Program-made: the position numbers and the translations under genes
The notes under the pieces: generated by a model
Told to the model about the DNA's origin: nothing
What the model saw: only the letters and a program-made list of their open reading frames with translations
Databases searched by the model: none
Part shown: in pieces, positions 1-64,000 of the stretch
How the letters are laid out: the number at the start of each line of letters is the position of its first letter
How positions within the stretch are numbered: the first letter of the stretch is position 1
Assembly (NCBI GenBank): GCA_028714915.1
Contig: JAQTLL010000005.1
Location: 1-64,000 of the forward strand
Source of the DNA: Sulfuricurvum sp.
GTDB taxonomy: Bacteria > Campylobacterota > Campylobacteria > Campylobacterales > Sulfurimonadaceae
Reading direction: 5' to 3'
DNA: 64,000 bases

Positions 1-1076
1 TCCGTGTTGCCGTCAGCTGTCTCACCTAGAGCCGCACGATCCGTACCTACCGTCTCATCCACATTCACCGCCAATGCCGCAGCTTTCGCAACCTCACCAA
101 CTACACTCAAGGTCGGACCGTCATCATTAATCTCTATCACCAAATTTGCCGGTGCCGTACTGTCTCCATCATCATCAGTAACTACCATCGAGAACGGAAT
201 TTCCGGATACTGATCGGCTGCACCCGTATGATTAGGATCCGTGTGCGGTGCATTATCATTTAATGTGTAAGTCCAACTGTACACACCTCCACTTACCGTA
301 ACCACTAAATCACCGTAAGTGCCATGTACAGTGCCACCATTGGTCACGTCTACAGTATTGATTACCACACCGCCTACGGTATTAATGGTATCACCTCCCG
401 TCGTGATGTTGAGTGTACCACCTGTGCTGAGATTACCTCCTAGATTACCCTCTGGGATTAATCCACCTTCATTTACTACTGCGACATTGCCTTCGGCCAA
501 TACCCAATCTGCCGTCGGCGTACTGTCTTGTAGCAAATTCACCGGTGTTTCAGGAACTGTTGCCCCTAATATATTCGGTGCTGTCACACGCAAATCGGTC
601 GTTACATCGGTAACCAGACCGTCACGTGCCGCAAACGTATCGGCCAATCGTGCTGTATCTACCACAATATCACCCGCTGCTGTCTCATCTCCGGCTGTTG
701 TTTTATCTCCGGCTTCCGTCCCATCAGAGGGCTGCTGGTGTGTTACACCTTGTGCTTCGGTTCCTGCTGCTGCCATCGCCAGTGCATCTTTGACCGAATT
801 GACATACACCACCGCATCATGATGACTGAAGATACCATTTAACAACGAACTGTCAAACTGCAACGCTCCATTAGCTGAGAGAACCACATCACCGGCTCCC
901 TCGAGCAATACATCAATTACGATATTGGCACTTGCCCCGTTATTCGCGGCCCCATACACATGATCACCCTCATTGATTGTCTCACCTACTTTAAGCTGAT
1001 GAATACTCCCCTTACTATCTTTGACATAAAAAGTACCGTTTAAAAACGATTTTACTACTCCGATTGCGCGTGCCAT
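1..1076 (-). CDS. Large retention-module (LapA-like) adhesin, N-terminal part only
   Basis: An open frame runs on the minus strand from the ATG at 1076 through the left edge, so at least 358 residues are present and the C-terminus is missing. Residues 1-45 (start MARAIGVVKSFLNGTFYV) form the beta-rich retention module of LapA-type adhesins, which holds the protein in the TolC pore. Residues 132-135 are TAAG, the LapG-type cleavage tetrapeptide. After a linker comes a bacterial Ig/VCBS-like repeat region rich in Gly, Thr, Asp and Val (for example DDDGDST). The first ~150 residues are clearly paralogous to the complete protein at 1285-3090. A good ribosome binding site (GGAGG, 1083-1087) precedes the ATG. 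It is likely secreted by the type I system at 3770-8794. Total length and C-terminal RTX signal cannot be seen. Confidence 0.88.
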   Translation of the reverse strand, partial: MARAIGVVKSFLNGTFYVKDSKGSIHQLKVGETINEGDHVYGAANNGASANIVIDVLLEGAGDVVLSANGALQFDSSLLNGIFSHHDAVVYVNSVKDALAMAAAGTEAQGVTHQQPSDGTEAGDKTTAGDETAAGDIVVDTARLADTFAARDGLVTDVTTDLRVTAPNILGATVPETPVNLLQDSTPTADWVLAEGNVAVVNEGGLIPEGNLGGNLSTGGTLNITTGGDTINTVGGVVINTVDVTNGGTVHGTYGDLVVTVSGGVYSWTYTLNDNAPHTDPNHTGAADQYPEIPFSMVVTDDDGDSTAPANLVIEINDDGPTLSVVGEVAKAAALAVNVDETVGTDRAALGETADGNT

Positions 1077-1107
1077 GTGATGCCTCCATTTTGAAGTTTA
1101 TACGGTC

Positions 1108-1158
1108 ATTGTAACGCAGAAAAAAATATAAATCTATTGTACCAAGGTACTAATTGTG
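1108..1158 (-). promoter_or_regulatory. Promoter and palindromic operator of the large adhesin gene
   Basis: On the minus strand a -10 box TACAAT lies at 1108-1113. Upstream is the perfect palindrome GTACC-AA-GGTAC (1139-1150) inside a longer stretch that recurs almost unchanged upstream of the small paralog (3121-3171). The palindrome sits about 25-35 bp upstream of the -10, a position compatible with an activator site. The LuxR-type regulator at 3179-3769 is the obvious candidate ligand; that link is inference. Confidence 0.6.
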
Positions 1159-1236
1159 TAAAAAAGTTCTCTTTTTTTACTAGATAATAAGAAATAAGAA
1201 AGTTGGTTATCTCGAGGATTTACCGAAGTGCAAGAC

Positions 1237-1263
1237 GAATAGCACGAATAAACTGTGCTATTC
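1237..1263. terminator. Hairpin downstream of the small adhesin gene
   Basis: A perfect 9-bp inverted repeat GAATAGCAC / GTGCTATTC with a 9-nt loop lies just after the stop of the 601-aa adhesin gene. No T-tract follows it on either strand, so it may be a weak or factor-dependent terminator or an mRNA-end stabiliser. The rest of the 1151-1284 gap holds nothing I recognise. Confidence 0.35.
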
Positions 1264-1284
1264 TAAAAGAAAGAGAAAATCGTA

Positions 1285-3090
1285 TCAAATTACAGGAATA
1301 TCTGTCTCCACTCTGACCATTACAGTTGGATCGCCAACACTGGTGTACTCATTAAACATATAAGAAGTCCCGTTGACATCGTATGAGACGGCTGTTCCGG
1401 TTTGACTCCACTCTCCCGAATTGAGGAATCCAACCTGATCGGCACCATCCCCCAAAATATAAATATTACTATTTCCGCTCTCTGTCATATTTACAACATC
1501 GGCAAATGTAATGCTGGTCAGGTCATGGTCTCCGCTGGTTAGATCAATAACCTCAATATTATTGACATTACTGACCAAGGTATGGAAATCAATATTGGAG
1601 TTTCCAATCAGAACCAAGGTATCGGTACCTGTTCCTCCATCGATGGTTATATCATGGCTATCATACACCAACGCATCATTTCCCCCTTCACCATGGAGAG
1701 AATCAGATCCGATCCCGCCGATTAAAATATCATCTCCGCCACCGCCGCTTAGTGAATCATTACCTTCTCTTCCGTCAATCGAGTCATTTCCAGCTGATCC
1801 GACAATGGTATTGTCTCCGTAGACACCGACGTATGCCGTTGCACTGCTGCCATCGGATTCGGTGGAGGTTAATGACGCTATAATACTGCTATCTTGCGGC
1901 AATTCTTTATCCATCGTCAAAGTCCATGAGGTAAAATCGGTATCTGATCCGAACGTCACCACTCCGCTTTGTGGAACGGTCATATCGTCATACACATCAT
2001 GGGTAAGAATGGCCCCGGCTGGAAGCCCAGTAACGATAACATCTCCAAGGACTTCAGTCGAATCGGTCAGAGTGGCATCGATAATATTAAGAGGATATTG
2101 ATAAGAAACCATATCAGCATTAATGCTTTCTACCTTAAATTCACTGTTTATATTCTCTGCATTAACAAAGTTTTGAACCTCAAGTGCATAAAACGGGGTA
2201 TCAATAGAAATAGTTACAGGCTGATTATGAGGATCGGCATCATTGAATAAGCTATCAATATTGATTGTTTCGATAACTTTCCCCTCATGATCTTTTAATA
2301 ATATTTGCCCATCATCTACGTCTGTTTTATAACTTTTCAATCCAATCGTAACCGATGTAGCACTGCCATCAAATTTAATATCACCTGTTGTGCTATTGTG
2401 TGTATGCAAATTATAACCTTTTGCATCTGCATTACTATTTACTGGAGTAACTAATTGCGTTGGTTCACCCAGTGCAACATCTAATGTTGGAGCACTGGCT
2501 TCCACCACCGGAGGAGGTGGTGGCGGAGGTGTTACTAGCGGCTCTGTCACAGCCAACAAAGTTGTTTCCATAGATGAAGCCGTTGTTTCTGCCGCATTTG
2601 GTGTAGTTGTCCGTAAATCAGTCGTTACATCGGTAATTGCACCGTCACGGGCGGCAAACGTATCAGTCATCCGTTCCGTATCCGTGACGGTATTACCCGC
2701 TGCCGTTTCATCTCCGGCTTCGGTCACATCAGCTGCTGCTATTTTCTCTTCTGATGCAGAGTGCATTTGAGCTTCTGCCGCTGCAGAAAGAGCCAAAGCG
2801 TCGCTGAGGGAATTGATATGAATAACCGCATCATGATGGCTGAATATATTTGCGAGTAAAGCGCTCTCAAATTGCAACGCACCGTCTCCTGCAAGGATCA
2901 CATCACCGGCTCCGTCAAGCAATACGTCGATAACAATCTTCGCATCTGCTGTATTACCGTATGCACCATATACATGGTCACCCTCATTGATCGTTTCACC
3001 CGCTTTTAACTGATGGACATTACCTTTTATATCTCTGACGTAAAAAGTACCGTTTTCAAAAGATTTAATGTAACCTATTGCACGAGCCAT
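1285..3090 (-). CDS. Small retention-module RTX adhesin (LapA-like), 601 aa
   Basis: A complete mini version of the adjacent adhesin. Residues 1-45 are the retention module (MARAIGYIKSFENGTFYV). TAAG at 129-132 is the candidate LapG cleavage site. A proline-rich spacer (TPPPPPPPV, about 187-195) follows, then a beta-rich middle. Near 430-475 is a block of Ca2+-binding RTX nonapeptides (GREGNDSLSGGGGDDILIGG). The C-terminus (about 475-601, containing IEVIDLTSGDHDLTSITF and YILGDGAD) is typical of type I secretion targets. The large Ig repeats of true LapA proteins are absent, so this would protrude only a short distance. RBS GGAG at 3097-3100. It is the last gene of the adhesin/T1SS side facing left, with its own promoter at 3121-3126. 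Confidence 0.87.
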   Translation of the reverse strand: MARAIGYIKSFENGTFYVRDIKGNVHQLKAGETINEGDHVYGAYGNTADAKIVIDVLLDGAGDVILAGDGALQFESALLANIFSHHDAVIHINSLSDALALSAAAEAQMHSASEEKIAAADVTEAGDETAAGNTVTDTERMTDTFAARDGAITDVTTDLRTTTPNAAETTASSMETTLLAVTEPLVTPPPPPPPVVEASAPTLDVALGEPTQLVTPVNSNADAKGYNLHTHNSTTGDIKFDGSATSVTIGLKSYKTDVDDGQILLKDHEGKVIETINIDSLFNDADPHNQPVTISIDTPFYALEVQNFVNAENINSEFKVESINADMVSYQYPLNIIDATLTDSTEVLGDVIVTGLPAGAILTHDVYDDMTVPQSGVVTFGSDTDFTSWTLTMDKELPQDSSIIASLTSTESDGSSATAYVGVYGDNTIVGSAGNDSIDGREGNDSLSGGGGDDILIGGIGSDSLHGEGGNDALVYDSHDITIDGGTGTDTLVLIGNSNIDFHTLVSNVNNIEVIDLTSGDHDLTSITFADVVNMTESGNSNIYILGDGADQVGFLNSGEWSQTGTAVSYDVNGTSYMFNEYTSVGDPTVMVRVETDIPVI

Positions 3091-3120
3091 GTGAACTCCT
3101 CTGAGAAATTTTATACTCTC

Positions 3121-3171
3121 ATTCTAACGCAGAAAAAATTCAAAATCTATTGTACCAAGGTACTAATTGTA
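3121..3171 (-). promoter_or_regulatory. Promoter and palindromic operator of the small adhesin gene
   Basis: Near-identical to the block at 1108-1158. There is a minus-strand -10 TAGAAT (plus-strand 3121-3126), the poly-T/CTGCGTTA spacer, and the palindrome GTACC-AA-GGTAC at 3152-3163 followed by TAATTGT. The spacing between palindrome, -10 and ATG is conserved, so the two adhesins are probably co-regulated. The block ends only 8 bp before the stop codon of the LuxR-type gene, so this promoter lies between regulator and adhesin. Confidence 0.6.
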
Positions 3172-3178
3172 TAAAAAA

Positions 3179-3769
3179 CTACGTATGCAGAAGAATAGAG
3201 AGAGCAAGGCGATCTTTGACATCGAGTTTTTGATAAATTGAAGTAGCATGTGCTTTAACGGTTCGTACCGTAATATCCAGAGCATCGGCAATTGCCTGAT
3301 GTGTTGTACCATTTCCGAGCATCAACGCCACTTCTTGTTCCCGCTTACTCAAACTATCCAACAGAGCTAACGACTTTTCTTCTGCCTTATTTTTGTCTCG
3401 TATTTGGGAAATCATCATACCAATGAAATCAGGATGGAGCCAAACTTTTCCCTCTTCAAGTGCCTGATACGCTGATTGAAGATGATATTCATGCATCATA
3501 GCATTGCCGTATCCCATAGCTCCTAATTGCAAAAACTTTTGCGCTTCTGCAAAACTAGGGGTCATCGACAAAATCATGACACGATGTTCAAAAAGTTTTT
3601 CCAATATACTTTGGCTTGCCCCAACTATTACTTTATCCAGTATCAGAACGATAGAGTGCAATTTGATTTCAGACGGTATTTGGAAAAAAGAGACTGGATG
3701 CCAATCTATGAGGACATTTTTCCATCGTTCCATCACGCGTGTATCATCCGCAATCAAATACAGTTTCAT
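3179..3769 (-). CDS. LuxR-family DNA-binding regulator with receiver-like N-terminus
   Basis: 196 aa. The C-terminal ~60 residues are a LuxR/FixJ helix-turn-helix (LSKREQEVALMLGNGTTHQA ... TVRTVKAHATSIYQKLDV). The N-terminal ~125 residues resemble a CheY-like receiver in layout (LILD at about 43-46, ILSMTPS as the fourth strand). The acidic pair expected near residues 8-10 is only partly present (IADD), and there is no clear K of the fifth strand, so phosphorylation is uncertain. The ATG directly abuts the stop of the HlyD gene, so it is the last gene of the type I secretion operon. Likely regulates the neighbouring adhesin and/or matrix genes; the target is inferred. Confidence 0.8.
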   Translation of the reverse strand: MKLYLIADDTRVMERWKNVLIDWHPVSFFQIPSEIKLHSIVLILDKVIVGASQSILEKLFEHRVMILSMTPSFAEAQKFLQLGAMGYGNAMMHEYHLQSAYQALEEGKVWLHPDFIGMMISQIRDKNKAEEKSLALLDSLSKREQEVALMLGNGTTHQAIADALDITVRTVKAHATSIYQKLDVKDRLALSILLHT

Positions 3770-5107
3770 TTATCTCTCCGAAAAAGTATACTGCTTTGCT
3801 TTAAATATCGGTTTAAGGATATATTGCAAAATGGTTTTTTTCCCTGTAACAATATCAACATTGACCATCATACCCGGTAAAATTTTAAGCGGTTTTTCTT
3901 CACTCCCCAAAAATTTTTTATCTGTTTTAATTTTGACCACATAATAAACATTGTCATTTTTATCGGTAACAGTATCGGGACTGATTGTCACCACTTTTCC
4001 GCGTAGTGAACCGTATATGGAAAAATCATATGCAGTTACTTTGACTGTCGCACTTTGTCCAGGATAAATAAATGCGATATCGGCTGGTTTGACTTTAGCT
4101 TCGACGAGAAGCCCCCCCTCTGTAGGAACAATCTCAATCAGATTATCACCCGGTTTGATAACGCCGCCAACCGTGTTTATATACAGTTTTTGGACAATCC
4201 CGCTGATCGGTGATTTGATTGATGTGCGGGTTACTTGGTCGGCAAATGCTGAACTCTCGACACCTACTCGCTTGTATTCCGTCTCTGCTTCATTGAGATC
4301 CATCTGTGCTTTCATCCGAAATTCAGATCGTGTTTCTTGTATCTTGCTGCTGATTTGATTCATTTCCGCATTAAGTCTCGGGATGGAAGCTAGATACGCA
4401 TTGTACCGCTGAGAAATTTCACTCATTTCACGCTGCAATTTTAAAAATTCAACCTTGGGTTTAATCCCCTGAGCAACCATTGGTTCGGTGATAGCCACCT
4501 CTTCTTTAATCAATACAAGAGCCCGTTTTTGCTCCATAATCCGTCCCTGAATTTCCAGTTTTTCATTTTGTTTTTGAGCATATTGGTCATTTAATCCCTC
4601 TACCTGAGATCGGAGACGGTCTTGATTTGATACATACAGATTTCTCTCTTCGGCTATTTGCATCGGAATTTTTGCCATGTCATCAGCTGTTGGAGAAAAT
4701 GAACTACCCGTCGCTTCGGCACGAAGACGGATGATCTTGGAACGTAATTCTGCCCATTTAAATTGGGAACTCTCATAATTGGCGGTCGATTTAATATTTT
4801 CGATTTTCAAAAGGACATCATCTACTTTGACTCTTTGTCCCTCTTTAACCAATATTGCATTGACCATTCCCCCTTCCAGATGCTGGATCATCTGATTTTC
4901 TCCGCTGGGGATAACTTTGCCGCTTCCGCGAACAAGTTCATCGATCGGGGCAAACGCCGCCCATAACAATAATAAGGAAACGGTAATCAACCAAAAAAGA
5001 AGGATGAAACGAAGTTTTCTCGGAGAATCTTCCAAAACTGCCGAGGAGAGACTCCGCATAAATTCAAAGTCATGATCATCAAATGAAAAACGTTTATCGA
5101 AACTCAT
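3770..5107 (-). CDS. Type I secretion periplasmic adaptor (HlyD/LapC family)
   Basis: 445 aa, the usual size for HlyD-type membrane fusion proteins. A short cytoplasmic tail is followed by one TM helix (about 32-54), then a barrel-sandwich half (GSGKVIPSGENQMIQHLEGG), a long coiled coil (about 140-285), the second sandwich half (TSIKSPISGIVQKLYI) and a C-terminal beta-barrel domain. It links the inner-membrane ABC transporter to the TolC pore. It overlaps the ABC gene by 4 bp (5104-5107) and abuts the LuxR gene, so all are co-transcribed. Expected cargo: the two retention-module adhesins at 1-3090. Confidence 0.93.
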   Translation of the reverse strand: MSFDKRFSFDDHDFEFMRSLSSAVLEDSPRKLRFILLFWLITVSLLLLWAAFAPIDELVRGSGKVIPSGENQMIQHLEGGMVNAILVKEGQRVKVDDVLLKIENIKSTANYESSQFKWAELRSKIIRLRAEATGSSFSPTADDMAKIPMQIAEERNLYVSNQDRLRSQVEGLNDQYAQKQNEKLEIQGRIMEQKRALVLIKEEVAITEPMVAQGIKPKVEFLKLQREMSEISQRYNAYLASIPRLNAEMNQISSKIQETRSEFRMKAQMDLNEAETEYKRVGVESSAFADQVTRTSIKSPISGIVQKLYINTVGGVIKPGDNLIEIVPTEGGLLVEAKVKPADIAFIYPGQSATVKVTAYDFSIYGSLRGKVVTISPDTVTDKNDNVYYVVKIKTDKKFLGSEEKPLKILPGMMVNVDIVTGKKTILQYILKPIFKAKQYTFSER

Positions 5108-7284
5108 ATCGAGCCTCCTGAAAGTTTGGCGATCACTTGATCTTTCGGACCATCCAGATAAATTTGTCCTTCATTCATCACAATAATACGATCTACTACA
5201 GAGAGAATAGTATTCTTCTGTGTGATAAAAATAGCGGTTTTGTCTTCTACATACGTTTTCAAATTGCCTATTAAACGATTTTCACTCATTTGATCCATGG
5301 AGGCTGAGGGTTCATCCATAATCACGATCGGCGATTCGAATAGAATCGCCCGAGCGATTCCAATACTCTGTCGCTGACCTCCGGAAAGACCCATTCCTCT
5401 CTCTCCAATAGGCATTTCATACCCTTGAGGATGTTTTCGGATAAATTCATCGGCCCCAGAAATAACAGATGCCCGAATCATCTGTTCATCGCTCACATGA
5501 CTAGAACGGTAAGTAATGTTATCTTTGGCATTGCCTTTAAACAATGAAATATCCTGAGAGACATAGGAGATATTTTTGCGCAGATCCGCCGGATCAATCT
5601 GCTGAATATCGATTCCATCAAGCAAGATCGATCCGCTTTGCGGTTCGTAGAGATGCAACAACAACTTGGCAATCGTACTTTTCCCTGATCCCATTCTCCC
5701 GATGATAGCCACCTTCTCACCGGCTTTGATACTGAAAGAGATATGGTTTAATGCGTTATGATCCGATTCATCGTAGGCAAAACTCACATCTACAAATTCA
5801 ATTTGCCCTTTCAACTGCGGACGAGTAATAAATTTATGACCGTGGGGACGTTCCATAGGCTGCGAAATAATATTATTCAGAACATCGTACGCCGATCTGG
5901 CATCCGAATAGTTAGCGATTAAAGCCGCTGCCTGTCCCATCGGAGCAACAGCACGGGATCCGACGATAACAACGGCAATCAGCCCCCCCATCGTCAATTC
6001 GTGTTCACCGATCAAGTAAACACCGACAATGATCGACAAAATCGTTGTTAATTGCATCATAAAACCGGTCATCGTTGAAATCGATGCAGAAATCATGCGC
6101 GATTTAAGGCTCTTTTGGGCAATCTCACCCGTTGCCTCTTCCCAAGCCCACTGTACCTGTCCCGTCGCACCGAGAGTTTTGAGGGTTTCAATATTTTGCA
6201 GTGCTTCAACCAAAATAGAGTTTTTAGCCGCTGCAGCTTTATGTGTTTCTTCTATACTTTCGCTTAAAGGAGTACGAATGACAAGTGCATAAATCAGGAT
6301 CAATAACATCATCACAATGGGAACCAAAACGATCCATCCACCGATATATCCGATCAGCAACAAAAATAAAATCGCAAACGGAAAATCAACCACTGCCGTC
6401 AAAGTGGCATTCGTCAAAAAAGAGCGGATCGCATCAAAATCCTTAAGATTACTGGCAAAAGAACCTACCGATTTTGGGTGTGCTGCCATTTTTAAATCAA
6501 GTACCCTCTCAAAAATCACCGACGACATGATGATATCGCTTTTTTTACCGGCATTCTCCAGCAAAATCGCCCGCGTGAATTTCAAAAATGTGTCCAGTAA
6601 ATAGACGATCAAGACTCCAACAGCAAAAACCCATAATGTTTCTTTGGCATTATTCGGTATGACACGGTCGTATACGCTCATCGTAAACATAGGACTTGCC
6701 AAAACAAATAAGTTGATCAGTACCGTTGCGTAAATAACGTCACGATAAATGTTAGCTGAAAGCTTGAGTGTATCCCAGAACCAATGCTTACTTTTCACAT
6801 TGAGCGTCAACGTATCATTTTCGTTATAGACAAAGGGTTTTTTGATTAAAAAGGCAAAGCCGGTGTACTCTTCTTCCAATTTTTCAACCGAAACAGTCTC
6901 TTCTACTGCTTCGTCTGCTGGAAGTACCACTTTATACATTTTGCGGTCTTCCGAAATGGAGTCCAAAATGCAGGCATTGGAATTGTTCAATAGCAAGATC
7001 ATCGGCAGCTGTAATGGCGATATATCTGAAAGTTTTCGGCTGACAAGGGTACTTTTTAACCCAGCAATACTAGCAGCTCGGGAAAAAAGGGCTTTAGAGG
7101 ATTTTAAACTGTAAAGATGAGTCCTATCGCTTTTAGGATCAAGCGGTAATCCGGCGATCAACGCTTCAGCGGTATAGGGCTTATGATACAGTTTCGTGAA
7201 CAATACCAGACATTGGAGTAACGGATCGACTCCGAATGCCACCCCTTCCGGGTCAGCAATTTTGGCTTTCATTGTCTCACTCAT
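5104..7284 (-). CDS. Type I secretion ABC permease/ATPase (LapB/HlyB family)
   Basis: 726 aa. Residues about 15-140 form a C39-peptidase-like domain without the Cys-His catalytic motif, as in HlyB and LapB, so it should bind rather than cleave cargo. A six-helix ABC exporter domain spans about 165-445. The nucleotide-binding domain carries Walker A GRMGSGKST (about 530), signature LSGGQRQSIG (about 635) and Walker B IVIMDEPSAS (about 655). It energises export of RTX adhesins across both membranes with the HlyD and TolC proteins encoded on either side. Starts 25 bp after the TolC gene. Confidence 0.94.
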   Translation of the reverse strand: MSETMKAKIADPEGVAFGVDPLLQCLVLFTKLYHKPYTAEALIAGLPLDPKSDRTHLYSLKSSKALFSRAASIAGLKSTLVSRKLSDISPLQLPMILLLNNSNACILDSISEDRKMYKVVLPADEAVEETVSVEKLEEEYTGFAFLIKKPFVYNENDTLTLNVKSKHWFWDTLKLSANIYRDVIYATVLINLFVLASPMFTMSVYDRVIPNNAKETLWVFAVGVLIVYLLDTFLKFTRAILLENAGKKSDIIMSSVIFERVLDLKMAAHPKSVGSFASNLKDFDAIRSFLTNATLTAVVDFPFAILFLLLIGYIGGWIVLVPIVMMLLILIYALVIRTPLSESIEETHKAAAAKNSILVEALQNIETLKTLGATGQVQWAWEEATGEIAQKSLKSRMISASISTMTGFMMQLTTILSIIVGVYLIGEHELTMGGLIAVVIVGSRAVAPMGQAAALIANYSDARSAYDVLNNIISQPMERPHGHKFITRPQLKGQIEFVDVSFAYDESDHNALNHISFSIKAGEKVAIIGRMGSGKSTIAKLLLHLYEPQSGSILLDGIDIQQIDPADLRKNISYVSQDISLFKGNAKDNITYRSSHVSDEQMIRASVISGADEFIRKHPQGYEMPIGERGMGLSGGQRQSIGIARAILFESPIVIMDEPSASMDQMSENRLIGNLKTYVEDKTAIFITQKNTILSVVDRIIVMNEGQIYLDGPKDQVIAKLSGGSI

Positions 7285-7309
7285 ACTCTCTGCCCTTTAT
7301 TCGAAAAAT

Positions 7310-8794
7310 TTATTCTCTCCCTGCTGCCGGTAGAACAACAGGTTTTTCTTCTTTAGTCTCATCTTCTTTATCACGCTTGTATGGATCGTTTTGGCGATCG
7401 GCAAAAATAAGCGTATCGATACGCTTATCATTGTCCAGACGGTTATCCAAAACCTTTAACCCAACTTTTTGGGTATACGATTCTGTTTTGGATCCCAATA
7501 CGTTTTGTACCATCGACCCCATCGCATCATAAATACGGTAATACGAAAATAGAAGATTGTTTTGGGCAACGACAATCTGGGATTCAGCTGCAATGTAATC
7601 GTTTTGGGCAACCAAAAGATCCAACAATGTCCGACGACCCAAATCGTACTCTTTTTGATACAGTTCGAGCGTCTTGGCACTGGTTTGATCATATCGTTGA
7701 AGATGTACTAGCTGCTCGGTCAAATGCGTTTTAGCTGACCATGAGAGCTCTCCTTGTTCATCCAATTTACGTACCGTTTCACGTTTATTTTCGCTTTCCT
7801 GATAGACTTTGCTCAAATTTTTCTGGATTTGTGACTCATCCGCACCCCCACGGTACAAATTATACGAAAGCGTCAAGCCCAGAGCGCTTCGAGTATCTTT
7901 TCCGTCAATTCCACTAAGATCATTGCCCCATGATTGACGGGCAAAGGCATCAATTTTCGGATAATAGTTTTTATAGGATAGCTCTTTTTGTGCTTTTGCC
8001 GCTTTGATATTGTAATCTCTGACCAAAACTGACGGATTGTGCACTTTGGCATAAGCTTTCATTTCCTCTAATGTAGCAGGAACATCGCCACTAAACTGGA
8101 TGTCCTTCACTTCCTCTACCGGTACATGACGCCCAAGTACCCGTTCAAGATTAAAAAGAGCATCATCCAAATTATTTTTGGCAACAACATAGTTAGACTT
8201 TGAAAGTGAGAGCGAGGTATCCGCTTTTTCCGATTCCGAACGGGTTGTCATTCCTGCTGTATAAAGTTTATTGACTTTAGTATAAATCTCTTCATTAAAC
8301 TTAACGTTAGCTTCTGCGATACATAAGAGATCGCGGGTTTTCAGAACATTAATATAAGTGCTTACGAATTGGTAAGCGGCATCATTGGCATTTTCAATAT
8401 AATAATTTGCTGAAGCCAAAATTCGTGCTTTATTATAATCAACTTCATAGACCGTTCCAAAACCGTTAAAAAGGTTTTGCGTCAGTTGCAGTGAATGCTG
8501 ATAGCTTGTCAAAGATACGCTTTGAAACCCGGTATTACGATTATCGGTTCGTTCTCTGGCAATCGTACCGGCATAATCCAAACTCGGAAGATACTGTGCT
8601 TCGGTTGTACGCAAATCTTCGAGGGTTGCACGATAGTTATGCAATCTTTCCATCACAACGGGATGGGTTGATAAAACTTCATCAACCCCCTCTTGCAATG
8701 TCAACGCATTTAATGCAGAAGCGGCGCACAACGACAATGTAAATGTAACGGCTACTTTTGAAAATGGAATTTTATAGTACCACATCTTAGTCAA
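7310..8794 (-). CDS. TolC-family outer membrane channel (LapE-like)
   Basis: 494 aa with an N-terminal signal peptide (cleavage probably near residue 30, after ASALNA) and two outer-membrane efflux-protein repeats (about 35-230 and 245-440). The helical barrel is evident in repeated Ala/Asn/Tyr-rich heptads such as LDLLVAQNDYIAAESQIVVA. The C-terminus is Lys/Glu-rich. First gene of the secretion operon tolC-like, ABC, HlyD, luxR-like. In LapA systems the adhesin's retention module plugs this pore, which fits the adjacent retention-module genes. Confidence 0.92.
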   Translation of the reverse strand: MTKMWYYKIPFSKVAVTFTLSLCAASALNALTLQEGVDEVLSTHPVVMERLHNYRATLEDLRTTEAQYLPSLDYAGTIARERTDNRNTGFQSVSLTSYQHSLQLTQNLFNGFGTVYEVDYNKARILASANYYIENANDAAYQFVSTYINVLKTRDLLCIAEANVKFNEEIYTKVNKLYTAGMTTRSESEKADTSLSLSKSNYVVAKNNLDDALFNLERVLGRHVPVEEVKDIQFSGDVPATLEEMKAYAKVHNPSVLVRDYNIKAAKAQKELSYKNYYPKIDAFARQSWGNDLSGIDGKDTRSALGLTLSYNLYRGGADESQIQKNLSKVYQESENKRETVRKLDEQGELSWSAKTHLTEQLVHLQRYDQTSAKTLELYQKEYDLGRRTLLDLLVAQNDYIAAESQIVVAQNNLLFSYYRIYDAMGSMVQNVLGSKTESYTQKVGLKVLDNRLDNDKRIDTLIFADRQNDPYKRDKEDETKEEKPVVLPAAGRE

Positions 8795-8919
8795 CTCCTT
8801 TTACCATCTGTATTTTTGAACATAGGAGTATCTTACATCACTTTCCTCAAAAATAATCTTAAATTTAACTAAAGAAAATATTTACTATTAATATGATACA
8901 AAAATAAAAATTCTTGTGC

Positions 8920-8925
8920 TACAAT
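8920..8925 (+). promoter_or_regulatory. Extended -10 promoter of the OmpA-family gene
   Basis: TGC-TACAAT forms an extended -10 element 40 bp upstream of the ATG at 8965, in a T/A-rich 170-bp divergent region shared with the TolC operon. AAAAGG at 8953-8958 is the ribosome binding site. No equally clear promoter for the TolC side could be picked out. Confidence 0.5.
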
Positions 8926-8964
8926 GCATTTAGGCGAACAGTACTAATAAAAAAAGGATTGTAG

Positions 8965-9621
8965 ATGAAACAGATGACAAGAAGCGTCGTATGCGCACTC
9001 GTGCTAGGTATAGGTCTCAATGGTTACGCTCAAAGTGAGCAAACAACAGTGTCGTATTTTAACGGTAAAGAAAACAAAACAATGAATGTTCAAGCAACCC
9101 AGTTTGCTCCTGCCCATCCTGCTGCGTGTGCAGAAAAAAAACCTGCCCCAATAGTAGAAGCACCAAAACCGGTGGTAGCCATAATCCCTAAAGCTGAAGG
9201 GGATGCTGATAAAGACGGTGTGGTCGATACGCTGGATAAATGTCCCAATACGCCCCATGGCTATAAAGTTGATCCGACAGGATGTCCTGTCAGTGTAACC
9301 CTTCACATCAATTTTGCCTTTAATTCCAGTGTCATTCCCCCTTCTAATTATGGTGATGTTACCAAATTGACCAGAGTTATGAACGAGAATCCTCCGGCAA
9401 GAGCTATTATTGTCGGTCACACTGATTATACGGGGACAGACGAATACAACCAAAAACTCTCAGAAAGACGAAGCAAAGCACTTGCCGATAAACTTATTGC
9501 AAACGGTATCGATCCCAAAAGAATCAGCGCTTCAGGCAAAGGGGAAAAAGAACCTATTGCTACCAATGCCACCTCTGCAGGGCGTGCCCAAAACCGCCGT
9601 ATTGAAGTGGAACTTCAATAA
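8965..9621 (+). CDS. OmpA-family peptidoglycan-binding outer membrane protein
   Basis: 218 aa. The signal peptide is residues 1-22 (ending NGYA). A Pro/Ala/Lys linker follows, then one thrombospondin type 3-like Ca2+ motif (DADKDGVVDTLDKCPNTPHG, about 78-97) and a C-terminal OmpA domain (about 115-218) with the diagnostic NxxLSxxRA-type segment (NQKLSERRSKALADKL) and ISASGKGE. There is no N-terminal beta-barrel. It resembles the short OmpA/TSP3 proteins often found beside type I secreted adhesin loci (LapA-like systems). It probably tethers the envelope to peptidoglycan near the secretion complex; that role is inferred. Confidence 0.88.
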   Translation: MKQMTRSVVCALVLGIGLNGYAQSEQTTVSYFNGKENKTMNVQATQFAPAHPAACAEKKPAPIVEAPKPVVAIIPKAEGDADKDGVVDTLDKCPNTPHGYKVDPTGCPVSVTLHINFAFNSSVIPPSNYGDVTKLTRVMNENPPARAIIVGHTDYTGTDEYNQKLSERRSKALADKLIANGIDPKRISASGKGEKEPIATNATSAGRAQNRRIEVELQ

Positions 9622-9637
9622 CAAAAACCCCGAACAC

Positions 9638-9662
9638 AATTATCCCCATTATGGGGATAATT
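9638..9662. terminator. Bidirectional hairpin terminator between ompA-like gene and EPS operon
   Basis: A perfect 10-bp stem AATTATCCCC / GGGGATAATT with a 5-nt loop lies between the converging ends of the OmpA gene (9621) and the 70-aa gene (9676). Read on the minus strand, a GGGGTTTTT run follows after 7 nt. It probably ends both transcripts. Confidence 0.6.
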
Positions 9663-9675
9663 AAAATCTACTTTA

Positions 9676-9888
9676 TCAATTCCAACCGTATAAATTATAT
9701 ACGACCATTATTTTATAATAAGCACCTTGTATTGATCCTACCCCTGATGAATAACGTGTCTCAAATGCTAAGCGGTCTGCTCCGAAAAGGATTCCTCCGA
9801 TTCCTCCGACAACACTGTATCCTAAACCAGATTCAGAGTTATAAACTATATCGGTATTAAAATAAAGACGCCACTTTCGCTCATACAT
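9676..9888 (-). CDS. 70-aa beta-barrel-like small protein, last gene of EPS operon
   Basis: 70 aa. Its ATG overlaps the stop of the glycosyltransferase gene (TAATG), which suggests translational coupling. Alternating hydrophobic/aromatic strands separated by Gly/Asp turns (SGLGYSVVGGIGGILFG, RLAFETRYSSG, YYKIMVVYNLYG) look like the last four strands of an outer-membrane barrel, but there is no signal peptide. It could be the decayed C-terminus of a larger barrel, or a genuine small protein. I do not recognise a family. Confidence 0.5.
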   Translation of the reverse strand: MYERKWRLYFNTDIVYNSESGLGYSVVGGIGGILFGADRLAFETRYSSGVGSIQGAYYKIMVVYNLYGWN

Positions 9889-11312
9889 TAAAGATCATTC
9901 TTGACACTTTGTGGCAGTATAGTTATCTCTTTTCGGATGATTTTTCCCCACCCTTTACGCCAAAATTGAAATGTAGCAATAAATCGCTCAATAGTCATTA
10001 ATTGTCGATATCCAATAGATTCTAAAATTCCAAAGAATGATAGTTTAAAAAGATCTTTAGTATTGGAATAGCGTTTGTGAATAAAATTATCTAAAAAAAT
10101 TGAACTTAACGTGATATATACTCCCCAAGTAAACGCAAATAAAAAGATATAAATTCCGATTTGTCGATCAATCAGACCAAAAAAATAAAAAATAAAAAAG
10201 CTTATATATCCAACTAATTCAATTGTCGGTCCTAACGCTTCAACAAATAAAAAGTAAGTCATGCCTAATGTTCCTACTTTCCCATATTTTGGATTAAAAA
10301 TCATAATTTTGTTATACCAAAGAACATCTATCAATCCACGATGCCAACGATTTCGTTGTTTCATTAACGAGATCCAATCATCAGGAACTTGTGTCCAACA
10401 GATTGGATCCGGAATAGAAAGAATTTTATATGGAATTGCGTTATCTATACAATGACGGTGAATTCGTACGACTAAATCCATATCTTCACCTACTGTATGA
10501 CGATATCCACCTATTTTAAGAACAATATCTTTTCTAAAAATACCAAAAGCTCCTGAGATTATCAATAATGCATCAAAAAGATTCCATGCTGATCTTCCGG
10601 CTAAAAAACCGCGTGTATATTCAACAGATTGAAATAGTTCGATCCACTTTCGAGGCGTTTTGATTGTAATTACTTGACCATTGAGTATCTCACATCCATT
10701 GAGAGGACGTACAGTTCCACCCACAGCAACTACTTCTTTATCGTGAGCAAACATTGAGCCTGCACGTAAAAGACTATCATATTCAAGCAATGAATCAGCA
10801 TCAACAACACAGAATAACGGGTAGTTACACACATTAATACCGCAATTAATAGCATCAAATTTTCCACCATTATTTTTATCGATAAGCCATAGGTTAGGGT
10901 TTTGTAAAGAGATATAAATTTGTTGGATTTGTTGATGATCTATTTCCAATTTAATCGGTTTTTCAATAGGTATAAAATCAAAAGCATCAATTAGTCGTTT
11001 AACAGTCTCATCATTAGAACCATCATTAACAATAATAATTTCAAATTCAGGGTAATGTAGTGCAAGTTGAGAACGGATACTACTGACAATCGTCGCTTGT
11101 TCATTGTAAGCAGGCACAATCAACGAAATTGGTCGATAAAAAGAAGTTGACAAAGTTTGTTGCAAGCGAAAACGACTACTATGTACTTCACGTCTAATGA
11201 TGTCACTTAAAGCAAAAAAAGTAAAAAGAGTATAAGTACTGTTTAGGATTAAAAAATAAATAAAAATAATTAATTGGACAATGATAATAATGATAAATAG
11301 AAGATCATACAT
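9888..11312 (-). CDS. Processive family 2 glycosyltransferase (PgaC-like)
   Basis: 474 aa membrane glycosyltransferase. One N-terminal TM helix (about 5-35), a GT2 catalytic domain (about 60-320), then several C-terminal TM helices. Catalytic features are visible: SLIVPAYNEQ, VNDGS, DAD (in CVVDADSLLEYD), GEDMDL and the processivity motif QxxRW (KQRNRWHRG). The layout matches PgaC/IcaA-type synthases that polymerise beta-linked hexosamines from UDP-sugars. Neighbouring deacetylase, YaiO-like barrel and GH-like lipoprotein support a PNAG-like exopolysaccharide. Overlaps the upstream HEAT gene by 8 bp. Sequence is distinctly AT-rich compared with housekeeping genes nearby. Confidence 0.88.
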   Translation of the reverse strand: MYDLLFIIIIIVQLIIFIYFLILNSTYTLFTFFALSDIIRREVHSSRFRLQQTLSTSFYRPISLIVPAYNEQATIVSSIRSQLALHYPEFEIIIVNDGSNDETVKRLIDAFDFIPIEKPIKLEIDHQQIQQIYISLQNPNLWLIDKNNGGKFDAINCGINVCNYPLFCVVDADSLLEYDSLLRAGSMFAHDKEVVAVGGTVRPLNGCEILNGQVITIKTPRKWIELFQSVEYTRGFLAGRSAWNLFDALLIISGAFGIFRKDIVLKIGGYRHTVGEDMDLVVRIHRHCIDNAIPYKILSIPDPICWTQVPDDWISLMKQRNRWHRGLIDVLWYNKIMIFNPKYGKVGTLGMTYFLFVEALGPTIELVGYISFFIFYFFGLIDRQIGIYIFLFAFTWGVYITLSSIFLDNFIHKRYSNTKDLFKLSFFGILESIGYRQLMTIERFIATFQFWRKGWGKIIRKEITILPQSVKNDL

Positions 11313-12879
11313 TTAAATTTTCCATAAGACGTATTGTATATAAAGCACTTTGCTGGGCATACATATCTACCGATGTGGATGCTATATCATGTAAATAATC
11401 AATGCCTTTCGGAAGATGAATAAGAGAACGAGAAATATTATACCGTACATAGAACGAGTCATCAAATAGATGTAGTGCAGCGCTATAGGTTAAATCATCA
11501 GATGTATACGCAGCAATACTTTTTGAAGCAACGATCCGTAAAATTTCATTGCTACTTTTTAGTGCATCACGATAAAGCTCTTTTTCAGAAATTTTACCTA
11601 ACACTCCCAATGTTCTTACAATAGTAATCTTTAAACTTGTATGAGATGTTGTAAAGTATAAAGAGACTATTTCAGGAATAATAGGTCTGTATCCGATAAC
11701 TGCAATTGCTTCGATAAAAGATTTTAGCGAAAGAGGATTATTTTGAATACATAACCAATGAAAAGTAGATTGTATTACTTCGTATTCTTCTAAATAAATA
11801 AGTCTGTGAATGAGATTTCCTAAGACAAATTCAGAAAATTTTCCAGATGTATCAATGTGAATAAGAATAGAAAGGAGAAGTGGACAATCTTCCGGATTTA
11901 GAATAAAACTTAGCCCTATTATGGCACTTTGGCGTACAGCATCATCTGTTTTAGGATTATCAATGAGTGTTAAAAAAAAATCTTGATTCTTATCATAATG
12001 AGTCATTGCTAAGCGATCAACAGCATCCAATCGAGCATTACTACTATGGGTTTTTGAAGCGACCGATAGATAGTATTGAAGTATACCGTAATGAATAAGA
12101 TAGTGATGAAGAACGGCTTTGTATATGGGGTCATTAAATGTTTCTAATAACTCAATCACAATATCGCTAAATGCTTTAAACTCAATAGGTTGAGTTAATG
12201 GAGCCAAAGACATATTTTGCTGATCATTATCAAATAGAGAAATGGTTAATATTTCTCGATATTGATTTTTTAAAAGCTCAAGTTTATTTGTTTTAATTTC
12301 AAGAATAATTTTGTGAAAAAACATCGTAATCATTGTAATTAAAGACATATATGCAAAAAAGAGAATACATTTGATAAGAGCATGTCGAAAAAAATCTGAG
12401 ATATTAGCAGAAGATAACAAAGCGACAGAAGTAGTATTTTTTATTTCAGCCTTTATTTTTGTATTAAGTAAAGAAGGCTTAGATAATAAAAAGTTTTGTT
12501 CTTTGATATTGGTTGGCGATAACACAATATGTTCAGTTTTAAGGTGTAAAGGTGTCGTGGGAATAATAGCAGCATGAGAAAATCCCATACTATAAAAAGC
12601 AGATAAATCATCTTTTAATACTTCCTGTGTAGACGTCTTCCCATATTGGGCTGTAATATAAGAACCCACACGAAATAGTGATGTTCCCTTCTGATATTCT
12701 TGAGATAGCGGCTTTAATTCTTCCTGTGCAGAAGAGATGGTAGAAACAGAAAATAATCTTATTGTATAGACACGTTCTTTTTTCGACTTTTCTATAGTAT
12801 TCGCGTATAGTAAAATTGGTAATAGGAGAAGAGCTAAAAAAAAGCTAAAAAAATAAGATCTTAAGAAAAAAAGTTGCAT
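11305..12879 (-). CDS. SPOR-like / TM / HEAT-repeat membrane protein
   Basis: 524 aa of unusual architecture. A signal/anchor segment (about 6-26) is followed by a SPOR-like fold (about 37-105: YTIRLFSVSTISSAQEEL ... FRVGSYITAQYG ... MGFSHAAIIP), a linker, a second TM helix (about 170-192) and a C-terminal alpha-helical HEAT-like solenoid (about 250-520, e.g. DDAVRQSAIIGLSFILNPED, EILRIVASKSIAAY). The predicted topology puts SPOR in the periplasm and HEAT in the cytoplasm. It lies between the glycosyltransferase and barrel genes with an 8-bp overlap and zero spacing respectively, so it may be a scaffold joining synthase and export. The role is inference. Confidence 0.7.
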   Translation of the reverse strand: MQLFFLRSYFFSFFLALLLLPILLYANTIEKSKKERVYTIRLFSVSTISSAQEELKPLSQEYQKGTSLFRVGSYITAQYGKTSTQEVLKDDLSAFYSMGFSHAAIIPTTPLHLKTEHIVLSPTNIKEQNFLLSKPSLLNTKIKAEIKNTTSVALLSSANISDFFRHALIKCILFFAYMSLITMITMFFHKIILEIKTNKLELLKNQYREILTISLFDNDQQNMSLAPLTQPIEFKAFSDIVIELLETFNDPIYKAVLHHYLIHYGILQYYLSVASKTHSSNARLDAVDRLAMTHYDKNQDFFLTLIDNPKTDDAVRQSAIIGLSFILNPEDCPLLLSILIHIDTSGKFSEFVLGNLIHRLIYLEEYEVIQSTFHWLCIQNNPLSLKSFIEAIAVIGYRPIIPEIVSLYFTTSHTSLKITIVRTLGVLGKISEKELYRDALKSSNEILRIVASKSIAAYTSDDLTYSAALHLFDDSFYVRYNISRSLIHLPKGIDYLHDIASTSVDMYAQQSALYTIRLMENLNV

Positions 12880-13950
12880 TTACCAAAAATATTTGAGGAA
12901 AACTTCTCCCCCTGTTCTTCTGTAAAGATTCGATCTCCGTCCATCTGTTATTGCCGTTCCGATTGACCATGATGGTTTAAATCGCCATGAACCGCCAAGT
13001 GCTTGTGAAAAAGTCTGTGTATGCAGAAGTGGGTCAACCCCTGTAACTTCATATCCGTTACCAAGGGTAAGAGCATAGTAAATATGTGTATATTCCGTAG
13101 GGTTATACGCAAAAGTTGAAACAGCCGCATAGGAATGTGTTTTAGGTACGAAATAAAGTTCTTCAGTTAAGCTTGTTGCATTAATAAATGGTAAGGGAAT
13201 TGTAATAGAAGGTTTATAAATATCGACAGAAGTATCTTTAAACATCATACGTCGACACACGAATCCAATTTCGCTATCTTGAAATATTCCTTGATATACT
13301 CCGGCAGAATAATCATACTTTGGTAAAAAAGAAGGGCTTGGCGATTGGTATAATGAGAGGTATCCCCATCGACGAGCCTCTTTTTCCCCAAGACCGCTGT
13401 AAACCTCCATTCCATTTTGATGATCGGAAAGGGCATATCTATGTAAAGAGGCTATACTTCCTATCCATGTTATTCCATTTTTGTGTAATCCGGCCTGCAA
13501 TAAAACATCCTGTTCGGAATGACGATTAGACCCATAACTGTAGGCTTCACCCTTTAACATAATAAAATTTTTTTTCTGAGTTGTTTGATCATACCTGTAA
13601 GCATTAGATACATCGCGAATATTTTCTAAGTAAGATGCATTTTTTGTTAAGCGGTAAAGAGTTTCATAATACGTTATAGATTCAAAATATTGGTGTGTCC
13701 AGTAATGCAAAGAAGCCAATAACTCAATAACTTGGATATTTTTAGGATATTGCTGATCCATTCTTATAAGAGTAGGGATAGCTTCTTCAAAAGCATTTTT
13801 TGCAATAAGTAAAGAAACGGCTTGAATAGTTTCATCATAATTATCTATAGAAATGGCTAAAGGGGCAGAAGATATTTCGGCATGCATAAGAGGAATATAA
13901 AAAGAGAGTGTGATAAGAATAGAAATAAATAAATGTTTAAGATTAAGCAT
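12880..13950 (-). CDS. YaiO-like outer membrane beta-barrel with N-terminal TPR
   Basis: 356 aa. A signal peptide (about 1-24, ending LMHA) is followed by a short TPR-like helical region (about 35-120: AKNAFEEAIPTLIRMDQQYP, YFESITYYETLYRLT), then about 230 residues of amphipathic strands ending in KYFW, the aromatic C-terminus typical of outer-membrane barrels. This is the layout of YaiO-family proteins linked to exopolysaccharide loci. Likely an outer-membrane component, possibly the polymer exit, of the PNAG-like system, since no PgaA-size porin is present. Overlaps the receiver gene by 8 bp and abuts the HEAT gene. Confidence 0.78.
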   Translation of the reverse strand: MLNLKHLFISILITLSFYIPLMHAEISSAPLAISIDNYDETIQAVSLLIAKNAFEEAIPTLIRMDQQYPKNIQVIELLASLHYWTHQYFESITYYETLYRLTKNASYLENIRDVSNAYRYDQTTQKKNFIMLKGEAYSYGSNRHSEQDVLLQAGLHKNGITWIGSIASLHRYALSDHQNGMEVYSGLGEKEARRWGYLSLYQSPSPSFLPKYDYSAGVYQGIFQDSEIGFVCRRMMFKDTSVDIYKPSITIPLPFINATSLTEELYFVPKTHSYAAVSTFAYNPTEYTHIYYALTLGNGYEVTGVDPLLHTQTFSQALGGSWRFKPSWSIGTAITDGRRSNLYRRTGGEVFLKYFW

Positions 13951-14335
13951 AGGATGCTTTTGTATTTGAAAGTGCAGATTGTATGGTCAGTAAAAGTTGT
14001 GAAGTATTAACAGGTTTAGTTAAATAATTGTAGACATTTTTCAATTCGATTCGTTCTTTATTATTTACTTGAGAAAGGGCGCTCAGGATAATAATAGGAA
14101 TATTTTTTAAGAAAGGATCATTAGCAGCGGCTAAAGCAACATCAAAGCCGGTAAGTTTTGGCATATTGATATCTAATAATGTAAGATCCGGTTGATATTT
14201 TCTCATTTTATCAAGACCTTCAAGACCATCATATGCAGTAACTGTTTGAAAACCATTTCGAGACAATAAAGCGACGAGAAATAAAATAATAGTTTTATTA
14301 TCATCTATACACAAAATTAAAGGAGGATTCCTCAT
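13943..14335 (-). CDS. Single-domain CheY-like response regulator
   Basis: 130 aa, receiver only. Conserved residues are present: acidic pair D11-D12 (CIDDN), phosphoacceptor D55 (LLDINMP), S85 (ILSALS) and K107 (LTKPV). No output domain. Embedded in the exopolysaccharide operon with an 8-bp overlap to the YaiO-like gene, so it probably controls the assembly machine by protein contact, perhaps with the HEAT protein or the glycosyltransferase. The cognate kinase is not in the operon. Confidence 0.9.
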   Translation of the reverse strand: MRNPPLILCIDDNKTIILFLVALLSRNGFQTVTAYDGLEGLDKMRKYQPDLTLLDINMPKLTGFDVALAAANDPFLKNIPIIILSALSQVNNKERIELKNVYNYLTKPVNTSQLLLTIQSALSNTKASYA

Positions 14336-14408
14336 TGATATTTATTCACTTTATTTAATTTTTCGTATTGTACACAAAATTACAATTATTACCTAGAATC
14401 ATAAGCAA

Positions 14409-15242
14409 TTACAATTCATCTAAACTGTGAAATACAAACCCTCTAAAAGAATGATACGGAATATCAAGCGTAAGAACGGCTTTCAATTTATCATGTTGTC
14501 CAAAAAAAGAAATTCTTGGCGCATTTTCATTTTGATTAGGGGCTAGTTCAATTCCCAAATAGATATCTTTATGAATAATGTCTGCATACGCTAACTCATG
14601 AGCAGCCGTTTGTAAGAATTCATTAGGTTCAGTCCGATAGGTCATTATAATAACTTCATCGGCAATATCAATGACCTGATCACATAATGGACGATTATTG
14701 ATATTAATTGTATCTAACCAAAATGGAATAGCGACTGACAACTTAAATCCTTTAGTGTGAAGCTCATGGGCAGCAATAGTTAATGTTTGAAGATAACGAT
14801 TCCATATTTTTGTCATAGATTGCTGAGTATAATCTGAGCGGGTATAAGGTTCAATATCCAGATGAAGACCTTGAAGTATAATATTCTCTTGTTTTGCGTT
14901 ATCTAAAATAGACATATTATAAGTCAAAAAGGAAAGATCGTCAATCGATGTATTATTACCATCAAGCAACCAGACCGTATAGTTATTTTTTAGCTGCTGT
15001 ACATCCTGACGAAATGCATTGTCAAGGAGATCAGTATGACGCTGTAAATAAATAGTTTTAATCGAATATAGTGTTGTTTTTTGAAGATTTTCTAAGCGAT
15101 TCCATGCCCAAACACCGTAAACTTTATTTGTAGGGGTCTGAGCTACTGATTCTAAAGAATGTGTCTCTAACGAACTGCATCCCATTATTATCAAAGTCGA
15201 AGTGACTATGATTAGGAGATAAAAAACACGGAGTATAATCAA
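14409..15242 (-). CDS. GH18-like TIM-barrel lipoprotein
   Basis: 277 aa. The lipoprotein signal peptide ends in IMGC with lipidation at C22. The core looks like a TIM-barrel glycosidase. GLHLDIEPY (about 142-150) resembles the catalytic DxE motif of GH18-type enzymes, followed by KLSVAIPFW and a strand VIIMTYR typical of the later barrel strands. It may hydrolyse or simply bind the exopolysaccharide in the periplasm, equivalent to the C-terminal GH domain of PgaB. Start overlaps the deacetylase stop by 4 bp. The 73-bp gap to the receiver gene holds no clear signal. Confidence 0.72.
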   Translation of the reverse strand: MIILRVFYLLIIVTSTLIIMGCSSLETHSLESVAQTPTNKVYGVWAWNRLENLQKTTLYSIKTIYLQRHTDLLDNAFRQDVQQLKNNYTVWLLDGNNTSIDDLSFLTYNMSILDNAKQENIILQGLHLDIEPYTRSDYTQQSMTKIWNRYLQTLTIAAHELHTKGFKLSVAIPFWLDTININNRPLCDQVIDIADEVIIMTYRTEPNEFLQTAAHELAYADIIHKDIYLGIELAPNQNENAPRISFFGQHDKLKAVLTLDIPYHSFRGFVFHSLDEL

Positions 15243-17107
15243 TGTTGAATCTCAAATTTCCATAAATTTTTTCCTGAATGTACATTTACGACCAGTTTGT
15301 GATTTTTAATGAATGCGTTTGAATTTCCCATATACAATCGAAGATTATGATTTAGAGTAAATGTTAGACCGTTGTATGCAATAGGAGATTGAACACTAAG
15401 AATTAGACGATTATCACGTAATTCATAATTCCATTGAATTGTGTCTCTATAATGCCAAAAATATCCGGCTTGCTTCATTGTTGTTCTCCAGACATCATTC
15501 GGTAATGTATCTAAAAATTTTGCTTCAAACTCTAAATCAAAATATTTAAGATTCCACCATGTACAATCAGGATGAATAAGTAAAACAAAAACCGCTCCAT
15601 TACAATAAAGTTGTTGAAACAGCTTGGTTGCTTTATTGATGCGAAAAATAAGGGGTGGAAATGCCTCATCTTCATAACTTAGTGGAAACTCAAAAATATC
15701 GCTTTCGTGATCGACTTTAAATTTATCATATGGATAGCGATAAGGAAAATAAGAAAGAACATCTTCAGCTGAAAAGTCAGATCCCTGTTTAAAACCAAGT
15801 CGCTCCATCACATTAGGAAGATATTGGTTATATAATAAATTCCCACTTCGAAATGATAGTATTTCCCCCGAATTAGACCCTTCAAGCAACTCCTTACTAA
15901 CTTTCAATTCTCCACACACCGTTGGGTTGTTTCGATCTTCTTTATTATTAAAACTAAAAGGTTTATAAACAGGATACGATTCGGTACACGTGCCGAGTGG
16001 GAGTTTATTAAAATTTTTTGTATGGACAACAGTATGAGAACCTACTTCAAAACCATGTTTATTCAACCAAGGTAAAATTTGAGAGGTATGGAGCGTGAAA
16101 AATGCTTCATCCTTATCATCTGTGAGATATTTTGTTTGGATAAAATAAGTAGCCGGTGTATGATAACGCAATTCCAGTTCAGCAAATTTTCGAATACCTT
16201 CCTCCATAGAATATTTATAATCTACATCATGAGTAATAATCAATGTCGATTGGTAACCGTGAGGAGCGGTATGTAGGGTCAATCCATCAGGATATATTTT
16301 TTCATACATTCCCTTAATAAAAAGTGGTAAAAAGTCTGATAAGGGTTCAAATTCATTACAGTAGTGACGGTTTGCATTGTAATCTCTTCCAACCAAATTA
16401 CGTAGGCGCAAATCATATGATGAAACACCTATTAAAGTAATATTTCCTTGTCCGAGATGATAGTTTAATGAAGCGATACTACCATCTTCGTAGGTTGCAA
16501 TAACACAATCGTTCGTATGTAAACCAATAGATGTACTATAAGGACCATCATCTTTGATTCCTGAAAGTGTATATTTTTGCTCGTTTGGATCTTCTAAATA
16601 ACGATCCCAAGAATTAGGATGTATTTTTAAAAATTTATGCTCACGAGTGGAAGTGAGAGTACGTGTTCCAATTAATAAAGAAATTTTTTTAGAGAGATCA
16701 TTATTGACACCCACAATAAGCAAGTGACCACCACGATTAATAAACTGTTTTAGCATTAGTACATGTTCTGTTGTAAACCATGTAGAAGTTAAGGACCCTA
16801 CATCAAGATACGCAAATTTTCCATTAAAAGTATTTAAATCATTTGTTAAAACAAAAGGTACTCCAGAAATACGTGCAATTCGTTCTATTACAGTCGAAGA
16901 TGACGATTGACAAAGAAATGCAACAGAAGTTGATGTTGTATTAAGAGGATTAAATTGGTCGATTAAAACTTGATGGGATAAAACTATAGAATGTATAGGT
17001 AAATTATCTACCCGCTCTCTGGGTTCTTTGAGCAAGAAAGAACGTATCATTATAGAAAAAACTAGTAACGGAACCAAAATAATGAGTATAATTCGTGTTG
17101 AAAACAT
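15239..17107 (-). CDS. Membrane-anchored polysaccharide deacetylase (NodB-like)
   Basis: 622 aa. N-terminal TM anchor (about 5-25). Residues about 30-270 form a domain with a Rossmann-like look (LLIVGVNNDLS, NITLIGVSSYDLR), possibly glutamine-amidotransferase/GATase-like. Then comes a NodB-type deacetylase domain with motif 1 THDVD (about 292-296) and motif 2 GSHTVVH (about 357-363). The metal-binding His residues of motif 2 and the Asp of motif 1 are all present. The C-terminal ~100 residues are beta-rich. Expected to remove N-acetyl groups from the polymer at the periplasmic face. First gene of the exopolysaccharide operon. Confidence 0.82.
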   Translation of the reverse strand: MFSTRIILIILVPLLVFSIMIRSFLLKEPRERVDNLPIHSIVLSHQVLIDQFNPLNTTSTSVAFLCQSSSSTVIERIARISGVPFVLTNDLNTFNGKFAYLDVGSLTSTWFTTEHVLMLKQFINRGGHLLIVGVNNDLSKKISLLIGTRTLTSTREHKFLKIHPNSWDRYLEDPNEQKYTLSGIKDDGPYSTSIGLHTNDCVIATYEDGSIASLNYHLGQGNITLIGVSSYDLRLRNLVGRDYNANRHYCNEFEPLSDFLPLFIKGMYEKIYPDGLTLHTAPHGYQSTLIITHDVDYKYSMEEGIRKFAELELRYHTPATYFIQTKYLTDDKDEAFFTLHTSQILPWLNKHGFEVGSHTVVHTKNFNKLPLGTCTESYPVYKPFSFNNKEDRNNPTVCGELKVSKELLEGSNSGEILSFRSGNLLYNQYLPNVMERLGFKQGSDFSAEDVLSYFPYRYPYDKFKVDHESDIFEFPLSYEDEAFPPLIFRINKATKLFQQLYCNGAVFVLLIHPDCTWWNLKYFDLEFEAKFLDTLPNDVWRTTMKQAGYFWHYRDTIQWNYELRDNRLILSVQSPIAYNGLTFTLNHNLRLYMGNSNAFIKNHKLVVNVHSGKNLWKFEIQH

Positions 17108-17131
17108 TCAGGTATTCTTTTTTTAATTGAT

Positions 17132-17137
17132 ATTATA
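17132..17137 (-). promoter_or_regulatory. Candidate -10 box of the EPS operon
   Basis: TATAAT on the minus strand, 25-30 bp before the deacetylase ATG (17107), in the 92-bp divergent gap shared with the phosphatase gene. As is common in Campylobacterota, no -35 match is evident. Confidence 0.4.
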
Positions 17138-17199
17138 ACAACAAGTATGTTATTTATTATTTGAAGATATTGCAGTAATATTAAAGTTAAGGTATATCA

Positions 17200-17730
17200 T
17201 TGAAAAATAAACCCTCAATATTACAATTTATTCAGAAGAGACTTAGTGCACTCATCCCTATTGGTATTGCATTAACAGTTGCTGGAATAATACTCTTTCA
17301 GCTTTTTGCTTTCTTTGAACCCTATTTATACCCCTTACACTGGCTACAAGCAAAGACAAGAGTTGTCTCAACAAATATCATTGTTGGGGCATATCCTAGA
17401 GAAACAGACCTTGACACTCTTAAAAACAAACTCCATATTACTACAGTAATTTCATTGTTAAATACGCCAGAGCTTCCTCAAGAAAAATCTTTATTTGAAG
17501 TTGAAAAAAAGAACTGTCAAGCAAGCAATTTAAAAGTATTAAACTATCCCTTAAACTCTGATGAGTTAGACAGTAAAAAAACAAAATGGCAAATTAATAA
17601 TATTATCAAATATATAGATACACATAAAACTGAAAGATTTTACATCCATTGCTATCTTGGTAAACATCGTGCCGTTGAAGTTGAAAATGCATTAATATCC
17701 TCACATCATTTGCCGCCAAAAAACTTCTAA
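17200..17730 (+). CDS. Membrane-anchored dual-specificity-like protein phosphatase
   Basis: 176 aa from a TTG start at 17200, with AAGG at 17189-17192 as ribosome binding site. One TM helix (about 18-40), then a small phosphatase domain with the Cys-x5-Arg loop HCYLGKHRA (about 148-156) and an upstream NIIVGAYPRETDLDTL typical of DSP/PTP entry segments. The usual general-acid Asp region (LNSDELDSK) is plausible. The domain is short at its C-terminus. Divergent from the exopolysaccharide operon, so a role in phospho-control of matrix synthesis is possible but inferred. Confidence 0.72.
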   Translation: MKNKPSILQFIQKRLSALIPIGIALTVAGIILFQLFAFFEPYLYPLHWLQAKTRVVSTNIIVGAYPRETDLDTLKNKLHITTVISLLNTPELPQEKSLFEVEKKNCQASNLKVLNYPLNSDELDSKKTKWQINNIIKYIDTHKTERFYIHCYLGKHRAVEVENALISSHHLPPKNF

Positions 17731-17777
17731 ATCAGCTATTCCCATCTTGAGAATTTTGGCATAAAAAAATGTCTAGC

Positions 17778-17797
17778 AGTTGGAGGTCATTCCAACT
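17778..17797. terminator. Hairpin between phosphatase and HIT genes
   Basis: AGTTGGA / TCCAACT, 7-bp stem with a 6-nt loop, between convergent genes. On the minus strand a T7 run follows about 10 nt later, compatible with ending the HIT/murF/ddl/ruvA transcript. Confidence 0.45.
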
Positions 17798-17815
17798 TGG
17801 GTCTGAATTAATCAA

Positions 17816-18319
17816 TTAAGATGTTTGTACCGAAAAATACCAAGAAAGTGACCGCAAACGTTGATAAATTCGCTCAAAATCGGTTGAATAAACACGAGTA
17901 TGGGCGATGGAAGTAATAAAGTTGGTATCTCTTTCCCATCTCGGAACGAGATGCAGATGAATATGTTCTGCGATCCCTGCTCCCCCTGCACGTCCAAGAT
18001 TCATCCCTATATTGACCCCATGCGCCCCAAAGGATTCCTTGAGCATTCTAACCCCATTTTGCGCTAATGCCGTTATGTGCAGCCATACATCCGGGTCAAG
18101 TGATTCAAGTGCGTCAGTATGATGATGAGGGATAATCATAAAATGACCCGGAGTATACGGATAGCGGTTCATCACAATAAAGCAGTATTCATCACGATAC
18201 AGCACATGATGCTCTTCATCTAACTCAGGGGTTTCGCTGATATTACAAAAAACGCACCCTTCCACTTTTGCTCCGGCTATGTACTCATTGCGCCAGGGGG
18301 CGTATAAAATATTTTCCAT
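17816..18319 (-). CDS. HIT-family nucleotide hydrolase/phosphorylase
   Basis: 167 aa. Histidine triad EHIHLHLVPRW (about 117-127) with the catalytic middle His, an N-terminal CxxC (GCVFCN) and a downstream His pair (IPHHHTD) that may bind zinc. Family members hydrolyse or phosphorolyse dinucleoside polyphosphates (Ap4A-like). Its ATG overlaps the murF stop by one base. Last gene of the minus-strand block starting at the FapA gene. Confidence 0.9.
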   Translation of the reverse strand: MENILYAPWRNEYIAGAKVEGCVFCNISETPELDEEHHVLYRDEYCFIVMNRYPYTPGHFMIIPHHHTDALESLDPDVWLHITALAQNGVRMLKESFGAHGVNIGMNLGRAGGAGIAEHIHLHLVPRWERDTNFITSIAHTRVYSTDFERIYQRLRSLSWYFSVQTS

Positions 18320-19758
18320 TAAATAAAGTTTGGTGCATCGTTGGCAAAGAGAATGATGTCTCCTGCACGTGTCACTTCTCCGAGAGTTTTAACCATTTGA
18401 GCTTTATTGCTTAACATTATCACTTCCGCTACTCTTAACTCTTTTTCAAACTGCACCGCATTGAGAGCACCCGTAATAATGGCAATATCAAATACATGAT
18501 TAATCGCCTCAATCAATTCAGAGTTTAACTCATCCGTACTCTCTACAAGTCCCGGAGTCACAATGACTTTACGCCCGGTATGAAGGGAACACAAACGCAC
18601 CCCCTCAAGCATTCCGTCAATATTGCCGTTATAACCATCATCAAGGATAATTTTACCCCCTGCATCGATACGTTCCAATCGGTGCTCAACGCTTTTAAGA
18701 TTTTTAACTGCTTTAACCATCTCTTCCGCACTCATCCCCATCTCATCCGCGATTAAAAGGGCGGCATTAATGTTCATCGTCTGAAAGCCACCCAATACTG
18801 ACGTATGAAAATGGTGTGACTGATTATCTAACAGCAAATCAAAATCTGTTCCCTCTAACGTCGCGTTAAGATTTAAAATCCCTTCACCGAAAAAAGTTAC
18901 TTTTTCATGCGGTACATCAGTTACGGAAGTATGTATGAATGCCCGTTTCAGTCGGTTAGAGTGGATAATTTCCAGTTTGGTTTGCTGGATTCGCTCCAAC
19001 GTTTTAAAATACTCTAAATGTTGAGGTCCGACTTTACCCACAACGACGATTTGAGGATTAAGGAGCTGTGTAATCGCATAAATATCACCGATTTCACGCG
19101 CCCCTGCTTCACACACATAAATTTGTGTATCAAAAGGCAAGAATTCATTCACATCACGAATAATACCGCCAAGGGTATTGACACTGCGTGGTGTAGCGTA
19201 GACGTTAAATTTGGATGCCAGTATCTGTGCAATAAAATTTTTCATGGACGTTTTGCCATAGCTTCCCGTTACACATATAATAGTGAGCTCCGGCATAGAC
19301 GCTATTTTTTTCTTCGCTTCTCGTTTATATGCCTCAAATAAAAACTTTTCGGTTACCCATGAGAGCACATAGGCTAAAAATAAGGGGAAGAATACACTGT
19401 ACGTCTGCGAAATTCCTTTTAAGGTACACAGTATGTTTAAAAAGAGGGTAATCGAAAAAAGGAGAATTAAAAATCGCTTTACACGCCATGTCATGACAAG
19501 CTTTTTATCGAGTTTAAAGTGCCATAGCGCCAACAAAGGGAGATAAGCAACCAAAATTAGCGGAGCATATATTCCAAGTGCATAGTAGAGGATAAAAGGG
19601 ATAACAAAATAAAGGGCATGCCACCATGATTTATGATGACGAAGCACCACGCGCTCAATACGATAATCATACCACTGAAGATTGGTAATCAAATACCATC
19701 CCAATGCCATTACGAAAATAGTATTACTCACAAAAGCGATTAGCTGTGTATTATCCAT
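18319..19758 (-). CDS. murF: UDP-MurNAc-tripeptide D-Ala-D-Ala ligase, membrane-anchored form
   Basis: 479 aa. Mur-ligase ATP site GSYGKTS (about 164-170), central-domain motifs (YVCEAGARE, HRLERID, DDGYNGN) and C-terminal ligase domain are clear. The usual N-terminal MurF domain 1 is replaced by about 150 residues with several TM helices (VIPFILYYALG, LVAYLPLLALWHF, FLILLFSITLFLNIL). It adds D-Ala-D-Ala to UDP-MurNAc-tripeptide, and ddl two genes upstream makes that dipeptide. The gene order murF, hydrolase, ddl, ruvA matches what I recall of Campylobacter. Overlaps the hydrolase gene by 8 bp. Confidence 0.86.
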   Translation of the reverse strand: MDNTQLIAFVSNTIFVMALGWYLITNLQWYDYRIERVVLRHHKSWWHALYFVIPFILYYALGIYAPLILVAYLPLLALWHFKLDKKLVMTWRVKRFLILLFSITLFLNILCTLKGISQTYSVFFPLFLAYVLSWVTEKFLFEAYKREAKKKIASMPELTIICVTGSYGKTSMKNFIAQILASKFNVYATPRSVNTLGGIIRDVNEFLPFDTQIYVCEAGAREIGDIYAITQLLNPQIVVVGKVGPQHLEYFKTLERIQQTKLEIIHSNRLKRAFIHTSVTDVPHEKVTFFGEGILNLNATLEGTDFDLLLDNQSHHFHTSVLGGFQTMNINAALLIADEMGMSAEEMVKAVKNLKSVEHRLERIDAGGKIILDDGYNGNIDGMLEGVRLCSLHTGRKVIVTPGLVESTDELNSELIEAINHVFDIAIITGALNAVQFEKELRVAEVIMLSNKAQMVKTLGEVTRAGDIILFANDAPNFI

Positions 19759-20485
19759 TATTTATTCCTCCCATACTTTTCTCAATCTCATCTGCAATTG
19801 CTCTTCCCTCTTGAAAAAGAAAATAGTGATCCCCCTCAAATGCAACCAATCGCGAATCTGCAATCAATGTATTTATCACTTCACCCGTCCATAAAGGCGT
19901 TGCCGTATCCGTCTTTCCAAAACATAAAAGAGCTTTATTTTTAAATGCTTTAAAGTGGTCACTAAAATCTTCATTGACAACATTTTTAAACGTTTGATAC
20001 ATTGCCTCGGACATTCCTGCCGCATCAGGAGCAACGAAAAAGCGACGTAATGACGTAAGTCCTGTAAATTTTAGAATTTTAAAGAGAGCGATTTTTGCAC
20101 GGACTTTAAACGGTTTGGGGACTAAAATCCCTGCTGAAGCTACGAGTACCAAAAGATTAGGGTTAAGGAGTGTAGCGACTTTTCCCCCGAAGGAATGTCC
20201 TAAAACAATCTCTTTAGAAGCACCAATTTCACGTAAAAGAAGTTCCATAATAGCAGCATAATCATCAGTTGTAAGGGCAACATTACAACTACTCGACCCA
20301 AATCCGGGCATATCAATGTAAATATGGCGAAAAGTTGGGAGTGTTTTGGAAAAGGCTTGCTTCATGAGACTTTTAGATGAACCCCATCCGTGTAAAAAAA
20401 CAATATCTCTTTTTTGTGCAGGATTAAGAATTTCATAGCTAATGGCAAATCCATTGCCCTTATAGAGGAACGATTTTACTGCCAC
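19751..20485 (-). CDS. Alpha/beta-hydrolase
   Basis: 244 aa. Oxyanion segment FLHGWGSS (about 30-37), nucleophile elbow GHSFGG (about 95-100), a late Asp (GKTDTATP) and C-terminal His (FEGDHYFLFQ) complete the triad. Substrate cannot be told from sequence. Sits between ddl (2-bp gap) and murF (8-bp overlap), a conserved place in Campylobacterota, so a link to cell-wall metabolism is possible. Confidence 0.85.
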   Translation of the reverse strand: MAVKSFLYKGNGFAISYEILNPAQKRDIVFLHGWGSSKSLMKQAFSKTLPTFRHIYIDMPGFGSSSCNVALTTDDYAAIMELLLREIGASKEIVLGHSFGGKVATLLNPNLLVLVASAGILVPKPFKVRAKIALFKILKFTGLTSLRRFFVAPDAAGMSEAMYQTFKNVVNEDFSDHFKAFKNKALLCFGKTDTATPLWTGEVINTLIADSRLVAFEGDHYFLFQEGRAIADEIEKSMGGINNG

Positions 20486-20487
20486 GT

Positions 20488-21525
20488 TTATTTGCCTTTA
20501 GCTTGAGAGATAGAGTGAATATAATCATACTGTACTCGAATCTCTTTTTTAGCAGGGAGGGAGCCTAGAAGTTTTGTGATGGAAGCGCTAAAATCTTCAA
20601 AAAGATAGTTTGCCATCGATCCGGGGATTGGGTTGATCTCATTGAGATACACTTCTCCCTCAATTTCAAAGAAATCACAACGGATCAAAGCCCCTTCAAA
20701 CAGCGGTGTATAAATCGTTTTGAATGCGGCTTGAAGCTGTTGAACAAGAGTTTCAGGAATCGATGCTTCGGCTACGGTACTGGAACGGGAAAAATCAAGG
20801 TATTTTTTCTCAAAATCCAAAAACTCTGCCTTTTGAGGCTCTTCGACGATGGAGTAGGTAATCTCACCGCGTGCACTGAATCCGGCTAAATTGTACTCTT
20901 TTACCCCGCTGATAAAGGGTTCAATTAACAATACCTCATCAAATTCAAATCCGACATCCAATGCGTATTCAAGTTCATGGGCTTCACGAACAATACTGAC
21001 CCCAATAGAGCTTCCAAGACGGGCAGGTTTAACGATAAATGGATATGCAGTGGCAATAGAGTTGCGTTTATCCTTAGTAATTGCTTCAAAAGGGAGAGTT
21101 TTAATCCCTAGAGAATTTGCGAGCCATTTGGTGTAATGCTTGTCAAAACTGAGCATTGACGCCTCTTTGCGAGGTCCGATAAACGAAATACCGTAAAAAT
21201 CAAGCAATGCTGCAATAGTGCCGTCTTCACCATCTCCGCCGTGAATGAGATTCAAAATAGGCATCGTGTGCATCTTGGAACCAAACATTCCCCGTTGCTC
21301 AAAACCGCCTTTAGTCAGAAAAATTTGAGGCATTTTCAGGTGTTCCCCGCGAGAGAAAGTAATCGCTTTCATCTTGGAACTTTCTACGAGATAAAAACGA
21401 TGATCTTGGTCACAAAAAATAAAGCTTAAATCAAATCCCTTGAGCTTCCCTTTGACCGTAATAGCACTGACGATACTAATCTCATGCTCGAAGCTCGCTC
21501 CGCCGAATAAAATGGCTAATTTCAT
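20488..21525 (-). CDS. ddl: D-alanine--D-alanine ligase
   Basis: 345 aa ATP-grasp enzyme. N-terminal LFGGASFEHEISIVSA, ATP-binding KPARLGSSIGVS and the C-terminal LNEINPIPGSM signature are all present. It joins two D-Ala for the MurF step encoded downstream. Length is normal for the Campylobacterota form. 15-bp gap after ruvA. Confidence 0.95.
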   Translation of the reverse strand: MKLAILFGGASFEHEISIVSAITVKGKLKGFDLSFIFCDQDHRFYLVESSKMKAITFSRGEHLKMPQIFLTKGGFEQRGMFGSKMHTMPILNLIHGGDGEDGTIAALLDFYGISFIGPRKEASMLSFDKHYTKWLANSLGIKTLPFEAITKDKRNSIATAYPFIVKPARLGSSIGVSIVREAHELEYALDVGFEFDEVLLIEPFISGVKEYNLAGFSARGEITYSIVEEPQKAEFLDFEKKYLDFSRSSTVAEASIPETLVQQLQAAFKTIYTPLFEGALIRCDFFEIEGEVYLNEINPIPGSMANYLFEDFSASITKLLGSLPAKKEIRVQYDYIHSISQAKGK

Positions 21526-21540
21526 TATTATTAATCCTTA

Positions 21541-22104
21541 TTAAAATTTTTGAAGTTGTTTTAACGCTTCTTTAACAAGCGTAGGGGTATCTGTACCACT
21601 GCATTTACTAAGAGCCGTGACAATCTGCTCTTTTTTAAACCCAAGAGACTCTAACGCCATCAATGCTTCGCTTGATGCACTGGTCGTAAACGACTCACCT
21701 TGAAGCAATACAGCATCAAATCCTGCCAATTCGACCATAATCCGTGCCGCACTTTTGGGTCCAATCCCCGGAACTTTTTTCAATGCATTGACATCTTTGG
21801 ATGAAATAATACCCGCAAACTGCTCCGGCGTAAAGGTGGAACAAATAGCAAGTGCCGCTTTTGGTCCGATTCCATTGATTTTAAGCATCCCCTCAAAGAG
21901 TGTTTTTTCACTTTTTTGGGCAAATCCATAAAGCTGTTGTGCATCTTCACGAATAATATGGTTGATATAAAGCTTTACCTTCTCACTGTTTAAGGTAGAA
22001 AACGTATGCAAACTGATAAACACTTCATAAATAACCCCACTTACCTCTAAATGAACTTTGTTTGGTTCTTTATAGTCAATGTTTCCATTAAGTCCAACTA
22101 TCAT
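21541..22104 (-). CDS. ruvA: Holliday junction DNA helicase subunit RuvA
   Basis: 187 aa. N-terminal OB fold ([20 protein letters not shown]), tandem helix-hairpin-helix motifs ([13 protein letters not shown] and [14 protein letters not shown]) and a C-terminal three-helix domain that contacts RuvB. Binds four-way junctions. Overlaps the stop of the FapA-like gene by 4 bp. Confidence 0.96.
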
Positions 22105-23996
22105 TTACTTAAAACCTTAATACTAAACTCTCCATCTTCATCAAGATGCAACCCCAAAACATTTTCATCACTGTTTTCAGAAGGAAAATAGGTAACGTCC
22201 ACACGAGGATCAATCAGCTTAAAAATAACTTCATTATAGTTACGCCAACGATCATGATTAATAATACGTGCCTCAAAGATTTCATTTTGTAATGACGTAT
22301 AATGACTGCTTATAAGAGAAAGGTAAGATTGCTTTTCATTGAATTCATCCCGTAGTGCATCAAGCTTACGCCGGAATTGCTGAAATTGCTGAAACTTTTC
22401 GACATATGCTGAGGGAATTTTAATATTATTGCGCTTATAGTGAACTAATTTTTGTTTAATATCCTCATATGCGCTCATATTTACTTTCATTGTTTGTTCA
22501 TACTCCAAAAGCTCCTTTTCAACAATTTGAAGTGCTTTTTTTGCCTCCTTCATTTTTATCGCTTCACCCTCCAACATATCACTTGATTCATTCAAGAGAG
22601 GATCTATGGTTAAAACATTTTCCCCGCCCTGAAGTTTTTTAATCTCAATGCTCTTGGATGCAGTCAGCTTTGTATGCGAGCCTAATAATTCGATAAAAAT
22701 CTCTTTGGCACGCACTTTTCCCCCAACCGCTTGGGTAATGAAAACTCTATCTCCTTCCACCTCACCGTGTTCAAGGCGAGTGATATGTATCTCTTTCCCA
22801 TACGCCTTACCCTTGTGAATATTGATCGATAACTCATCGGCACTAACTATGGCACTGCTATGCACCTGTCCCTGAATCGTTGCTTTATGTGCCGTAATTT
22901 TGGCTTCGGCTCCTACGCTTCCCTCGATATTGATAATATTAACGGTTACCGCCATTCCAGTGCCGATAGCATCTTTGAGGGAATCTTTTTCTTTGACATT
23001 GATCGATACATCCGCATCAAGCTCTGTATCAATGGATCCCGTAGAGCGAAAACTGATCTCACTCACATCCATTTCCGTTTTAATATCATACATTCCCCCC
23101 TCAAAGGTTACATATCCTCCAACACATGCTCGAAATTCTATGGTTTTATCCAATTCATCACGTCTGATTTTTTCACTGATGGTAAACGTAGGCTCATTAC
23201 GAACAATGGGCTCTTTTGGAATAATCAATTCTCCTCTAACATTTCGCCCTATCGTCCCCTTAATCGGTTTAATGTACTCAATCAATAAATCATTTTCAAC
23301 TACGCTGACAATATATCCGCGCTTAGCATAGTTGACTCGACCCGCTTCATCCATATCCTGATGTTTTTTATCATAATGGAGAAGCAGCTTGTCATCTACA
23401 GTTAGAATCGGTTCAAAACCTTCAGCAACAACATAACGCTCTTGCGTTTCAAAATGATATGTTCCATCAATTCTAACTTTCGCAATCAAATCAGACAAGT
23501 TGGTAAGCATCATTGAATCAAAAAGTCCGATCAATAAATTTGCTCTGAGCTTTTTCTTTCTGATAAGCTCAAAAAAAGCACTCTCAAATTCCTCATCATA
23601 TATTATGTAACTTCCGGCTTTAATGGTCAAATAAATTTTACACAGCGTCCCATTACCGGCAATAGAAATATCCAAAGAGTCCAGTTTGCCGCTCTCTCGT
23701 ATTGTAAAAATTTCTATTTCATAAATTTGTTTGAGTTCAAATTTTGGATTCAGATACATCTGCTCAGTAATATCTTCAATCTCTTGTGAACTCACCTCAA
23801 TCCAATCATCACCATCGGTAAGAAGACGAATAAAAGTTTGTGTTTCCAAGAGCCTAAAATCAAGAGTTTTAATGGATACTTTATGATTTGCAGCAACACT
23901 CATTAACTCTTTGGCAACATTGCCGGTTCGCACAACCATGGAAGGTATGCCAGAAGAAGGATTTGATGATTCCGTTTTTTTTGCAAACAATGCCAT
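22101..23996 (-). CDS. FapA/DUF342-family protein
   Basis: 631 aa. The middle (about 215-450) is a right-handed beta-solenoid rich in short hydrophobic repeats ([20 protein letters not shown]) as in DUF342/FapA proteins. The C-terminal ~180 residues contain a coiled coil ([20 protein letters not shown]) and helices. An ortholog sits in the same place in Campylobacter (between ruvA and murJ, as I recall). FapA members are tied to flagellar assembly or polar localisation in other bacteria; the exact role here is unknown. First gene of the block; divergent from murJ. Confidence 0.82.
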
Positions 23997-24085
23997 TACG
24001 AAAACTCCCTACTCTATAAATATGAGCTATTTTAATCACATATCGGTTAAACTTACGTAAATTTTAAAAAACGGTCTCGCAATCT

Positions 24086-25489
24086 ATGTTCAAATCCATA
24101 TTCTCCAACTCTTTTGGCATTCTCATTTCTCGTGTCACCGGCATGGTGCGAGACATTTTAATGACATCGGTTTTGGGTGCCAATATGTGGAGTGATATTT
24201 TTTTAATGGCATTTAAGTTTCCAAACCTCTTTCGGCGCATTTTTGCGGAAGGGTCATTCACTCAGAGCTTTATGCCTTCTTACATCGCTTCGGGGCAAAA
24301 AAGCGTTTTTGCTGTTGCTATTTTTATTCGCTTTATAGCATTTATTGTTGCTTTGTCCTTTTTAGTCACCCTGTTTCCCGAATTTTTTACGAAACTTTTG
24401 GCATGGGATTGGAATAAAGATCTTATTAGCAAAACCGCCCCCCTCACAACGATTAATTTTTGGTATTTGGATCTTATCTTTATCGTCACCTTTTTAGGGA
24501 CACTGCTGCAACACAAAGAACATTTTTTTACGACAGCTTTTTCAACAGTTTGGCTTAATATTGCTATGATTACCGCTTTGCTTCTCTTCAGTAAAAGTGA
24601 TCCAAAAACCATCGTCTATGCACTCAGTTTTTCGATTCTTATTGGCGGAGTATTTCAAGTAGCCACCCATCTTTATAGTATTCGTGAAAGAGGACTTTTA
24701 AAGATTCTCATCGGGGGTTGGAAATACCGAAAAACCAAAAATGTAAAAGTCGAAGAGTCCAAATTTGCCGCTCTCTTTTTCCCCTCACTTTTGGGAAACT
24801 CCACCGCACAAATTGCGTCGTTCATCGATACAAGCTTAGCCTCGTTTTTAGCGGCAGGTTCGGTATCGTATCTTTTTTATGCCAACCGAATTTTTCAGCT
24901 CCCTTTCGCCATTATTGCGTTGGCTATTACAACCGCTTTGTTCCCCACTATCGCTAAAGCAATTAAAAATGAAAATTATCCTCTTGCCTATCAAAACCTC
25001 CACAAATCATTCTGGTTGCTCAGTGCGCTGTTAGGCGTATCAGTTTTAGGGGGAATGCTGTTAGCAGAACCTATCATTTGGCTATTGTTTGAGAGAGGTA
25101 ATTTTACAATTTCCGATACCCACAATACGGCAGATGTTTTGATGATGTACATGGTAGGACTGATCCCTTTTGGACTTGCAAAGCTTTTTTCATTGTACCT
25201 GTATGCCATGCATAAACACCTCAAAGCTGCCAAAATAGCCGGAGCATCCCTTATTATCAATCTCATTTTTTCTCTACTGCTTATGAAACCTATGGGGGCA
25301 GCCGGGTTAGCCTTGGCAGGGAGTATCGGAGGGGCTGTACAGCTTATTCTTACCGCCAGAGAGATAGGATGGGGGATCGTATTTAATCTCCTAAAAACCA
25401 AATACAGTCTCTATTTTATCCTCGGAGTGGGGACTTTTGGGGTATTATTTTACACTTTAAACCATTTTTTACTGAACTTAATACGATAA
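24086..25489 (+). CDS. murJ: Lipid II flippase MurJ
   Basis: 467 aa MATE-like/MOP protein with about 13-14 TM helices. N-terminus FSNSFGILISRVTGMVRDIL and the following ANMWSDIFLMAFKFPNLFRR are highly typical of MurJ/MviN. It flips lipid II for peptidoglycan synthesis. First gene of a plus-strand run murJ, cysS, msbA-like with short gaps. Confidence 0.95.
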   Translation: MFKSIFSNSFGILISRVTGMVRDILMTSVLGANMWSDIFLMAFKFPNLFRRIFAEGSFTQSFMPSYIASGQKSVFAVAIFIRFIAFIVALSFLVTLFPEFFTKLLAWDWNKDLISKTAPLTTINFWYLDLIFIVTFLGTLLQHKEHFFTTAFSTVWLNIAMITALLLFSKSDPKTIVYALSFSILIGGVFQVATHLYSIRERGLLKILIGGWKYRKTKNVKVEESKFAALFFPSLLGNSTAQIASFIDTSLASFLAAGSVSYLFYANRIFQLPFAIIALAITTALFPTIAKAIKNENYPLAYQNLHKSFWLLSALLGVSVLGGMLLAEPIIWLLFERGNFTISDTHNTADVLMMYMVGLIPFGLAKLFSLYLYAMHKHLKAAKIAGASLIINLIFSLLLMKPMGAAGLALAGSIGGAVQLILTAREIGWGIVFNLLKTKYSLYFILGVGTFGVLFYTLNHFLLNLIR

Positions 25490-25499
25490 AAGAGAGAGT

Positions 25500-26897
25500 A
25501 TGTTACTTTATGACAGCGTGAAAAAAACAAAATTAGAATTTAAACCTCTCATAGAGGGGAAAGTATCCCTCTACGTCTGTGGCCCCACCGTGTATGACAA
25601 TGCCCATTTGGGACATGCCAAAAGTGCTCTGGTGTTTGATCTCTTGCGACGTGTTTTGGAAGCAGATGGATATGAAGTAACCTATGCACGCAACATTACC
25701 GATATCGACGATAAAATCATCAACAAAGCACGTGAACTAAATCTAAATACCACTGAAATTGCCGCCCGTTATACTGCCGCCTACACCCAAGATATGAACG
25801 CCATTGGGGTGCGTCCTCCAACCCTCGAACCCAAAGCGACCGAATCTATCGACGCAATGAGCGAAATGATTCAAAAACTCCTGACCAAAAATCATGCATA
25901 TATCATCAGCAACGGCGATATTTATTTTGATACGGCAAGTGATAAAAGTTATCTCAGCCTCTCTAACCGCCAAAGCAATGAGACCATCAGCCGTGTCGAA
26001 AAAGTAAGCGAAAAACGCTGTGAAGCCGATTTTGCCCTTTGGAAAGCCGTACATGATGATAGTGTTGCATTCGACTCTCCTCTCGGTCGTGGTCGTCCGG
26101 GATGGCATTTGGAGTGTTCAGCAATGATCGAGCGCTATCTTTTTAGTGGAGAGGGAAAATATGCCATCGACATTCATGGAGGAGGTGCGGATTTACTCTT
26201 TCCCCATCATGAAAACGAAGCGGCGCAAACTCGCTGTTCCAGTGACCATGAGCTGGCAGCTTATTGGATGCACAACGGTTTTGTCACCATTGACGGCGAA
26301 AAAATGTCGAAAAGTCTGGGAAACAGTTTTTTTCTCAAAGATGCCCTCAAAGAATATGACGGTGAAGTGCTGCGTTTCTATCTCCTCAGTACCCATTACC
26401 GAGGAGATTTTAACTTTAACGAAGAAGATTTAATTGTCTCAAAAAAACGTCTTGACCGTCTCTATCGCCTCAAAAAACGGCTATTTGGACTCGATGCCCC
26501 TCAAATCAAAACAGATTTTTCAACAGCTCTTATTGAGGTTTTAAGCGATGACTTGAATGTCTCAAAAGCCTACGCCCTTATCGATGAGCTGATTGCGACC
26601 GCCAACGATGCACTCGATGCCAATCCTAAAGACAAAGCCTATCGTCAGACACTTCTCTCTTCTTTGTCCACGATTCAAACCGTATTGGGATTCGGGGGAC
26701 AAAATCCATTTGAATATTTTCAATTCGGATTGGATGAAACCGCAAAAATAACCATCAATACCCTTATTGAGCAACGAAGTATTGCCAAGCAAGCAAAAGA
26801 TTTCGCTGCATCCGATGCTCTGCGCGGCCAACTAACCACACTTGGGGTATCGATTATGGATACCGCTTCGGGAACTTTTTGGGAGATACGGGAGTGA
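25500..26897 (+). CDS. cysS: Cysteinyl-tRNA synthetase
   Basis: 465 aa class I synthetase. Zinc-ligand C in YVCGPTVYD, HIGH-type motif HLGHA, WHLECSAM with further zinc ligands, DLLFPHHENE, and KMSKS (KMSKSLGN). Complete length. Starts 10 bp after murJ. Its TGA overlaps the GTG of the next gene. Confidence 0.97.
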   Translation: MLLYDSVKKTKLEFKPLIEGKVSLYVCGPTVYDNAHLGHAKSALVFDLLRRVLEADGYEVTYARNITDIDDKIINKARELNLNTTEIAARYTAAYTQDMNAIGVRPPTLEPKATESIDAMSEMIQKLLTKNHAYIISNGDIYFDTASDKSYLSLSNRQSNETISRVEKVSEKRCEADFALWKAVHDDSVAFDSPLGRGRPGWHLECSAMIERYLFSGEGKYAIDIHGGGADLLFPHHENEAAQTRCSSDHELAAYWMHNGFVTIDGEKMSKSLGNSFFLKDALKEYDGEVLRFYLLSTHYRGDFNFNEEDLIVSKKRLDRLYRLKKRLFGLDAPQIKTDFSTALIEVLSDDLNVSKAYALIDELIATANDALDANPKDKAYRQTLLSSLSTIQTVLGFGGQNPFEYFQFGLDETAKITINTLIEQRSIAKQAKDFAASDALRGQLTTLGVSIMDTASGTFWEIRE

Positions 26898-28615
26898 AAT
26901 TTCAAGAGAGTTATAAACGGTACTGGCCTTATATTAAAGGGTATAAATTCCAATACATTATGGTTTTGATCGGGATACTTCTTACAGTCACTGCAACCGC
27001 AGGAACAGCACATATTATGCAGCCTCTTATGGATAATATGTTCATCAAAAAAGAGCCGCAAATGCTCTATTTTATCCCTGCTTTATTAATCGGAATTTAT
27101 ACTCTAAAGTCTATAGGGCGTTATATTCAATCGGTTTTTACCACGCATATCGGCATGCATATTATCTCCCGCCTCCGCGAAGATTTACTCACTAAAATAG
27201 TCTATATGGACATGCAGTTTCTCTATACCAACCGCAGCGGCGAACTTATCTCTCGAATTACCAACGACATCGGACGGGTACAATACTTTGTCTCCAAAAT
27301 GCTTCCTGAATTGGTGCAAGAGAGTTTCACGGTTATTGCGCTGGTGGGTTACGTTATTTATCTCAATGCAACGTTGGCATTTTGGGCATTGTTTGTTATG
27401 CCGGTTGTGGTATTTCCCCTCATTAAAATCACTCGACGGCTCAAACATCTCTCCCATCGTTCACAAGAGAAAAATGCCGATCTCATGACACGTCTCACCG
27501 AAGTGTTCAATAACAGTGAGATTATCAAAGCCAACGCAACCGAAGCATATGAAATGAAACGATTTAGAGATGAAAATGATCACTTTTTCAACCTCAATAT
27601 GAAAGCAACCTATACCAGTGAGCTTGTATCACCGATTATGGAAATGATCGCTTCAACAGGACTTGCTGCTGTGATCTTTGTCGGTGGACAGCAGGTCTAT
27701 TCAGGTGCCATGAGTGTTGGAGAATTTACCGCTTTTTTAACGGCCATTGGTCTGGTCTTTCAACCCCTTCGCCGCGTCAGTGCTATCTACAGTAAAATCC
27801 AAGATGCCCAAGCTGCCAGTGAGCGGGTATTTCATATTTTTGATTTGGAGAATGCCATTAAAGACGGTCCAATACCCTTGAATGAACCAATTACTCAGCT
27901 GAGTTTCGACCATGTCACCCTCAAATTTGGTGATAAAACTGCTTTATCCAATTTAAACTTAACTATCCATGCAGGTCAAACGGTCGCACTCGTCGGTCAA
28001 AGCGGCGGAGGGAAGAGCTCTCTCATTAACCTTCTTTTGCGCTTCTATGACCCTGATGAGGGAAATATTCTCCTCAACCATCATAATCTCAAAAACTATA
28101 CTCAAACCTCGCTTCGCCATCAGATTGCAGCGGTTTCTCAACGGGTGTATATCTTCCAAGACAGCTTGGCAGCCAACGTTGCCTACGGTACCGAAATTGA
28201 CGAAGAAAAAGTACTCAATGCCTTAAAAATAGCCGATGCTCTTGACTTTGCCAATGATCTCCCACAAGGGATTTATACCGTTATGCAAGAATTTGGTGTC
28301 AATCTCTCAGGTGGTCAGCGTCAACGCATTGCTATAGCCCGTGCTATCTACAAACATGCCTCATTGCTTATTTTGGATGAAGCCACCAGTGCACTCGACA
28401 ACGAAAGTGAAAAGCGGATTCAAAAAGCTCTGGAGAGTTACGCTAAAGATAAAATCACCATTATTATCGCTCATCGCCTTAGTACAATCGAACATGCTGA
28501 TGTAATTTTATACTTTGAATCGGGTGAGATTATAGCCGAAGGTTCTCATCGCTATCTTTTGGATAATTCAGAGGCATATCGCAGGCTTGCAGGGAAGATG
28601 AAAGCGTCTTCTTAG
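26894..28615 (+). CDS. MsbA-like ABC exporter (lipid flippase)
   Basis: 573 aa from the GTG at 26894, chosen over an upstream TTG because GGGAG lies at 26881-26885 and the GTGA overlap with cysS is typical. ABC half-transporter: six TM helices (about 15-300) then a nucleotide-binding domain with Walker A GQSGGGKSS, signature LSGGQRQR and Walker B LLILDEATSALD. Position after cysS fits the Campylobacterota MsbA. Probably flips lipid A-core or another lipid-linked cargo; substrate not provable. Confidence 0.85.
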   Translation: MKFQESYKRYWPYIKGYKFQYIMVLIGILLTVTATAGTAHIMQPLMDNMFIKKEPQMLYFIPALLIGIYTLKSIGRYIQSVFTTHIGMHIISRLREDLLTKIVYMDMQFLYTNRSGELISRITNDIGRVQYFVSKMLPELVQESFTVIALVGYVIYLNATLAFWALFVMPVVVFPLIKITRRLKHLSHRSQEKNADLMTRLTEVFNNSEIIKANATEAYEMKRFRDENDHFFNLNMKATYTSELVSPIMEMIASTGLAAVIFVGGQQVYSGAMSVGEFTAFLTAIGLVFQPLRRVSAIYSKIQDAQAASERVFHIFDLENAIKDGPIPLNEPITQLSFDHVTLKFGDKTALSNLNLTIHAGQTVALVGQSGGGKSSLINLLLRFYDPDEGNILLNHHNLKNYTQTSLRHQIAAVSQRVYIFQDSLAANVAYGTEIDEEKVLNALKIADALDFANDLPQGIYTVMQEFGVNLSGGQRQRIAIARAIYKHASLLILDEATSALDNESEKRIQKALESYAKDKITIIIAHRLSTIEHADVILYFESGEIIAEGSHRYLLDNSEAYRRLAGKMKASS

Positions 28616-28657
28616 AGGACAAATTGGTTCATAAATGAAGTCTAACCTTTTTTTTAG

Positions 28658-28663
28658 TATAAT
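28658..28663 (+). promoter_or_regulatory. -10 box upstream of pyrD
   Basis: TATAAT directly preceded by a T8 run (28648-28655), 38 bp before the pyrD ATG. T-rich tract plus -10 without -35 is the Campylobacterota sigma-70 pattern. The T run may also end the msbA transcript. Confidence 0.55.
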
Positions 28664-28701
28664 CACCCTATTTCATACAATCTTTTTTAGATGAGGGCAC
28701 A

Positions 28702-29760
28702 ATGTTCGATTACGAAACGTTAAAACCATGGTTATTTAAATTTCAACCTGAAACTGCTCATACGTTAGGAGAGCTTGTATTGCGAAGCGCAAGCTATTGC
28801 CCCCCTGCATTTAATTCAATGATTGCCAGAAACTTTATTTCCCACCCCTCTCTTACTCAAGAGCTTTTTGGGCGAACGTTTCTTAATCCCGTTGGCTTAG
28901 CAGCAGGATTTGACAAAAATGCCACCATGATTCCTGGATCTTTGGCTCTAGGCTTTGGATACAGTGAAATTGGCACCCTCACCCCCAAACCTCAAGAGGG
29001 AAATCCCCGTCCGCGTCTTTGGAGACATATTGAAGAGGAATCGATTCAAAATGCCATGGGCTTTAACAACGATGGATTGTTTCGTATCAGCCACCGCCTC
29101 AAAAATATTTACCCTTTCAGCACCCCCATCGGTGTCAATATCGGTAAAAATAAAACAACGTCCGAAGAAAATGCCCTAAAAGATTACACAACACTGATTA
29201 AAGCGTTGCACGAGTACGCTGATTATATGGTCATCAACATCTCTTCGCCCAACACGCCGGGGCTTCGTGATTTACAGAACGAAACGTTTATCAGTGAACT
29301 TTTTTCCCAAGCAAAAGCGATTACATCGAAACCGATTTTACTCAAAATTGCCCCCGATATGTCCGAGAATCAAGCCGTCAGCCTGTGTGTTCATGCAGTA
29401 GAAAGCGGTGCAGATGGGATTATTGCCACCAATACCACCATTGACTACTCTCTCGTCAGTGAGCCTGAAGAGATCGGAGGGTTGAGCGGTGAAGTTTTAC
29501 GAGAGCGCAGTTTTTACATTTTTGACGCCATTGCGCGTGAACTTTACGGCAAAGCCACTCTCATCAGTGTCGGCGGTATCAGCACCCCGGAAGAAGCCTA
29601 TCGCCGTATCCGTGCCGGCGCTTCTTTGATTCAGATTTATACATCTCTTATTTTCAAAGGACCTGAAGTGGTCGAAGAAATTAATAACGGGCTTATCGAC
29701 CTAATCGCCAACGATGGCTATACCTCAATCTCCGAAGCCATAGGTGCCGATCGCTTATGA
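28702..29760 (+). CDS. pyrD: Dihydroorotate dehydrogenase, class 2 (quinone-linked)
   Basis: 352 aa. N-terminal membrane-associating helices (YETLKPWLFKFQPETAHTLG) mark the quinone-dependent class. NPVGLAAGFDKN, INISSPNTPGLRDLQ with the catalytic Ser, and the FMN-binding IISVGGIS-type segment (LISVGGISTPEEAYRRIRAG) are present. Oxidises dihydroorotate in pyrimidine synthesis. Stop overlaps the M16 start by 4 bp. Confidence 0.96.
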   Translation: MFDYETLKPWLFKFQPETAHTLGELVLRSASYCPPAFNSMIARNFISHPSLTQELFGRTFLNPVGLAAGFDKNATMIPGSLALGFGYSEIGTLTPKPQEGNPRPRLWRHIEEESIQNAMGFNNDGLFRISHRLKNIYPFSTPIGVNIGKNKTTSEENALKDYTTLIKALHEYADYMVINISSPNTPGLRDLQNETFISELFSQAKAITSKPILLKIAPDMSENQAVSLCVHAVESGADGIIATNTTIDYSLVSEPEEIGGLSGEVLRERSFYIFDAIARELYGKATLISVGGISTPEEAYRRIRAGASLIQIYTSLIFKGPEVVEEINNGLIDLIANDGYTSISEAIGADRL

Positions 29761-31058
29761 AAATGCTTACCGCATTATTTTTTACACTAGGAACCCTTAT
29801 GGCCTCATCATTGCCTCACTATGAAACCAAAACCCTTGATAATGGACTGCAAGTTGTCGCTATTCCGATGGAAAACAACTCAAATGTTATTTCAACCGAT
29901 ATTTTTTATAAAGTAGGAAGCCGTAACGAAGTGATGGGTAAAAGTGGAATTGCCCACATGCTCGAACACATGAATTTCAAATCCACCAAAAACCTCAAAG
30001 CAGGCGAATTTGACGAAGAGGTCAAAAGTATCGGGGGGATGAATAACGCCTCCACAGGATTTGACCACACCCACTATTACATCAAATCCAGCAGCGAAAA
30101 TATGGGGAAATCCCTTACCCTATTTGCAGAGTTGATGGAGCATCTCAACCTCAAAGACGACGAGTTTCAACCGGAACGCAATGTCGTTGCCGAAGAGCGC
30201 CGCTGGAGAACCGATAACAATCCGATGGGATATTTGTATTTCCGCCTTTTTAACAGTGCCTACGTCTATCACCCATACCACTGGACACCGATTGGATTTA
30301 TGAATGATATTCAAACATGGACATTAGAAGATATTCAAAAATTTCATGCCACCTATTATCAGCCTAAAAATGCCATTCTCGTTGTGACAGGCGATATTAA
30401 AGCAGCGAATGTTTTCAAAGAGGCTCAAAAACATTTCGGGTCAATTCCCAATACCGTTGATATTCCTAGCGTCAAAACCATCGAGCCTGAACAAGACGGT
30501 GCACGACGGGTCGAAGTACACAAAGAGAGCGAAGTAGAGATGATTGCCATCTCTTTTCCGATTCCTAATTTTCAACATGCGGATCAGCCTAAACTCTCCG
30601 CAATTAGCGAATTGCTAAGTTCCGGTAAAAGCTCACGATTGTACCGTACCCTTGTCGATGAAAAACGACTGGTTAACCAAATTCATGCCTATAATATGGA
30701 GACCATCGATCCGGGTGTATTTTTATTCTTAGCCATTGCCAATAAAGGGGTAAGTGCTGAAAAAATCGAAAAAGAGATATGGAAAGAGATTGCAAAACTT
30801 CAAAAAAACGGGGTAAAACAAAGCGAATTGGATAAAATAAAAATCAGTACCAAAGCCGATTTCATCTATTCACTTGAAAGCTCTACCTCTGTAGCAGAAC
30901 TTTTTGGAGGATACTTGGCACGCGGAGATCTTGCCCCATTGGAGCGGTATGAAGATTCCATCAAAGCCCTCACGTCCAAAGATATTCAAGAGATGGCAAA
31001 ACGTTATTTTAACCCTGCTGCATCAACAACCATTATTTTACGAAAAGGTGAAAAATGA
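29757..31058 (+). CDS. M16-family zinc metallopeptidase, exported
   Basis: 433 aa with a signal peptide (about 1-16). Inverted zinc motif HxxEH (HMLEHMNF, about 66-70) and the downstream Glu region (ERNVVAEERR) are intact. Two M16 halves (about 20-210 and 215-430). Similar to the zinc peptidase next to dapA in Campylobacter. Likely periplasmic, substrate unknown. Overlaps pyrD and dapA by 4 bp each, giving tight coupling. Confidence 0.92.
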   Translation: MKMLTALFFTLGTLMASSLPHYETKTLDNGLQVVAIPMENNSNVISTDIFYKVGSRNEVMGKSGIAHMLEHMNFKSTKNLKAGEFDEEVKSIGGMNNASTGFDHTHYYIKSSSENMGKSLTLFAELMEHLNLKDDEFQPERNVVAEERRWRTDNNPMGYLYFRLFNSAYVYHPYHWTPIGFMNDIQTWTLEDIQKFHATYYQPKNAILVVTGDIKAANVFKEAQKHFGSIPNTVDIPSVKTIEPEQDGARRVEVHKESEVEMIAISFPIPNFQHADQPKLSAISELLSSGKSSRLYRTLVDEKRLVNQIHAYNMETIDPGVFLFLAIANKGVSAEKIEKEIWKEIAKLQKNGVKQSELDKIKISTKADFIYSLESSTSVAELFGGYLARGDLAPLERYEDSIKALTSKDIQEMAKRYFNPAASTTIILRKGEK

Positions 31059-31948
31059 ACATTGTAACCGGTTCAACAACCGCACTCATAACGCCATTTA
31101 AAAATGGAAAATTAGACGAACAAAAATACGCAGATTTAATCAAAAGACAAATTAACAACGGCATTGATGCTGTGTGCCCTGTGGGGACAACCGGGGAGAG
31201 TGCCACATTAACGTACGATGAAGATAAAAGATGCATGGAAATCGCCGTCGAAGTGTGTCGTGGCACGAAAACAAAAGTCTTGGCAGGTGCAGGGAGCAAC
31301 TCCACCGCAGAAGCAATAGAAGCAGCAAAAACGGCACAAAAATGTGGTGTTGATGCCATCTTTTCCGTAGCTCCTTATTACAATAAACCTTCTCAAGAGG
31401 GTCTTTATCAGCACTACAAAGCGATTGCCGAATCTGTTCCTGAACTCCCTTTTATGCTCTACAACGTTCCTGGACGAACTGTTGTTGACATCAGTGCCGA
31501 TACTGTCATCCGACTCTTTGATGATGTAAAAAATATTTACGGTATCAAAGAGGCAACAGGGAGTTTAGAGCGTACCATCGAACTCCTTTCACGCAGACCG
31601 CAACTCAAAGTATTCTCCGGTGATGATGCTATTGATTATCCTATCCTTGCAAACGGTGGAGCCGGTATTACTTCGGTGACTTCGAACCTTTTACCTGACT
31701 TGAAAAGTCAACTGGTCATTAAAGCTTTAGCAGGTGATTTTAAAGGTTCAAAAGCAATCAATGATGCTCTTTTCCCTATCAATAAAGCGCTCTTTCTGGA
31801 ATCAAATCCCGTTATGATAAAAGCAGCTATGTACATTACGGGACTCATCGATACCTTAGAATACCGCTTACCGCTTGTTCCGCCAAGCAGTGAAAATCTA
31901 AAACGACTCGAAGAAGTTATGAAAAATTACACCATCACAGGAGCATAA
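31055..31948 (+). CDS. dapA: 4-hydroxy-tetrahydrodipicolinate synthase
   Basis: 297 aa TIM barrel. GTTGESATL, YNVPGRT with the catalytic Tyr (about 134) and YGIKEATG with the Schiff-base Lys (about 162). Condenses pyruvate with aspartate semialdehyde for lysine and diaminopimelate synthesis. Confidence 0.97.
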   Translation: MNIVTGSTTALITPFKNGKLDEQKYADLIKRQINNGIDAVCPVGTTGESATLTYDEDKRCMEIAVEVCRGTKTKVLAGAGSNSTAEAIEAAKTAQKCGVDAIFSVAPYYNKPSQEGLYQHYKAIAESVPELPFMLYNVPGRTVVDISADTVIRLFDDVKNIYGIKEATGSLERTIELLSRRPQLKVFSGDDAIDYPILANGGAGITSVTSNLLPDLKSQLVIKALAGDFKGSKAINDALFPINKALFLESNPVMIKAAMYITGLIDTLEYRLPLVPPSSENLKRLEEVMKNYTITGA

Positions 31949-31952
31949 AAGA

Positions 31953-32729
31953 ATGACAAATATGAAAGGCAAAACACTCGTTATCACGGGAGCCACAAAA
32001 GGTATCGGTCAAGCCATTGCTGAAAAATTTGCACAAAACGGTGTTAATGTTGCATTTACGTATAACAGCAATGGTGAAATCGCAGGTGTTTTAGCCAATG
32101 AACTTGAGAGTAAATACGGTATTAAAGCCCGAGCATATCCTCTCAATATTTTGGAAACGGATGAATTTAAACCTCTTTTTGAAGCCATTGACGCTGATTT
32201 CGACCGTGTAGACTTTTTTGTCAGCAATGCAATGATTTACGGTCGTCCGGTCGTTGGCGGATACGGTAAATTTATGCGTCTCAAACCACGCGGTCTGAAC
32301 AATATTTACACTGCAACCGTGAATGCTTTTGTCGTAGGTACTCAAGAAGCGGCTAAACGGATGGAAAAAGTAGGCGGCGGTGCAGTCGTCACTATGTCCA
32401 GCACAGGCAATCTCATCTACATCGAAAACTACGCAGGTCATGGAACGAACAAAGCTGCCGTTGAAGCAATGAGCCGCTACGCAGCCGTTGAACTTGGAGA
32501 GATGAACATTCGTGTCAACGCCGTTTCCGGCGGCCCTATCGATACGGATGCCCTCAAAGCATTCACGAACTACGAAGAAGTTAAAGCGGAGACGATTAGA
32601 CGCTCTGCGATGAACCGTATGGGTTCACCCGATGATATAGCAGGTGCCGTTTATTTTCTCTGTACCGAAGAAGCAAGCTGGATTACGGGTCAGACCATAG
32701 TCGTTGATGGTGGAACCACATTTAGATAA
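31953..32729 (+). CDS. SDR enoyl-ACP reductase, FabL-like
   Basis: 258 aa short-chain dehydrogenase. Cofactor site TGATKGIG, and an active site YAGHGTNK with six residues between Tyr and Lys. Classical SDRs have Yx3K; Yx6K is the spacing of enoyl-ACP reductases, and with a TGxxxGIG motif it points to FabL. C-terminal TGQTIVVDGG. Probably reduces enoyl-ACP in fatty-acid elongation using NADPH. Follows dapA by 4 bp, as in Campylobacter. Confidence 0.85.
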   Translation: MTNMKGKTLVITGATKGIGQAIAEKFAQNGVNVAFTYNSNGEIAGVLANELESKYGIKARAYPLNILETDEFKPLFEAIDADFDRVDFFVSNAMIYGRPVVGGYGKFMRLKPRGLNNIYTATVNAFVVGTQEAAKRMEKVGGGAVVTMSSTGNLIYIENYAGHGTNKAAVEAMSRYAAVELGEMNIRVNAVSGGPIDTDALKAFTNYEEVKAETIRRSAMNRMGSPDDIAGAVYFLCTEEASWITGQTIVVDGGTTFR

Positions 32730-32730
32730 C

Positions 32731-32760
32731 TCGTCATTCCCGACCTGATTGAGAATCCAG
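32731..32760. repeat. Decayed REP-like unit
   Basis: CGTCATTCCCGACC ... GAGAATCCAG has the outer ends of the CGTCATTCC/GGAATCCAG palindrome seen at 43423-43450 and 63700-63725, but the inner stem is mismatched. Two bases after the reductase stop. Confidence 0.5.
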
Positions 32761-32780
32761 TTCTCACTTTATACCTCTCT

Positions 32781-32929
32781 CGTCATTCCGTGCCACGACA
32801 CGGAATCCATCCCTTTTTTTATCCCTCTCAAAGCTAGAAATGTTAAGTTTGGGTGATCGAAAGAAACAAAAACAAACTGTATTAAAATGTAAAAACGGGG
32901 ATGGATTCCGTGTCGAGCACGGTATGACA
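32781..32929. repeat. Inverted pair of REP-like palindromes
   Basis: CGTCATTCCGTGCC...CGGAATCCATCCC (32781-32813) recurs almost perfectly in inverted orientation at 32897-32929, flanking an 83-bp AT-rich centre. Each arm also contains a small hairpin (CCGTG/CACGG). The left arm ends in CCCTTTTTTT (32811-32820), which may act as a terminator for the dapA operon. The pair fills most of the 300-bp gap to the first TA module. Confidence 0.7.
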
Positions 32930-32964
32930 AAGCAAGCACAATATGAGGGGAAAATAATATCCTT

Positions 32965-32993
32965 TTGACATTATCAATCCATCTGAGTATAAT
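32965..32993 (+). promoter_or_regulatory. Consensus sigma-70 promoter of TA module 1
   Basis: TTGACA (32965-32970), 17-bp spacer, TATAAT (32988-32993): a perfect consensus match, unusual for this genome where -35 boxes are generally weak. Confidence 0.85.
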
Positions 32994-33007
32994 AGTACAT
33001 CAAAAAA

Positions 33008-33030
33008 GATACTAAATAAGGTACTTAATA
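33008..33030 (+). promoter_or_regulatory. Direct-repeat operator candidate of TA module 1
   Basis: GATACTAAATA and GGTACTTAATA repeat with a 12-bp period between promoter and ATG, with a weaker third copy (AGTACATCAAA) near 32994. Probably bound by the antitoxin for autoregulation. AAGG inside it (33018-33021) is the ribosome binding site. Confidence 0.45.
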
Positions 33031-33281
33031 TGCAACCTATTATGGCTAATTTCACAGCAAGCATTACTGAACTCAAAAAATCACCCACTCAGATTCTCGA
33101 AAATGCAGGAGATGAAGTAGTAGCGATACTCAATCATAACGTCGCCAGTGCCTATCTCGTCCCCTCTAAAACCTATGAGAAACTTATGGAGATGTTGGAT
33201 GATTATCTCCTCTCCAAAGAGGTACAAAACCGAATGAAAGAGAGCTTTACTCCGATCAAAGTTTCACTCGATGACTTATGA
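33030..33281 (+). CDS. Type II antitoxin, Phd/YefM-like
   Basis: 83 aa. N-terminal SITELKKSPTQILENAGDE and VVAILNHNVASAYLVPSKTYEKL match the DNA-binding fold of Phd/YefM/StbD antitoxins. The acidic C-terminus (FTPIKVSLDDL) is the expected toxin-binding tail. Overlaps the toxin gene by 11 bp. Likely represses its own promoter and neutralises the RelE-like toxin. Confidence 0.88.
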   Translation: MQPIMANFTASITELKKSPTQILENAGDEVVAILNHNVASAYLVPSKTYEKLMEMLDDYLLSKEVQNRMKESFTPIKVSLDDL

Positions 33282-33555
33282 TTTAGAATTTCATCCCGCC
33301 GCACTCAAAGTGTGGAATGATCTGGGTGCAACCATCAAAGAGCAGTTCAAAAAAAAGCTCAAACAACGGCTTGAAAATCCAAAAGTTCCGAAAGACAAAC
33401 TAAGCGGATTTGAATCAGTCTATAAGATCAAACTCAAAACAGCAGGATACCGACTCGCTTACGAAGTCAAAGACGAAGCCATCGTTATTCTTGTCCTTGC
33501 AATCGGGAAAAGAGAAAATAACAGAGTGTATAATTTATTGCACTCTCGCACGTAA
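33271..33555 (+). CDS. RelE/ParE-superfamily toxin
   Basis: 94 aa. YDLEFHPAALKVWNDLG at the start, then GYRLAYEVKDEAIVILVLAIGKREN near the end are diagnostic of RelE-type ribosome-dependent mRNA interferases. The last 15 codons (KRENNRVYNLLHSRT plus stop) lie inside a 72-bp repeat copied after TA module 2. Confidence 0.9.
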   Translation: MTYDLEFHPAALKVWNDLGATIKEQFKKKLKQRLENPKVPKDKLSGFESVYKIKLKTAGYRLAYEVKDEAIVILVLAIGKRENNRVYNLLHSRT

Positions 33556-33579
33556 TGTATACCCATTTTGGCTATAATC
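33508..33579. repeat. 72-bp direct repeat, left copy
   Basis: Covers the last 15 codons and stop of the RelE-like gene plus 24 bp downstream, ending in TATAATC. 67 of 72 bases match the copy at 34160-34231, 652 bp away. The two copies bracket TA module 2. Confidence 0.9.
33573..33578 (+). promoter_or_regulatory. -10 box for TA module 2
   Basis: TATAAT preceded by CCCATTTTGGC inside the left repeat copy, 56 bp before the antitoxin ATG. The right copy places the identical box in front of pgsA. Confidence 0.5.
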
Positions 33580-33633
33580 CTGCCATCTTGAGGGTAAAAA
33601 ATGGTACAATTAACCAAAACTATATGAGGAGAT

Positions 33634-33855
33634 ATGATGTTGTCAATACAATTAAATAATCCCGAACTCGAAAGCTTTATTCAAGATGAATATCGTGGAG
33701 ATGAAAATACCCTTATACGTCAATTTGTAGAATTTTTACAATTTCAAAAAATTAAGAATGAAGTTAAGACATCGATTGAAGAACTGGATCGTGATGAGTT
33801 TATAGGACTTGACGAAGCATTTGAGATGGCTACGGCAAAGTATGCAAAACATTAA
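33634..33855 (+). CDS. Putative antitoxin of TA module 2
   Basis: 73 aa, acidic, helical (NPELESFIQDEYRGDEN ... EELDRDEFIGLDEAFEMATA). No DNA-binding fold can be assigned by eye, but size, charge and a 14-bp overlap with a ParE/RelE-like gene are those of a small antitoxin. GAGGAG at 33626-33631 region precedes the ATG. Confidence 0.72.
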   Translation: MMLSIQLNNPELESFIQDEYRGDENTLIRQFVEFLQFQKIKNEVKTSIEELDRDEFIGLDEAFEMATAKYAKH

Positions 33856-34138
33856 AAGTATTGTATTTTCTAAAAAAGCCACCCATAGATTAGCCAAAAT
33901 CACTGACTTTATTTACAATCAAAGCAAATCAGATATGATTACACTTGCTTATATGGCGAGATTGAAACAATACATCTTCAATATTCTTACACAATTTCCT
34001 GAGTCAGGTCGTAAAGCTGAAGAGTATGGCAAAGCGATTCGGAAACTTGTTTATCAGGGATATTCGATTCTTTACCGTATCAACGAACCTAAAGAGCGGA
34101 TCGAGATCGTTAATATATTCAGAGAAAATCTTCCTTGA
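33842..34138 (+). CDS. ParE/RelE-like toxin of TA module 2
   Basis: 98 aa from the ATG at 33842; an upstream in-frame ATG at 33809 lies deep in the antitoxin and is less likely. SIVFSKKATHRLAKITDFIY at the start, FPESGRKAEEYG and LVYQGYSILYRINEPKERIE are typical of ParE-type toxins. The pair is bracketed by 72-bp direct repeats, so it probably moved in as a unit. Confidence 0.85.
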   Translation: MQNIKSIVFSKKATHRLAKITDFIYNQSKSDMITLAYMARLKQYIFNILTQFPESGRKAEEYGKAIRKLVYQGYSILYRINEPKERIEIVNIFRENLP

Positions 34139-34159
34139 AAACTGTGAATAGTCTAAATT

Positions 34160-34231
34160 AAAAGAGAAAATAATAAAGTGTATAATTTATTACACTCTCG
34201 CACATGATGTATACCCATTTTGGCTATAATC
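34160..34231. repeat. 72-bp direct repeat, right copy with relE remnant
   Basis: Encodes KRENNKVYNLLHSRT and a TGA stop (34160-34207), a copy of the RelE C-terminus. Relative to the left copy the five differences are three synonymous codons, one Arg-to-Lys and TAA-to-TGA. An in-frame TAA at 34154 directly precedes it, so only the tail survives. Confidence 0.88.
34225..34230 (+). promoter_or_regulatory. -10 box of pgsA-rseP operon
   Basis: TATAAT in the right repeat copy, 38 bp before the pgsA start; same T-rich context as the copy at 33573. Confidence 0.55.
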
Positions 34232-34268
34232 ACGATTATTAAATCTATCCATAACTAAAAGGTAATTT

Positions 34269-34817
34269 TTGTTCAACATCCCCAATCTTCTAGCATTCTC
34301 ACGCTTCCTTATCGCTCCGGTGATGTTTTGGGTTATCCTTAATCCGCAACTTTTTACCAATCAGGGGTATCACATATCCTGGAGTTACTACACTGCGGCA
34401 TTACTTTTTGTCATTGCCAGTGTTACCGATTTTTTTGATGGCTACATCGCTCGCGAACTCGATCAAATCACCATTGTCGGACAAATTCTTGACCCTCTTG
34501 CGGATAAGATGCTCACACTGGCTGCTTTTTTGGGGCTGATGATGAGCGGTGAGGCTTCGGCATGGGCGATTTATATTATTATTGTACGTGAATTGTTTAT
34601 CACAAGCCTTCGGACCCTCTCCATCTCTATTGGAATTGATGTCAGTGCATCGCTTATGGGTAAACTCAAAACGGTTGTTCAGATGATTGCCATTGGATTT
34701 TTATTGATGCATTGGCAGGGTGGAGTATACCTATTGTGGGGGGCAGTCGCTATTACGCTCTACTCAGGCGGTGAATATTTAGTTGGATTTTCAAAAGCCT
34801 ATAAGGAGAAAAAATGA
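34269..34817 (+). CDS. pgsA: CDP-diacylglycerol--glycerol-3-phosphate 3-phosphatidyltransferase
   Basis: 182 aa from a TTG start preceded by AAAAGG (34257-34262). The CDP-alcohol phosphotransferase motif DG-x2-AR-x8-G-x3-D-x3-D is complete (DGYIARELDQITIVG then QILDPLAD). Four to six TM helices. Makes phosphatidylglycerophosphate. Its stop overlaps the rseP start by 4 bp. Confidence 0.95.
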   Translation: MFNIPNLLAFSRFLIAPVMFWVILNPQLFTNQGYHISWSYYTAALLFVIASVTDFFDGYIARELDQITIVGQILDPLADKMLTLAAFLGLMMSGEASAWAIYIIIVRELFITSLRTLSISIGIDVSASLMGKLKTVVQMIAIGFLLMHWQGGVYLLWGAVAITLYSGGEYLVGFSKAYKEKK

Positions 34818-35866
34818 GTTGGATTGCGGCACTTCTTGTTTTATCTCTTCTTATCTTCTTTCATGAACTGGGGCACTATAGTGCAGCACGTTTTTTTGGT
34901 GTCTATGTCGAAGTATTCAGCATCGGATTTGGAAAAAAACTGGGCTCATTTAAAGCCTTTGGCACTCTATGGCAAATTTCAGCCATTCCACTTGGCGGTT
35001 ATGTCAAAATGAAAGGGCAGGATGACCTTGACCCAACTGCCATCAGCACTGATAACGACAGCTATAACTCCAAAAAACCGTGGCAGCGGATTATCATCCT
35101 TCTCGCAGGTCCACTGGCAAATTTTCTCACCGCGTGGATACTTTTTTATGCCATAGCTCTTGGAGGTCCACAAGCACTCTCTCCTATCATAGGAGTGGTA
35201 GCAAAAGACTCTCCTGCACAAAATGCGGGACTACAAAGCAATGATAAAATTATCTCCATCAACGGTACTGCTATTACCCAGTGGAATGAACTCTCTGATG
35301 CCATCAAATCTTCTACTGGAATGCTGACATTAGCCGTTGAGCGCAATGAAACACAGCTTTTCATCCCCCTCACCCCTCGCATCACGGAAGCGACTAACCT
35401 TTTTAAAGAGAAAATTCAACAACGGATGGTAGGAATTGCCCCATCAGGTGCTACACATACCCTCCATCTTAGCTTCATTGAGACATTAGCGTATGCCTCG
35501 ACGCAAACTTACGACACCTCCTTTCTTATTTTTCAAAGTGTTCAAAAACTTCTTACGGGAGTCGTCCCTGCCAAAGAAGTTGGTGGAGTGGTGAGTATCG
35601 TTCAAATTACTGCCGATGCTACTGCGTATGGATGGATGAGCCTCTTTTTCTTTGCCGCCCTTATCTCGGTCAATTTGGGTGTTCTTAATCTCCTTCCCAT
35701 CCCCGCCCTTGATGGCGGGCATATCGTCTTTAATCTCTATGAGCTGATTCGTCGCAAAGCCCCAAGCGAAGCAGTTATTACACAGCTCACTATCGGCGGA
35801 TGGGTCATTTTATTGGGATTAATGACATTGGGACTTTATAACGATATTTCAAGGCTTATACAATGA
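34814..35866 (+). CDS. rseP: Site-2 intramembrane zinc protease (RseP family)
   Basis: 350 aa M50 protease. HELGH zinc motif in TM1 (FFHELGHYSAARFF), one PDZ domain (about 120-190: DSPAQNAGLQSNDKIISING) and the second metal-binding motif NLLPIPALDGGH. Cleaves membrane-bound anti-sigma factors or signal-peptide remnants. One PDZ rather than the two of E. coli RseP. Stop overlaps the YggS start by 4 bp. Confidence 0.93.
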   Translation: MSWIAALLVLSLLIFFHELGHYSAARFFGVYVEVFSIGFGKKLGSFKAFGTLWQISAIPLGGYVKMKGQDDLDPTAISTDNDSYNSKKPWQRIIILLAGPLANFLTAWILFYAIALGGPQALSPIIGVVAKDSPAQNAGLQSNDKIISINGTAITQWNELSDAIKSSTGMLTLAVERNETQLFIPLTPRITEATNLFKEKIQQRMVGIAPSGATHTLHLSFIETLAYASTQTYDTSFLIFQSVQKLLTGVVPAKEVGGVVSIVQITADATAYGWMSLFFFAALISVNLGVLNLLPIPALDGGHIVFNLYELIRRKAPSEAVITQLTIGGWVILLGLMTLGLYNDISRLIQ

Positions 35867-36540
35867 CTTCTTTAGAACAAAAACTTCACTTTGATACCAT
35901 CATCGAACGGATTGAAAAAGCACGATTGCGTGTCAACGATCACCATATCGTTAAAATTGTTGCGGCTAGCAAGTACGTTGGTATTGAAGAGATACAGGCA
36001 CTTTACAACATCGGTCAGCGCGCTTTTGGAGAAAATAAAGTTCAAGATATGAAGGCAAAGGTTGATGCTCTCGAAGATTTGCCGCTTGAGTGGCATTTCA
36101 TCGGAACACTCCAAAAAAATAAGATCAATCAGCTCATTAGTCTCAACCCCTATATGATTCATTCCATTGATTCACTTGACCTTGCTCACGCTTTAAATGA
36201 GCGACTGATGCGTGAAGGGAAAACACTCCGAGCGCTTGTGCAAGTTAATTCTGCCTACGAAGAGAGCAAATCAGGCTTTCATCCGGATGAATTTATGCAA
36301 AGCTACGCCCAAATAGGCTCTGAATGCCCAAATCTTCAACTCATGGGGATTATGAGCATCGGAGCACACAACGATGAAACCAAAATTATCCAAAAAAGCT
36401 TTGAAATCACAAGGGCACTCTATGATCAACTTCCTCATGCAACAGTCTGTTCCATGGGGATGAGCGGTGATTTTGAACTCGCCATAGCGTGCGGATCCAA
36501 TCTTGTAAGGCTAGGTTCTCTCCTTTTTAAACACATATAG
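35863..36540 (+). CDS. YggS-family pyridoxal-phosphate homeostasis protein
   Basis: 225 aa TIM-barrel PLP carrier. PLP Lys in VAASKYVG (about 37), GENKVQD, WHFIGTLQKNKI and SMGMSGDFELAIACG are the family hallmarks. Buffers free PLP; no catalytic activity known. Last gene of pgsA-rseP-yggS. Confidence 0.94.
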   Translation: MTSLEQKLHFDTIIERIEKARLRVNDHHIVKIVAASKYVGIEEIQALYNIGQRAFGENKVQDMKAKVDALEDLPLEWHFIGTLQKNKINQLISLNPYMIHSIDSLDLAHALNERLMREGKTLRALVQVNSAYEESKSGFHPDEFMQSYAQIGSECPNLQLMGIMSIGAHNDETKIIQKSFEITRALYDQLPHATVCSMGMSGDFELAIACGSNLVRLGSLLFKHI

Positions 36541-36615
36541 CTCTTTAAGATTTATAATAAAATGTGATGATTTTATGATATAATAATTTCTATAATATTG
36601 GGTTTGAGGTGATTA

Positions 36616-38811
36616 TTGAATAAGATTCGCAGAAGAGCAACCCTCTACGCTATGGGAATTGTTCTCATCCTTGTTGCCTATTTCGTTTATTCCATCCTTC
36701 AAGATAAAAAGCGTGTTTTGGAAGAAAAAACCCTCTCTCACCGTGAACTTCTCAAAAATGCATTTGAACTTTCTCTCCTCGATACCGAAAAAGGGCTCAA
36801 TCACTACGCTTGTAAAATGCTCACCGACCATCGTATTGTCGATGCCTTTGAAGCGGGTGATCGAAAGACTCTTTATACCCTTGCCCTCCCCTATTTTAAC
36901 GAAGCACACGGACGAGGAGAAGCCGATTTAACCGGTTTTATCCGCTGGGATGGAATTCATTTTCTTCGCCTGCAAGATCCCAAAAAATTTGGTGACAATA
37001 TATCTAAAAAACGTCCGATGATTGCGCAAGCCATTCAAGCACGCCGTCCCCTTACCTCTCTTGATGTAACGCTCTATAATATCTCGCTTGTGAGTATATT
37101 GCCTATCTTTAAAGAGGGTCGTTTCCTTGGTATCGTTCAAGTAGCTACGAATATTAATCGAATACAAAACCGTCTCAATGCCCATTCAGGGATTAAATCA
37201 GCATTGGCTTTTGATACCAAAATCCTATACACTGTTCTTCCCTCTAAAACCAAACTCAAGCACTACTCAGACTACTCAATCATCTCCTCGAATGACTCTT
37301 TGTTTGACCGTTTACCCAACAACTATGCCTTTAGTTATTCCATGCGTCACACAATTGAAGGGCGTACCTATATCATTGCATCTCGAGAATTACGTACCTA
37401 CTCCAATAAACCCATTGCACGGATGATTTGTGCCCTTGATATTACTAAAGATGAAGTCGCATATCATCGTGAAATAGTAAATTTATTAATCGTCAGTAGT
37501 GTGATGCTACTTGTCCTTGGTACCATTTTGCATATTGGTTTCAAAGCACTAATACGACGAATAAACCGTAAATCTGCTAAACTTAATGAGCAACTGCACC
37601 AACAGCTTTACACCGATTCACTCACAAAATTATCAAACAGAAAAGCACTGCTTGAAAACATACACGACCAAAAACATCTGGGTATTCTCCTGATCAATAT
37701 TGATAATTTCAAAGAGGTTAATGATTTATACGGGCAGGAGATAGGTGACAAGCTTTTGCAAGTCATTGGAGAATCAATCCAAAAAATTGCACTAACATTT
37801 ACCCTTTCTCTGTATAAAATGCACTCGGATGAATATGCCTTATTGCTTAGTAATACCCTTAATTCCGAAGTATTTGATGAAATGGCGCACACTATTCTTC
37901 ATACTCTTAATAATACCTATTATGACATTGATGGAATCAATATATTTGCCACCGTCAGTATTGGGGCTGATTTTTGTCTCGAACCCAACTGTGATTTGAT
38001 CGGACGGGCTGATATGGCACTCAAAACTGCGAAAAAACAAAGTTTGTCATTTTTAAAATATAATGAATCCCTCCTCATCAAAGAAGAGTATCTCAATAAT
38101 ATCTTATGGAGTAAAAAACTCAAAGATGCTATTGATACTCAGCGTTTTGTTCTTTACTATCAAGGGATACACGATGCTTCCACCCAATATATTTATGAGT
38201 ATGAAGCCCTCATAAGGATCATTGATACGGATGGTTCTATTATTCCTCCCATTGCCTTTTTAGAAATTGCCAAAAAATCGCGTCTTTATCCCCATATTAC
38301 CCAATTTGTTATTCGTACTATTTTTAAACAACTTCACACAACACTCCATTCCTATTCGATTAATCTCTCTGTTGCAGATATTCTAAACAGCGATACCCAA
38401 ACGATGCTTTATACACTTTTGAATGAATTCAATGTCGGAAATCGACTTATTTTTGAGATTTTAGAGAGTGAGGGGATTGAAAATCACACAGAAATTTCAG
38501 CCTTTATAAGCCATGTAAAAGCGTTTGGATGTCGTATTGCTATTGATGATTTTGGAACAGGATATTCCAATTTTGCTCACATTTTGCGACTTAATATTGA
38601 CTTCATCAAAATTGACGCATCCCTCATCAAACATCTCGATGTTGATCTCAGTGCGCAGGATATTGTTCGTACTATTGTTGAGTTTGCCCATCGCCTCAAT
38701 ATCAAAACCGTTGCAGAGTTTGTTCACTCACAAGATGTTTATGACGAGTGTCAAGAGTTAGGAATCGATTATTTGCAAGGTTATTATTTAAGCGAACCAA
38801 AACCGCTTTAA
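36616..38811 (+). CDS. Sensor with degenerate GGDEF and intact EAL domain (c-di-GMP phosphodiesterase)
   Basis: 731 aa from TTG 36616, with GAGGTGAT just upstream. Two TM helices (about 10-30 and 290-312) enclose a periplasmic Cache-like sensor. The GGDEF domain (about 335-480) has HSDEY where GGDEF is expected, so cyclase activity is unlikely. The EAL domain (about 500-731) keeps YEALIR, NLS, the ES Glu, DDFGTGYSN, FIKID and LQGYYL, so c-di-GMP hydrolysis is likely. It could set c-di-GMP for the adhesin/EPS region or motility; that is inference. It lacks LapD's HAMP layout. Confidence 0.9.
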   Translation: MNKIRRRATLYAMGIVLILVAYFVYSILQDKKRVLEEKTLSHRELLKNAFELSLLDTEKGLNHYACKMLTDHRIVDAFEAGDRKTLYTLALPYFNEAHGRGEADLTGFIRWDGIHFLRLQDPKKFGDNISKKRPMIAQAIQARRPLTSLDVTLYNISLVSILPIFKEGRFLGIVQVATNINRIQNRLNAHSGIKSALAFDTKILYTVLPSKTKLKHYSDYSIISSNDSLFDRLPNNYAFSYSMRHTIEGRTYIIASRELRTYSNKPIARMICALDITKDEVAYHREIVNLLIVSSVMLLVLGTILHIGFKALIRRINRKSAKLNEQLHQQLYTDSLTKLSNRKALLENIHDQKHLGILLINIDNFKEVNDLYGQEIGDKLLQVIGESIQKIALTFTLSLYKMHSDEYALLLSNTLNSEVFDEMAHTILHTLNNTYYDIDGINIFATVSIGADFCLEPNCDLIGRADMALKTAKKQSLSFLKYNESLLIKEEYLNNILWSKKLKDAIDTQRFVLYYQGIHDASTQYIYEYEALIRIIDTDGSIIPPIAFLEIAKKSRLYPHITQFVIRTIFKQLHTTLHSYSINLSVADILNSDTQTMLYTLLNEFNVGNRLIFEILESEGIENHTEISAFISHVKAFGCRIAIDDFGTGYSNFAHILRLNIDFIKIDASLIKHLDVDLSAQDIVRTIVEFAHRLNIKTVAEFVHSQDVYDECQELGIDYLQGYYLSEPKPL

Positions 38812-39791
38812 GTAAGGGTAATAACAAATCCTTTCTCTTTACCTTCAAAAAAAGAAATATCACCTCCATGCGCCTTGGCAATCTCTTTTGAAAGTACCAA
38901 TCCCAATCCGTTTCCTCGTTCCTTGGTACTTTTAAACGCTTCAAAAAGCCATTTTTTATTTTCAATAGCGATACCCGAATCGGTAATCACAAAGTGATGT
39001 CTCTCATTGACATACCCATAAGTCATAACAACACGCCCCTCATCCTCATCATCCAGTTCAATCGCATCAATGGCATTAAATATAAAATTACTAAACAGCA
39101 TTACCAAAAGATCCAAATCACCACTGAGCTCAAAATTCTCTTCCGGAAAGAAAAAATCAATTTTTTTAGAGTAACTGTAGTAGCCAATAGCCTGATGCAG
39201 TTCACGCTCAATGCTCTCCCATGATAAAAGACTCTTTTGCGCCTGCACCCCTTTGGAAAACATCAAGGTTGCTTTGATAATTCGTTCGATTCTGTAAAGT
39301 GATTTTTGAATCTCAGTGACAATGGGCTTGTTTTCTTCCTTGACTCTTTTCATCAATGTTGAGGTGAGTAAGGCAATGGCCCCAATGGGATTACGTATCT
39401 CGTGGCTGAGATGTGCCGCCATCTGCCCCATAGTTGCTAGATTTTCTTTTCGCTTTTGCTCCGTTATATCGGTCGCACTCAATAGGTATTTTTCATTGTG
39501 ATGTGCTGATTTGATGAGATACGAATGCTCATCAAAACTCACTTCATAATCTTGTTCGTCGTATCTCAAAATATCAAACAGCTCTTCAAGAGATTTGGCT
39601 TGCGAATTTTGCAAAAAAATCTTCCCATCTTCTTCGACAATCCAAATTGCATTGGGTAAAAATTCGATTACCTGCTCAATGGTTAGTTGAAGATGGTTGT
39701 AAGAGTGGCGTAATGCCACATACTCCTCTTCAACCCGATACGTCTGATCGATAAGGGCTTTGAGTTCTTCAGGGGAGACCGTCTCAGCCAT
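38808..39791 (-). CDS. flgS: Sensor histidine kinase, probable FlgS
   Basis: 327 aa, no TM segment, so cytoplasmic. N-terminal coiled coil and PAS-like region (about 40-110: LPNAIWIVEEDGKIFLQN), H-box LSHEIRNPIGAIALLTS (His about 132), N-box NFIFNAIDAIE and G-box GNGLGLVLSKE. This is the soluble NtrB-like kinase that feeds FlgR and sigma-54 flagellar genes in Campylobacter/Helicobacter. Converges with the EAL gene, overlapping by 4 bp at the stops. Confidence 0.82.
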   Translation of the reverse strand: MAETVSPEELKALIDQTYRVEEEYVALRHSYNHLQLTIEQVIEFLPNAIWIVEEDGKIFLQNSQAKSLEELFDILRYDEQDYEVSFDEHSYLIKSAHHNEKYLLSATDITEQKRKENLATMGQMAAHLSHEIRNPIGAIALLTSTLMKRVKEENKPIVTEIQKSLYRIERIIKATLMFSKGVQAQKSLLSWESIERELHQAIGYYSYSKKIDFFFPEENFELSGDLDLLVMLFSNFIFNAIDAIELDDEDEGRVVMTYGYVNERHHFVITDSGIAIENKKWLFEAFKSTKERGNGLGLVLSKEIAKAHGGDISFFEGKEKGFVITLT

Positions 39792-41029
39792 TAATATTCA
39801 CCAATACTCAAAAGAATCTGTTTCAAACCATACGCATCACTCACACCCGCCAACTCTCGAATTGAATGCATCGCAAGGGTCGGTACACCCACATCAATCG
39901 TCTCAATCCCAAGTCTCGTTGCTATGATAGGGCCAATGGTTGAGCCACACCCTATATCACTGCGGGTCACAAACGTCTGTGTTTCACTTCCTATAGCCTG
40001 CGCACACTGTACAAAGCGTCCTTGGGTACGTGAACTGGTTGCATAGCGCCCATTGGCATTGATTTTGATTGCAACCCCACGATTGAGAAGCGGTGCGTGC
40101 TGGCTCTCATGTTTAGAGGGAAAATTAGGATGAAGAGCATGGGCATTGTCACACGATACCATAAGCGATTGACGCATTAAAGAAGAGAAATTATCCCCTG
40201 CAATACGACGCAAGACCTCTTCTAAAAATGTCCCCCCTGCCCCGATATGCGAATCACTCCCCACCTCTTCATGATCCATACACGCCAAAACCATCGGATT
40301 TTTACCCTCAACCAAGGCAGACAATCCCACATAACAACTCAGCAGATTATCCAACCGTGCGCAACTGATAAACTCTTCTTTAATCCCTATAAACGACCCT
40401 TTTTGAACGTCATAAAAACTAAGCTCATGCGCGAGAAGCTTCCCGCCGCTCACCCCCGCTTCCTCCATAATCCATGAGGAAAAATCAAAATCCTCTCCGC
40501 AGGCAATCATCGGGACAATATCGGTTTGAGCATTAATAGAGTGCGACGAATTCGCCTCACGGTCAAGATGAATCGCAAGTGATGAAACAATCCCTATCGG
40601 GTGTTTGAGATTTATGAGTTTCTCACAACGTTTTTTATTCTCATCCAAATAAACAATCCGCCCCGCAAGACTCAAGTCACGATCAAACCAAGGATTCAGT
40701 AACACCCCGCCATACGGTTCAACACCAAGTCGTATCACCCCTGCACTTGACGTGACGGGATTGGGTTTAAGACGCAGATGGGGAGAATCGGTATGCGCTC
40801 CCACGATGATATACCCCTTATCCGTAGAGAATGGGTAATTAAAAGCAACGATTGAGGAATCGTTTCGGGTAACGTAATATTGTTCACCCTCTATTGGCTT
40901 CCATACTTCACACTCATCAAGTTTGTGAAATCCTTTTGTATCCAAAACTTTTACCATCTGCTCCACAGCGTGAAATGGTGTCGGGGAAGCATCAATAAAT
41001 TGGATTAGTTCTTCGTTAAATTTGCGCAT
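39791..41029 (-). CDS. apeB: M18-family aminopeptidase
   Basis: 412 aa. GAHTDSPHLRLKPNP, CMDHEEVGSDSHIGAGG, the RLDNL and the late SDIGCGSTIGPI are characteristic of the dinuclear-zinc M18 aminopeptidases that release N-terminal Asp/Glu or neutral residues. Start overlaps flgS by one base. Confidence 0.94.
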   Translation of the reverse strand: MRKFNEELIQFIDASPTPFHAVEQMVKVLDTKGFHKLDECEVWKPIEGEQYYVTRNDSSIVAFNYPFSTDKGYIIVGAHTDSPHLRLKPNPVTSSAGVIRLGVEPYGGVLLNPWFDRDLSLAGRIVYLDENKKRCEKLINLKHPIGIVSSLAIHLDREANSSHSINAQTDIVPMIACGEDFDFSSWIMEEAGVSGGKLLAHELSFYDVQKGSFIGIKEEFISCARLDNLLSCYVGLSALVEGKNPMVLACMDHEEVGSDSHIGAGGTFLEEVLRRIAGDNFSSLMRQSLMVSCDNAHALHPNFPSKHESQHAPLLNRGVAIKINANGRYATSSRTQGRFVQCAQAIGSETQTFVTRSDIGCGSTIGPIIATRLGIETIDVGVPTLAMHSIRELAGVSDAYGLKQILLSIGEY

Positions 41030-41041
41030 AATTACTTCTTT

Positions 41042-41293
41042 TTAGTAAACTTCTTTTCGGTGAGCAATACGAATCAAGGTAATAACCAAAATATTATTTT
41101 CCTTTAAATAGACAATCCGATAATCTCCAGCTCGTTTACGGAATTTCCCTTTGTGATTACCTTTTAATGCTTTATCGCTTGTAAAAATTCCATCTTGAAG
41201 ATCAAGTATTTTTTTAGTAATAAGCTCTTGAACTGTCTTTTCCAGCTTCAAAAACTCTTTTTCAGCTTCCTTATTAAAAGCCACTTTATACAT
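41042..41293 (-). CDS. RelE-like toxin of TA module 3
   Basis: 83 aa. YKVAFNKEAEKEFLKLEK, GKFRKRAGDYRIVYLKENN and the end IRIAHRKEVY are textbook RelE/mRNA interferase features, including the basic/aromatic C-terminus used in catalysis. Overlaps its antitoxin by 8 bp. Confidence 0.92.
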   Translation of the reverse strand: MYKVAFNKEAEKEFLKLEKTVQELITKKILDLQDGIFTSDKALKGNHKGKFRKRAGDYRIVYLKENNILVITLIRIAHRKEVY

Positions 41294-41516
41294 TAATTCC
41301 TGCTCGTTTTAGAACCTCTTCAAGAGATACCACTTCACTTCGTCCACTTTTAATATCATCAATGCGCTTATCACTAATTATCTCATCAAGAGTATCAAAA
41401 TAAGCACTCACCGCTTTTTCAATCAAATAGGTACGCGATCGATCCAGCTCTTGAGCATATTGATCCAAATCAGCAAGTAACGATTCATCCATACGCAAAT
41501 TAATAGCTTTTTTCAT
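41286..41516 (-). CDS. Ribbon-helix-helix antitoxin of TA module 3
   Basis: 76 aa from the ATG at 41516; a further ATG at 41528 is less likely because GGAGAG is ideally placed before the inner start. N-terminus KAINLRMDESLLADLDQYA and SRTYLIEKAVSAYFD form a CopG/RHH DNA-binding domain. The acidic tail (VVSLEEVLKRAGINV) binds the toxin. Sits between polA and an aminopeptidase gene. Confidence 0.9.
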   Translation of the reverse strand: MKKAINLRMDESLLADLDQYAQELDRSRTYLIEKAVSAYFDTLDEIISDKRIDDIKSGRSEVVSLEEVLKRAGINV

Positions 41517-41535
41517 AACACTCTCCATGTAAATC

Positions 41536-41559
41536 TTTGTATCTACATTATACTACAAA
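41536..41559 (-). promoter_or_regulatory. Promoter/operator of TA module 3
   Basis: Inverted repeat TTTGTA-N12-TACAAA centred on a minus-strand -10 TATAAT (plus 41547-41552), 20-40 bp before the antitoxin ATG and ending 1 bp before the polA stop codon. An RHH antitoxin bound here would block RNA polymerase, giving autoregulation. Confidence 0.55.
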
Positions 41560-41560
41560 A

Positions 41561-44338
41561 TTATTTCAACTCACCCCAGTGAGTCCCAATATGCATCGAG
41601 GTCTTGAGAGGGACCCGCAGTTCAAGAATATGCTCCATCACATTTACAAAACGGCTCGCGTATTCCTCAGCAATATCCTCATCCACCTCAAAAATCAGTT
41701 CATCGTGAATCTGTAACAGCATTCGAGCACGTAAACCCTCACTTCGAATCATCGTATCGATCTTGTTCATCGAAAGTTTGATGAGATCGCTGGCAGAGCC
41801 TTGGAACACCGTATTGACCAATTCACGCTCGTAGGCGGCTTTGAGCATTGGAGTCGCAGCGGCAAAGTCAAAATATCGTCGGCGATGCAATAATGTCTCG
41901 ACGTATCCTATCTCTTTTGCCTGCTCGACAATACCGCTAAAATACTCTTTAACATTCGAAAAGGTTTCGAAATAGCGCTCAATTATCTCTTTTGCCTCTT
42001 TGGTACTAATCCCCAAGGTATCAGAGAGTTTTTTGCTTCCCATTCCATACAAAAGCCCAAAATTGACCGTTTTGGCAATATGACGTTTTGACGGAGCGTC
42101 CTCTTCTCCGAATAAGGCGATGGCGGTTTGCATATGAATATCATGACCGGCATTAAACGCGGAGACCAAGACACTATCCTCACTGAAATGAGCCAAAAGA
42201 CGCAATTCAATCTGTGAGTAGTCAATTCCGATGAGTTTTTTACCCGCAGGGGCAACAAAGGCTTCACGGATTCTCATCCCCAAAGCTGTTTTAACGGGGA
42301 TATTTTGAAGATTGGGGTTCTTCGAGCTGAGACGTCCCGTTGCTGTCCCTGTTTGGACAAACGACGTATAGATACGTGAATGTTTATCCAAGCGTGCCAA
42401 GACAATCAGCGGTTCGATGTACGTCGAATAAAGCTTATGATATTCACGATATTGCAACAACAAAGGAACAGCAGCATGGGCATCTTTCAATCCTTCAAGC
42501 ACCTGCTCATCCGTACTGTATCCCGTTTTGGTTTTTTTACCGTGAGGAAGCCCCAGTGTTTCAAATAAAATCACCCCCAATTGCTTGGGGGAATTGAGAT
42601 TAAAAACGGTTCCACACATTGCATGAATTTTTTCCGTCAAGGTTGAAAGTTCATTGGAAACTTCGATTTTAAACGTTTCAAGAATCTCAATATCCACAGC
42701 AATCCCCGCTTTTTCCATCCCCAATAACGTCAAAATAAAAGGAAACTCAACGTTCATCGCCTCTTCCAGAGTACGGTTTCCCCCTTTAAGAAGCAATTGT
42801 TCGCGCAACACCTCATAAAGACAATAGGTGATATAGGCATCTTCTCCTGCATATTTGCACGCATCTTCGATGGCAACGGAGGAAAAATTCTCTCCCCGTT
42901 TTACCGTATCTTTAAAATGAATCATCTCATGATTGAGCAATGAAGGACTCAGATTATCCAGTGAAAGGGAACGGTTGGAGTCACTAAGCCATGCCATAAT
43001 AATCGTATCGGCATAGAGGGGAAGTCTCTCAACCCCTAGAAATCGTGTCACGAAATGGAGGTCAAATTTAAGATTATGACCGATAACTTTGCCTTTAAAA
43101 ATTGCTCGTATCGCAACTTTTGCTGATTCTTGGGAAATTTGTTCTCCGACACCCAGATAGTTATGGTTTAGGGGAACGTAATAACCGCTTTTGCCATCCA
43201 TGCTAAAACTAAATCCAACCAATGAATCGACATGAGGATTCAGTCCTGTGGTTTCTGTATCAAATGCTACAATCGTCTCCGAGGAAATGGTAGAGACCAA
43301 AGCCATAAGAGATTCATCGGTGTCAATAAGGATACTGCATCCATCTGACAAAGTACATCTATTCCCGTCATACCCAACGGGCACAAGAACCTCCCCTTCA
43401 GGGTAGACCCGAGGATCCACAACTGGATTCCCGCCTTCGCGGGAATGACGAATAGGCTGTGATTCCTCAAATAATGCTTTTGCTTTTAAAGTCCGTAAAA
43501 CAGCATTCATCTCATAATGAACCAACTCATCATAAATAGGGAAAAACGGATTATCAAAATGCATTGCATAGTCATTAAAATCAAAAGACTCAAAAACATC
43601 ACCACGTAATTTCACCAGCTCACGCGACCGGAAGGCATCATCACGGTAGGTCTCTAACAACCCACGAATGCGGGGAGGATTAACCTCATCAAGCTTTTCA
43701 TACATCGAATCAAGTGTTCCAAATTGACTAAGAAGCTTTTGTGCTGTTACCTTACCAATTCCCTTAACTCCGGGAACATTGTCTGCCGTATCTCCGATAA
43801 GTGCTTGATAATCAATAAACTGTTTGGGATGAACTCCGTATTTTTCATCACAATGACGTTCATTCATCACTTTTTTACTGATTGCATCGACCAAGACCAC
43901 CACATCATCTTCGATCAATTGATACAAGTCTTTATCATGAGAAACTACCCGAACAATATGACCTTGAAGTCGCGCATGGTGTACTACCGAAGCGATCATA
44001 TCATCGGCTTCATACCCGCTCAAAAGAAGGGATTTATATCCCATTTTTTCAATCCAATTGATGGCAACAGGGAGTTGTTGAATCAGCTCTTCAGGAGCTG
44101 GTGAGCGATTGGCTTTATAATTTGGATCAATTTCAGCACGAAAACTAGGTCCCTTGGCATCAAGGGCAAAAATGAGATAATCACTGCTGTGATCTTTGTG
44201 AAGTGAAGCAATAAAATTAATAAAACCGGTCAAAAGACCAGTAGGAAAACCATGCTTATTTCTAAGAGGAGGAAGAGCATAAAACGAGCGGAAAAAAAAA
44301 CCGAACGTATCAATAATGGTAACTGTTTTTTGTCCCAT
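41561..44338 (-). CDS. polA: DNA polymerase I with in-frame REP-derived insert
   Basis: 925 aa. 5'-nuclease domain (1 to about 285; VSHDKDLYQLIEDDV, GIGKVTAQKLL), 3'-5' exonuclease with intact DTE (FDTETTGLNP, about 360) and polymerase domain with motif A DYSQIELRLL (about 704), motif B KTVNFGLLYGMG and motif C QIHDELIFEV (about 872). Residues about 297-326 (containing RHSREGGNPVVDPR) are encoded by a mobile palindromic repeat in the linker between nuclease and exonuclease, so probably tolerated. Roles in Okazaki-fragment and repair synthesis. Confidence 0.96.
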   Translation of the reverse strand: MGQKTVTIIDTFGFFFRSFYALPPLRNKHGFPTGLLTGFINFIASLHKDHSSDYLIFALDAKGPSFRAEIDPNYKANRSPAPEELIQQLPVAINWIEKMGYKSLLLSGYEADDMIASVVHHARLQGHIVRVVSHDKDLYQLIEDDVVVLVDAISKKVMNERHCDEKYGVHPKQFIDYQALIGDTADNVPGVKGIGKVTAQKLLSQFGTLDSMYEKLDEVNPPRIRGLLETYRDDAFRSRELVKLRGDVFESFDFNDYAMHFDNPFFPIYDELVHYEMNAVLRTLKAKALFEESQPIRHSREGGNPVVDPRVYPEGEVLVPVGYDGNRCTLSDGCSILIDTDESLMALVSTISSETIVAFDTETTGLNPHVDSLVGFSFSMDGKSGYYVPLNHNYLGVGEQISQESAKVAIRAIFKGKVIGHNLKFDLHFVTRFLGVERLPLYADTIIMAWLSDSNRSLSLDNLSPSLLNHEMIHFKDTVKRGENFSSVAIEDACKYAGEDAYITYCLYEVLREQLLLKGGNRTLEEAMNVEFPFILTLLGMEKAGIAVDIEILETFKIEVSNELSTLTEKIHAMCGTVFNLNSPKQLGVILFETLGLPHGKKTKTGYSTDEQVLEGLKDAHAAVPLLLQYREYHKLYSTYIEPLIVLARLDKHSRIYTSFVQTGTATGRLSSKNPNLQNIPVKTALGMRIREAFVAPAGKKLIGIDYSQIELRLLAHFSEDSVLVSAFNAGHDIHMQTAIALFGEEDAPSKRHIAKTVNFGLLYGMGSKKLSDTLGISTKEAKEIIERYFETFSNVKEYFSGIVEQAKEIGYVETLLHRRRYFDFAAATPMLKAAYERELVNTVFQGSASDLIKLSMNKIDTMIRSEGLRARMLLQIHDELIFEVDEDIAEEYASRFVNVMEHILELRVPLKTSMHIGTHWGELK
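43365..43450. repeat. REP-like palindromic element inside polA
   Basis: Contains the perfect 8-bp hairpin ATTCCCGC-CTTC-GCGGGAAT (43427-43446) with flanks CTGG/TGACG, the same unit as at 63700-63725. The left half (CCCGTCATACCC ... GGGTAGACCCGAGGATCCAC) looks like a diverged partner unit. Translated on the minus strand it gives the well-known RHSREGGNP peptide of such repeats, in frame with polA. Confidence 0.82.
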
Positions 44339-44341
44339 TAA

Positions 44342-45154
44342 TTAAGAAATCTGTTCCATAACAGCATCAATTGCTTTTTGCAATGCAACGGTATTTAAAC
44401 CTGCTGATTCGGCTTTTTTAAGTCCTTGAATAACTGCTCTTTCTGACAATGGATTATTAATCGGCATAATTGTTTTAATAATATTCAGAACCATAGAGAA
44501 CTCTTTGATTTCATCGGGTGCATTTTCAGGTGCATCGGAATGTTCAATCATCGAAACAAACTCACGATCAAAATTCCAATGGGTAAAAATAGCCGCTGCA
44601 ACCTCTGCCGTAGTTGCTTCCACATAACTGCGCTCAACACTCGATATATCAATCGCCACTTCAATATCTGATTTAAAACTCGTCACCACATCTTCTTGAA
44701 TAATATCGCTTGCAATAACGATTTTACCCGTCTCTTGCAAGAAAGCAGCAAGAAAAAGTTTATCCGCTTTCGCACGATCAACTTGGTTGTACCATTTTTG
44801 CGCCAAAACGGCCTGCATTGACGAAACTTCGGCAAAATGTTCTGAACTGGTTCCATACGGTTCCATATCTACGTTCAATAACTTTCGTACTGAATTACCC
44901 AAACCGATAGAACGGGTCATACTCATCCCAAAAAGAGATACAGCTTGAGCAACACTGCTAATTTCACGACGAAGGCTGTAAAGGGGAGAATTTGCCGCTT
45001 TGAGCAAATTGGCTACGATCATTGGGTCATGATCAACCGTTTTAACCAAATCACTAATCGATGAATTTGGGTCATTACACACCCTCTGCATATCAATAAC
45101 CGTTTTTGGAAGCGGCGGCAAAGACTTAATGCTGTTAATCATCGAACTTTTCAT
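44342..45154 (-). CDS. HDOD-domain protein
   Basis: 270 aa, almost entirely an HDOD domain (about 5-220): SIKSLPPLPKTVIDMQRVCN, ANLLKAANSPLYSL, VAQAVSLFGMSMTRSIGLGN, FLAAFLQETGKIVIA. The HD metal residues are not conserved, as usual for HDOD. These proteins act in signalling or c-di-GMP-linked control; no output domain here. Stop lies 3 bp from the polA start. Confidence 0.88.
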   Translation of the reverse strand: MKSSMINSIKSLPPLPKTVIDMQRVCNDPNSSISDLVKTVDHDPMIVANLLKAANSPLYSLRREISSVAQAVSLFGMSMTRSIGLGNSVRKLLNVDMEPYGTSSEHFAEVSSMQAVLAQKWYNQVDRAKADKLFLAAFLQETGKIVIASDIIQEDVVTSFKSDIEVAIDISSVERSYVEATTAEVAAAIFTHWNFDREFVSMIEHSDAPENAPDEIKEFSMVLNIIKTIMPINNPLSERAVIQGLKKAESAGLNTVALQKAIDAVMEQIS

Positions 45155-45187
45155 TACATATTCCTCACTAAAACCAATTGTTTTGTA

Positions 45188-48016
45188 TTATACCTTAGAT
45201 AGATGGTTCTTAAGTTCAATCGCCAAATATTTTCCGGTAAAACTTCCTGTCTCTTCCCAATGTTTTGCAACACTTTCAGGATCTCCTTGCGCCACAAGCA
45301 ATCCGCCTCCAGAACCCCCCTCAGGTCCTAAATCAAGTATGTAATCTGCATTTTTAATCATATCAAGATTATGTTCGATAACCAATACCGAATTTCCAAG
45401 TTCAACGAAATTATGAAGCACTCTCGTGAGACGATTAACGTCATCAAAATGCAATCCGGTTGTCGGTTCATCGAGGATATAAAGGGTTCTGCCCGTATCA
45501 CGTCGACTGAGTTCTTTGGCAAGTTTAATCCGCTGTGCTTCACCCCCTGAAAGGGTAACGGCATTTTGACCCAAAGTAATATAATCCAATCCCACATCGC
45601 TTAGCGTCTGTAAAATCACTTTTATTTTTGGAATGGGGGCAAAAAATTCGAGCGCTTCACCCACACTCATATTCAAAACGTCAGAAATTGTTTTTGCTTT
45701 GTATTCCACTTGCAACGTTTGAAGATTATAACGACTGCCGTGACACGAATCACATTTGACCATAATGTCAGGCAAAAAGTGCATCTCAATCTTGATTTCA
45801 CCTTCACCCTGACACTTCTCACAACGACCGCCTTTGACGTTAAAGCTAAAGCGAGATGCTGTGTATCCGCGAATCTGAGCCTCTTTTGTTTTTGTAAAAA
45901 GATTACGGATTTCATCCATTACACCCGTATAGGTTGCAGGATTGGAGCGCGGAGTTCGCCCAATGGGGCTTTGGTCGAGATAGATGACTTTGTCAAGTTT
46001 TTCAAGCCCTTCTACTTCGACCCCTGCAACACGGTTCACTTTTCGGGCATGATTGAGAATCTCACGGCTCACGGGAAGAAGCGTTTGTAAAATCAAAGAG
46101 CTTTTACCGCTTCCGCTTACCCCCGTCACACAAACAAAATTATTAAGGGGTATAGAGACACTTAAATCGTTAATATTATTGAGTGTAACATTTTTGATAT
46201 GCATCCACTCTTTTTGCTCTCGTCGATAAAAATATTCGATTTTTTTACGTCCTGAGAGATATTGTGCCGTTAGAGTATCACTTTTTTTCATCTCTTCCAA
46301 TGTCCCCGCAAAAACAACATTTCCCCCGAATTTTCCGGCACCAGGACCAATATCGACGATGTAATCGGCATGCTCTATCGTCTCTTTATCGTGCTCAACA
46401 ACGATAACGGTATTCCCTTTTTCTTGAAGAGAGCGAAGGGTACGGATGAGCTTGAGAGTATCTCTCTCATGCAAACCAATACTGGGTTCATCGAGTACGT
46501 ACATCACCCCCGTCAACCCGCTTCCGATTTGACTGGCGATACGGATACGCTGCGCTTCTCCCCCGCTGATAGTACGGGCATCACGGCTAAGCGAGAGATA
46601 CCCAAGCCCAACATCGTAAAGGAAAAAGAGCCGTTCTCGGATTTCATTTAAAATGGAGGCCCCGATCATCGCATTTTGCTCACTCAGATTCTCGAAGGTT
46701 GTGGGATTGGTAAACCACGCGTAGGAATCTTTGAGCGGCATTGAGATAACGTCACCTATCCCCTGATCGGCAACTCGTACCGCAAGAGATTCCCGCTTTA
46801 GACGATGTGAATTACAAATATTACACGGTTTTTCAGACATATAATCAGCGAGATCTTTTTCATCTTTAAAAATATCATAAGCAATACGGACAATCCCAGG
46901 CCACGTTCGTGTGATGGGATGATCTTGCCACTTAAACTCAACATCGTCGATAGTGCCGTGCAAAATCGCCTTTTTATGATGCTCTTCAAGGGTATAAAAC
47001 GGCTCAGTAATATTGATTCCGACGGTAGAACAAAATGCTTTTAAAAAGGTAAAGTAATACCCTTTATTGAATCCGTAAACAATTTTTATAGCACCCTTTT
47101 CAATAGGAAGTTCGGAGTCAATAATCTTCTCATAATCGAGAGAATAGCGGATACCAAGCCCATCACACTCACTGCACGCACCCTTAGGAGAGTTAAAGGA
47201 AAAAGACAACGGTTCAAGGGGATCAAAACTCACTTTACAATCAAAACACGCACTGTGTTCACTGTAATGGATCAGCTTTTCGTGCAGCCCTACTTCCTCG
47301 GAATTTTGAATCTCAATCTCCACTTCACCGTAACTCTCTTTGAGCGCTTTTTCAACATCTTGCGCCACGCGGTCATGATTGTCTTCTTTGACTACCAAAC
47401 GGTCAATGACAACTTTTATGGAGTGTTTTTTTGTCTTTGAAAGCTCAATCTCTTCATCCAAACGGACCATCACCCCATCGATCATCGCACGAACATACCC
47501 TTTGTGACGTAATGATTCCAATATATCCGCAAACGACCCTTTTTTCTCCCGTACCAACGGTGCCAAAATAACAATTTTAGAGTTTTCAGGAAGCTTAAGA
47601 ACTTGATCTATAATGTCTTGTGCCGACATTTTTGTAATCTTATTTCCGCATAAATGACAATGCTGAATCCCAATACGGGCATACAGCAATCTCAAATAGT
47701 CATAAATTTCTGTAATAGTTCCTACTGTTGAGCGAGGATTTTTAGAGGTAGTTTTTTGATCAATCGCAATAGCAGGCGTCAACCCTTCAATCTTGTCTAC
47801 ATCGGGTTTGCCGACACGATCCAAAAACTGCCGTGCATATGAGGAGAGCGACTCAATATAGCGTCGTTGCCCCTCAGCATACAGGGTATCAAAGGCAAGT
47901 GTCGATTTACCGCTTCCACTGATTCCCGTACAGACAATCAGCTTATTTTTGGGAATCTCAAGAGAAATATTTTTAAGGTTGTGCTCTCTGGCACCAATAA
48001 TTTTAATTTTATCCAT
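45188..48016 (-). CDS. uvrA: Excinuclease ABC subunit A
   Basis: 942 aa from the ATG at 48016, giving MDKIKIIGAREHNLKN, the normal UvrA start; the longer frame to 48034 would overlap the permease gene. Two ABC ATPase modules with Walker A GISGSGKST and GVSGSGKSS, signatures ISGGEAQRIRIA and LSGGEAQRIKLA, and zinc-finger CxxC pairs (CHLCGNK, CFDCK, CSECDG, CEKCQGEGEI, CDSCHGSRY). Damage-recognition subunit of nucleotide excision repair. AGG 7 nt before the start. Confidence 0.97.
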   Translation of the reverse strand: MDKIKIIGAREHNLKNISLEIPKNKLIVCTGISGSGKSTLAFDTLYAEGQRRYIESLSSYARQFLDRVGKPDVDKIEGLTPAIAIDQKTTSKNPRSTVGTITEIYDYLRLLYARIGIQHCHLCGNKITKMSAQDIIDQVLKLPENSKIVILAPLVREKKGSFADILESLRHKGYVRAMIDGVMVRLDEEIELSKTKKHSIKVVIDRLVVKEDNHDRVAQDVEKALKESYGEVEIEIQNSEEVGLHEKLIHYSEHSACFDCKVSFDPLEPLSFSFNSPKGACSECDGLGIRYSLDYEKIIDSELPIEKGAIKIVYGFNKGYYFTFLKAFCSTVGINITEPFYTLEEHHKKAILHGTIDDVEFKWQDHPITRTWPGIVRIAYDIFKDEKDLADYMSEKPCNICNSHRLKRESLAVRVADQGIGDVISMPLKDSYAWFTNPTTFENLSEQNAMIGASILNEIRERLFFLYDVGLGYLSLSRDARTISGGEAQRIRIASQIGSGLTGVMYVLDEPSIGLHERDTLKLIRTLRSLQEKGNTVIVVEHDKETIEHADYIVDIGPGAGKFGGNVVFAGTLEEMKKSDTLTAQYLSGRKKIEYFYRREQKEWMHIKNVTLNNINDLSVSIPLNNFVCVTGVSGSGKSSLILQTLLPVSREILNHARKVNRVAGVEVEGLEKLDKVIYLDQSPIGRTPRSNPATYTGVMDEIRNLFTKTKEAQIRGYTASRFSFNVKGGRCEKCQGEGEIKIEMHFLPDIMVKCDSCHGSRYNLQTLQVEYKAKTISDVLNMSVGEALEFFAPIPKIKVILQTLSDVGLDYITLGQNAVTLSGGEAQRIKLAKELSRRDTGRTLYILDEPTTGLHFDDVNRLTRVLHNFVELGNSVLVIEHNLDMIKNADYILDLGPEGGSGGGLLVAQGDPESVAKHWEETGSFTGKYLAIELKNHLSKV

Positions 48017-48023
48017 AGTTAAC

Positions 48024-48761
48024 CTATCCCGCAATGAGTTTGTAAGCCGTCAGGCTGAAAATAAAAATATAAAAAACAACCAATATCTGCTTATAATGGG
48101 TAATGTGCGTTTTATGTAACAGCCAAATCCCAAGCCGAATCCCGATCAGCGATGTGAACGCCATAATAAACCCTGCATGAAGATTGACAAGACCTAGACT
48201 CACCATCGTCACAAAGGCCGAAATTGACGTAAACATGACAAAGAACAGCCCTACTGCCGAAGCCTTTTTCAGTGGGAAGCCCAGGAAACTCACCAATATC
48301 GGAGTCATCAGTATCGATCCGCCAACCCCAAGCATTCCTGAGAAAATTCCTATACCGGCACCAATCGTGATATAAAGAGGGCGGTTGACCACCTCGGTGC
48401 CTATTGGTGTCGGATTCGAAAAAGCTAATCGCCCCAGTGTAAATGCGACAATTCCCAAAAATAGCCATTCCAAAAATATTGTGTTCAGTATTTTGACCAG
48501 AATTGCCCCGATAGCAGCACCTGCAATTCCGCCAAATCCGAAATATTTTATATCTGAAATCGCATACGTTTTGTGTTTTTTGTGGAGCCACGCTGCTACA
48601 AGCGATCCGGCCACCATCTGCATAATTGAAATGCCGATTGCCTCTTTGATCCCGAATCCAAGATATAAGAGCAGCGGGACACTAACCGTCCCTCCACCTA
48701 TCCCAAAAAATCCTGAGAGCGTTCCTACAACAACACCCAAGAGTGATAATTCAATTGTCAT
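48024..48761 (-). CDS. TauE/SafE-family membrane permease
   Basis: 245 aa with 7-8 TM helices. Repeated Gly-rich motif GTLSGFFGIGGGTVSVPLLL and GIFSGMLGVGGSILMTPIL in the two halves is diagnostic of the TauE/SafE (DUF81) family, which export sulfite/organosulfur or other anions. Substrate unknown. uvrA starts 7 bp after its stop, so they are probably co-transcribed. Confidence 0.9.
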   Translation of the reverse strand: MTIELSLLGVVVGTLSGFFGIGGGTVSVPLLLYLGFGIKEAIGISIMQMVAGSLVAAWLHKKHKTYAISDIKYFGFGGIAGAAIGAILVKILNTIFLEWLFLGIVAFTLGRLAFSNPTPIGTEVVNRPLYITIGAGIGIFSGMLGVGGSILMTPILVSFLGFPLKKASAVGLFFVMFTSISAFVTMVSLGLVNLHAGFIMAFTSLIGIRLGIWLLHKTHITHYKQILVVFYIFIFSLTAYKLIAG

Positions 48762-48835
48762 ATATGCACTTTATTTTTCTAAATAGTTCGCGATTATACT
48801 CTCTTTACCTCTATTCTTTCCTTGTAAATTTACGC

Positions 48836-48841
48836 TATAAT
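48836..48841 (+). promoter_or_regulatory. -10 box of the CheX-like/fliN cluster
   Basis: TATAAT 39 bp upstream of the ATG at 48881, with T-rich sequence upstream and no -35. RBS AAGGATGAGG at 48867-48876. Confidence 0.5.
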
Positions 48842-48880
48842 CAACAATAATTTAGAGTAAATTTTAAGGATGAGGTACGC

Positions 48881-49303
48881 ATGCTGTCATTTATCATCAA
48901 AGCGGCTGAGAATTTTTGCATCCATCAAATCCGTCTACCGCATCGTATTGAACCTCAATACCCAGAAAAGAGAACACTTATTGCTTACCTTGATATAGAA
49001 GAGAGTAACGGAGAGAAACATCGAGCCTATATCGGTTGCGATGACGTTCTATTGCAATGCATTACTGAAATATTCTTGGGTGAAGAAATATCCGATAGGG
49101 AGACACTGCGCGATATGTTACTCGAAACAACCAATATGATTGTCGGAAGCGCCAAAGTACTGTATGAAGAGTATTCTAATAATCCTTTTATCATTTCAAC
49201 CCCTCATTTTCACATCAATGATCATTTTACTCTCGATACAAAAGGGTGTCATACCTTTCATGTTGCAGATGGCGAAATGGGAATTGCACTAAAGGCATTA
49301 TAA
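48881..49303 (+). CDS. CheX-like / chemophosphatase-domain protein
   Basis: 140 aa. LIAYLDIEESNGEKHRAYIG then LLETTNMIVGSAK (the E-x-x-N motif of CheX/CheC/FliY phosphatases) and a final VADGEMGIALKAL. The E and N needed for CheY-P dephosphorylation are present. It precedes fliN by 2 bp; the same pair occurs in Campylobacter (Cj0350-Cj0351, as recalled). Probably works at the flagellar switch. Confidence 0.78.
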   Translation: MLSFIIKAAENFCIHQIRLPHRIEPQYPEKRTLIAYLDIEESNGEKHRAYIGCDDVLLQCITEIFLGEEISDRETLRDMLLETTNMIVGSAKVLYEEYSNNPFIISTPHFHINDHFTLDTKGCHTFHVADGEMGIALKAL

Positions 49304-49305
49304 TT

Positions 49306-49659
49306 ATGGTTGAAACAGCCCCTTCTTTACCAGAAAATCCTACCGTAGAAAAGAAAAATGGTTTTGATTCCAAAAAAGAGCTTTCATGGATGGATTATGA
49401 TGGCTTACTTGATATGGAAGTAGAGTTTGTCTCTGATTTGGGACAAACAACCCTCTCGCTGGGAGAAATTCTTAAACTTGAAAAAGGTTCAGTTATCGAT
49501 TTGGGAAAACCGGCGGGTGAAAGTGTCGAATCATATGTAAACCATCGTATTATCGGCAAAGGTGAAGTAATGGTATATGAAAAAAATCTTGCCATTCGTA
49601 TCAACGAAGTACTTGATTCAAGTGCTGTTCTTTATTATCTATCCAAAGAGAGACTATGA
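49306..49659 (+). CDS. fliN: Flagellar motor switch protein FliN
   Basis: 117 aa from the ATG at 49306 (two bases after the previous stop), in preference to an upstream in-frame ATG inside the CheX-like gene. C-terminal SpoA domain: MEVEFVSDLGQTTLSLGEIL, LEKGSVIDLGKPAGE, GKGEVMVYEKNLAIRINEVL. Part of the C-ring that switches rotation and docks the export ATPase. Overlaps the next gene by 4 bp. Confidence 0.94.
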   Translation: MVETAPSLPENPTVEKKNGFDSKKELSWMDYDGLLDMEVEFVSDLGQTTLSLGEILKLEKGSVIDLGKPAGESVESYVNHRIIGKGEVMVYEKNLAIRINEVLDSSAVLYYLSKERL

Positions 49660-50537
49660 AAAAAATTGTTCTGCTTTTACTCTTAAGTACCGTTGTTTGG
49701 GGATCAAAAATTCTTAGTTATAATATTTATGATCGTCATGAGCGTGTTGACGTTATGCTTACTTTTGATACTCCTTATGAGGGAGTATTGCGCCAAAACC
49801 AACAAGGCAGTATAATTACTATCAAACTTGAGGAAGCGTCTATTGACTCCCCTCTCAATAAAAATATCAACTCCTCTTATCTTCAAAATATTACCATTAC
49901 ACCCATAGGTGATCAGATTCAAATTACGGCAAAAGTAAGCAATAACGTCGTTTTGCAAGCATCCAAAACATCCGATTCCTATGGACTTCGCTTACGCTTT
50001 AGCCCTTCTGCCGCTGTACCCCATATAACAGAAGAGTCAACAGAAAAATTATCTTCACTCCCTACCAAAGACGGAAGTGAATTTGAAAAAAGCTATTATG
50101 TTGTTATCGGTATTCTAGTGATCGGTATCGGTATTTTATTTTGGCTAAAACAAAATATTGCAACTCGTGCAACCGCCATTCATGCCGCTCCCAAAACACC
50201 ATGGCTTTTTAATACAATAAGCAAAAACACACCGCCAATAACACCTGCACCAATAAGCAATATCGAAAGTGGTGGAGTACAAATACGGTTTCAAAAAACA
50301 CTCGATCCTGCTCATTCCGTTGCGATGCTGGATTATGGGACACAGAGTTATTTGGTTTTATTGGGCAACAATACTATCTTACTTGATAAATTTCAAGACA
50401 ATATTCCCATCACACAAAATGAATTTGAGACTCTTTTACGCAGTAAACATCAAGAACTTGACAGTTTTTTTCAACTGGGGACGACCCAAGATGAATCCTT
50501 CGATTCCTACAAAGAAAAAGCTTCCGGAGTCTATTAA
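49656..50537 (+). CDS. FliO-like membrane protein with AMIN-like periplasmic domain
   Basis: 293 aa. Signal peptide (about 1-16), a beta-rich periplasmic region resembling AMIN (about 20-115: YNIYDRHERVDVMLTFDTPY, GLRLRFSP), a TM helix (about 147-165) and a cytoplasmic domain with a FliO-like stretch (VAMLDYGTQSYLVLLGNNTI, about 223-242). Its overlap with fliN and the equivalent place in Campylobacter suggest a role in flagellar export-gate assembly. FliO is the best guess, not proven. Confidence 0.65.
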   Translation: MKKIVLLLLLSTVVWGSKILSYNIYDRHERVDVMLTFDTPYEGVLRQNQQGSIITIKLEEASIDSPLNKNINSSYLQNITITPIGDQIQITAKVSNNVVLQASKTSDSYGLRLRFSPSAAVPHITEESTEKLSSLPTKDGSEFEKSYYVVIGILVIGIGILFWLKQNIATRATAIHAAPKTPWLFNTISKNTPPITPAPISNIESGGVQIRFQKTLDPAHSVAMLDYGTQSYLVLLGNNTILLDKFQDNIPITQNEFETLLRSKHQELDSFFQLGTTQDESFDSYKEKASGVY

Positions 50538-50683
50538 GCGTTATTCAATGCATAGCGTGAATAAATGTCATACGCCTCTTCTCCGCCTGTTGTAGCGATG
50601 ACATCACGGATAAGTTCAGCAGCTTCTTTAAAACGACCCACTTCATAATATTTCATAGCCGTAATATAGAAATCAACTACCAT
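50534..50683 (-). CDS. 49-aa TPR-like small protein
   Basis: Begins MVVDFYITAMKYYEVGRFKE and ends YALNNA; a single TPR-like helix pair. AAGG lies 8 nt before the ATG. The stop overlaps the convergent FliO-like gene's stop by 2-3 bases. Codon use and lack of a conflicting gene support it. Function unknown. Confidence 0.65.
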   Translation of the reverse strand: MVVDFYITAMKYYEVGRFKEAAELIRDVIATTGGEEAYDIYSRYALNNA

Positions 50684-50767
50684 TATTGAAGCCTTTTTTA
50701 GGAGAGATTGTAGTAAAAATGATTAATGTTAAGCTATATGAAAAGATTTACTTTCAAAATTTCGATT

Positions 50768-51757
50768 CTAGCATTCACAGCTCATATCTGAAGCTTTGAA
50801 CCCTTCGCCTATTTGCGTATGCGTTAAAAAGAACGCATCTACTACGTTACGAAATTCGGACGGATCATCAATGCGATTTACCGCATTACGCATTGCCGAT
50901 GCCCCTTCATACCCCTTGGAGTACGTATGGACATGCTTACGAAACATAATAACCCCTCGCTCCCCGTAAAAATCAATCATACCGTCCAAATGTTCCATAA
51001 TAATAGCGTGCTTAAGCATCGGATCGACACTGCTGCTGCCAGATTTAAGTTGATGAAAAATCCATGGTGCGCCCACGGCACCGCGACCAATCATCACCCC
51101 ATCGCATTTGGTATGCGCCAATACCCATTGGGCTTTTTCAAACGAGTCAATATCACCATTGGCAATCACAGGAATAGAGACAGAGGCTTTAATCTCTGCT
51201 ATTGCATCATAATCAACAGGAGCTTTAAATTTTCCCGCACGGGTTCGTCCATGAACTGCCAAAAAATCTGCTCCGCACGATTCAACCAACTTGGCAATTT
51301 CAATATGATTTTTTGTTTCAAATCCAAGACGAATTTTGACACTCAAAGTAGGTCTTGTAGAGGTTTTTTTGATGGTCTCAATAATACGGGCCATTCGAGG
51401 AAGATCATTAAGAAGGGCACTTCCTGATCCATGACACACGATTTTTGGTACCGGACAGCCACAATTTAAATCAATAATATCAATATAGTCTTGGGTATTG
51501 AGTATCTCTACCGCCCGACGGACAATATCCTCATCAGAACCTGCAATTTGTACTGAGTAAGGATCTTCATTCGGGCTTCGCTCCAGCATTTTAAGTGTTT
51601 TAGTTGAACCATGAACGAGAGCATTTGAACTCAGCATCTCACTCACAGTTAAATCAGCACCAAATTTTTTCACTACATTGCGAAAGGGAAGATCGGTATA
51701 CCCGGCAAGAGGCGCCAGGGCATAAATGGGGGTATCAAAGGAGAGTTTTGGAGTCAT
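50768..51757 (-). CDS. dus: tRNA-dihydrouridine synthase
   Basis: 329 aa FMN TIM barrel. LAPLAGYTDLPFRN, NCGCPVPKIVCHGSGSALL with the catalytic Cys, VHGRTR, and VIANGDI mark the Dus family (DusB-like). Reduces uridine in the D-loop of tRNA. End of a minus-strand gene run starting at gltB; a short gap separates it from the preceding membrane protein. Confidence 0.93.
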   Translation of the reverse strand: MTPKLSFDTPIYALAPLAGYTDLPFRNVVKKFGADLTVSEMLSSNALVHGSTKTLKMLERSPNEDPYSVQIAGSDEDIVRRAVEILNTQDYIDIIDLNCGCPVPKIVCHGSGSALLNDLPRMARIIETIKKTSTRPTLSVKIRLGFETKNHIEIAKLVESCGADFLAVHGRTRAGKFKAPVDYDAIAEIKASVSIPVIANGDIDSFEKAQWVLAHTKCDGVMIGRGAVGAPWIFHQLKSGSSSVDPMLKHAIIMEHLDGMIDFYGERGVIMFRKHVHTYSKGYEGASAMRNAVNRIDDPSEFRNVVDAFFLTHTQIGEGFKASDMSCEC

Positions 51758-51766
51758 TGCAAAAAA

Positions 51767-52783
51767 TTATTTTCGTAAAAATAGGGCAATATCGTAATGT
51801 TTGTTAGCACGTTTCAAATCACGATATGCTTTAAAAATCAGATAATCATCTTTGGATGTATTGTTGAGAATTTCATTTGCGGTATCGATCATTTGCAAAT
51901 CATACAAGGTATAAAAATACCCTTCCATCGCATCATCATTCATTTCACTAAGAGTCTCAAATAATCGAATACGTTGTTCCGGAACCATATTTTTTGACAT
52001 AGCAATGGAGAGATTAATGTAATCTTCTGACGTGAGTTTTAATGATTTAAACAAAGAAATCAACTCATCATTACTCATTTCAATACCATTTTGAACATTA
52101 TTAATACGTTGGACAAAATCACTCAGTGAGGATTGTTTAAAAAATTGCTTGTACTTCAAAACAGATCCAACCGAAGCTGTTTTAACATACAACTCATATG
52201 CTTTAGATGCCACAATATCACCATACGTATCAGCACGTGACAACACTTCATCAGCACCCAATTCTCCACGCTCTAAACGATTAAGATTATTTTCAATGGC
52301 AATAGAAGTAGAATTGGCTAAATGAAACTTTTTAATATCCACTTTTTTCTTATCTTTAACATCACGCAATAGACCCAACGCTTCATCGATTTTTTCGTTA
52401 CCCACTTCTCTAAGCGTTTCATACGGAAGGATTAATGAGTTATCCACTAATTTTCCCATGAGCTTATACGCATCACTTTTGAAAACATAATTACGCTCAC
52501 TTACACCCAACAGTCCATCACGGAGAGCATCAATCATTTTTTCATTATCACGATTTAATTTACGAAGTTTCAGATTTCCCAATAATGCATGAAATGCCAT
52601 ATGCAATACACTGACAAAATACATGAGCGCTACAGGAACAGCAACCCAAAAAGCAATAGGAAGATTAGGGAAGTGTATCCCCAATAAATCAAACGATATT
52701 GCATCATTATTGATACTGTAAGTCGCAATTCCTACTAAAAAAATAAAAATAAATGAAGCAATAGTATAACGTTTCAACTGCAT
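51767..52783 (-). CDS. Two-TM protein with helical repeat domain (LapAB-like layout)
   Basis: 338 aa. TM1 (about 8-25) and TM2 (about 42-68) enclose INNDAISFDLLGIHFPNLP, which resembles the YciS/LapA (DUF1049) pattern. The remaining ~260 residues are helical and could be a TPR-like solenoid, reminiscent of YciM/LapB. I do not recognise a named family. Between dus and a dksA-like gene. Confidence 0.6.
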   Translation of the reverse strand: MQLKRYTIASFIFIFLVGIATYSINNDAISFDLLGIHFPNLPIAFWVAVPVALMYFVSVLHMAFHALLGNLKLRKLNRDNEKMIDALRDGLLGVSERNYVFKSDAYKLMGKLVDNSLILPYETLREVGNEKIDEALGLLRDVKDKKKVDIKKFHLANSTSIAIENNLNRLERGELGADEVLSRADTYGDIVASKAYELYVKTASVGSVLKYKQFFKQSSLSDFVQRINNVQNGIEMSNDELISLFKSLKLTSEDYINLSIAMSKNMVPEQRIRLFETLSEMNDDAMEGYFYTLYDLQMIDTANEILNNTSKDDYLIFKAYRDLKRANKHYDIALFLRK

Positions 52784-52795
52784 TTGGTTCTCCCT

Positions 52796-53149
52796 TTAAA
52801 CTCTATTTTTTTCAACAATCGGACGACATACGATGCAGTAACGAGCGTGTGGCTTGACTTTGAGTCGTTGAAACCCTATGTCATCTTCACACATCTCACA
52901 AATACCGTACTGCTTTGCTTTGATTTTACCCAAAGCGGTCTCAATTTCGAGTAACTCTTGAGATTGTTGTGCACCAATAGCGCTCTCTACCATATTGTCA
53001 TTACTAATCGACGCATAATCGCCTTCATCATTGAGCTCACACTCACGCAGCTGCATCATTTCCGCTTCAACCCCGTTCAAATTTTTAATAATTTGTACCT
53101 TACGGGCAAGTAAAATTTCCTCGAAATAATGTAATTCATTCTCTCTCAT
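52796..53149 (-). CDS. DksA/TraR-family C4 zinc-finger protein
   Basis: 117 aa. N-terminal coiled coil (ELHYFEEILLARKVQIIKNL) with acidic tip (NDEGDYAS), then a C4 zinc finger CEMCEDDIGFQRLKVKP...CIVC. This is the DksA layout: it enters the RNA polymerase secondary channel to modulate rRNA and stress promoters. Slightly shorter than E. coli DksA (151). Confidence 0.9.
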   Translation of the reverse strand: MRENELHYFEEILLARKVQIIKNLNGVEAEMMQLRECELNDEGDYASISNDNMVESAIGAQQSQELLEIETALGKIKAKQYGICEMCEDDIGFQRLKVKPHARYCIVCRPIVEKNRV

Positions 53150-53157
53150 ACTGATCC

Positions 53158-53616
53158 TTATTTATGATAGGGGTGGTTGCTTAGTAAACTAAAAGCACGG
53201 TAAATCTGTTCCAGTAAAACCACTTTCGCGATTTTATGGCTCATTGTCATCTCTGACAGGCTAATGACACTATCACACTTTGCAACAAACGACTCCTCAA
53301 AGCCGTACGCCCCTCCTATGAAAAATTGTATCGCGATTTTATCACTTATTAGCTTACTAAATGCCAAAGAATCCATTTTTTTTCCATCAGGATGTAACGC
53401 TATCGAATAAGTTTTTCCTATCATTGGTTCTAGTAGCTTTGAGTAGGCACTTTTAGAGGCTTCGGGGCTGATGGTATGCGCTTTTACAATCTCTTTTGGG
53501 AAAAGCTCCACATCGTCAAGTTTTGCAAAACGAGAAATCATTTTCATCTGTTCTTGATAAAGAGGGTCGTAGAGAGAACGTTCTTTTTTAGCAATCGAAA
53601 TGAGAGAAATAGTCAT
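53158..53616 (-). CDS. rlmH: 23S rRNA pseudouridine-1915 N3-methyltransferase
   Basis: 152 aa SPOUT methyltransferase. Central [18 protein letters not shown], knot motif [33 protein letters not shown] and the C-terminal SNHPYHK are characteristic. Methylates helix 69 of 23S rRNA. Overlaps the thiE-like gene by 4 bp. Confidence 0.95.
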
Positions 53617-54170
53617 AAAAGTCCAGACCCTATAACATGATACGTAACATATTTAAAACTATCGTCAATTTTTATCCCGCCAATAGCCCCTACGGGATGC
53701 TTGGAGTGTGAAGCCAGTTCATCAAGTCTCTCACCTAAAACTTTTGCTTCACTCTTTGTTGAAGTTGCGCGGTAGGCACCCAAACCGATATAGTGTATAT
53801 CAAGCCCATTTGCAATCTCAATTTCCAGTTTATTATGGGTAGAGAGTCCAATGATTTTATCATTTCCAATAGCTATTTTGAGTATTTTTATAGCACGAAT
53901 CGGATCACTATCAATTGCATATAAATCTTCTTGCCCGATATGGACTCCATCACAAAATGGAATAAGTTCATAATAATCGTTAATAATCAAAAATCCATCC
54001 CATAATTGACGTATGATGATTAAATCGTTTTTAATAAGGGCAATATCATCATGCTTGTTGCGGTATTGAATGATAACAGCATTGTGTTCTTTGGCTTTTT
54101 GGATGAATTCTTCCAAAGGTATATCTCGTGAACGCAAGGCATCACGATCACACAACGCATAAAGCTGCAT
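53613..54170 (-). CDS. Thiamine phosphate synthase-like protein
   Basis: 185 aa, a bit short for ThiE (about 210). [44 protein letters not shown] and [16 protein letters not shown] fit the ThiE/TenI TIM barrel. Whether it makes thiamine phosphate or is a TenI-like relative cannot be decided. Overlaps accD by one base and rlmH by four. Confidence 0.78.
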
Positions 54171-55012
54171 TAAGGAAGGAGAAGTTTGAGAAGATCAGCC
54201 AGTGTCTCTTTGAGTTCACTGCGGGGAACCACCATATCAATAGATCCTTTTTCAAGCAAGAATTCAGCACGCTGAAACCCTTCCGGAAGATCAGAACCAA
54301 TGGTCTGTTTGATAACACGCTGCCCTGCAAAACCGACCAATGCACCCGGTTCAGCGATAATAATATCTCCAAGTGTTGCGAATGAGGCACTAACCCCACC
54401 CATGGTCGGATCAGTTAGAAGTGATATGTACGGAAGTTTAGCATCCGCCAAACGCGCCAGTGCTGCGGAAGTCTTGGACATCTGCATAAGGGAAAAAGTA
54501 CTCTCTTGCATTCGCGCACCGCCACTGGCACTCACAATGATCAGACCCTGACGTTTTTCTAGAGCACGATTAATAGCACGAACAATTTTTTCGCCTTCAA
54601 CCGATCCCAAAGATCCGCCCATAAAGTTAAAATCAAAGACCACAAGCTGTACGGGAGTATCTACTATCGTACACTCACCGCTCACAACCGATGAGTATCG
54701 TCCATTTTTCGTAAACCCTTCTTCAATACGGGCTGCATAGCTCTTTTTATCCACAAATTGGAGTGGATCTACGGGCTTTAACGAAGCATCATATTCAACA
54801 AAACTTCCCTCATCCGCAATTAATGCAAGACGCTCATTGACACCGATACGAAGGTGAAATCCACATTTAGGACAGACATGATTTTGCTTCTCCATCTCTT
54901 TGTAATACATTAAGGATTGACATGCAGAACACTTTACCCAATGCGACGGTGCTTCACTTTTGGTGGGCTGTTTCTTTTTTTCAGAATCTCCAAATAGATT
55001 AAATAGACTCAA
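54170..55012 (-). CDS. accD: Acetyl-CoA carboxylase carboxyltransferase subunit beta
   Basis: 280 aa. N-terminal zinc finger WVKCSACQSLMY ... HVCPKCGFHL, then crotonase-like core with VVSASGGARMQES and DPTMGGVSASFATLGDIIIAEP, GFAGQRVI. Forms malonyl-CoA with AccA. Overlaps the IMPase-like gene by 4 bp. Confidence 0.96.
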   Translation of the reverse strand: MSLFNLFGDSEKKKQPTKSEAPSHWVKCSACQSLMYYKEMEKQNHVCPKCGFHLRIGVNERLALIADEGSFVEYDASLKPVDPLQFVDKKSYAARIEEGFTKNGRYSSVVSGECTIVDTPVQLVVFDFNFMGGSLGSVEGEKIVRAINRALEKRQGLIIVSASGGARMQESTFSLMQMSKTSAALARLADAKLPYISLLTDPTMGGVSASFATLGDIIIAEPGALVGFAGQRVIKQTIGSDLPEGFQRAEFLLEKGSIDMVVPRSELKETLADLLKLLLP

Positions 55013-55737
55013 AAATACTCCTTTTCTACAATCAAACGTATCCGCTTAAACACTTCTTTATCGGGACTTAACAGGATGTATCTCTCATCACTAAAGCTAT
55101 AAAGGTGTCGGCTCAAAAATAAGCCAGCTTGAATATCAAACTTCCTCATTGTACCTAAAAATAGCACATATTTCACTAAGGGCGCATAGGCGAGCGAGAG
55201 GGCTAGCGCTCCGGGAGAGCGAAATTTAAACTTGTTACCTATCAATATCTTAATGAGATCAGGATGTTCATAAGATTTTTCAAAGAGACCGATTTTAGGA
55301 TTTTGCGATGGAAGGACAGCTACTTTAAGAGTTGGATTATCTAAATAGGTTTTGTAATATTCATCAGATGTACGAATAAAAACATCCCCATTGACAAGAT
55401 TACACACAATGCCCTCAGTTGTCTCCCCACTCATCTCTCTTGCAATAGAAATACCGTAATAGGGAAAAAAAGAGGAGAAATTATCACTTCCGTCAATAGG
55501 ATCCGTGATAATATTCACATTGCTTTGGGGAGACATCCAGCCGCTCTCTTCGGAATAAAAAGAGCCATAAGAGTTAAGATGTTTAAAAAGAACGGATTCA
55601 GCTACAAGATCGAACCCACTGCTTATATCACCGCCATCACCTTGGGTATATAAATCAAAAAGGGTACTATCATTTGAGCCGATACACTCACGAACCTCGA
55701 GAAGTGAAAGAATCACTGCATCGATAAAACTGTTCAT
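55009..55737 (-). CDS. Inositol monophosphatase-family protein
   Basis: 242 aa. Metal-binding YSEESGW (Glu) and DPIDGSDNFSSFFPYYGISIA (DPIDGT-type motif) are present. The C-terminal WDxAAG motif is altered to FDIQAGLF, so substrate may differ. Possible roles include inositol or 3'-phosphoadenosine phosphate dephosphorylation. One-base overlap with gltD. Confidence 0.85.
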   Translation of the reverse strand: MNSFIDAVILSLLEVRECIGSNDSTLFDLYTQGDGGDISSGFDLVAESVLFKHLNSYGSFYSEESGWMSPQSNVNIITDPIDGSDNFSSFFPYYGISIAREMSGETTEGIVCNLVNGDVFIRTSDEYYKTYLDNPTLKVAVLPSQNPKIGLFEKSYEHPDLIKILIGNKFKFRSPGALALSLAYAPLVKYVLFLGTMRKFDIQAGLFLSRHLYSFSDERYILLSPDKEVFKRIRLIVEKEYF

Positions 55738-57119
55738 TACTTTAACAGTGATTTTGCAATAGCGCGTGCTGCTTCGCGTCCGTCATAAGCCGCAGTGACA
55801 ACCAAATCTGCACCGCGGTAACAGTCACCACCGGCATAAATACCCGCTGTTGTCGTTTGGAATTTTTCATCGACAATTATTCCGCCCCAGCTATTGACGG
55901 AGATACCGTTTTCTGCCAAAAATCCGGGAACAACAGGGTCAAATCCAAGTGCCATAATGACAACATCGGCATTGACAGTAAAATCTCCCCCTTTGATCTC
56001 TTCCATTTTTTGGCGACCGCTCTCGTCTTTTGCACCCAAAACGGTTTTTATCATACGAACGGCAATTGCTTTGCCGTTATCTCCCAAAATCACTTCTTTA
56101 GGAGAGGCATGAAAGACAAAGTCTACCCCTTCTTCAATTGCATTTTTATACTCTTTTTGTGATCCCGGCATATTGTGTGCGTCTCGGCGGTATAAACACG
56201 TAATATTTTTAGCCCCTTCACGTTTGGCAGTACGGACACAGTCCATCGCTGTATCCCCTCCTCCAATAACAACCACTTCAAGATCTTTAAAATCAAATTG
56301 CTTATCATACGAAACGGCAAAGTTTTTACGTTGAATAGCCGTTAAATACTCCATTGCTGCATAAACATTGGATGCATTTTCTCCTGCGATCTTTGCAGCT
56401 TTGGCTTTAGTGGCACCGATACCGATAAAGACGGCATCGTGTTGATCCGCAATAACGTCAAATTCTGCATCTTTGCCTACTTCGCAATTTACCACAAGGT
56501 TTAAACCTGCTTCAACGAGAAATCCGACACGACGGTCAACAATTTTTTTATCGAGCTTGAATCCCGGAATACCATACGTCAATAATCCGCCGGCACGATC
56601 ACTACGCTCATACATGGTAACTGAAATCCCTGAACGTAATAAATACGTTGCAGCAGAAAGACCCGCAGGTCCTGAACCAAGAATAGCTACTTTTTTATCT
56701 GTGGTAATCCCCGGAAAGAACGGTTTAAGCCCGTGCTTGAATCCCTCTTCGTTAATAAACGTCTCAATGGAGCCAATCGTAATTGCTCCATGTCCGTCAT
56801 TAAGGGTACAGTCACCCTCGCAAAGGCGATCATGGGGGCAAATGCGTCCCATAACTTCTGGGAATGGTGATGGCTCATTCGAGAGATTGAACGCAAATTT
56901 CAGATCCTTTTCCGCCACAGCTTTGAGCCACTGAGGAATGTAGTTATGCAATGGGCATTTGTTAAGACAAAACGGATCACCGCATTGGATACAACGATCA
57001 CTTTGTGACGCGGCCTCATGCTGTTCAACAGGCTCATAAATCTCACTAAAATCTTTGAGTCGTTGTACAACGCCCCGTTTAATAGGATCAATTCGTTCAA
57101 TAGTTAAAAATTCTCTCAT
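55737..57119 (-). CDS. gltD: Glutamate synthase small subunit
   Basis: 460 aa. N-terminal 4Fe-4S cluster motif CIQCGDPFCLNKCPLHNYIP, FAD site GSGPAGLSAATYLL, NADPH site VIGGGDTAMDCVRTA and C-terminal YAGGDCYRGADLVVTAA. Transfers electrons from NADPH to the GltB subunit encoded 5 bp upstream. Confidence 0.96.
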   Translation of the reverse strand: MREFLTIERIDPIKRGVVQRLKDFSEIYEPVEQHEAASQSDRCIQCGDPFCLNKCPLHNYIPQWLKAVAEKDLKFAFNLSNEPSPFPEVMGRICPHDRLCEGDCTLNDGHGAITIGSIETFINEEGFKHGLKPFFPGITTDKKVAILGSGPAGLSAATYLLRSGISVTMYERSDRAGGLLTYGIPGFKLDKKIVDRRVGFLVEAGLNLVVNCEVGKDAEFDVIADQHDAVFIGIGATKAKAAKIAGENASNVYAAMEYLTAIQRKNFAVSYDKQFDFKDLEVVVIGGGDTAMDCVRTAKREGAKNITCLYRRDAHNMPGSQKEYKNAIEEGVDFVFHASPKEVILGDNGKAIAVRMIKTVLGAKDESGRQKMEEIKGGDFTVNADVVIMALGFDPVVPGFLAENGISVNSWGGIIVDEKFQTTTAGIYAGGDCYRGADLVVTAAYDGREAARAIAKSLLK

Positions 57120-57124
57120 AAGTG

Positions 57125-60100
57125 TTAGTCCCCTTTATCAGGATTAAGTGGCAATTTGGTTAAGTTTTTAGGTCGAACTAGCCAAAAATTTCGAATCTCA
57201 TTACGGAAATTATTGAGAAGAGCCTGTGCTTTTTCGCTTTGTGTTTCTGCTGTATAATCTTTTAAAAGACGTTTGAGATAATGACGCGCTTCGTCTCCGT
57301 CATCGGTATCAATACGCAATGCATCTACGAGCTCACGATTGACATTTTCGACAAAACTGTGATTTTCATCGTACACAAATGCAATACCGCCCGTCATACC
57401 CGCACCGAAGTTGATACCGGTTTGACCCAAGATGACGACGATTCCGCCTGTCATATACTCACACGCGTTATCCCCTGTCCCCTCAACGATAGCCAGTGCG
57501 CCTGAGTTACGAACCGCAAAACGCTCACCTACTGATCCGGCAATAAAGAGTTTACCGCCAGTGGCACCATAAAGACACGTATTACCGCCTGCGGCAAATG
57601 CTTCCCCTTGGTTACGTGATTTAATGACAATTTTACCGCCGTGCATCCCTTTACCGATATAATCATTTGCTACACCTTCAAGACGGATAGAGACACCATG
57701 AATCAAAAATGCCCCTAAGGCTTGACCTGCAATACCTTTTAAATCAATTCGGATAGTATCGGTTTTGAGCCCTTTGTCCCCATAATATTGAGCGATTTCA
57801 CCACTCACTCGCGCACCAAAACTACGATTTAAATTACAAATATCACGTGTAATTCGAATAGGACGTTCAGGATTTTTGATGGCATCCATGGCTTCCGCTA
57901 ACACATCAATTTCATATGCATTATCATCAAAAGGTTTGTTGCTTGGAGATTGGCAGGTATTTACCCCTTCTTCACGGTGTAAGATATTACTGAAATCAAA
58001 CTTGCGGGCAAAATCATTATCTGTAATGTGCAGTAAATCACTGCGTCCTACTAACTCTTCCATAGTTTTATAGCCGAGTTTCGCCATTATTTGACGTACA
58101 TCTTCTGCCAAATAGGTAAAATAGTTGATGAGCTGTTCCACGTTTCCTTTGAAATGCTCAGAGCGCAAGGTTTCATTTTGGGTTGCAATTCCTACTGAAC
58201 ATTTATTGAGATGACAGATACGAAGCATTTTACAGCCGACAATGGTAAGTGCTCCCGTACCAAATGCATAACTCTCAGCCCCTAGCATTGCGGCTTTTAC
58301 AATATCCTGACCGCTTTTGAGCCCGCCATCCGTTTGAAGATGAACGAGACCTCGGAGATTATTGACTTTGAGGGCATTGTGTGCTTCAGAGAGACCTAGC
58401 TCCCATGGATTTCCTGCAAACTTAATAGACGTCAGAGGAGCCGCACCCGTACCGCCGTCTCCGCCGGAGATGATGATTTTATCGGCATACGCTTTAGCAA
58501 CACCTGCTGCAATCGTCCCGACACCAGCGGCAGATACAAGCTTAACCGCTACTGTTGCAGCGGGATTTACCTGCTTCATATCAAAAATCAGCTGTGCCAA
58601 ATCCTCGATTGAGTAAATATCATGGTGAGGCGGTGGCGAAATCAGGGTTACCCCTGGAGTTGTGTGACGAAGGCGTGCAATCAGTCCTGAAACTTTATGC
58701 CCCGGAAGCTGTCCTCCCTCACCCGGTTTTGCCCCTTGAGCCACTTTGATCTGAATCTCTTCAGCCGAACGCAAATAAGCAGGTGTTACACCAAAACGTC
58801 CTGATGCTACTTGCTTGATTTTAGAATTTTTTAATGTATCAAAACGAGCTGAATCTTCTCCACCCTCACCTGAGTTGCTTTGAGCTCCAATAGTATTCAT
58901 AGCCACGGCTAGACACTCATGTGCTTCAGGAGAAATAGAACCCAAACTCATCGCTGCGGATGCAAAACGTTTAAAAATAAGCTCTTTTGATTCAACTTCT
59001 GAAATATCAATACTTGAACGATCTGATTGAAATTCAAAGAAATCACGGATGAATTTTTGACCACGTTTATTAACAAGTTCACTAAGACGATCAAAATCTT
59101 CTCTCTTGCCACTTTTTGAAACAGCATGGATGGCATGAATAACATCCGGATTAAAAGCATGATATTCTTGATCATTATAAAATTTATAAAATCCGCCAAT
59201 TTTAAGTGGAAAAATACGGTTAAATCCATTTAGTTCAAAGGCTTCTTTATGGTTTTTACTCAAACGCTCGTCAATATCTTCGTATGTGAGTCCCGGAATA
59301 AGAACATGAGAGTCTCCAAAACACTCATCAACCATTTCACGGCTCAGTCCGATAATATCAAAAAGTCCTGAATTACGATATGAACCGATGGTTGCAATTC
59401 CCATTTTTGACATAATTTTGAGCAATCCGCCATTCAGAGAATGGAGTGCTTGCTTAAATGCTTCTGCACAGTTTTCTTCGCTTTCATTGGCTTGTTTCAC
59501 ACGCGCGGCAATGGTTGTAAACAAAAGACTCGGATAGATTGAACTGGCTCCGTATGCAATAAGGGTTGCCGCACCGTGAGAATCAACCACTTCACTCGTA
59601 CTGGCTACTATCGAACCTAAATGACGTATTTTTGCTTCCAATAATGCACGGCTAATCCGTCCTACTGCCATGAGCATCGGAATAGTTTTATGGTCACTGT
59701 CAAATCCGCTGTCATCAAGGATAATGATTCGGGTACCCTCTTCTTTGACCGCTTTTATAACGTCTACGACTAATGCATCAAGTGCCTCACGTAAACTTCC
59801 TTTATAGGCAGTTGAAAAAACTTCATTCGTATACGAAGGGTGAAAACGGGGTGATTTTTTATCTCCAAATGATTTAAGCACTTCGAGTTTTTCTTTGAGC
59901 ATAATCGGTGAAATTGCTTTTAAACGGTTAGCATGTGTCGGGATTTCATCCAAAATATTGTGTATTTCACCAAATCCTGTATTTAAGCTCATTACCACTT
60001 TTTCACGGATCGGATCAATCGGAGGATTGGTGACTTGTGCAAAGCGTTGCTTGAAAAAATCACTAAAATTACGTTGAACGGTACTAAAAGCAGCAAGCGG

Positions 60101-61627
60101 AGTATCATCCCCCATCGAACCGACTGCCTCTTTACCATCACGCATCATTGGCTCAATTACTTGCTCGACAATCTCTTGAGTGATATTGAAATAACGCTGA
60201 CGTGTCACCAAATCTTCTGCTGAACAGTCACATTTTGTTTCATATTGGTGCTCTACGTGCTCTTGCAAATAGGTCATGTGCTCGTTCAACCAGCTCATAT
60301 ACGGATTAGAGGTTTTTAGATATTCATTAATATCTTCATCTTTAAGCACTTTACCGAACTTCAAATCAAGTCCTATCATCTGCCCTGACTGAAGTCGTCC
60401 ACGCTCTTTTATCATCTCTTCTGGAATATCGATAACCCCATACTCACTTGCAATAAGAAGCGTGTCATCATGGGTGATAATGTACTTTGAGGGACGCAAT
60501 CCATTACGGTCAAGGACACATCCGATGTAACGGCCATCAGTGAGTGAAAATGCGGCAGGACCATCCCATGCTTCAAAAACTGTCGAGTGATACTCATAAA
60601 ACGCACGCAACTGCGGATCCATGTGCGGAGCATTTTGCCACGGTGCAGGAATAATTGCACGCGCCGCTTTAAAGAAATCCATCCCATTGGCAATCAAAAA
60701 TTCAAAGAAATTATCGGCACTCGCACTGTCCGAACCATGGGGTTGAAGAATCGGAAGAAGACGTGCAATCTCTTCATCGGTAAATACTTCACTCTTAATA
60801 GATTCAGATTTCACTGCCACATTAAAACGGTTTGCTTCGACGGAGTTAATCTCACCGTTGTGCGCAACCGAGCGAAACGGTTGAGCCAAACGCCATTTAG
60901 GGAGAGTATTGGTCGAAAAACGTTGGTGAAAGAGTGAAAAAGAGATTTTGAAATTCTCGTTTTGGAAATCAGTATAAAATTCCTTGATATGCGTAGGCAT
61001 AATCAAGCCCTTATACGAAATAACACGTGAGCTCATCGAAGGGATATAAAAATCCTGATCCTCAACCAACGCATGCTCGGTTTCTTTTCGGCTCAAATAC
61101 AACAATGCATCAAAACGTTGTGATGCCATCAATGAGTTAGGGGTAATAAAGATATGATAAATTTCAGGAAGGCTCGCAAGCGCCTGTTCACCCAAGGCAT
61201 TGGTATCGAGTGGAACTACACGCTTTAATACCACTTTTAAATCATTGTTGGCACACGTACGTTCCAATAAATCCAGCTGAGCAGTATCGCGCGTAAAGAC
61301 AACGGCAATCGCATACATTTCAGGTAATTCAATACCGTTTTCTAATGCCTTTGAGCGCATAAACTCATGAGGAATCGAGAGGAGCAATCCGCTTCCGTCT
61401 CCCGTCTTGCCGTCGGCAGCAACTGCACCACGGTGCATCATTCGTTCAAGCGCGGTAATTGCGTTTTCAAGCGTCTCATGAGAAGGACGGTTTTTAATAT
61501 TGGCGATCAAACCAAATCCGCAGTTATCTTTAAATGATCGTAATAAATCTTGGTATTCCACTGATATATCACCTTGTGTCATCGGAAAATTCCGGAAATT
61601 ATTTCTATTTAATCTCTTTTTAAACAT
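57125..61627 (-). CDS. gltB: Glutamate synthase large subunit
   Basis: Up to 1500 aa. Type-2 amidotransferase domain beginning at NCGFGL (Cys36 from the upstream ATG; Cys21 from the ATG at 61582, which I consider the likelier start because relatives have short propeptides and neither start has a clear ribosome site). Synthase domain with FMN site, 3Fe-4S ligands CKMLRICHLNKCSVG (about 1140), GDGGTGAAPLTS, and the C-terminal GXGXG beta-helix. Converts glutamine plus 2-oxoglutarate to two glutamates. Confidence 0.95.
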   Translation of the reverse strand: MFKKRLNRNNFRNFPMTQGDISVEYQDLLRSFKDNCGFGLIANIKNRPSHETLENAITALERMMHRGAVAADGKTGDGSGLLLSIPHEFMRSKALENGIELPEMYAIAVVFTRDTAQLDLLERTCANNDLKVVLKRVVPLDTNALGEQALASLPEIYHIFITPNSLMASQRFDALLYLSRKETEHALVEDQDFYIPSMSSRVISYKGLIMPTHIKEFYTDFQNENFKISFSLFHQRFSTNTLPKWRLAQPFRSVAHNGEINSVEANRFNVAVKSESIKSEVFTDEEIARLLPILQPHGSDSASADNFFEFLIANGMDFFKAARAIIPAPWQNAPHMDPQLRAFYEYHSTVFEAWDGPAAFSLTDGRYIGCVLDRNGLRPSKYIITHDDTLLIASEYGVIDIPEEMIKERGRLQSGQMIGLDLKFGKVLKDEDINEYLKTSNPYMSWLNEHMTYLQEHVEHQYETKCDCSAEDLVTRQRYFNITQEIVEQVIEPMMRDGKEAVGSMGDDTPLAAFSTVQRNFSDFFKQRFAQVTNPPIDPIREKVVMSLNTGFGEIHNILDEIPTHANRLKAISPIMLKEKLEVLKSFGDKKSPRFHPSYTNEVFSTAYKGSLREALDALVVDVIKAVKEEGTRIIILDDSGFDSDHKTIPMLMAVGRISRALLEAKIRHLGSIVASTSEVVDSHGAATLIAYGASSIYPSLLFTTIAARVKQANESEENCAEAFKQALHSLNGGLLKIMSKMGIATIGSYRNSGLFDIIGLSREMVDECFGDSHVLIPGLTYEDIDERLSKNHKEAFELNGFNRIFPLKIGGFYKFYNDQEYHAFNPDVIHAIHAVSKSGKREDFDRLSELVNKRGQKFIRDFFEFQSDRSSIDISEVESKELIFKRFASAAMSLGSISPEAHECLAVAMNTIGAQSNSGEGGEDSARFDTLKNSKIKQVASGRFGVTPAYLRSAEEIQIKVAQGAKPGEGGQLPGHKVSGLIARLRHTTPGVTLISPPPHHDIYSIEDLAQLIFDMKQVNPAATVAVKLVSAAGVGTIAAGVAKAYADKIIISGGDGGTGAAPLTSIKFAGNPWELGLSEAHNALKVNNLRGLVHLQTDGGLKSGQDIVKAAMLGAESYAFGTGALTIVGCKMLRICHLNKCSVGIATQNETLRSEHFKGNVEQLINYFTYLAEDVRQIMAKLGYKTMEELVGRSDLLHITDNDFARKFDFSNILHREEGVNTCQSPSNKPFDDNAYEIDVLAEAMDAIKNPERPIRITRDICNLNRSFGARVSGEIAQYYGDKGLKTDTIRIDLKGIAGQALGAFLIHGVSIRLEGVANDYIGKGMHGGKIVIKSRNQGEAFAAGGNTCLYGATGGKLFIAGSVGERFAVRNSGALAIVEGTGDNACEYMTGGIVVILGQTGINFGAGMTGGIAFVYDENHSFVENVNRELVDALRIDTDDGDEARHYLKRLLKDYTAETQSEKAQALLNNFRNEIRNFWLVRPKNLTKLPLNPDKGD

Positions 61628-61744
61628 AAGTAGTCTAAAGAGGATGGAAATTTCTTAATTTTACCAGTTATTAGGTTAAAAAGTTTTAAAATGAGGAGAC
61701 TTTTAGAAAATAAAATAAACAAATGTGCGGTGAAGTAACAAAAT

Positions 61745-62362
61745 ATGCAGGGATTTATCATCAAACTCAGCCGGGTGAAAGACGAAGATATGATTGTGAC
61801 TATCATATCCGAGGATTGCTTAACAACCCTTTATCGCTTCTATGGTGCTCGACACAGTCCTATCAATCTTGGCTTTAAAATCGATTTTGAAGCCGAAACC
61901 TCACTCAAAAGCTCTATTCCCCGAATGCGAGATGTTATTCATCTTGGCTTTCCTTGGATGGGGGAATACAACCGTATTCGACTTTGGCAACAATTTATTG
62001 CCCTCTTTCATCCCCATCTGCAACATTCGGATGAGATTGGAAGTTTTTATTTTGAACTCTTAGAATCAGCTGCCCAGCATTGGAAAAATCAAAATCCCAA
62101 ACGGCTTGCCATCGAAGCCTACGTTCAACTTCTCGAACACGAAGGGAGATTGCACCGTGAACTCAACTGCTTTTTTTGCGACGATCCAATATATACCGAT
62201 GTTTCTCTTATACGTGCATTTCTACCCGCACACAAAGAGTGTTCCCATACGCTATCCATAAACGCCAAAGGTCTCTCATGGCTGTATGACCATTATTCAA
62301 CACTTTTTTTGGATGATTTTGAGGTTGAGCGTCTTTGGCATATTATTAATGAGGGGCTGTAA
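61745..62362 (+). CDS. recO: RecO-like recombination protein
   Basis: 205 aa. N-terminal OB-fold-like GFIIKLSRVKDEDMIVTIIS then a helical part with a lone Cys pair (NCFFCDD). This is the short RecO of Campylobacterota. Loads RecA at SSB-coated gaps with RecR. Divergent from gltB; the 117-bp gap is AT-rich with no clear signal. Confidence 0.78.
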   Translation: MQGFIIKLSRVKDEDMIVTIISEDCLTTLYRFYGARHSPINLGFKIDFEAETSLKSSIPRMRDVIHLGFPWMGEYNRIRLWQQFIALFHPHLQHSDEIGSFYFELLESAAQHWKNQNPKRLAIEAYVQLLEHEGRLHRELNCFFCDDPIYTDVSLIRAFLPAHKECSHTLSINAKGLSWLYDHYSTLFLDDFEVERLWHIINEGL

Positions 62363-62396
62363 AGGTATAGCTTTTTTCACTGTCTATCTCTCTGCA

Positions 62397-62418
62397 TTCC
62401 CAACGAGGACGTTGGGAA
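62397..62418. repeat. REP-like hairpin between convergent genes
   Basis: TTCCCAACG-AGGA-CGTTGGGAA, a perfect 9-bp stem with flanks resembling the GCATTCCCA...TGGGAACGAGGG repeats scattered in proteobacterial genomes. It may also terminate recO and the convergent 62438-63325 gene. Confidence 0.65.
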
Positions 62419-62437
62419 CGAGGGATACTTTTATTGA

Positions 62438-63325
62438 TTAGCGTTGTTGCAAATAGTAAAGTGGATCACGCCCGACCGTAGCAGCAGCTTTTACTTTTTC
62501 ATAAAACGCCTTCGGCAGCCAGATTGTATGAGCATAGTCTTCCGGCACCTGTCGTTCACTGTCTTTACGACTATCTTTCCGAATATCCTCAGTAATCACA
62601 TATTGATCAATACCCAATGCTTCCATCCGTGGATGATTAAATTCCCCATTGGAGTTAGATTGAAGAGTCAAAAGATCAAGCCCCTCTGCCCATTCTGCTT
62701 CATAACGCCATTCAAGAAGGAGGGCTATTGGCCATCCCTTTTTCTCTTTAGTTACGCCTAGCAATCCAAAAATATTCCCCCAATCAGGATGAACATACGG
62801 ATTTCCAAAATGGGGCATTTTTCCGGGAGGAAGTTGATACTCTCCTTTTCTATAACGCTGACCACGAGTGGCGCGTTCATTATTTCGTCCTGATGCAATA
62901 TGCCATCCCGCATTATCCCAGCTTCCGTCAAAAAACTTCACTTCCGGATTGGCAGCCGGAAGATTGAGGTCCGAACGCAAAAAGATATCGAACCGAAGTT
63001 CTTTATCCCCCGCACACTCCTTTTTCCCGTCGATGATCGCGCATCGGTCTATAAGTCCTGTGCGGGTGCTCATTTTAAACGCAATCGCTTCGGCTCCCTT
63101 AAGTTCTTCATCCACAAACTCCGGCGGCATGCAAAACCGCTTCGCGAACTCGAGAGTGACCACCCAAATGTATTTGTCGTTGGAAAAGTTCTTACGCCCA
63201 TCACGCGGCCCAGTATAGTATCCATCCCTACAACTCTCTTCCTGTGGAATTTGCCCGGCAAAAATAGGGTTAATCCCTATTATGACAAAGCATAAAAATA
63301 ATGATCGTATTATCAAAGGTTTCAT
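62438..63325 (-). CDS. Secreted protein of unknown function
   Basis: 295 aa. Signal peptide (about 1-23, ending IFAG). Mature part is rich in Trp, Tyr, Asp and Arg and has several Cys (SCRDG, RFCMPP, DRCAI, ECAG) that could pair as disulfides. No family recognised. Codon use looks more GC-rich than its neighbours. It lies in the accessory right end next to repeats, so recent acquisition is possible. GGAGG precedes the ATG. Confidence 0.75.
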   Translation of the reverse strand: MKPLIIRSLFLCFVIIGINPIFAGQIPQEESCRDGYYTGPRDGRKNFSNDKYIWVVTLEFAKRFCMPPEFVDEELKGAEAIAFKMSTRTGLIDRCAIIDGKKECAGDKELRFDIFLRSDLNLPAANPEVKFFDGSWDNAGWHIASGRNNERATRGQRYRKGEYQLPPGKMPHFGNPYVHPDWGNIFGLLGVTKEKKGWPIALLLEWRYEAEWAEGLDLLTLQSNSNGEFNHPRMEALGIDQYVITEDIRKDSRKDSERQVPEDYAHTIWLPKAFYEKVKAAATVGRDPLYYLQQR

Positions 63326-63362
63326 ACCACCCTCCTTCCATCAAAGTTATTTATTAGAATCT

Positions 63363-63626
63363 TCATTTTTGTACATTTCCTTGATTGGATTGATTGAGGG
63401 CCAACGCATAATTCCCTCCGGTCTGGATAAACCCAAGCCGTCGCAAGAATTTATCGGTCTTGTCGATATGGGTACCGCTGTTGACTCCGGCTGAAAGTTC
63501 CACCGCTCCACGGTTTTCTGCCCACTTACGAAAGGCGCTCATTGGCAGAATAGTTTTGAATATCGGTACCGTCGATCCATCTCCGTCCATCAGTCGGCTG
63601 ATAAAACCCCTGTAGTATTTTGGCAA
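63363..63626 (-). pseudogene. C-terminal fragment of a GNAT-like acetyltransferase
   Basis: Up to 87 codons from a TTG. The stretch FRKWAENRGAVELSAGVNSG ... KFLRRLGFIQTGGNYALAL matches the acetyl-CoA-binding and final strands of phage-type GNAT proteins, but the N-terminal half of that fold is missing. No ribosome site is clear. Probably a remnant; the adjacent MITE-like element (63666-63790) lies 40 bp upstream. Confidence 0.5.
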
Positions 63627-63665
63627 AGCATAAAAAAAATAGTAATACAGAAAGGCTACTTTTAA

Positions 63666-63790
63666 TAGACTTCTTGCATAACTAACTTTTTAAAAAGAGC
63701 TGGATTCCCGCCTTCGCGGGAATGACAGAGTCTCGTCATCCTCGGGCTTGACCCGGGGATCCATCTTTAGAAGGTTATGCAAGAAGTCTA
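63666..63790. mobile_element. 125-bp MITE-like element with 17-bp perfect terminal inverted repeats
   Basis: TAGACTTCTTGCATAAC (63666-63682) and its exact reverse complement (63774-63790) bracket two REP-like hairpins: CTGGATTCCCGCCTTCGCGG... (63700-63725) and CGTCATCCTCGGGCTTGACC... (63734-63763). The outer bases TTTA(A/T) are near-symmetric too. No ORF inside. Its transposase, if any, is elsewhere. It occupies most of the 333-bp gap 63627-63959. Confidence 0.75.
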
Positions 63791-63904
63791 ATAAACATAA
63801 AGATCTTCCTTATACTTAAAAAATTATTTTTGATTATATCTAATTAACAATCAATTTTATTTTAGATGATTCTGTGTTTAAATGGCTCATAAATTAATAG
63901 TTTA

Positions 63905-63933
63905 TTGACAATAATATCCTATATGACTATAAT
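63905..63933 (+). promoter_or_regulatory. Consensus sigma-70 promoter of the right-end antitoxin gene
   Basis: TTGACA (63905-63910), 17-bp spacer, TATAAT (63928-63933): the same perfect form as TA module 1. AAGGAG at 63949-63954 is the ribosome binding site. Confidence 0.82.
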
Positions 63934-63959
63934 GTACTCATTGACAACAAGGAGCCATT

Positions 63960-64000
63960 ATGACAACAAGAATGAGTGTGCGTGATTTAACGCGAAGCGG
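63960..64000 (+). CDS. Phd-like antitoxin, N-terminus only
   Basis: Only 13 codons are visible before the window ends (MTTRMSVRDLTRS). They match the start of Phd/YefM-type antitoxins, and the strong promoter and RBS support a real gene. A toxin gene is expected downstream, outside the window. Confidence 0.55.
   Translation, partial: MTTRMSVRDLTRS

Follow-up and report, generated by a model that had tools for sequence, protein, structure and literature searches.

CGTC REPs were defined by Di Nocera, De Gregorio and Rocco (2013; PMC3733652). In that survey CGTC-1 is equated with RPE-6 of Rickettsia conorii and dRS3 of Neisseria, RPE-4 is equated with CGTC-4, and Sulfurovum sp. NBC37-1 is named as a CGTC carrier. 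Gene-internal REPs, including REPs in DNA polymerase I, were already reported, and flexible linkers were suggested as the reason that such copies are tolerated (PMC3733652). The polA repeat described here is therefore not a first case. It was found in a window covering positions 1-64000 of contig C5. The draft genome to which this contig belongs (hereafter G000) has 21 contigs totalling 2.1 Mb at ~91% completeness, and its named relatives are Sulfuricurvum, Campylobacterota.

A CGTC-tagged REP dimer in polA

All four Pol I domains were recognized by Pfam in the polA open reading frame (Table 1), and the repeat lies in frame between the 5'-nuclease and 3'-5' exonuclease domains. The initial annotation had placed a repeat of ~86 bp (43365-43450, residues 297-326) in this linker with the frame unbroken; the ORF list and the Pfam boundaries agree with the place and the frame, while the element as measured is 85 bp long with the limits of Table 1.

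On the coding strand the element opens with CGTCATTCCCGCGAAGGCGGGAATCCA and closes with GGGTATGACG, with CGTC tags at both outer ends (43450-43447, minus; 43366-43369, plus) and the CCA tails facing inward. The left unit matches the consensus of the CGTC-1 REPs perfectly, with the tag followed by an 8-bp stem (ATTCCCGC/GCGGGAAT), the loop GAAG and the tail CCA. The right unit matches a resident variant, TCTACCCTAAAGG...GAGGTTCTTGTGCCC...GGGTATGACG, minus about 21 bp; its TCTACCCTAAAGG subtype recurs at resident loci L002 and L006, and its GAGGTTCTTGTGCCC...GGGTATGACG ending at L002, L005 and L083. Only 4 bp separate the two tails, against about 10-35 bp in most resident copies. Folded as single-stranded DNA, a stretch of 101 bases scores better than shuffled versions of itself (z -2.7), and its outer ends, CGTCAT and ATGACG, pair with each other. 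In its orientation and frame the repeat contains no stop codon and is translated as RHSREGGNP...GYDG.

Could the repeat have been joined to polA by an assembly or sequencing error? The genome is an incomplete draft in many contigs, and repeats are where assemblies fail. However, the frame is open over all 85 bp, the mutated and shortened right unit is found nowhere else, and three other genomes carry equivalent inserts, two of them a common insert with independent decay, so that such an artefact is barely credible.

Table 1. Positions of polA, its domains, the repeat element and related linker loci of G000 (window coordinates unless a contig or locus is named)
Feature	Position	Strand	Basis and remarks
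polA, DNA polymerase I with insert	41561..44338	-	ORF list and Pfam; 925 aa
PolA domain 5_3_exonuc_N	residues 6-168		Pfam
PolA domain 5_3_exonuc	residues 169-259		Pfam
PolA domain DNA_pol_A_exo1 (3'-5' exonuclease)	residues 338-515		Pfam
PolA domain DNA_pol_A (polymerase)	residues 552-923		Pfam
Whole repeat element, 85 bp	43366..43450	-	Encodes residues 297-325 (RHSREGGNPVVDPRVYPEGEVLVPVGYDG); sequence, own-genome repeat matches, absence from relatives
Left unit, 27 bp, CGTC-1 type REP	43424..43450	-	CGTCATTCCCGCGAAGGCGGGAATCCA; sequence, copy counts, family definition (PMC3733652)
Spacer between the two tails, 4 bp	43420..43423	.	Sequence
Right unit, inverted rearranged CGTC unit	43366..43419	+	Comparison with own intergenic copies L002, L006, L083
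priA (L244)	G000:C1:197857-199281	minus
Radical-SAM linker repeat	L298, about 1415-1505

The repeat belongs to a family that recurs at about 25-33 places in the 2.1-Mb genome, far from chance: 33 BLAST matches were obtained, and 25 copies of a 29-base pattern at up to 3 mismatches, against none for a reversed-pattern control. Most resident copies lie between genes or at gene ends, and one of the 27 distinct elements is gene-internal. Most are inverted pairs of a CGTC-1 unit and another CGTC unit, the latter having a stem of 9 bp and a loop of 5 bases; in most copies the inverted partner lies within about 50 bp. The polA element thus has every CGTC-1 feature that was examined: the unpaired terminal tag CGTC (or TGTC/CCTC in the family); the 8-bp stem with AT first, 4-base loop and CCA tail (CGTC-ATTCCCGC-GAAG-GCGGGAAT-CCA); multiple, dispersed and mostly intergenic copies; frequent inverted dimers; and a lack of association with tyrosine transposases.

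The repeat had also been called mobile. Its dispersal in the genome agrees with this, but no linked transposase was found, and no Y1_Tnp (PF01797) was detected in G000 at its estimated completeness. A RAYT-mobilised REPIN (GTAG REP) was rejected on this ground and because the tag is CGTC, not GTAG. RAYT-driven mobility was likewise rejected, since copy number across 25 genomes shows no correlation with Y1_Tnp (rho 0.03). We infer mobility from dispersal only. The 2013 survey reached the same conclusion, that CGTC repeats have no link to Y1 transposases (PMC3733652).

Further repeats were observed in the window. A second CGTC-1 REP (63700-63726, minus) is paired with a second CGTC unit (63734-63763, plus), with tags that face each other, unlike those of the polA element. 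Two divergent copies, 72-89% identical and ~2014 bp apart (573-3178), appear to represent a duplicated gene with its upstream region. A 72-bp direct repeat (33508-33579 and 34160-34231; 93% identical, 652 bp apart) ends in a TATAATC-like sequence.

The polA linker across Sulfuricurvum

The PolA linker was compared in 37 Sulfuricurvum genomes. The repeat is absent from 33 of them, and these linkers are of ordinary length except in G055, where the linker is longer and lysine-rich with no clear repeat. REP-derived sequence is present in G000, G015 and the sisters G021 and G047, the last two having one common insert that is eroded in G047. The initial annotation had proposed aligning PolA from relatives, with the same residues in all of them as the outcome that would speak against an insertion; the insert residues are missing from the 33 congeners, and the four carriers fall well short of a feature common to all. 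Outside the genus, no clearly longer PolA was seen among the matches listed from 249 genomes of the order, although lengths alone cannot exclude inserts.

Compared with the nearest insert-less relatives (G002, G007 and G012), polA of G000 has gained only 54 bp net from an element of 85 bp, and about 30 bp of the native linker has thus been displaced. The earlier description of the repeat as inserted accordingly holds for its identity, frame and position, but not in the sense of a clean insertion.

The insert in G000 and those of the other carriers seem to have arisen separately. A PolA tree from which the linker was left out, and in which several backbone nodes have weak support (39-56%), places G000 apart from G015 and (G021, G047), requiring two changes by parsimony. 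The DNA flanking the G000 insert is 76-89% identical to insert-less G002/G007/G012, whereas G015/G021 reach 54-66% just downstream. The TCTACCCTAAAGG right subtype occurs in resident copies of G000 and is not among the sampled copies of G015, G003 and G007, and the left unit in G021 is a different REP, CGTCATTCCCGACCTGATCGGGAATC. Taken with the flanking DNA and the subtypes of the repeats, the tree is best explained by two or more independent insertions in polA. A horizontal copy of the G000 insert from the G015 group was rejected, as the flanking DNA disagrees.

The polA of G000 is not of uniform affinity. Over most of the first 1.7 kb it is closest to G002/G007/G012, while the 3' end (codons about 760-925) is nearer the G015 group (82-86%) than G002/G007/G012 (63-78%), a mosaic that suggests recombination within polA. 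This mosaic, and the insert common to G021 and G047 by descent, could be read as signs of an old genus feature that was lost many times, or that spread between species via polA recombination. Such a history is unlikely: the sequence surrounding the G000 insert does not come from the G015 group, G000 and G021 have different repeat subtypes on both the left and the right, and a single gain would require many losses, each restoring a normal linker.

Disorder of the linker, which the initial annotation had proposed to check in a predicted structure, is consistent with an AlphaFold2 model made from the window PolA and 19 relatives (20-sequence alignment). The pLDDT falls below 50 only at residues 287-329, where no secondary structure is predicted, with high confidence on both sides; as few homologs cover the insert, a low pLDDT is expected there anyway and the call is weakened. 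For the linker common to G021 and G047, dN/dS is 0.24; the remainder of polA gives 0.08, and native linkers of other genome pairs range from 0.15 to 0.8. This insert therefore evolves like an ordinary linker. Its dN/dS is below 1 and full neutrality is not established. There is no evidence for a selected function of the insert, which is presumably expressed, may be neutral for activity and could have arrived via a mobilising enzyme in trans.

Unrelated repeats at fixed linkers of PriA and a radical-SAM protein

A census of gene-internal copies was made on fetched stretches of four genomes. Well inside a long open frame lie five of the 124 distinct CGTC-1 elements sampled: in polA of G000 and of G015, in priA of G003 between the 3'-DNA-binding and helicase domains, in an MmeI-like restriction-modification gene of G003, and in a gene for a B12-binding/radical-SAM DUF4080 protein of G015. 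Since open reading frames take up about 95% of the window, copies within genes are strongly depleted. The copy in the MmeI-like protein of G003 (L213, about 5610-5636) is a CGTC REP read as VIPAKAGIQ.

In roughly two-thirds of the genomes (L239-L276), the PriA linker that joins the 3'-DNA-binding domain to the helicase domain contains repeat-derived peptides, all in frame and drawn from at least four unrelated palindromic families: CGTC REPs (RHSREGGNP, VIPAKAGIQ); VRPEPVEG...VRQAHHER; AAGCTCC-type palindromes (G015, with a relative in G006); and LAYANAE...LAC (G000 and G021). Sister species often differ. A comparable site is the linker joining the B12-binding and radical-SAM domains (L297-L326). 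It could be read in 29 genomes, about 17 of which have repeats at one position in it, the others having a short, clean linker; at least three families are represented (CGTC, VRPEPVEG-type and AAGCTCC-type). Many of these PriA and radical-SAM linkers were assigned to families by eye from their peptides. In G000 the priA repeat has 8 copies genome-wide and that of the radical-SAM gene 11, and for each of the three repeat families the sole gene-internal copy found sits in one of the three linkers (polA, priA or radical-SAM). The literature searched held nothing relevant on RHSREGGNP, on VIPAKAGIQ or on palindromes in priA, and the genus-wide recurrence of unrelated repeats at fixed linkers, also not found there, is the new part of this work.

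Within priA of G003 (L196, 1207-1355) the CGTC REP dimer has a different palindrome, of the GTTCCCACTC...GAGTGGGAAC type, nested inside it, with everything in frame.

Why do different repeats return to the same places? A broad insertion filtered by the tolerance of disordered linkers is the probable explanation. For polA, a CGTC-tagged REP dimer would have entered the segment coding for the linker; because the change in length kept the frame and brought no stop codon, the repeat would be translated as an unstructured spacer joining two domains that work independently. The insert would persist because neither the sequence nor the length of this linker is subject to much constraint. Insertion itself would be broad, with only those gene-internal copies surviving that fall in disordered inter-domain linkers, and the return of unrelated repeats to the same linkers would be the result of this survival filter. 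The predicted disorder, the open frame, the absence from relatives, the rapid turnover and a recurrent site in a non-repair protein all fit insertion followed by such a filter.

Provided that tolerant linkers are numerous in a 2-Mb genome, tolerance by itself would seem to predict a weaker recurrence at these three. The linkers of PolA, PriA and the B12/radical-SAM protein could then be true, site-specific hotspots of insertion or recombination, in which a resident palindrome attracts others by nested insertion, template switching or repeat conversion, and unrelated families quickly insert into or replace each other at a fixed site. The nested palindrome in G003 priA would fit this, as would the mixture of families at the single radical-SAM position, the tendency of inserts to replace native linker and not merely add to it, and the distribution of the PriA families, which differ between sister species and whose states require 17 changes on the PolA tree, nearly as many as shuffled labels (mean 19.2). 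However, no target motif or integrase was found, tolerance with many trials could give the same picture, and many of the family assignments behind the pattern were visual, so that hotspots are possible but tentative. If they exist, linker sequence would turn over rapidly within conserved proteins.

Di Nocera et al. (2013; PMC3733652) speculated that proteins of replication and repair are the preferred targets of REPs, whose effects on mutability would be under selection. Both polA and priA carry repeats, and uvrABCD, recBCD, polA and dnaE2 are listed in their survey, but the equally recurrent site in the B12/radical-SAM DUF4080 protein, which has no repair role, and the copy in the MmeI-like restriction-modification protein weaken repair-gene targeting. 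The polA inserts, moreover, lie in a linker predicted to be disordered, are absent from most congeners and are decaying in G047. Targeting of this kind is thus very improbable in Sulfuricurvum, and linker tolerance is favored over it because of the radical-SAM site.

Relation to described palindromic elements

Taken together, Sulfuricurvum offers a clear case of selfish DNA becoming protein in a free-living genus of Campylobacterota, one that includes empty sites, a decaying insert that sister species have in common, and linkers at which such events have recurred. With about 40 species, the genus is a natural panel in which to ask what decides where intragenic REPs are found: target sequence, gene function or survival alone. 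The radical-SAM site speaks against the published proposal of a preference of REPs for repair genes (PMC3733652).

Among the closest described systems are the CGTC-1 REPs (PMC3733652). The polA element has in common with them the CGTC tag, the 8-bp stem starting with AT, the 4-base loop, the CCA tail and the inverted dimers, as well as the want of a dedicated transposase and the occasional in-frame copies inside genes, DNA polymerase I among them. It differs in its Sulfuricurvum host and in its right partner, which is rearranged with extra internal palindromes.

Rickettsia palindromic elements (RPE-1, RPE-4 and RPE-6) are likewise palindromic repeats found in frame in essential-type genes. The likeness to them drawn by the initial annotation is borne out through the stated equivalence of CGTC-1 and RPE-6 (PMC3733652), and the polA element behaves like RPE-6 in being present in frame in a functional-type gene and absent from orthologs. 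However, the RPEs described in a review (PMC10969869) are about 150 bp long, compared with 85 bp in Sulfuricurvum polA, and nearly half of the RPEs of R. conorii lie in open reading frames, compared with about 4% of the sampled CGTC elements in Sulfuricurvum.

The recurrence has a close likeness in the recB REPs of Xanthomonas campestris and X. oryzae, where different repeats occupy about the same position of an orthologous gene (PMC3733652). That case involves one gene in two species, whereas in Sulfuricurvum three genes, some 30 species and at least four repeat families are involved.
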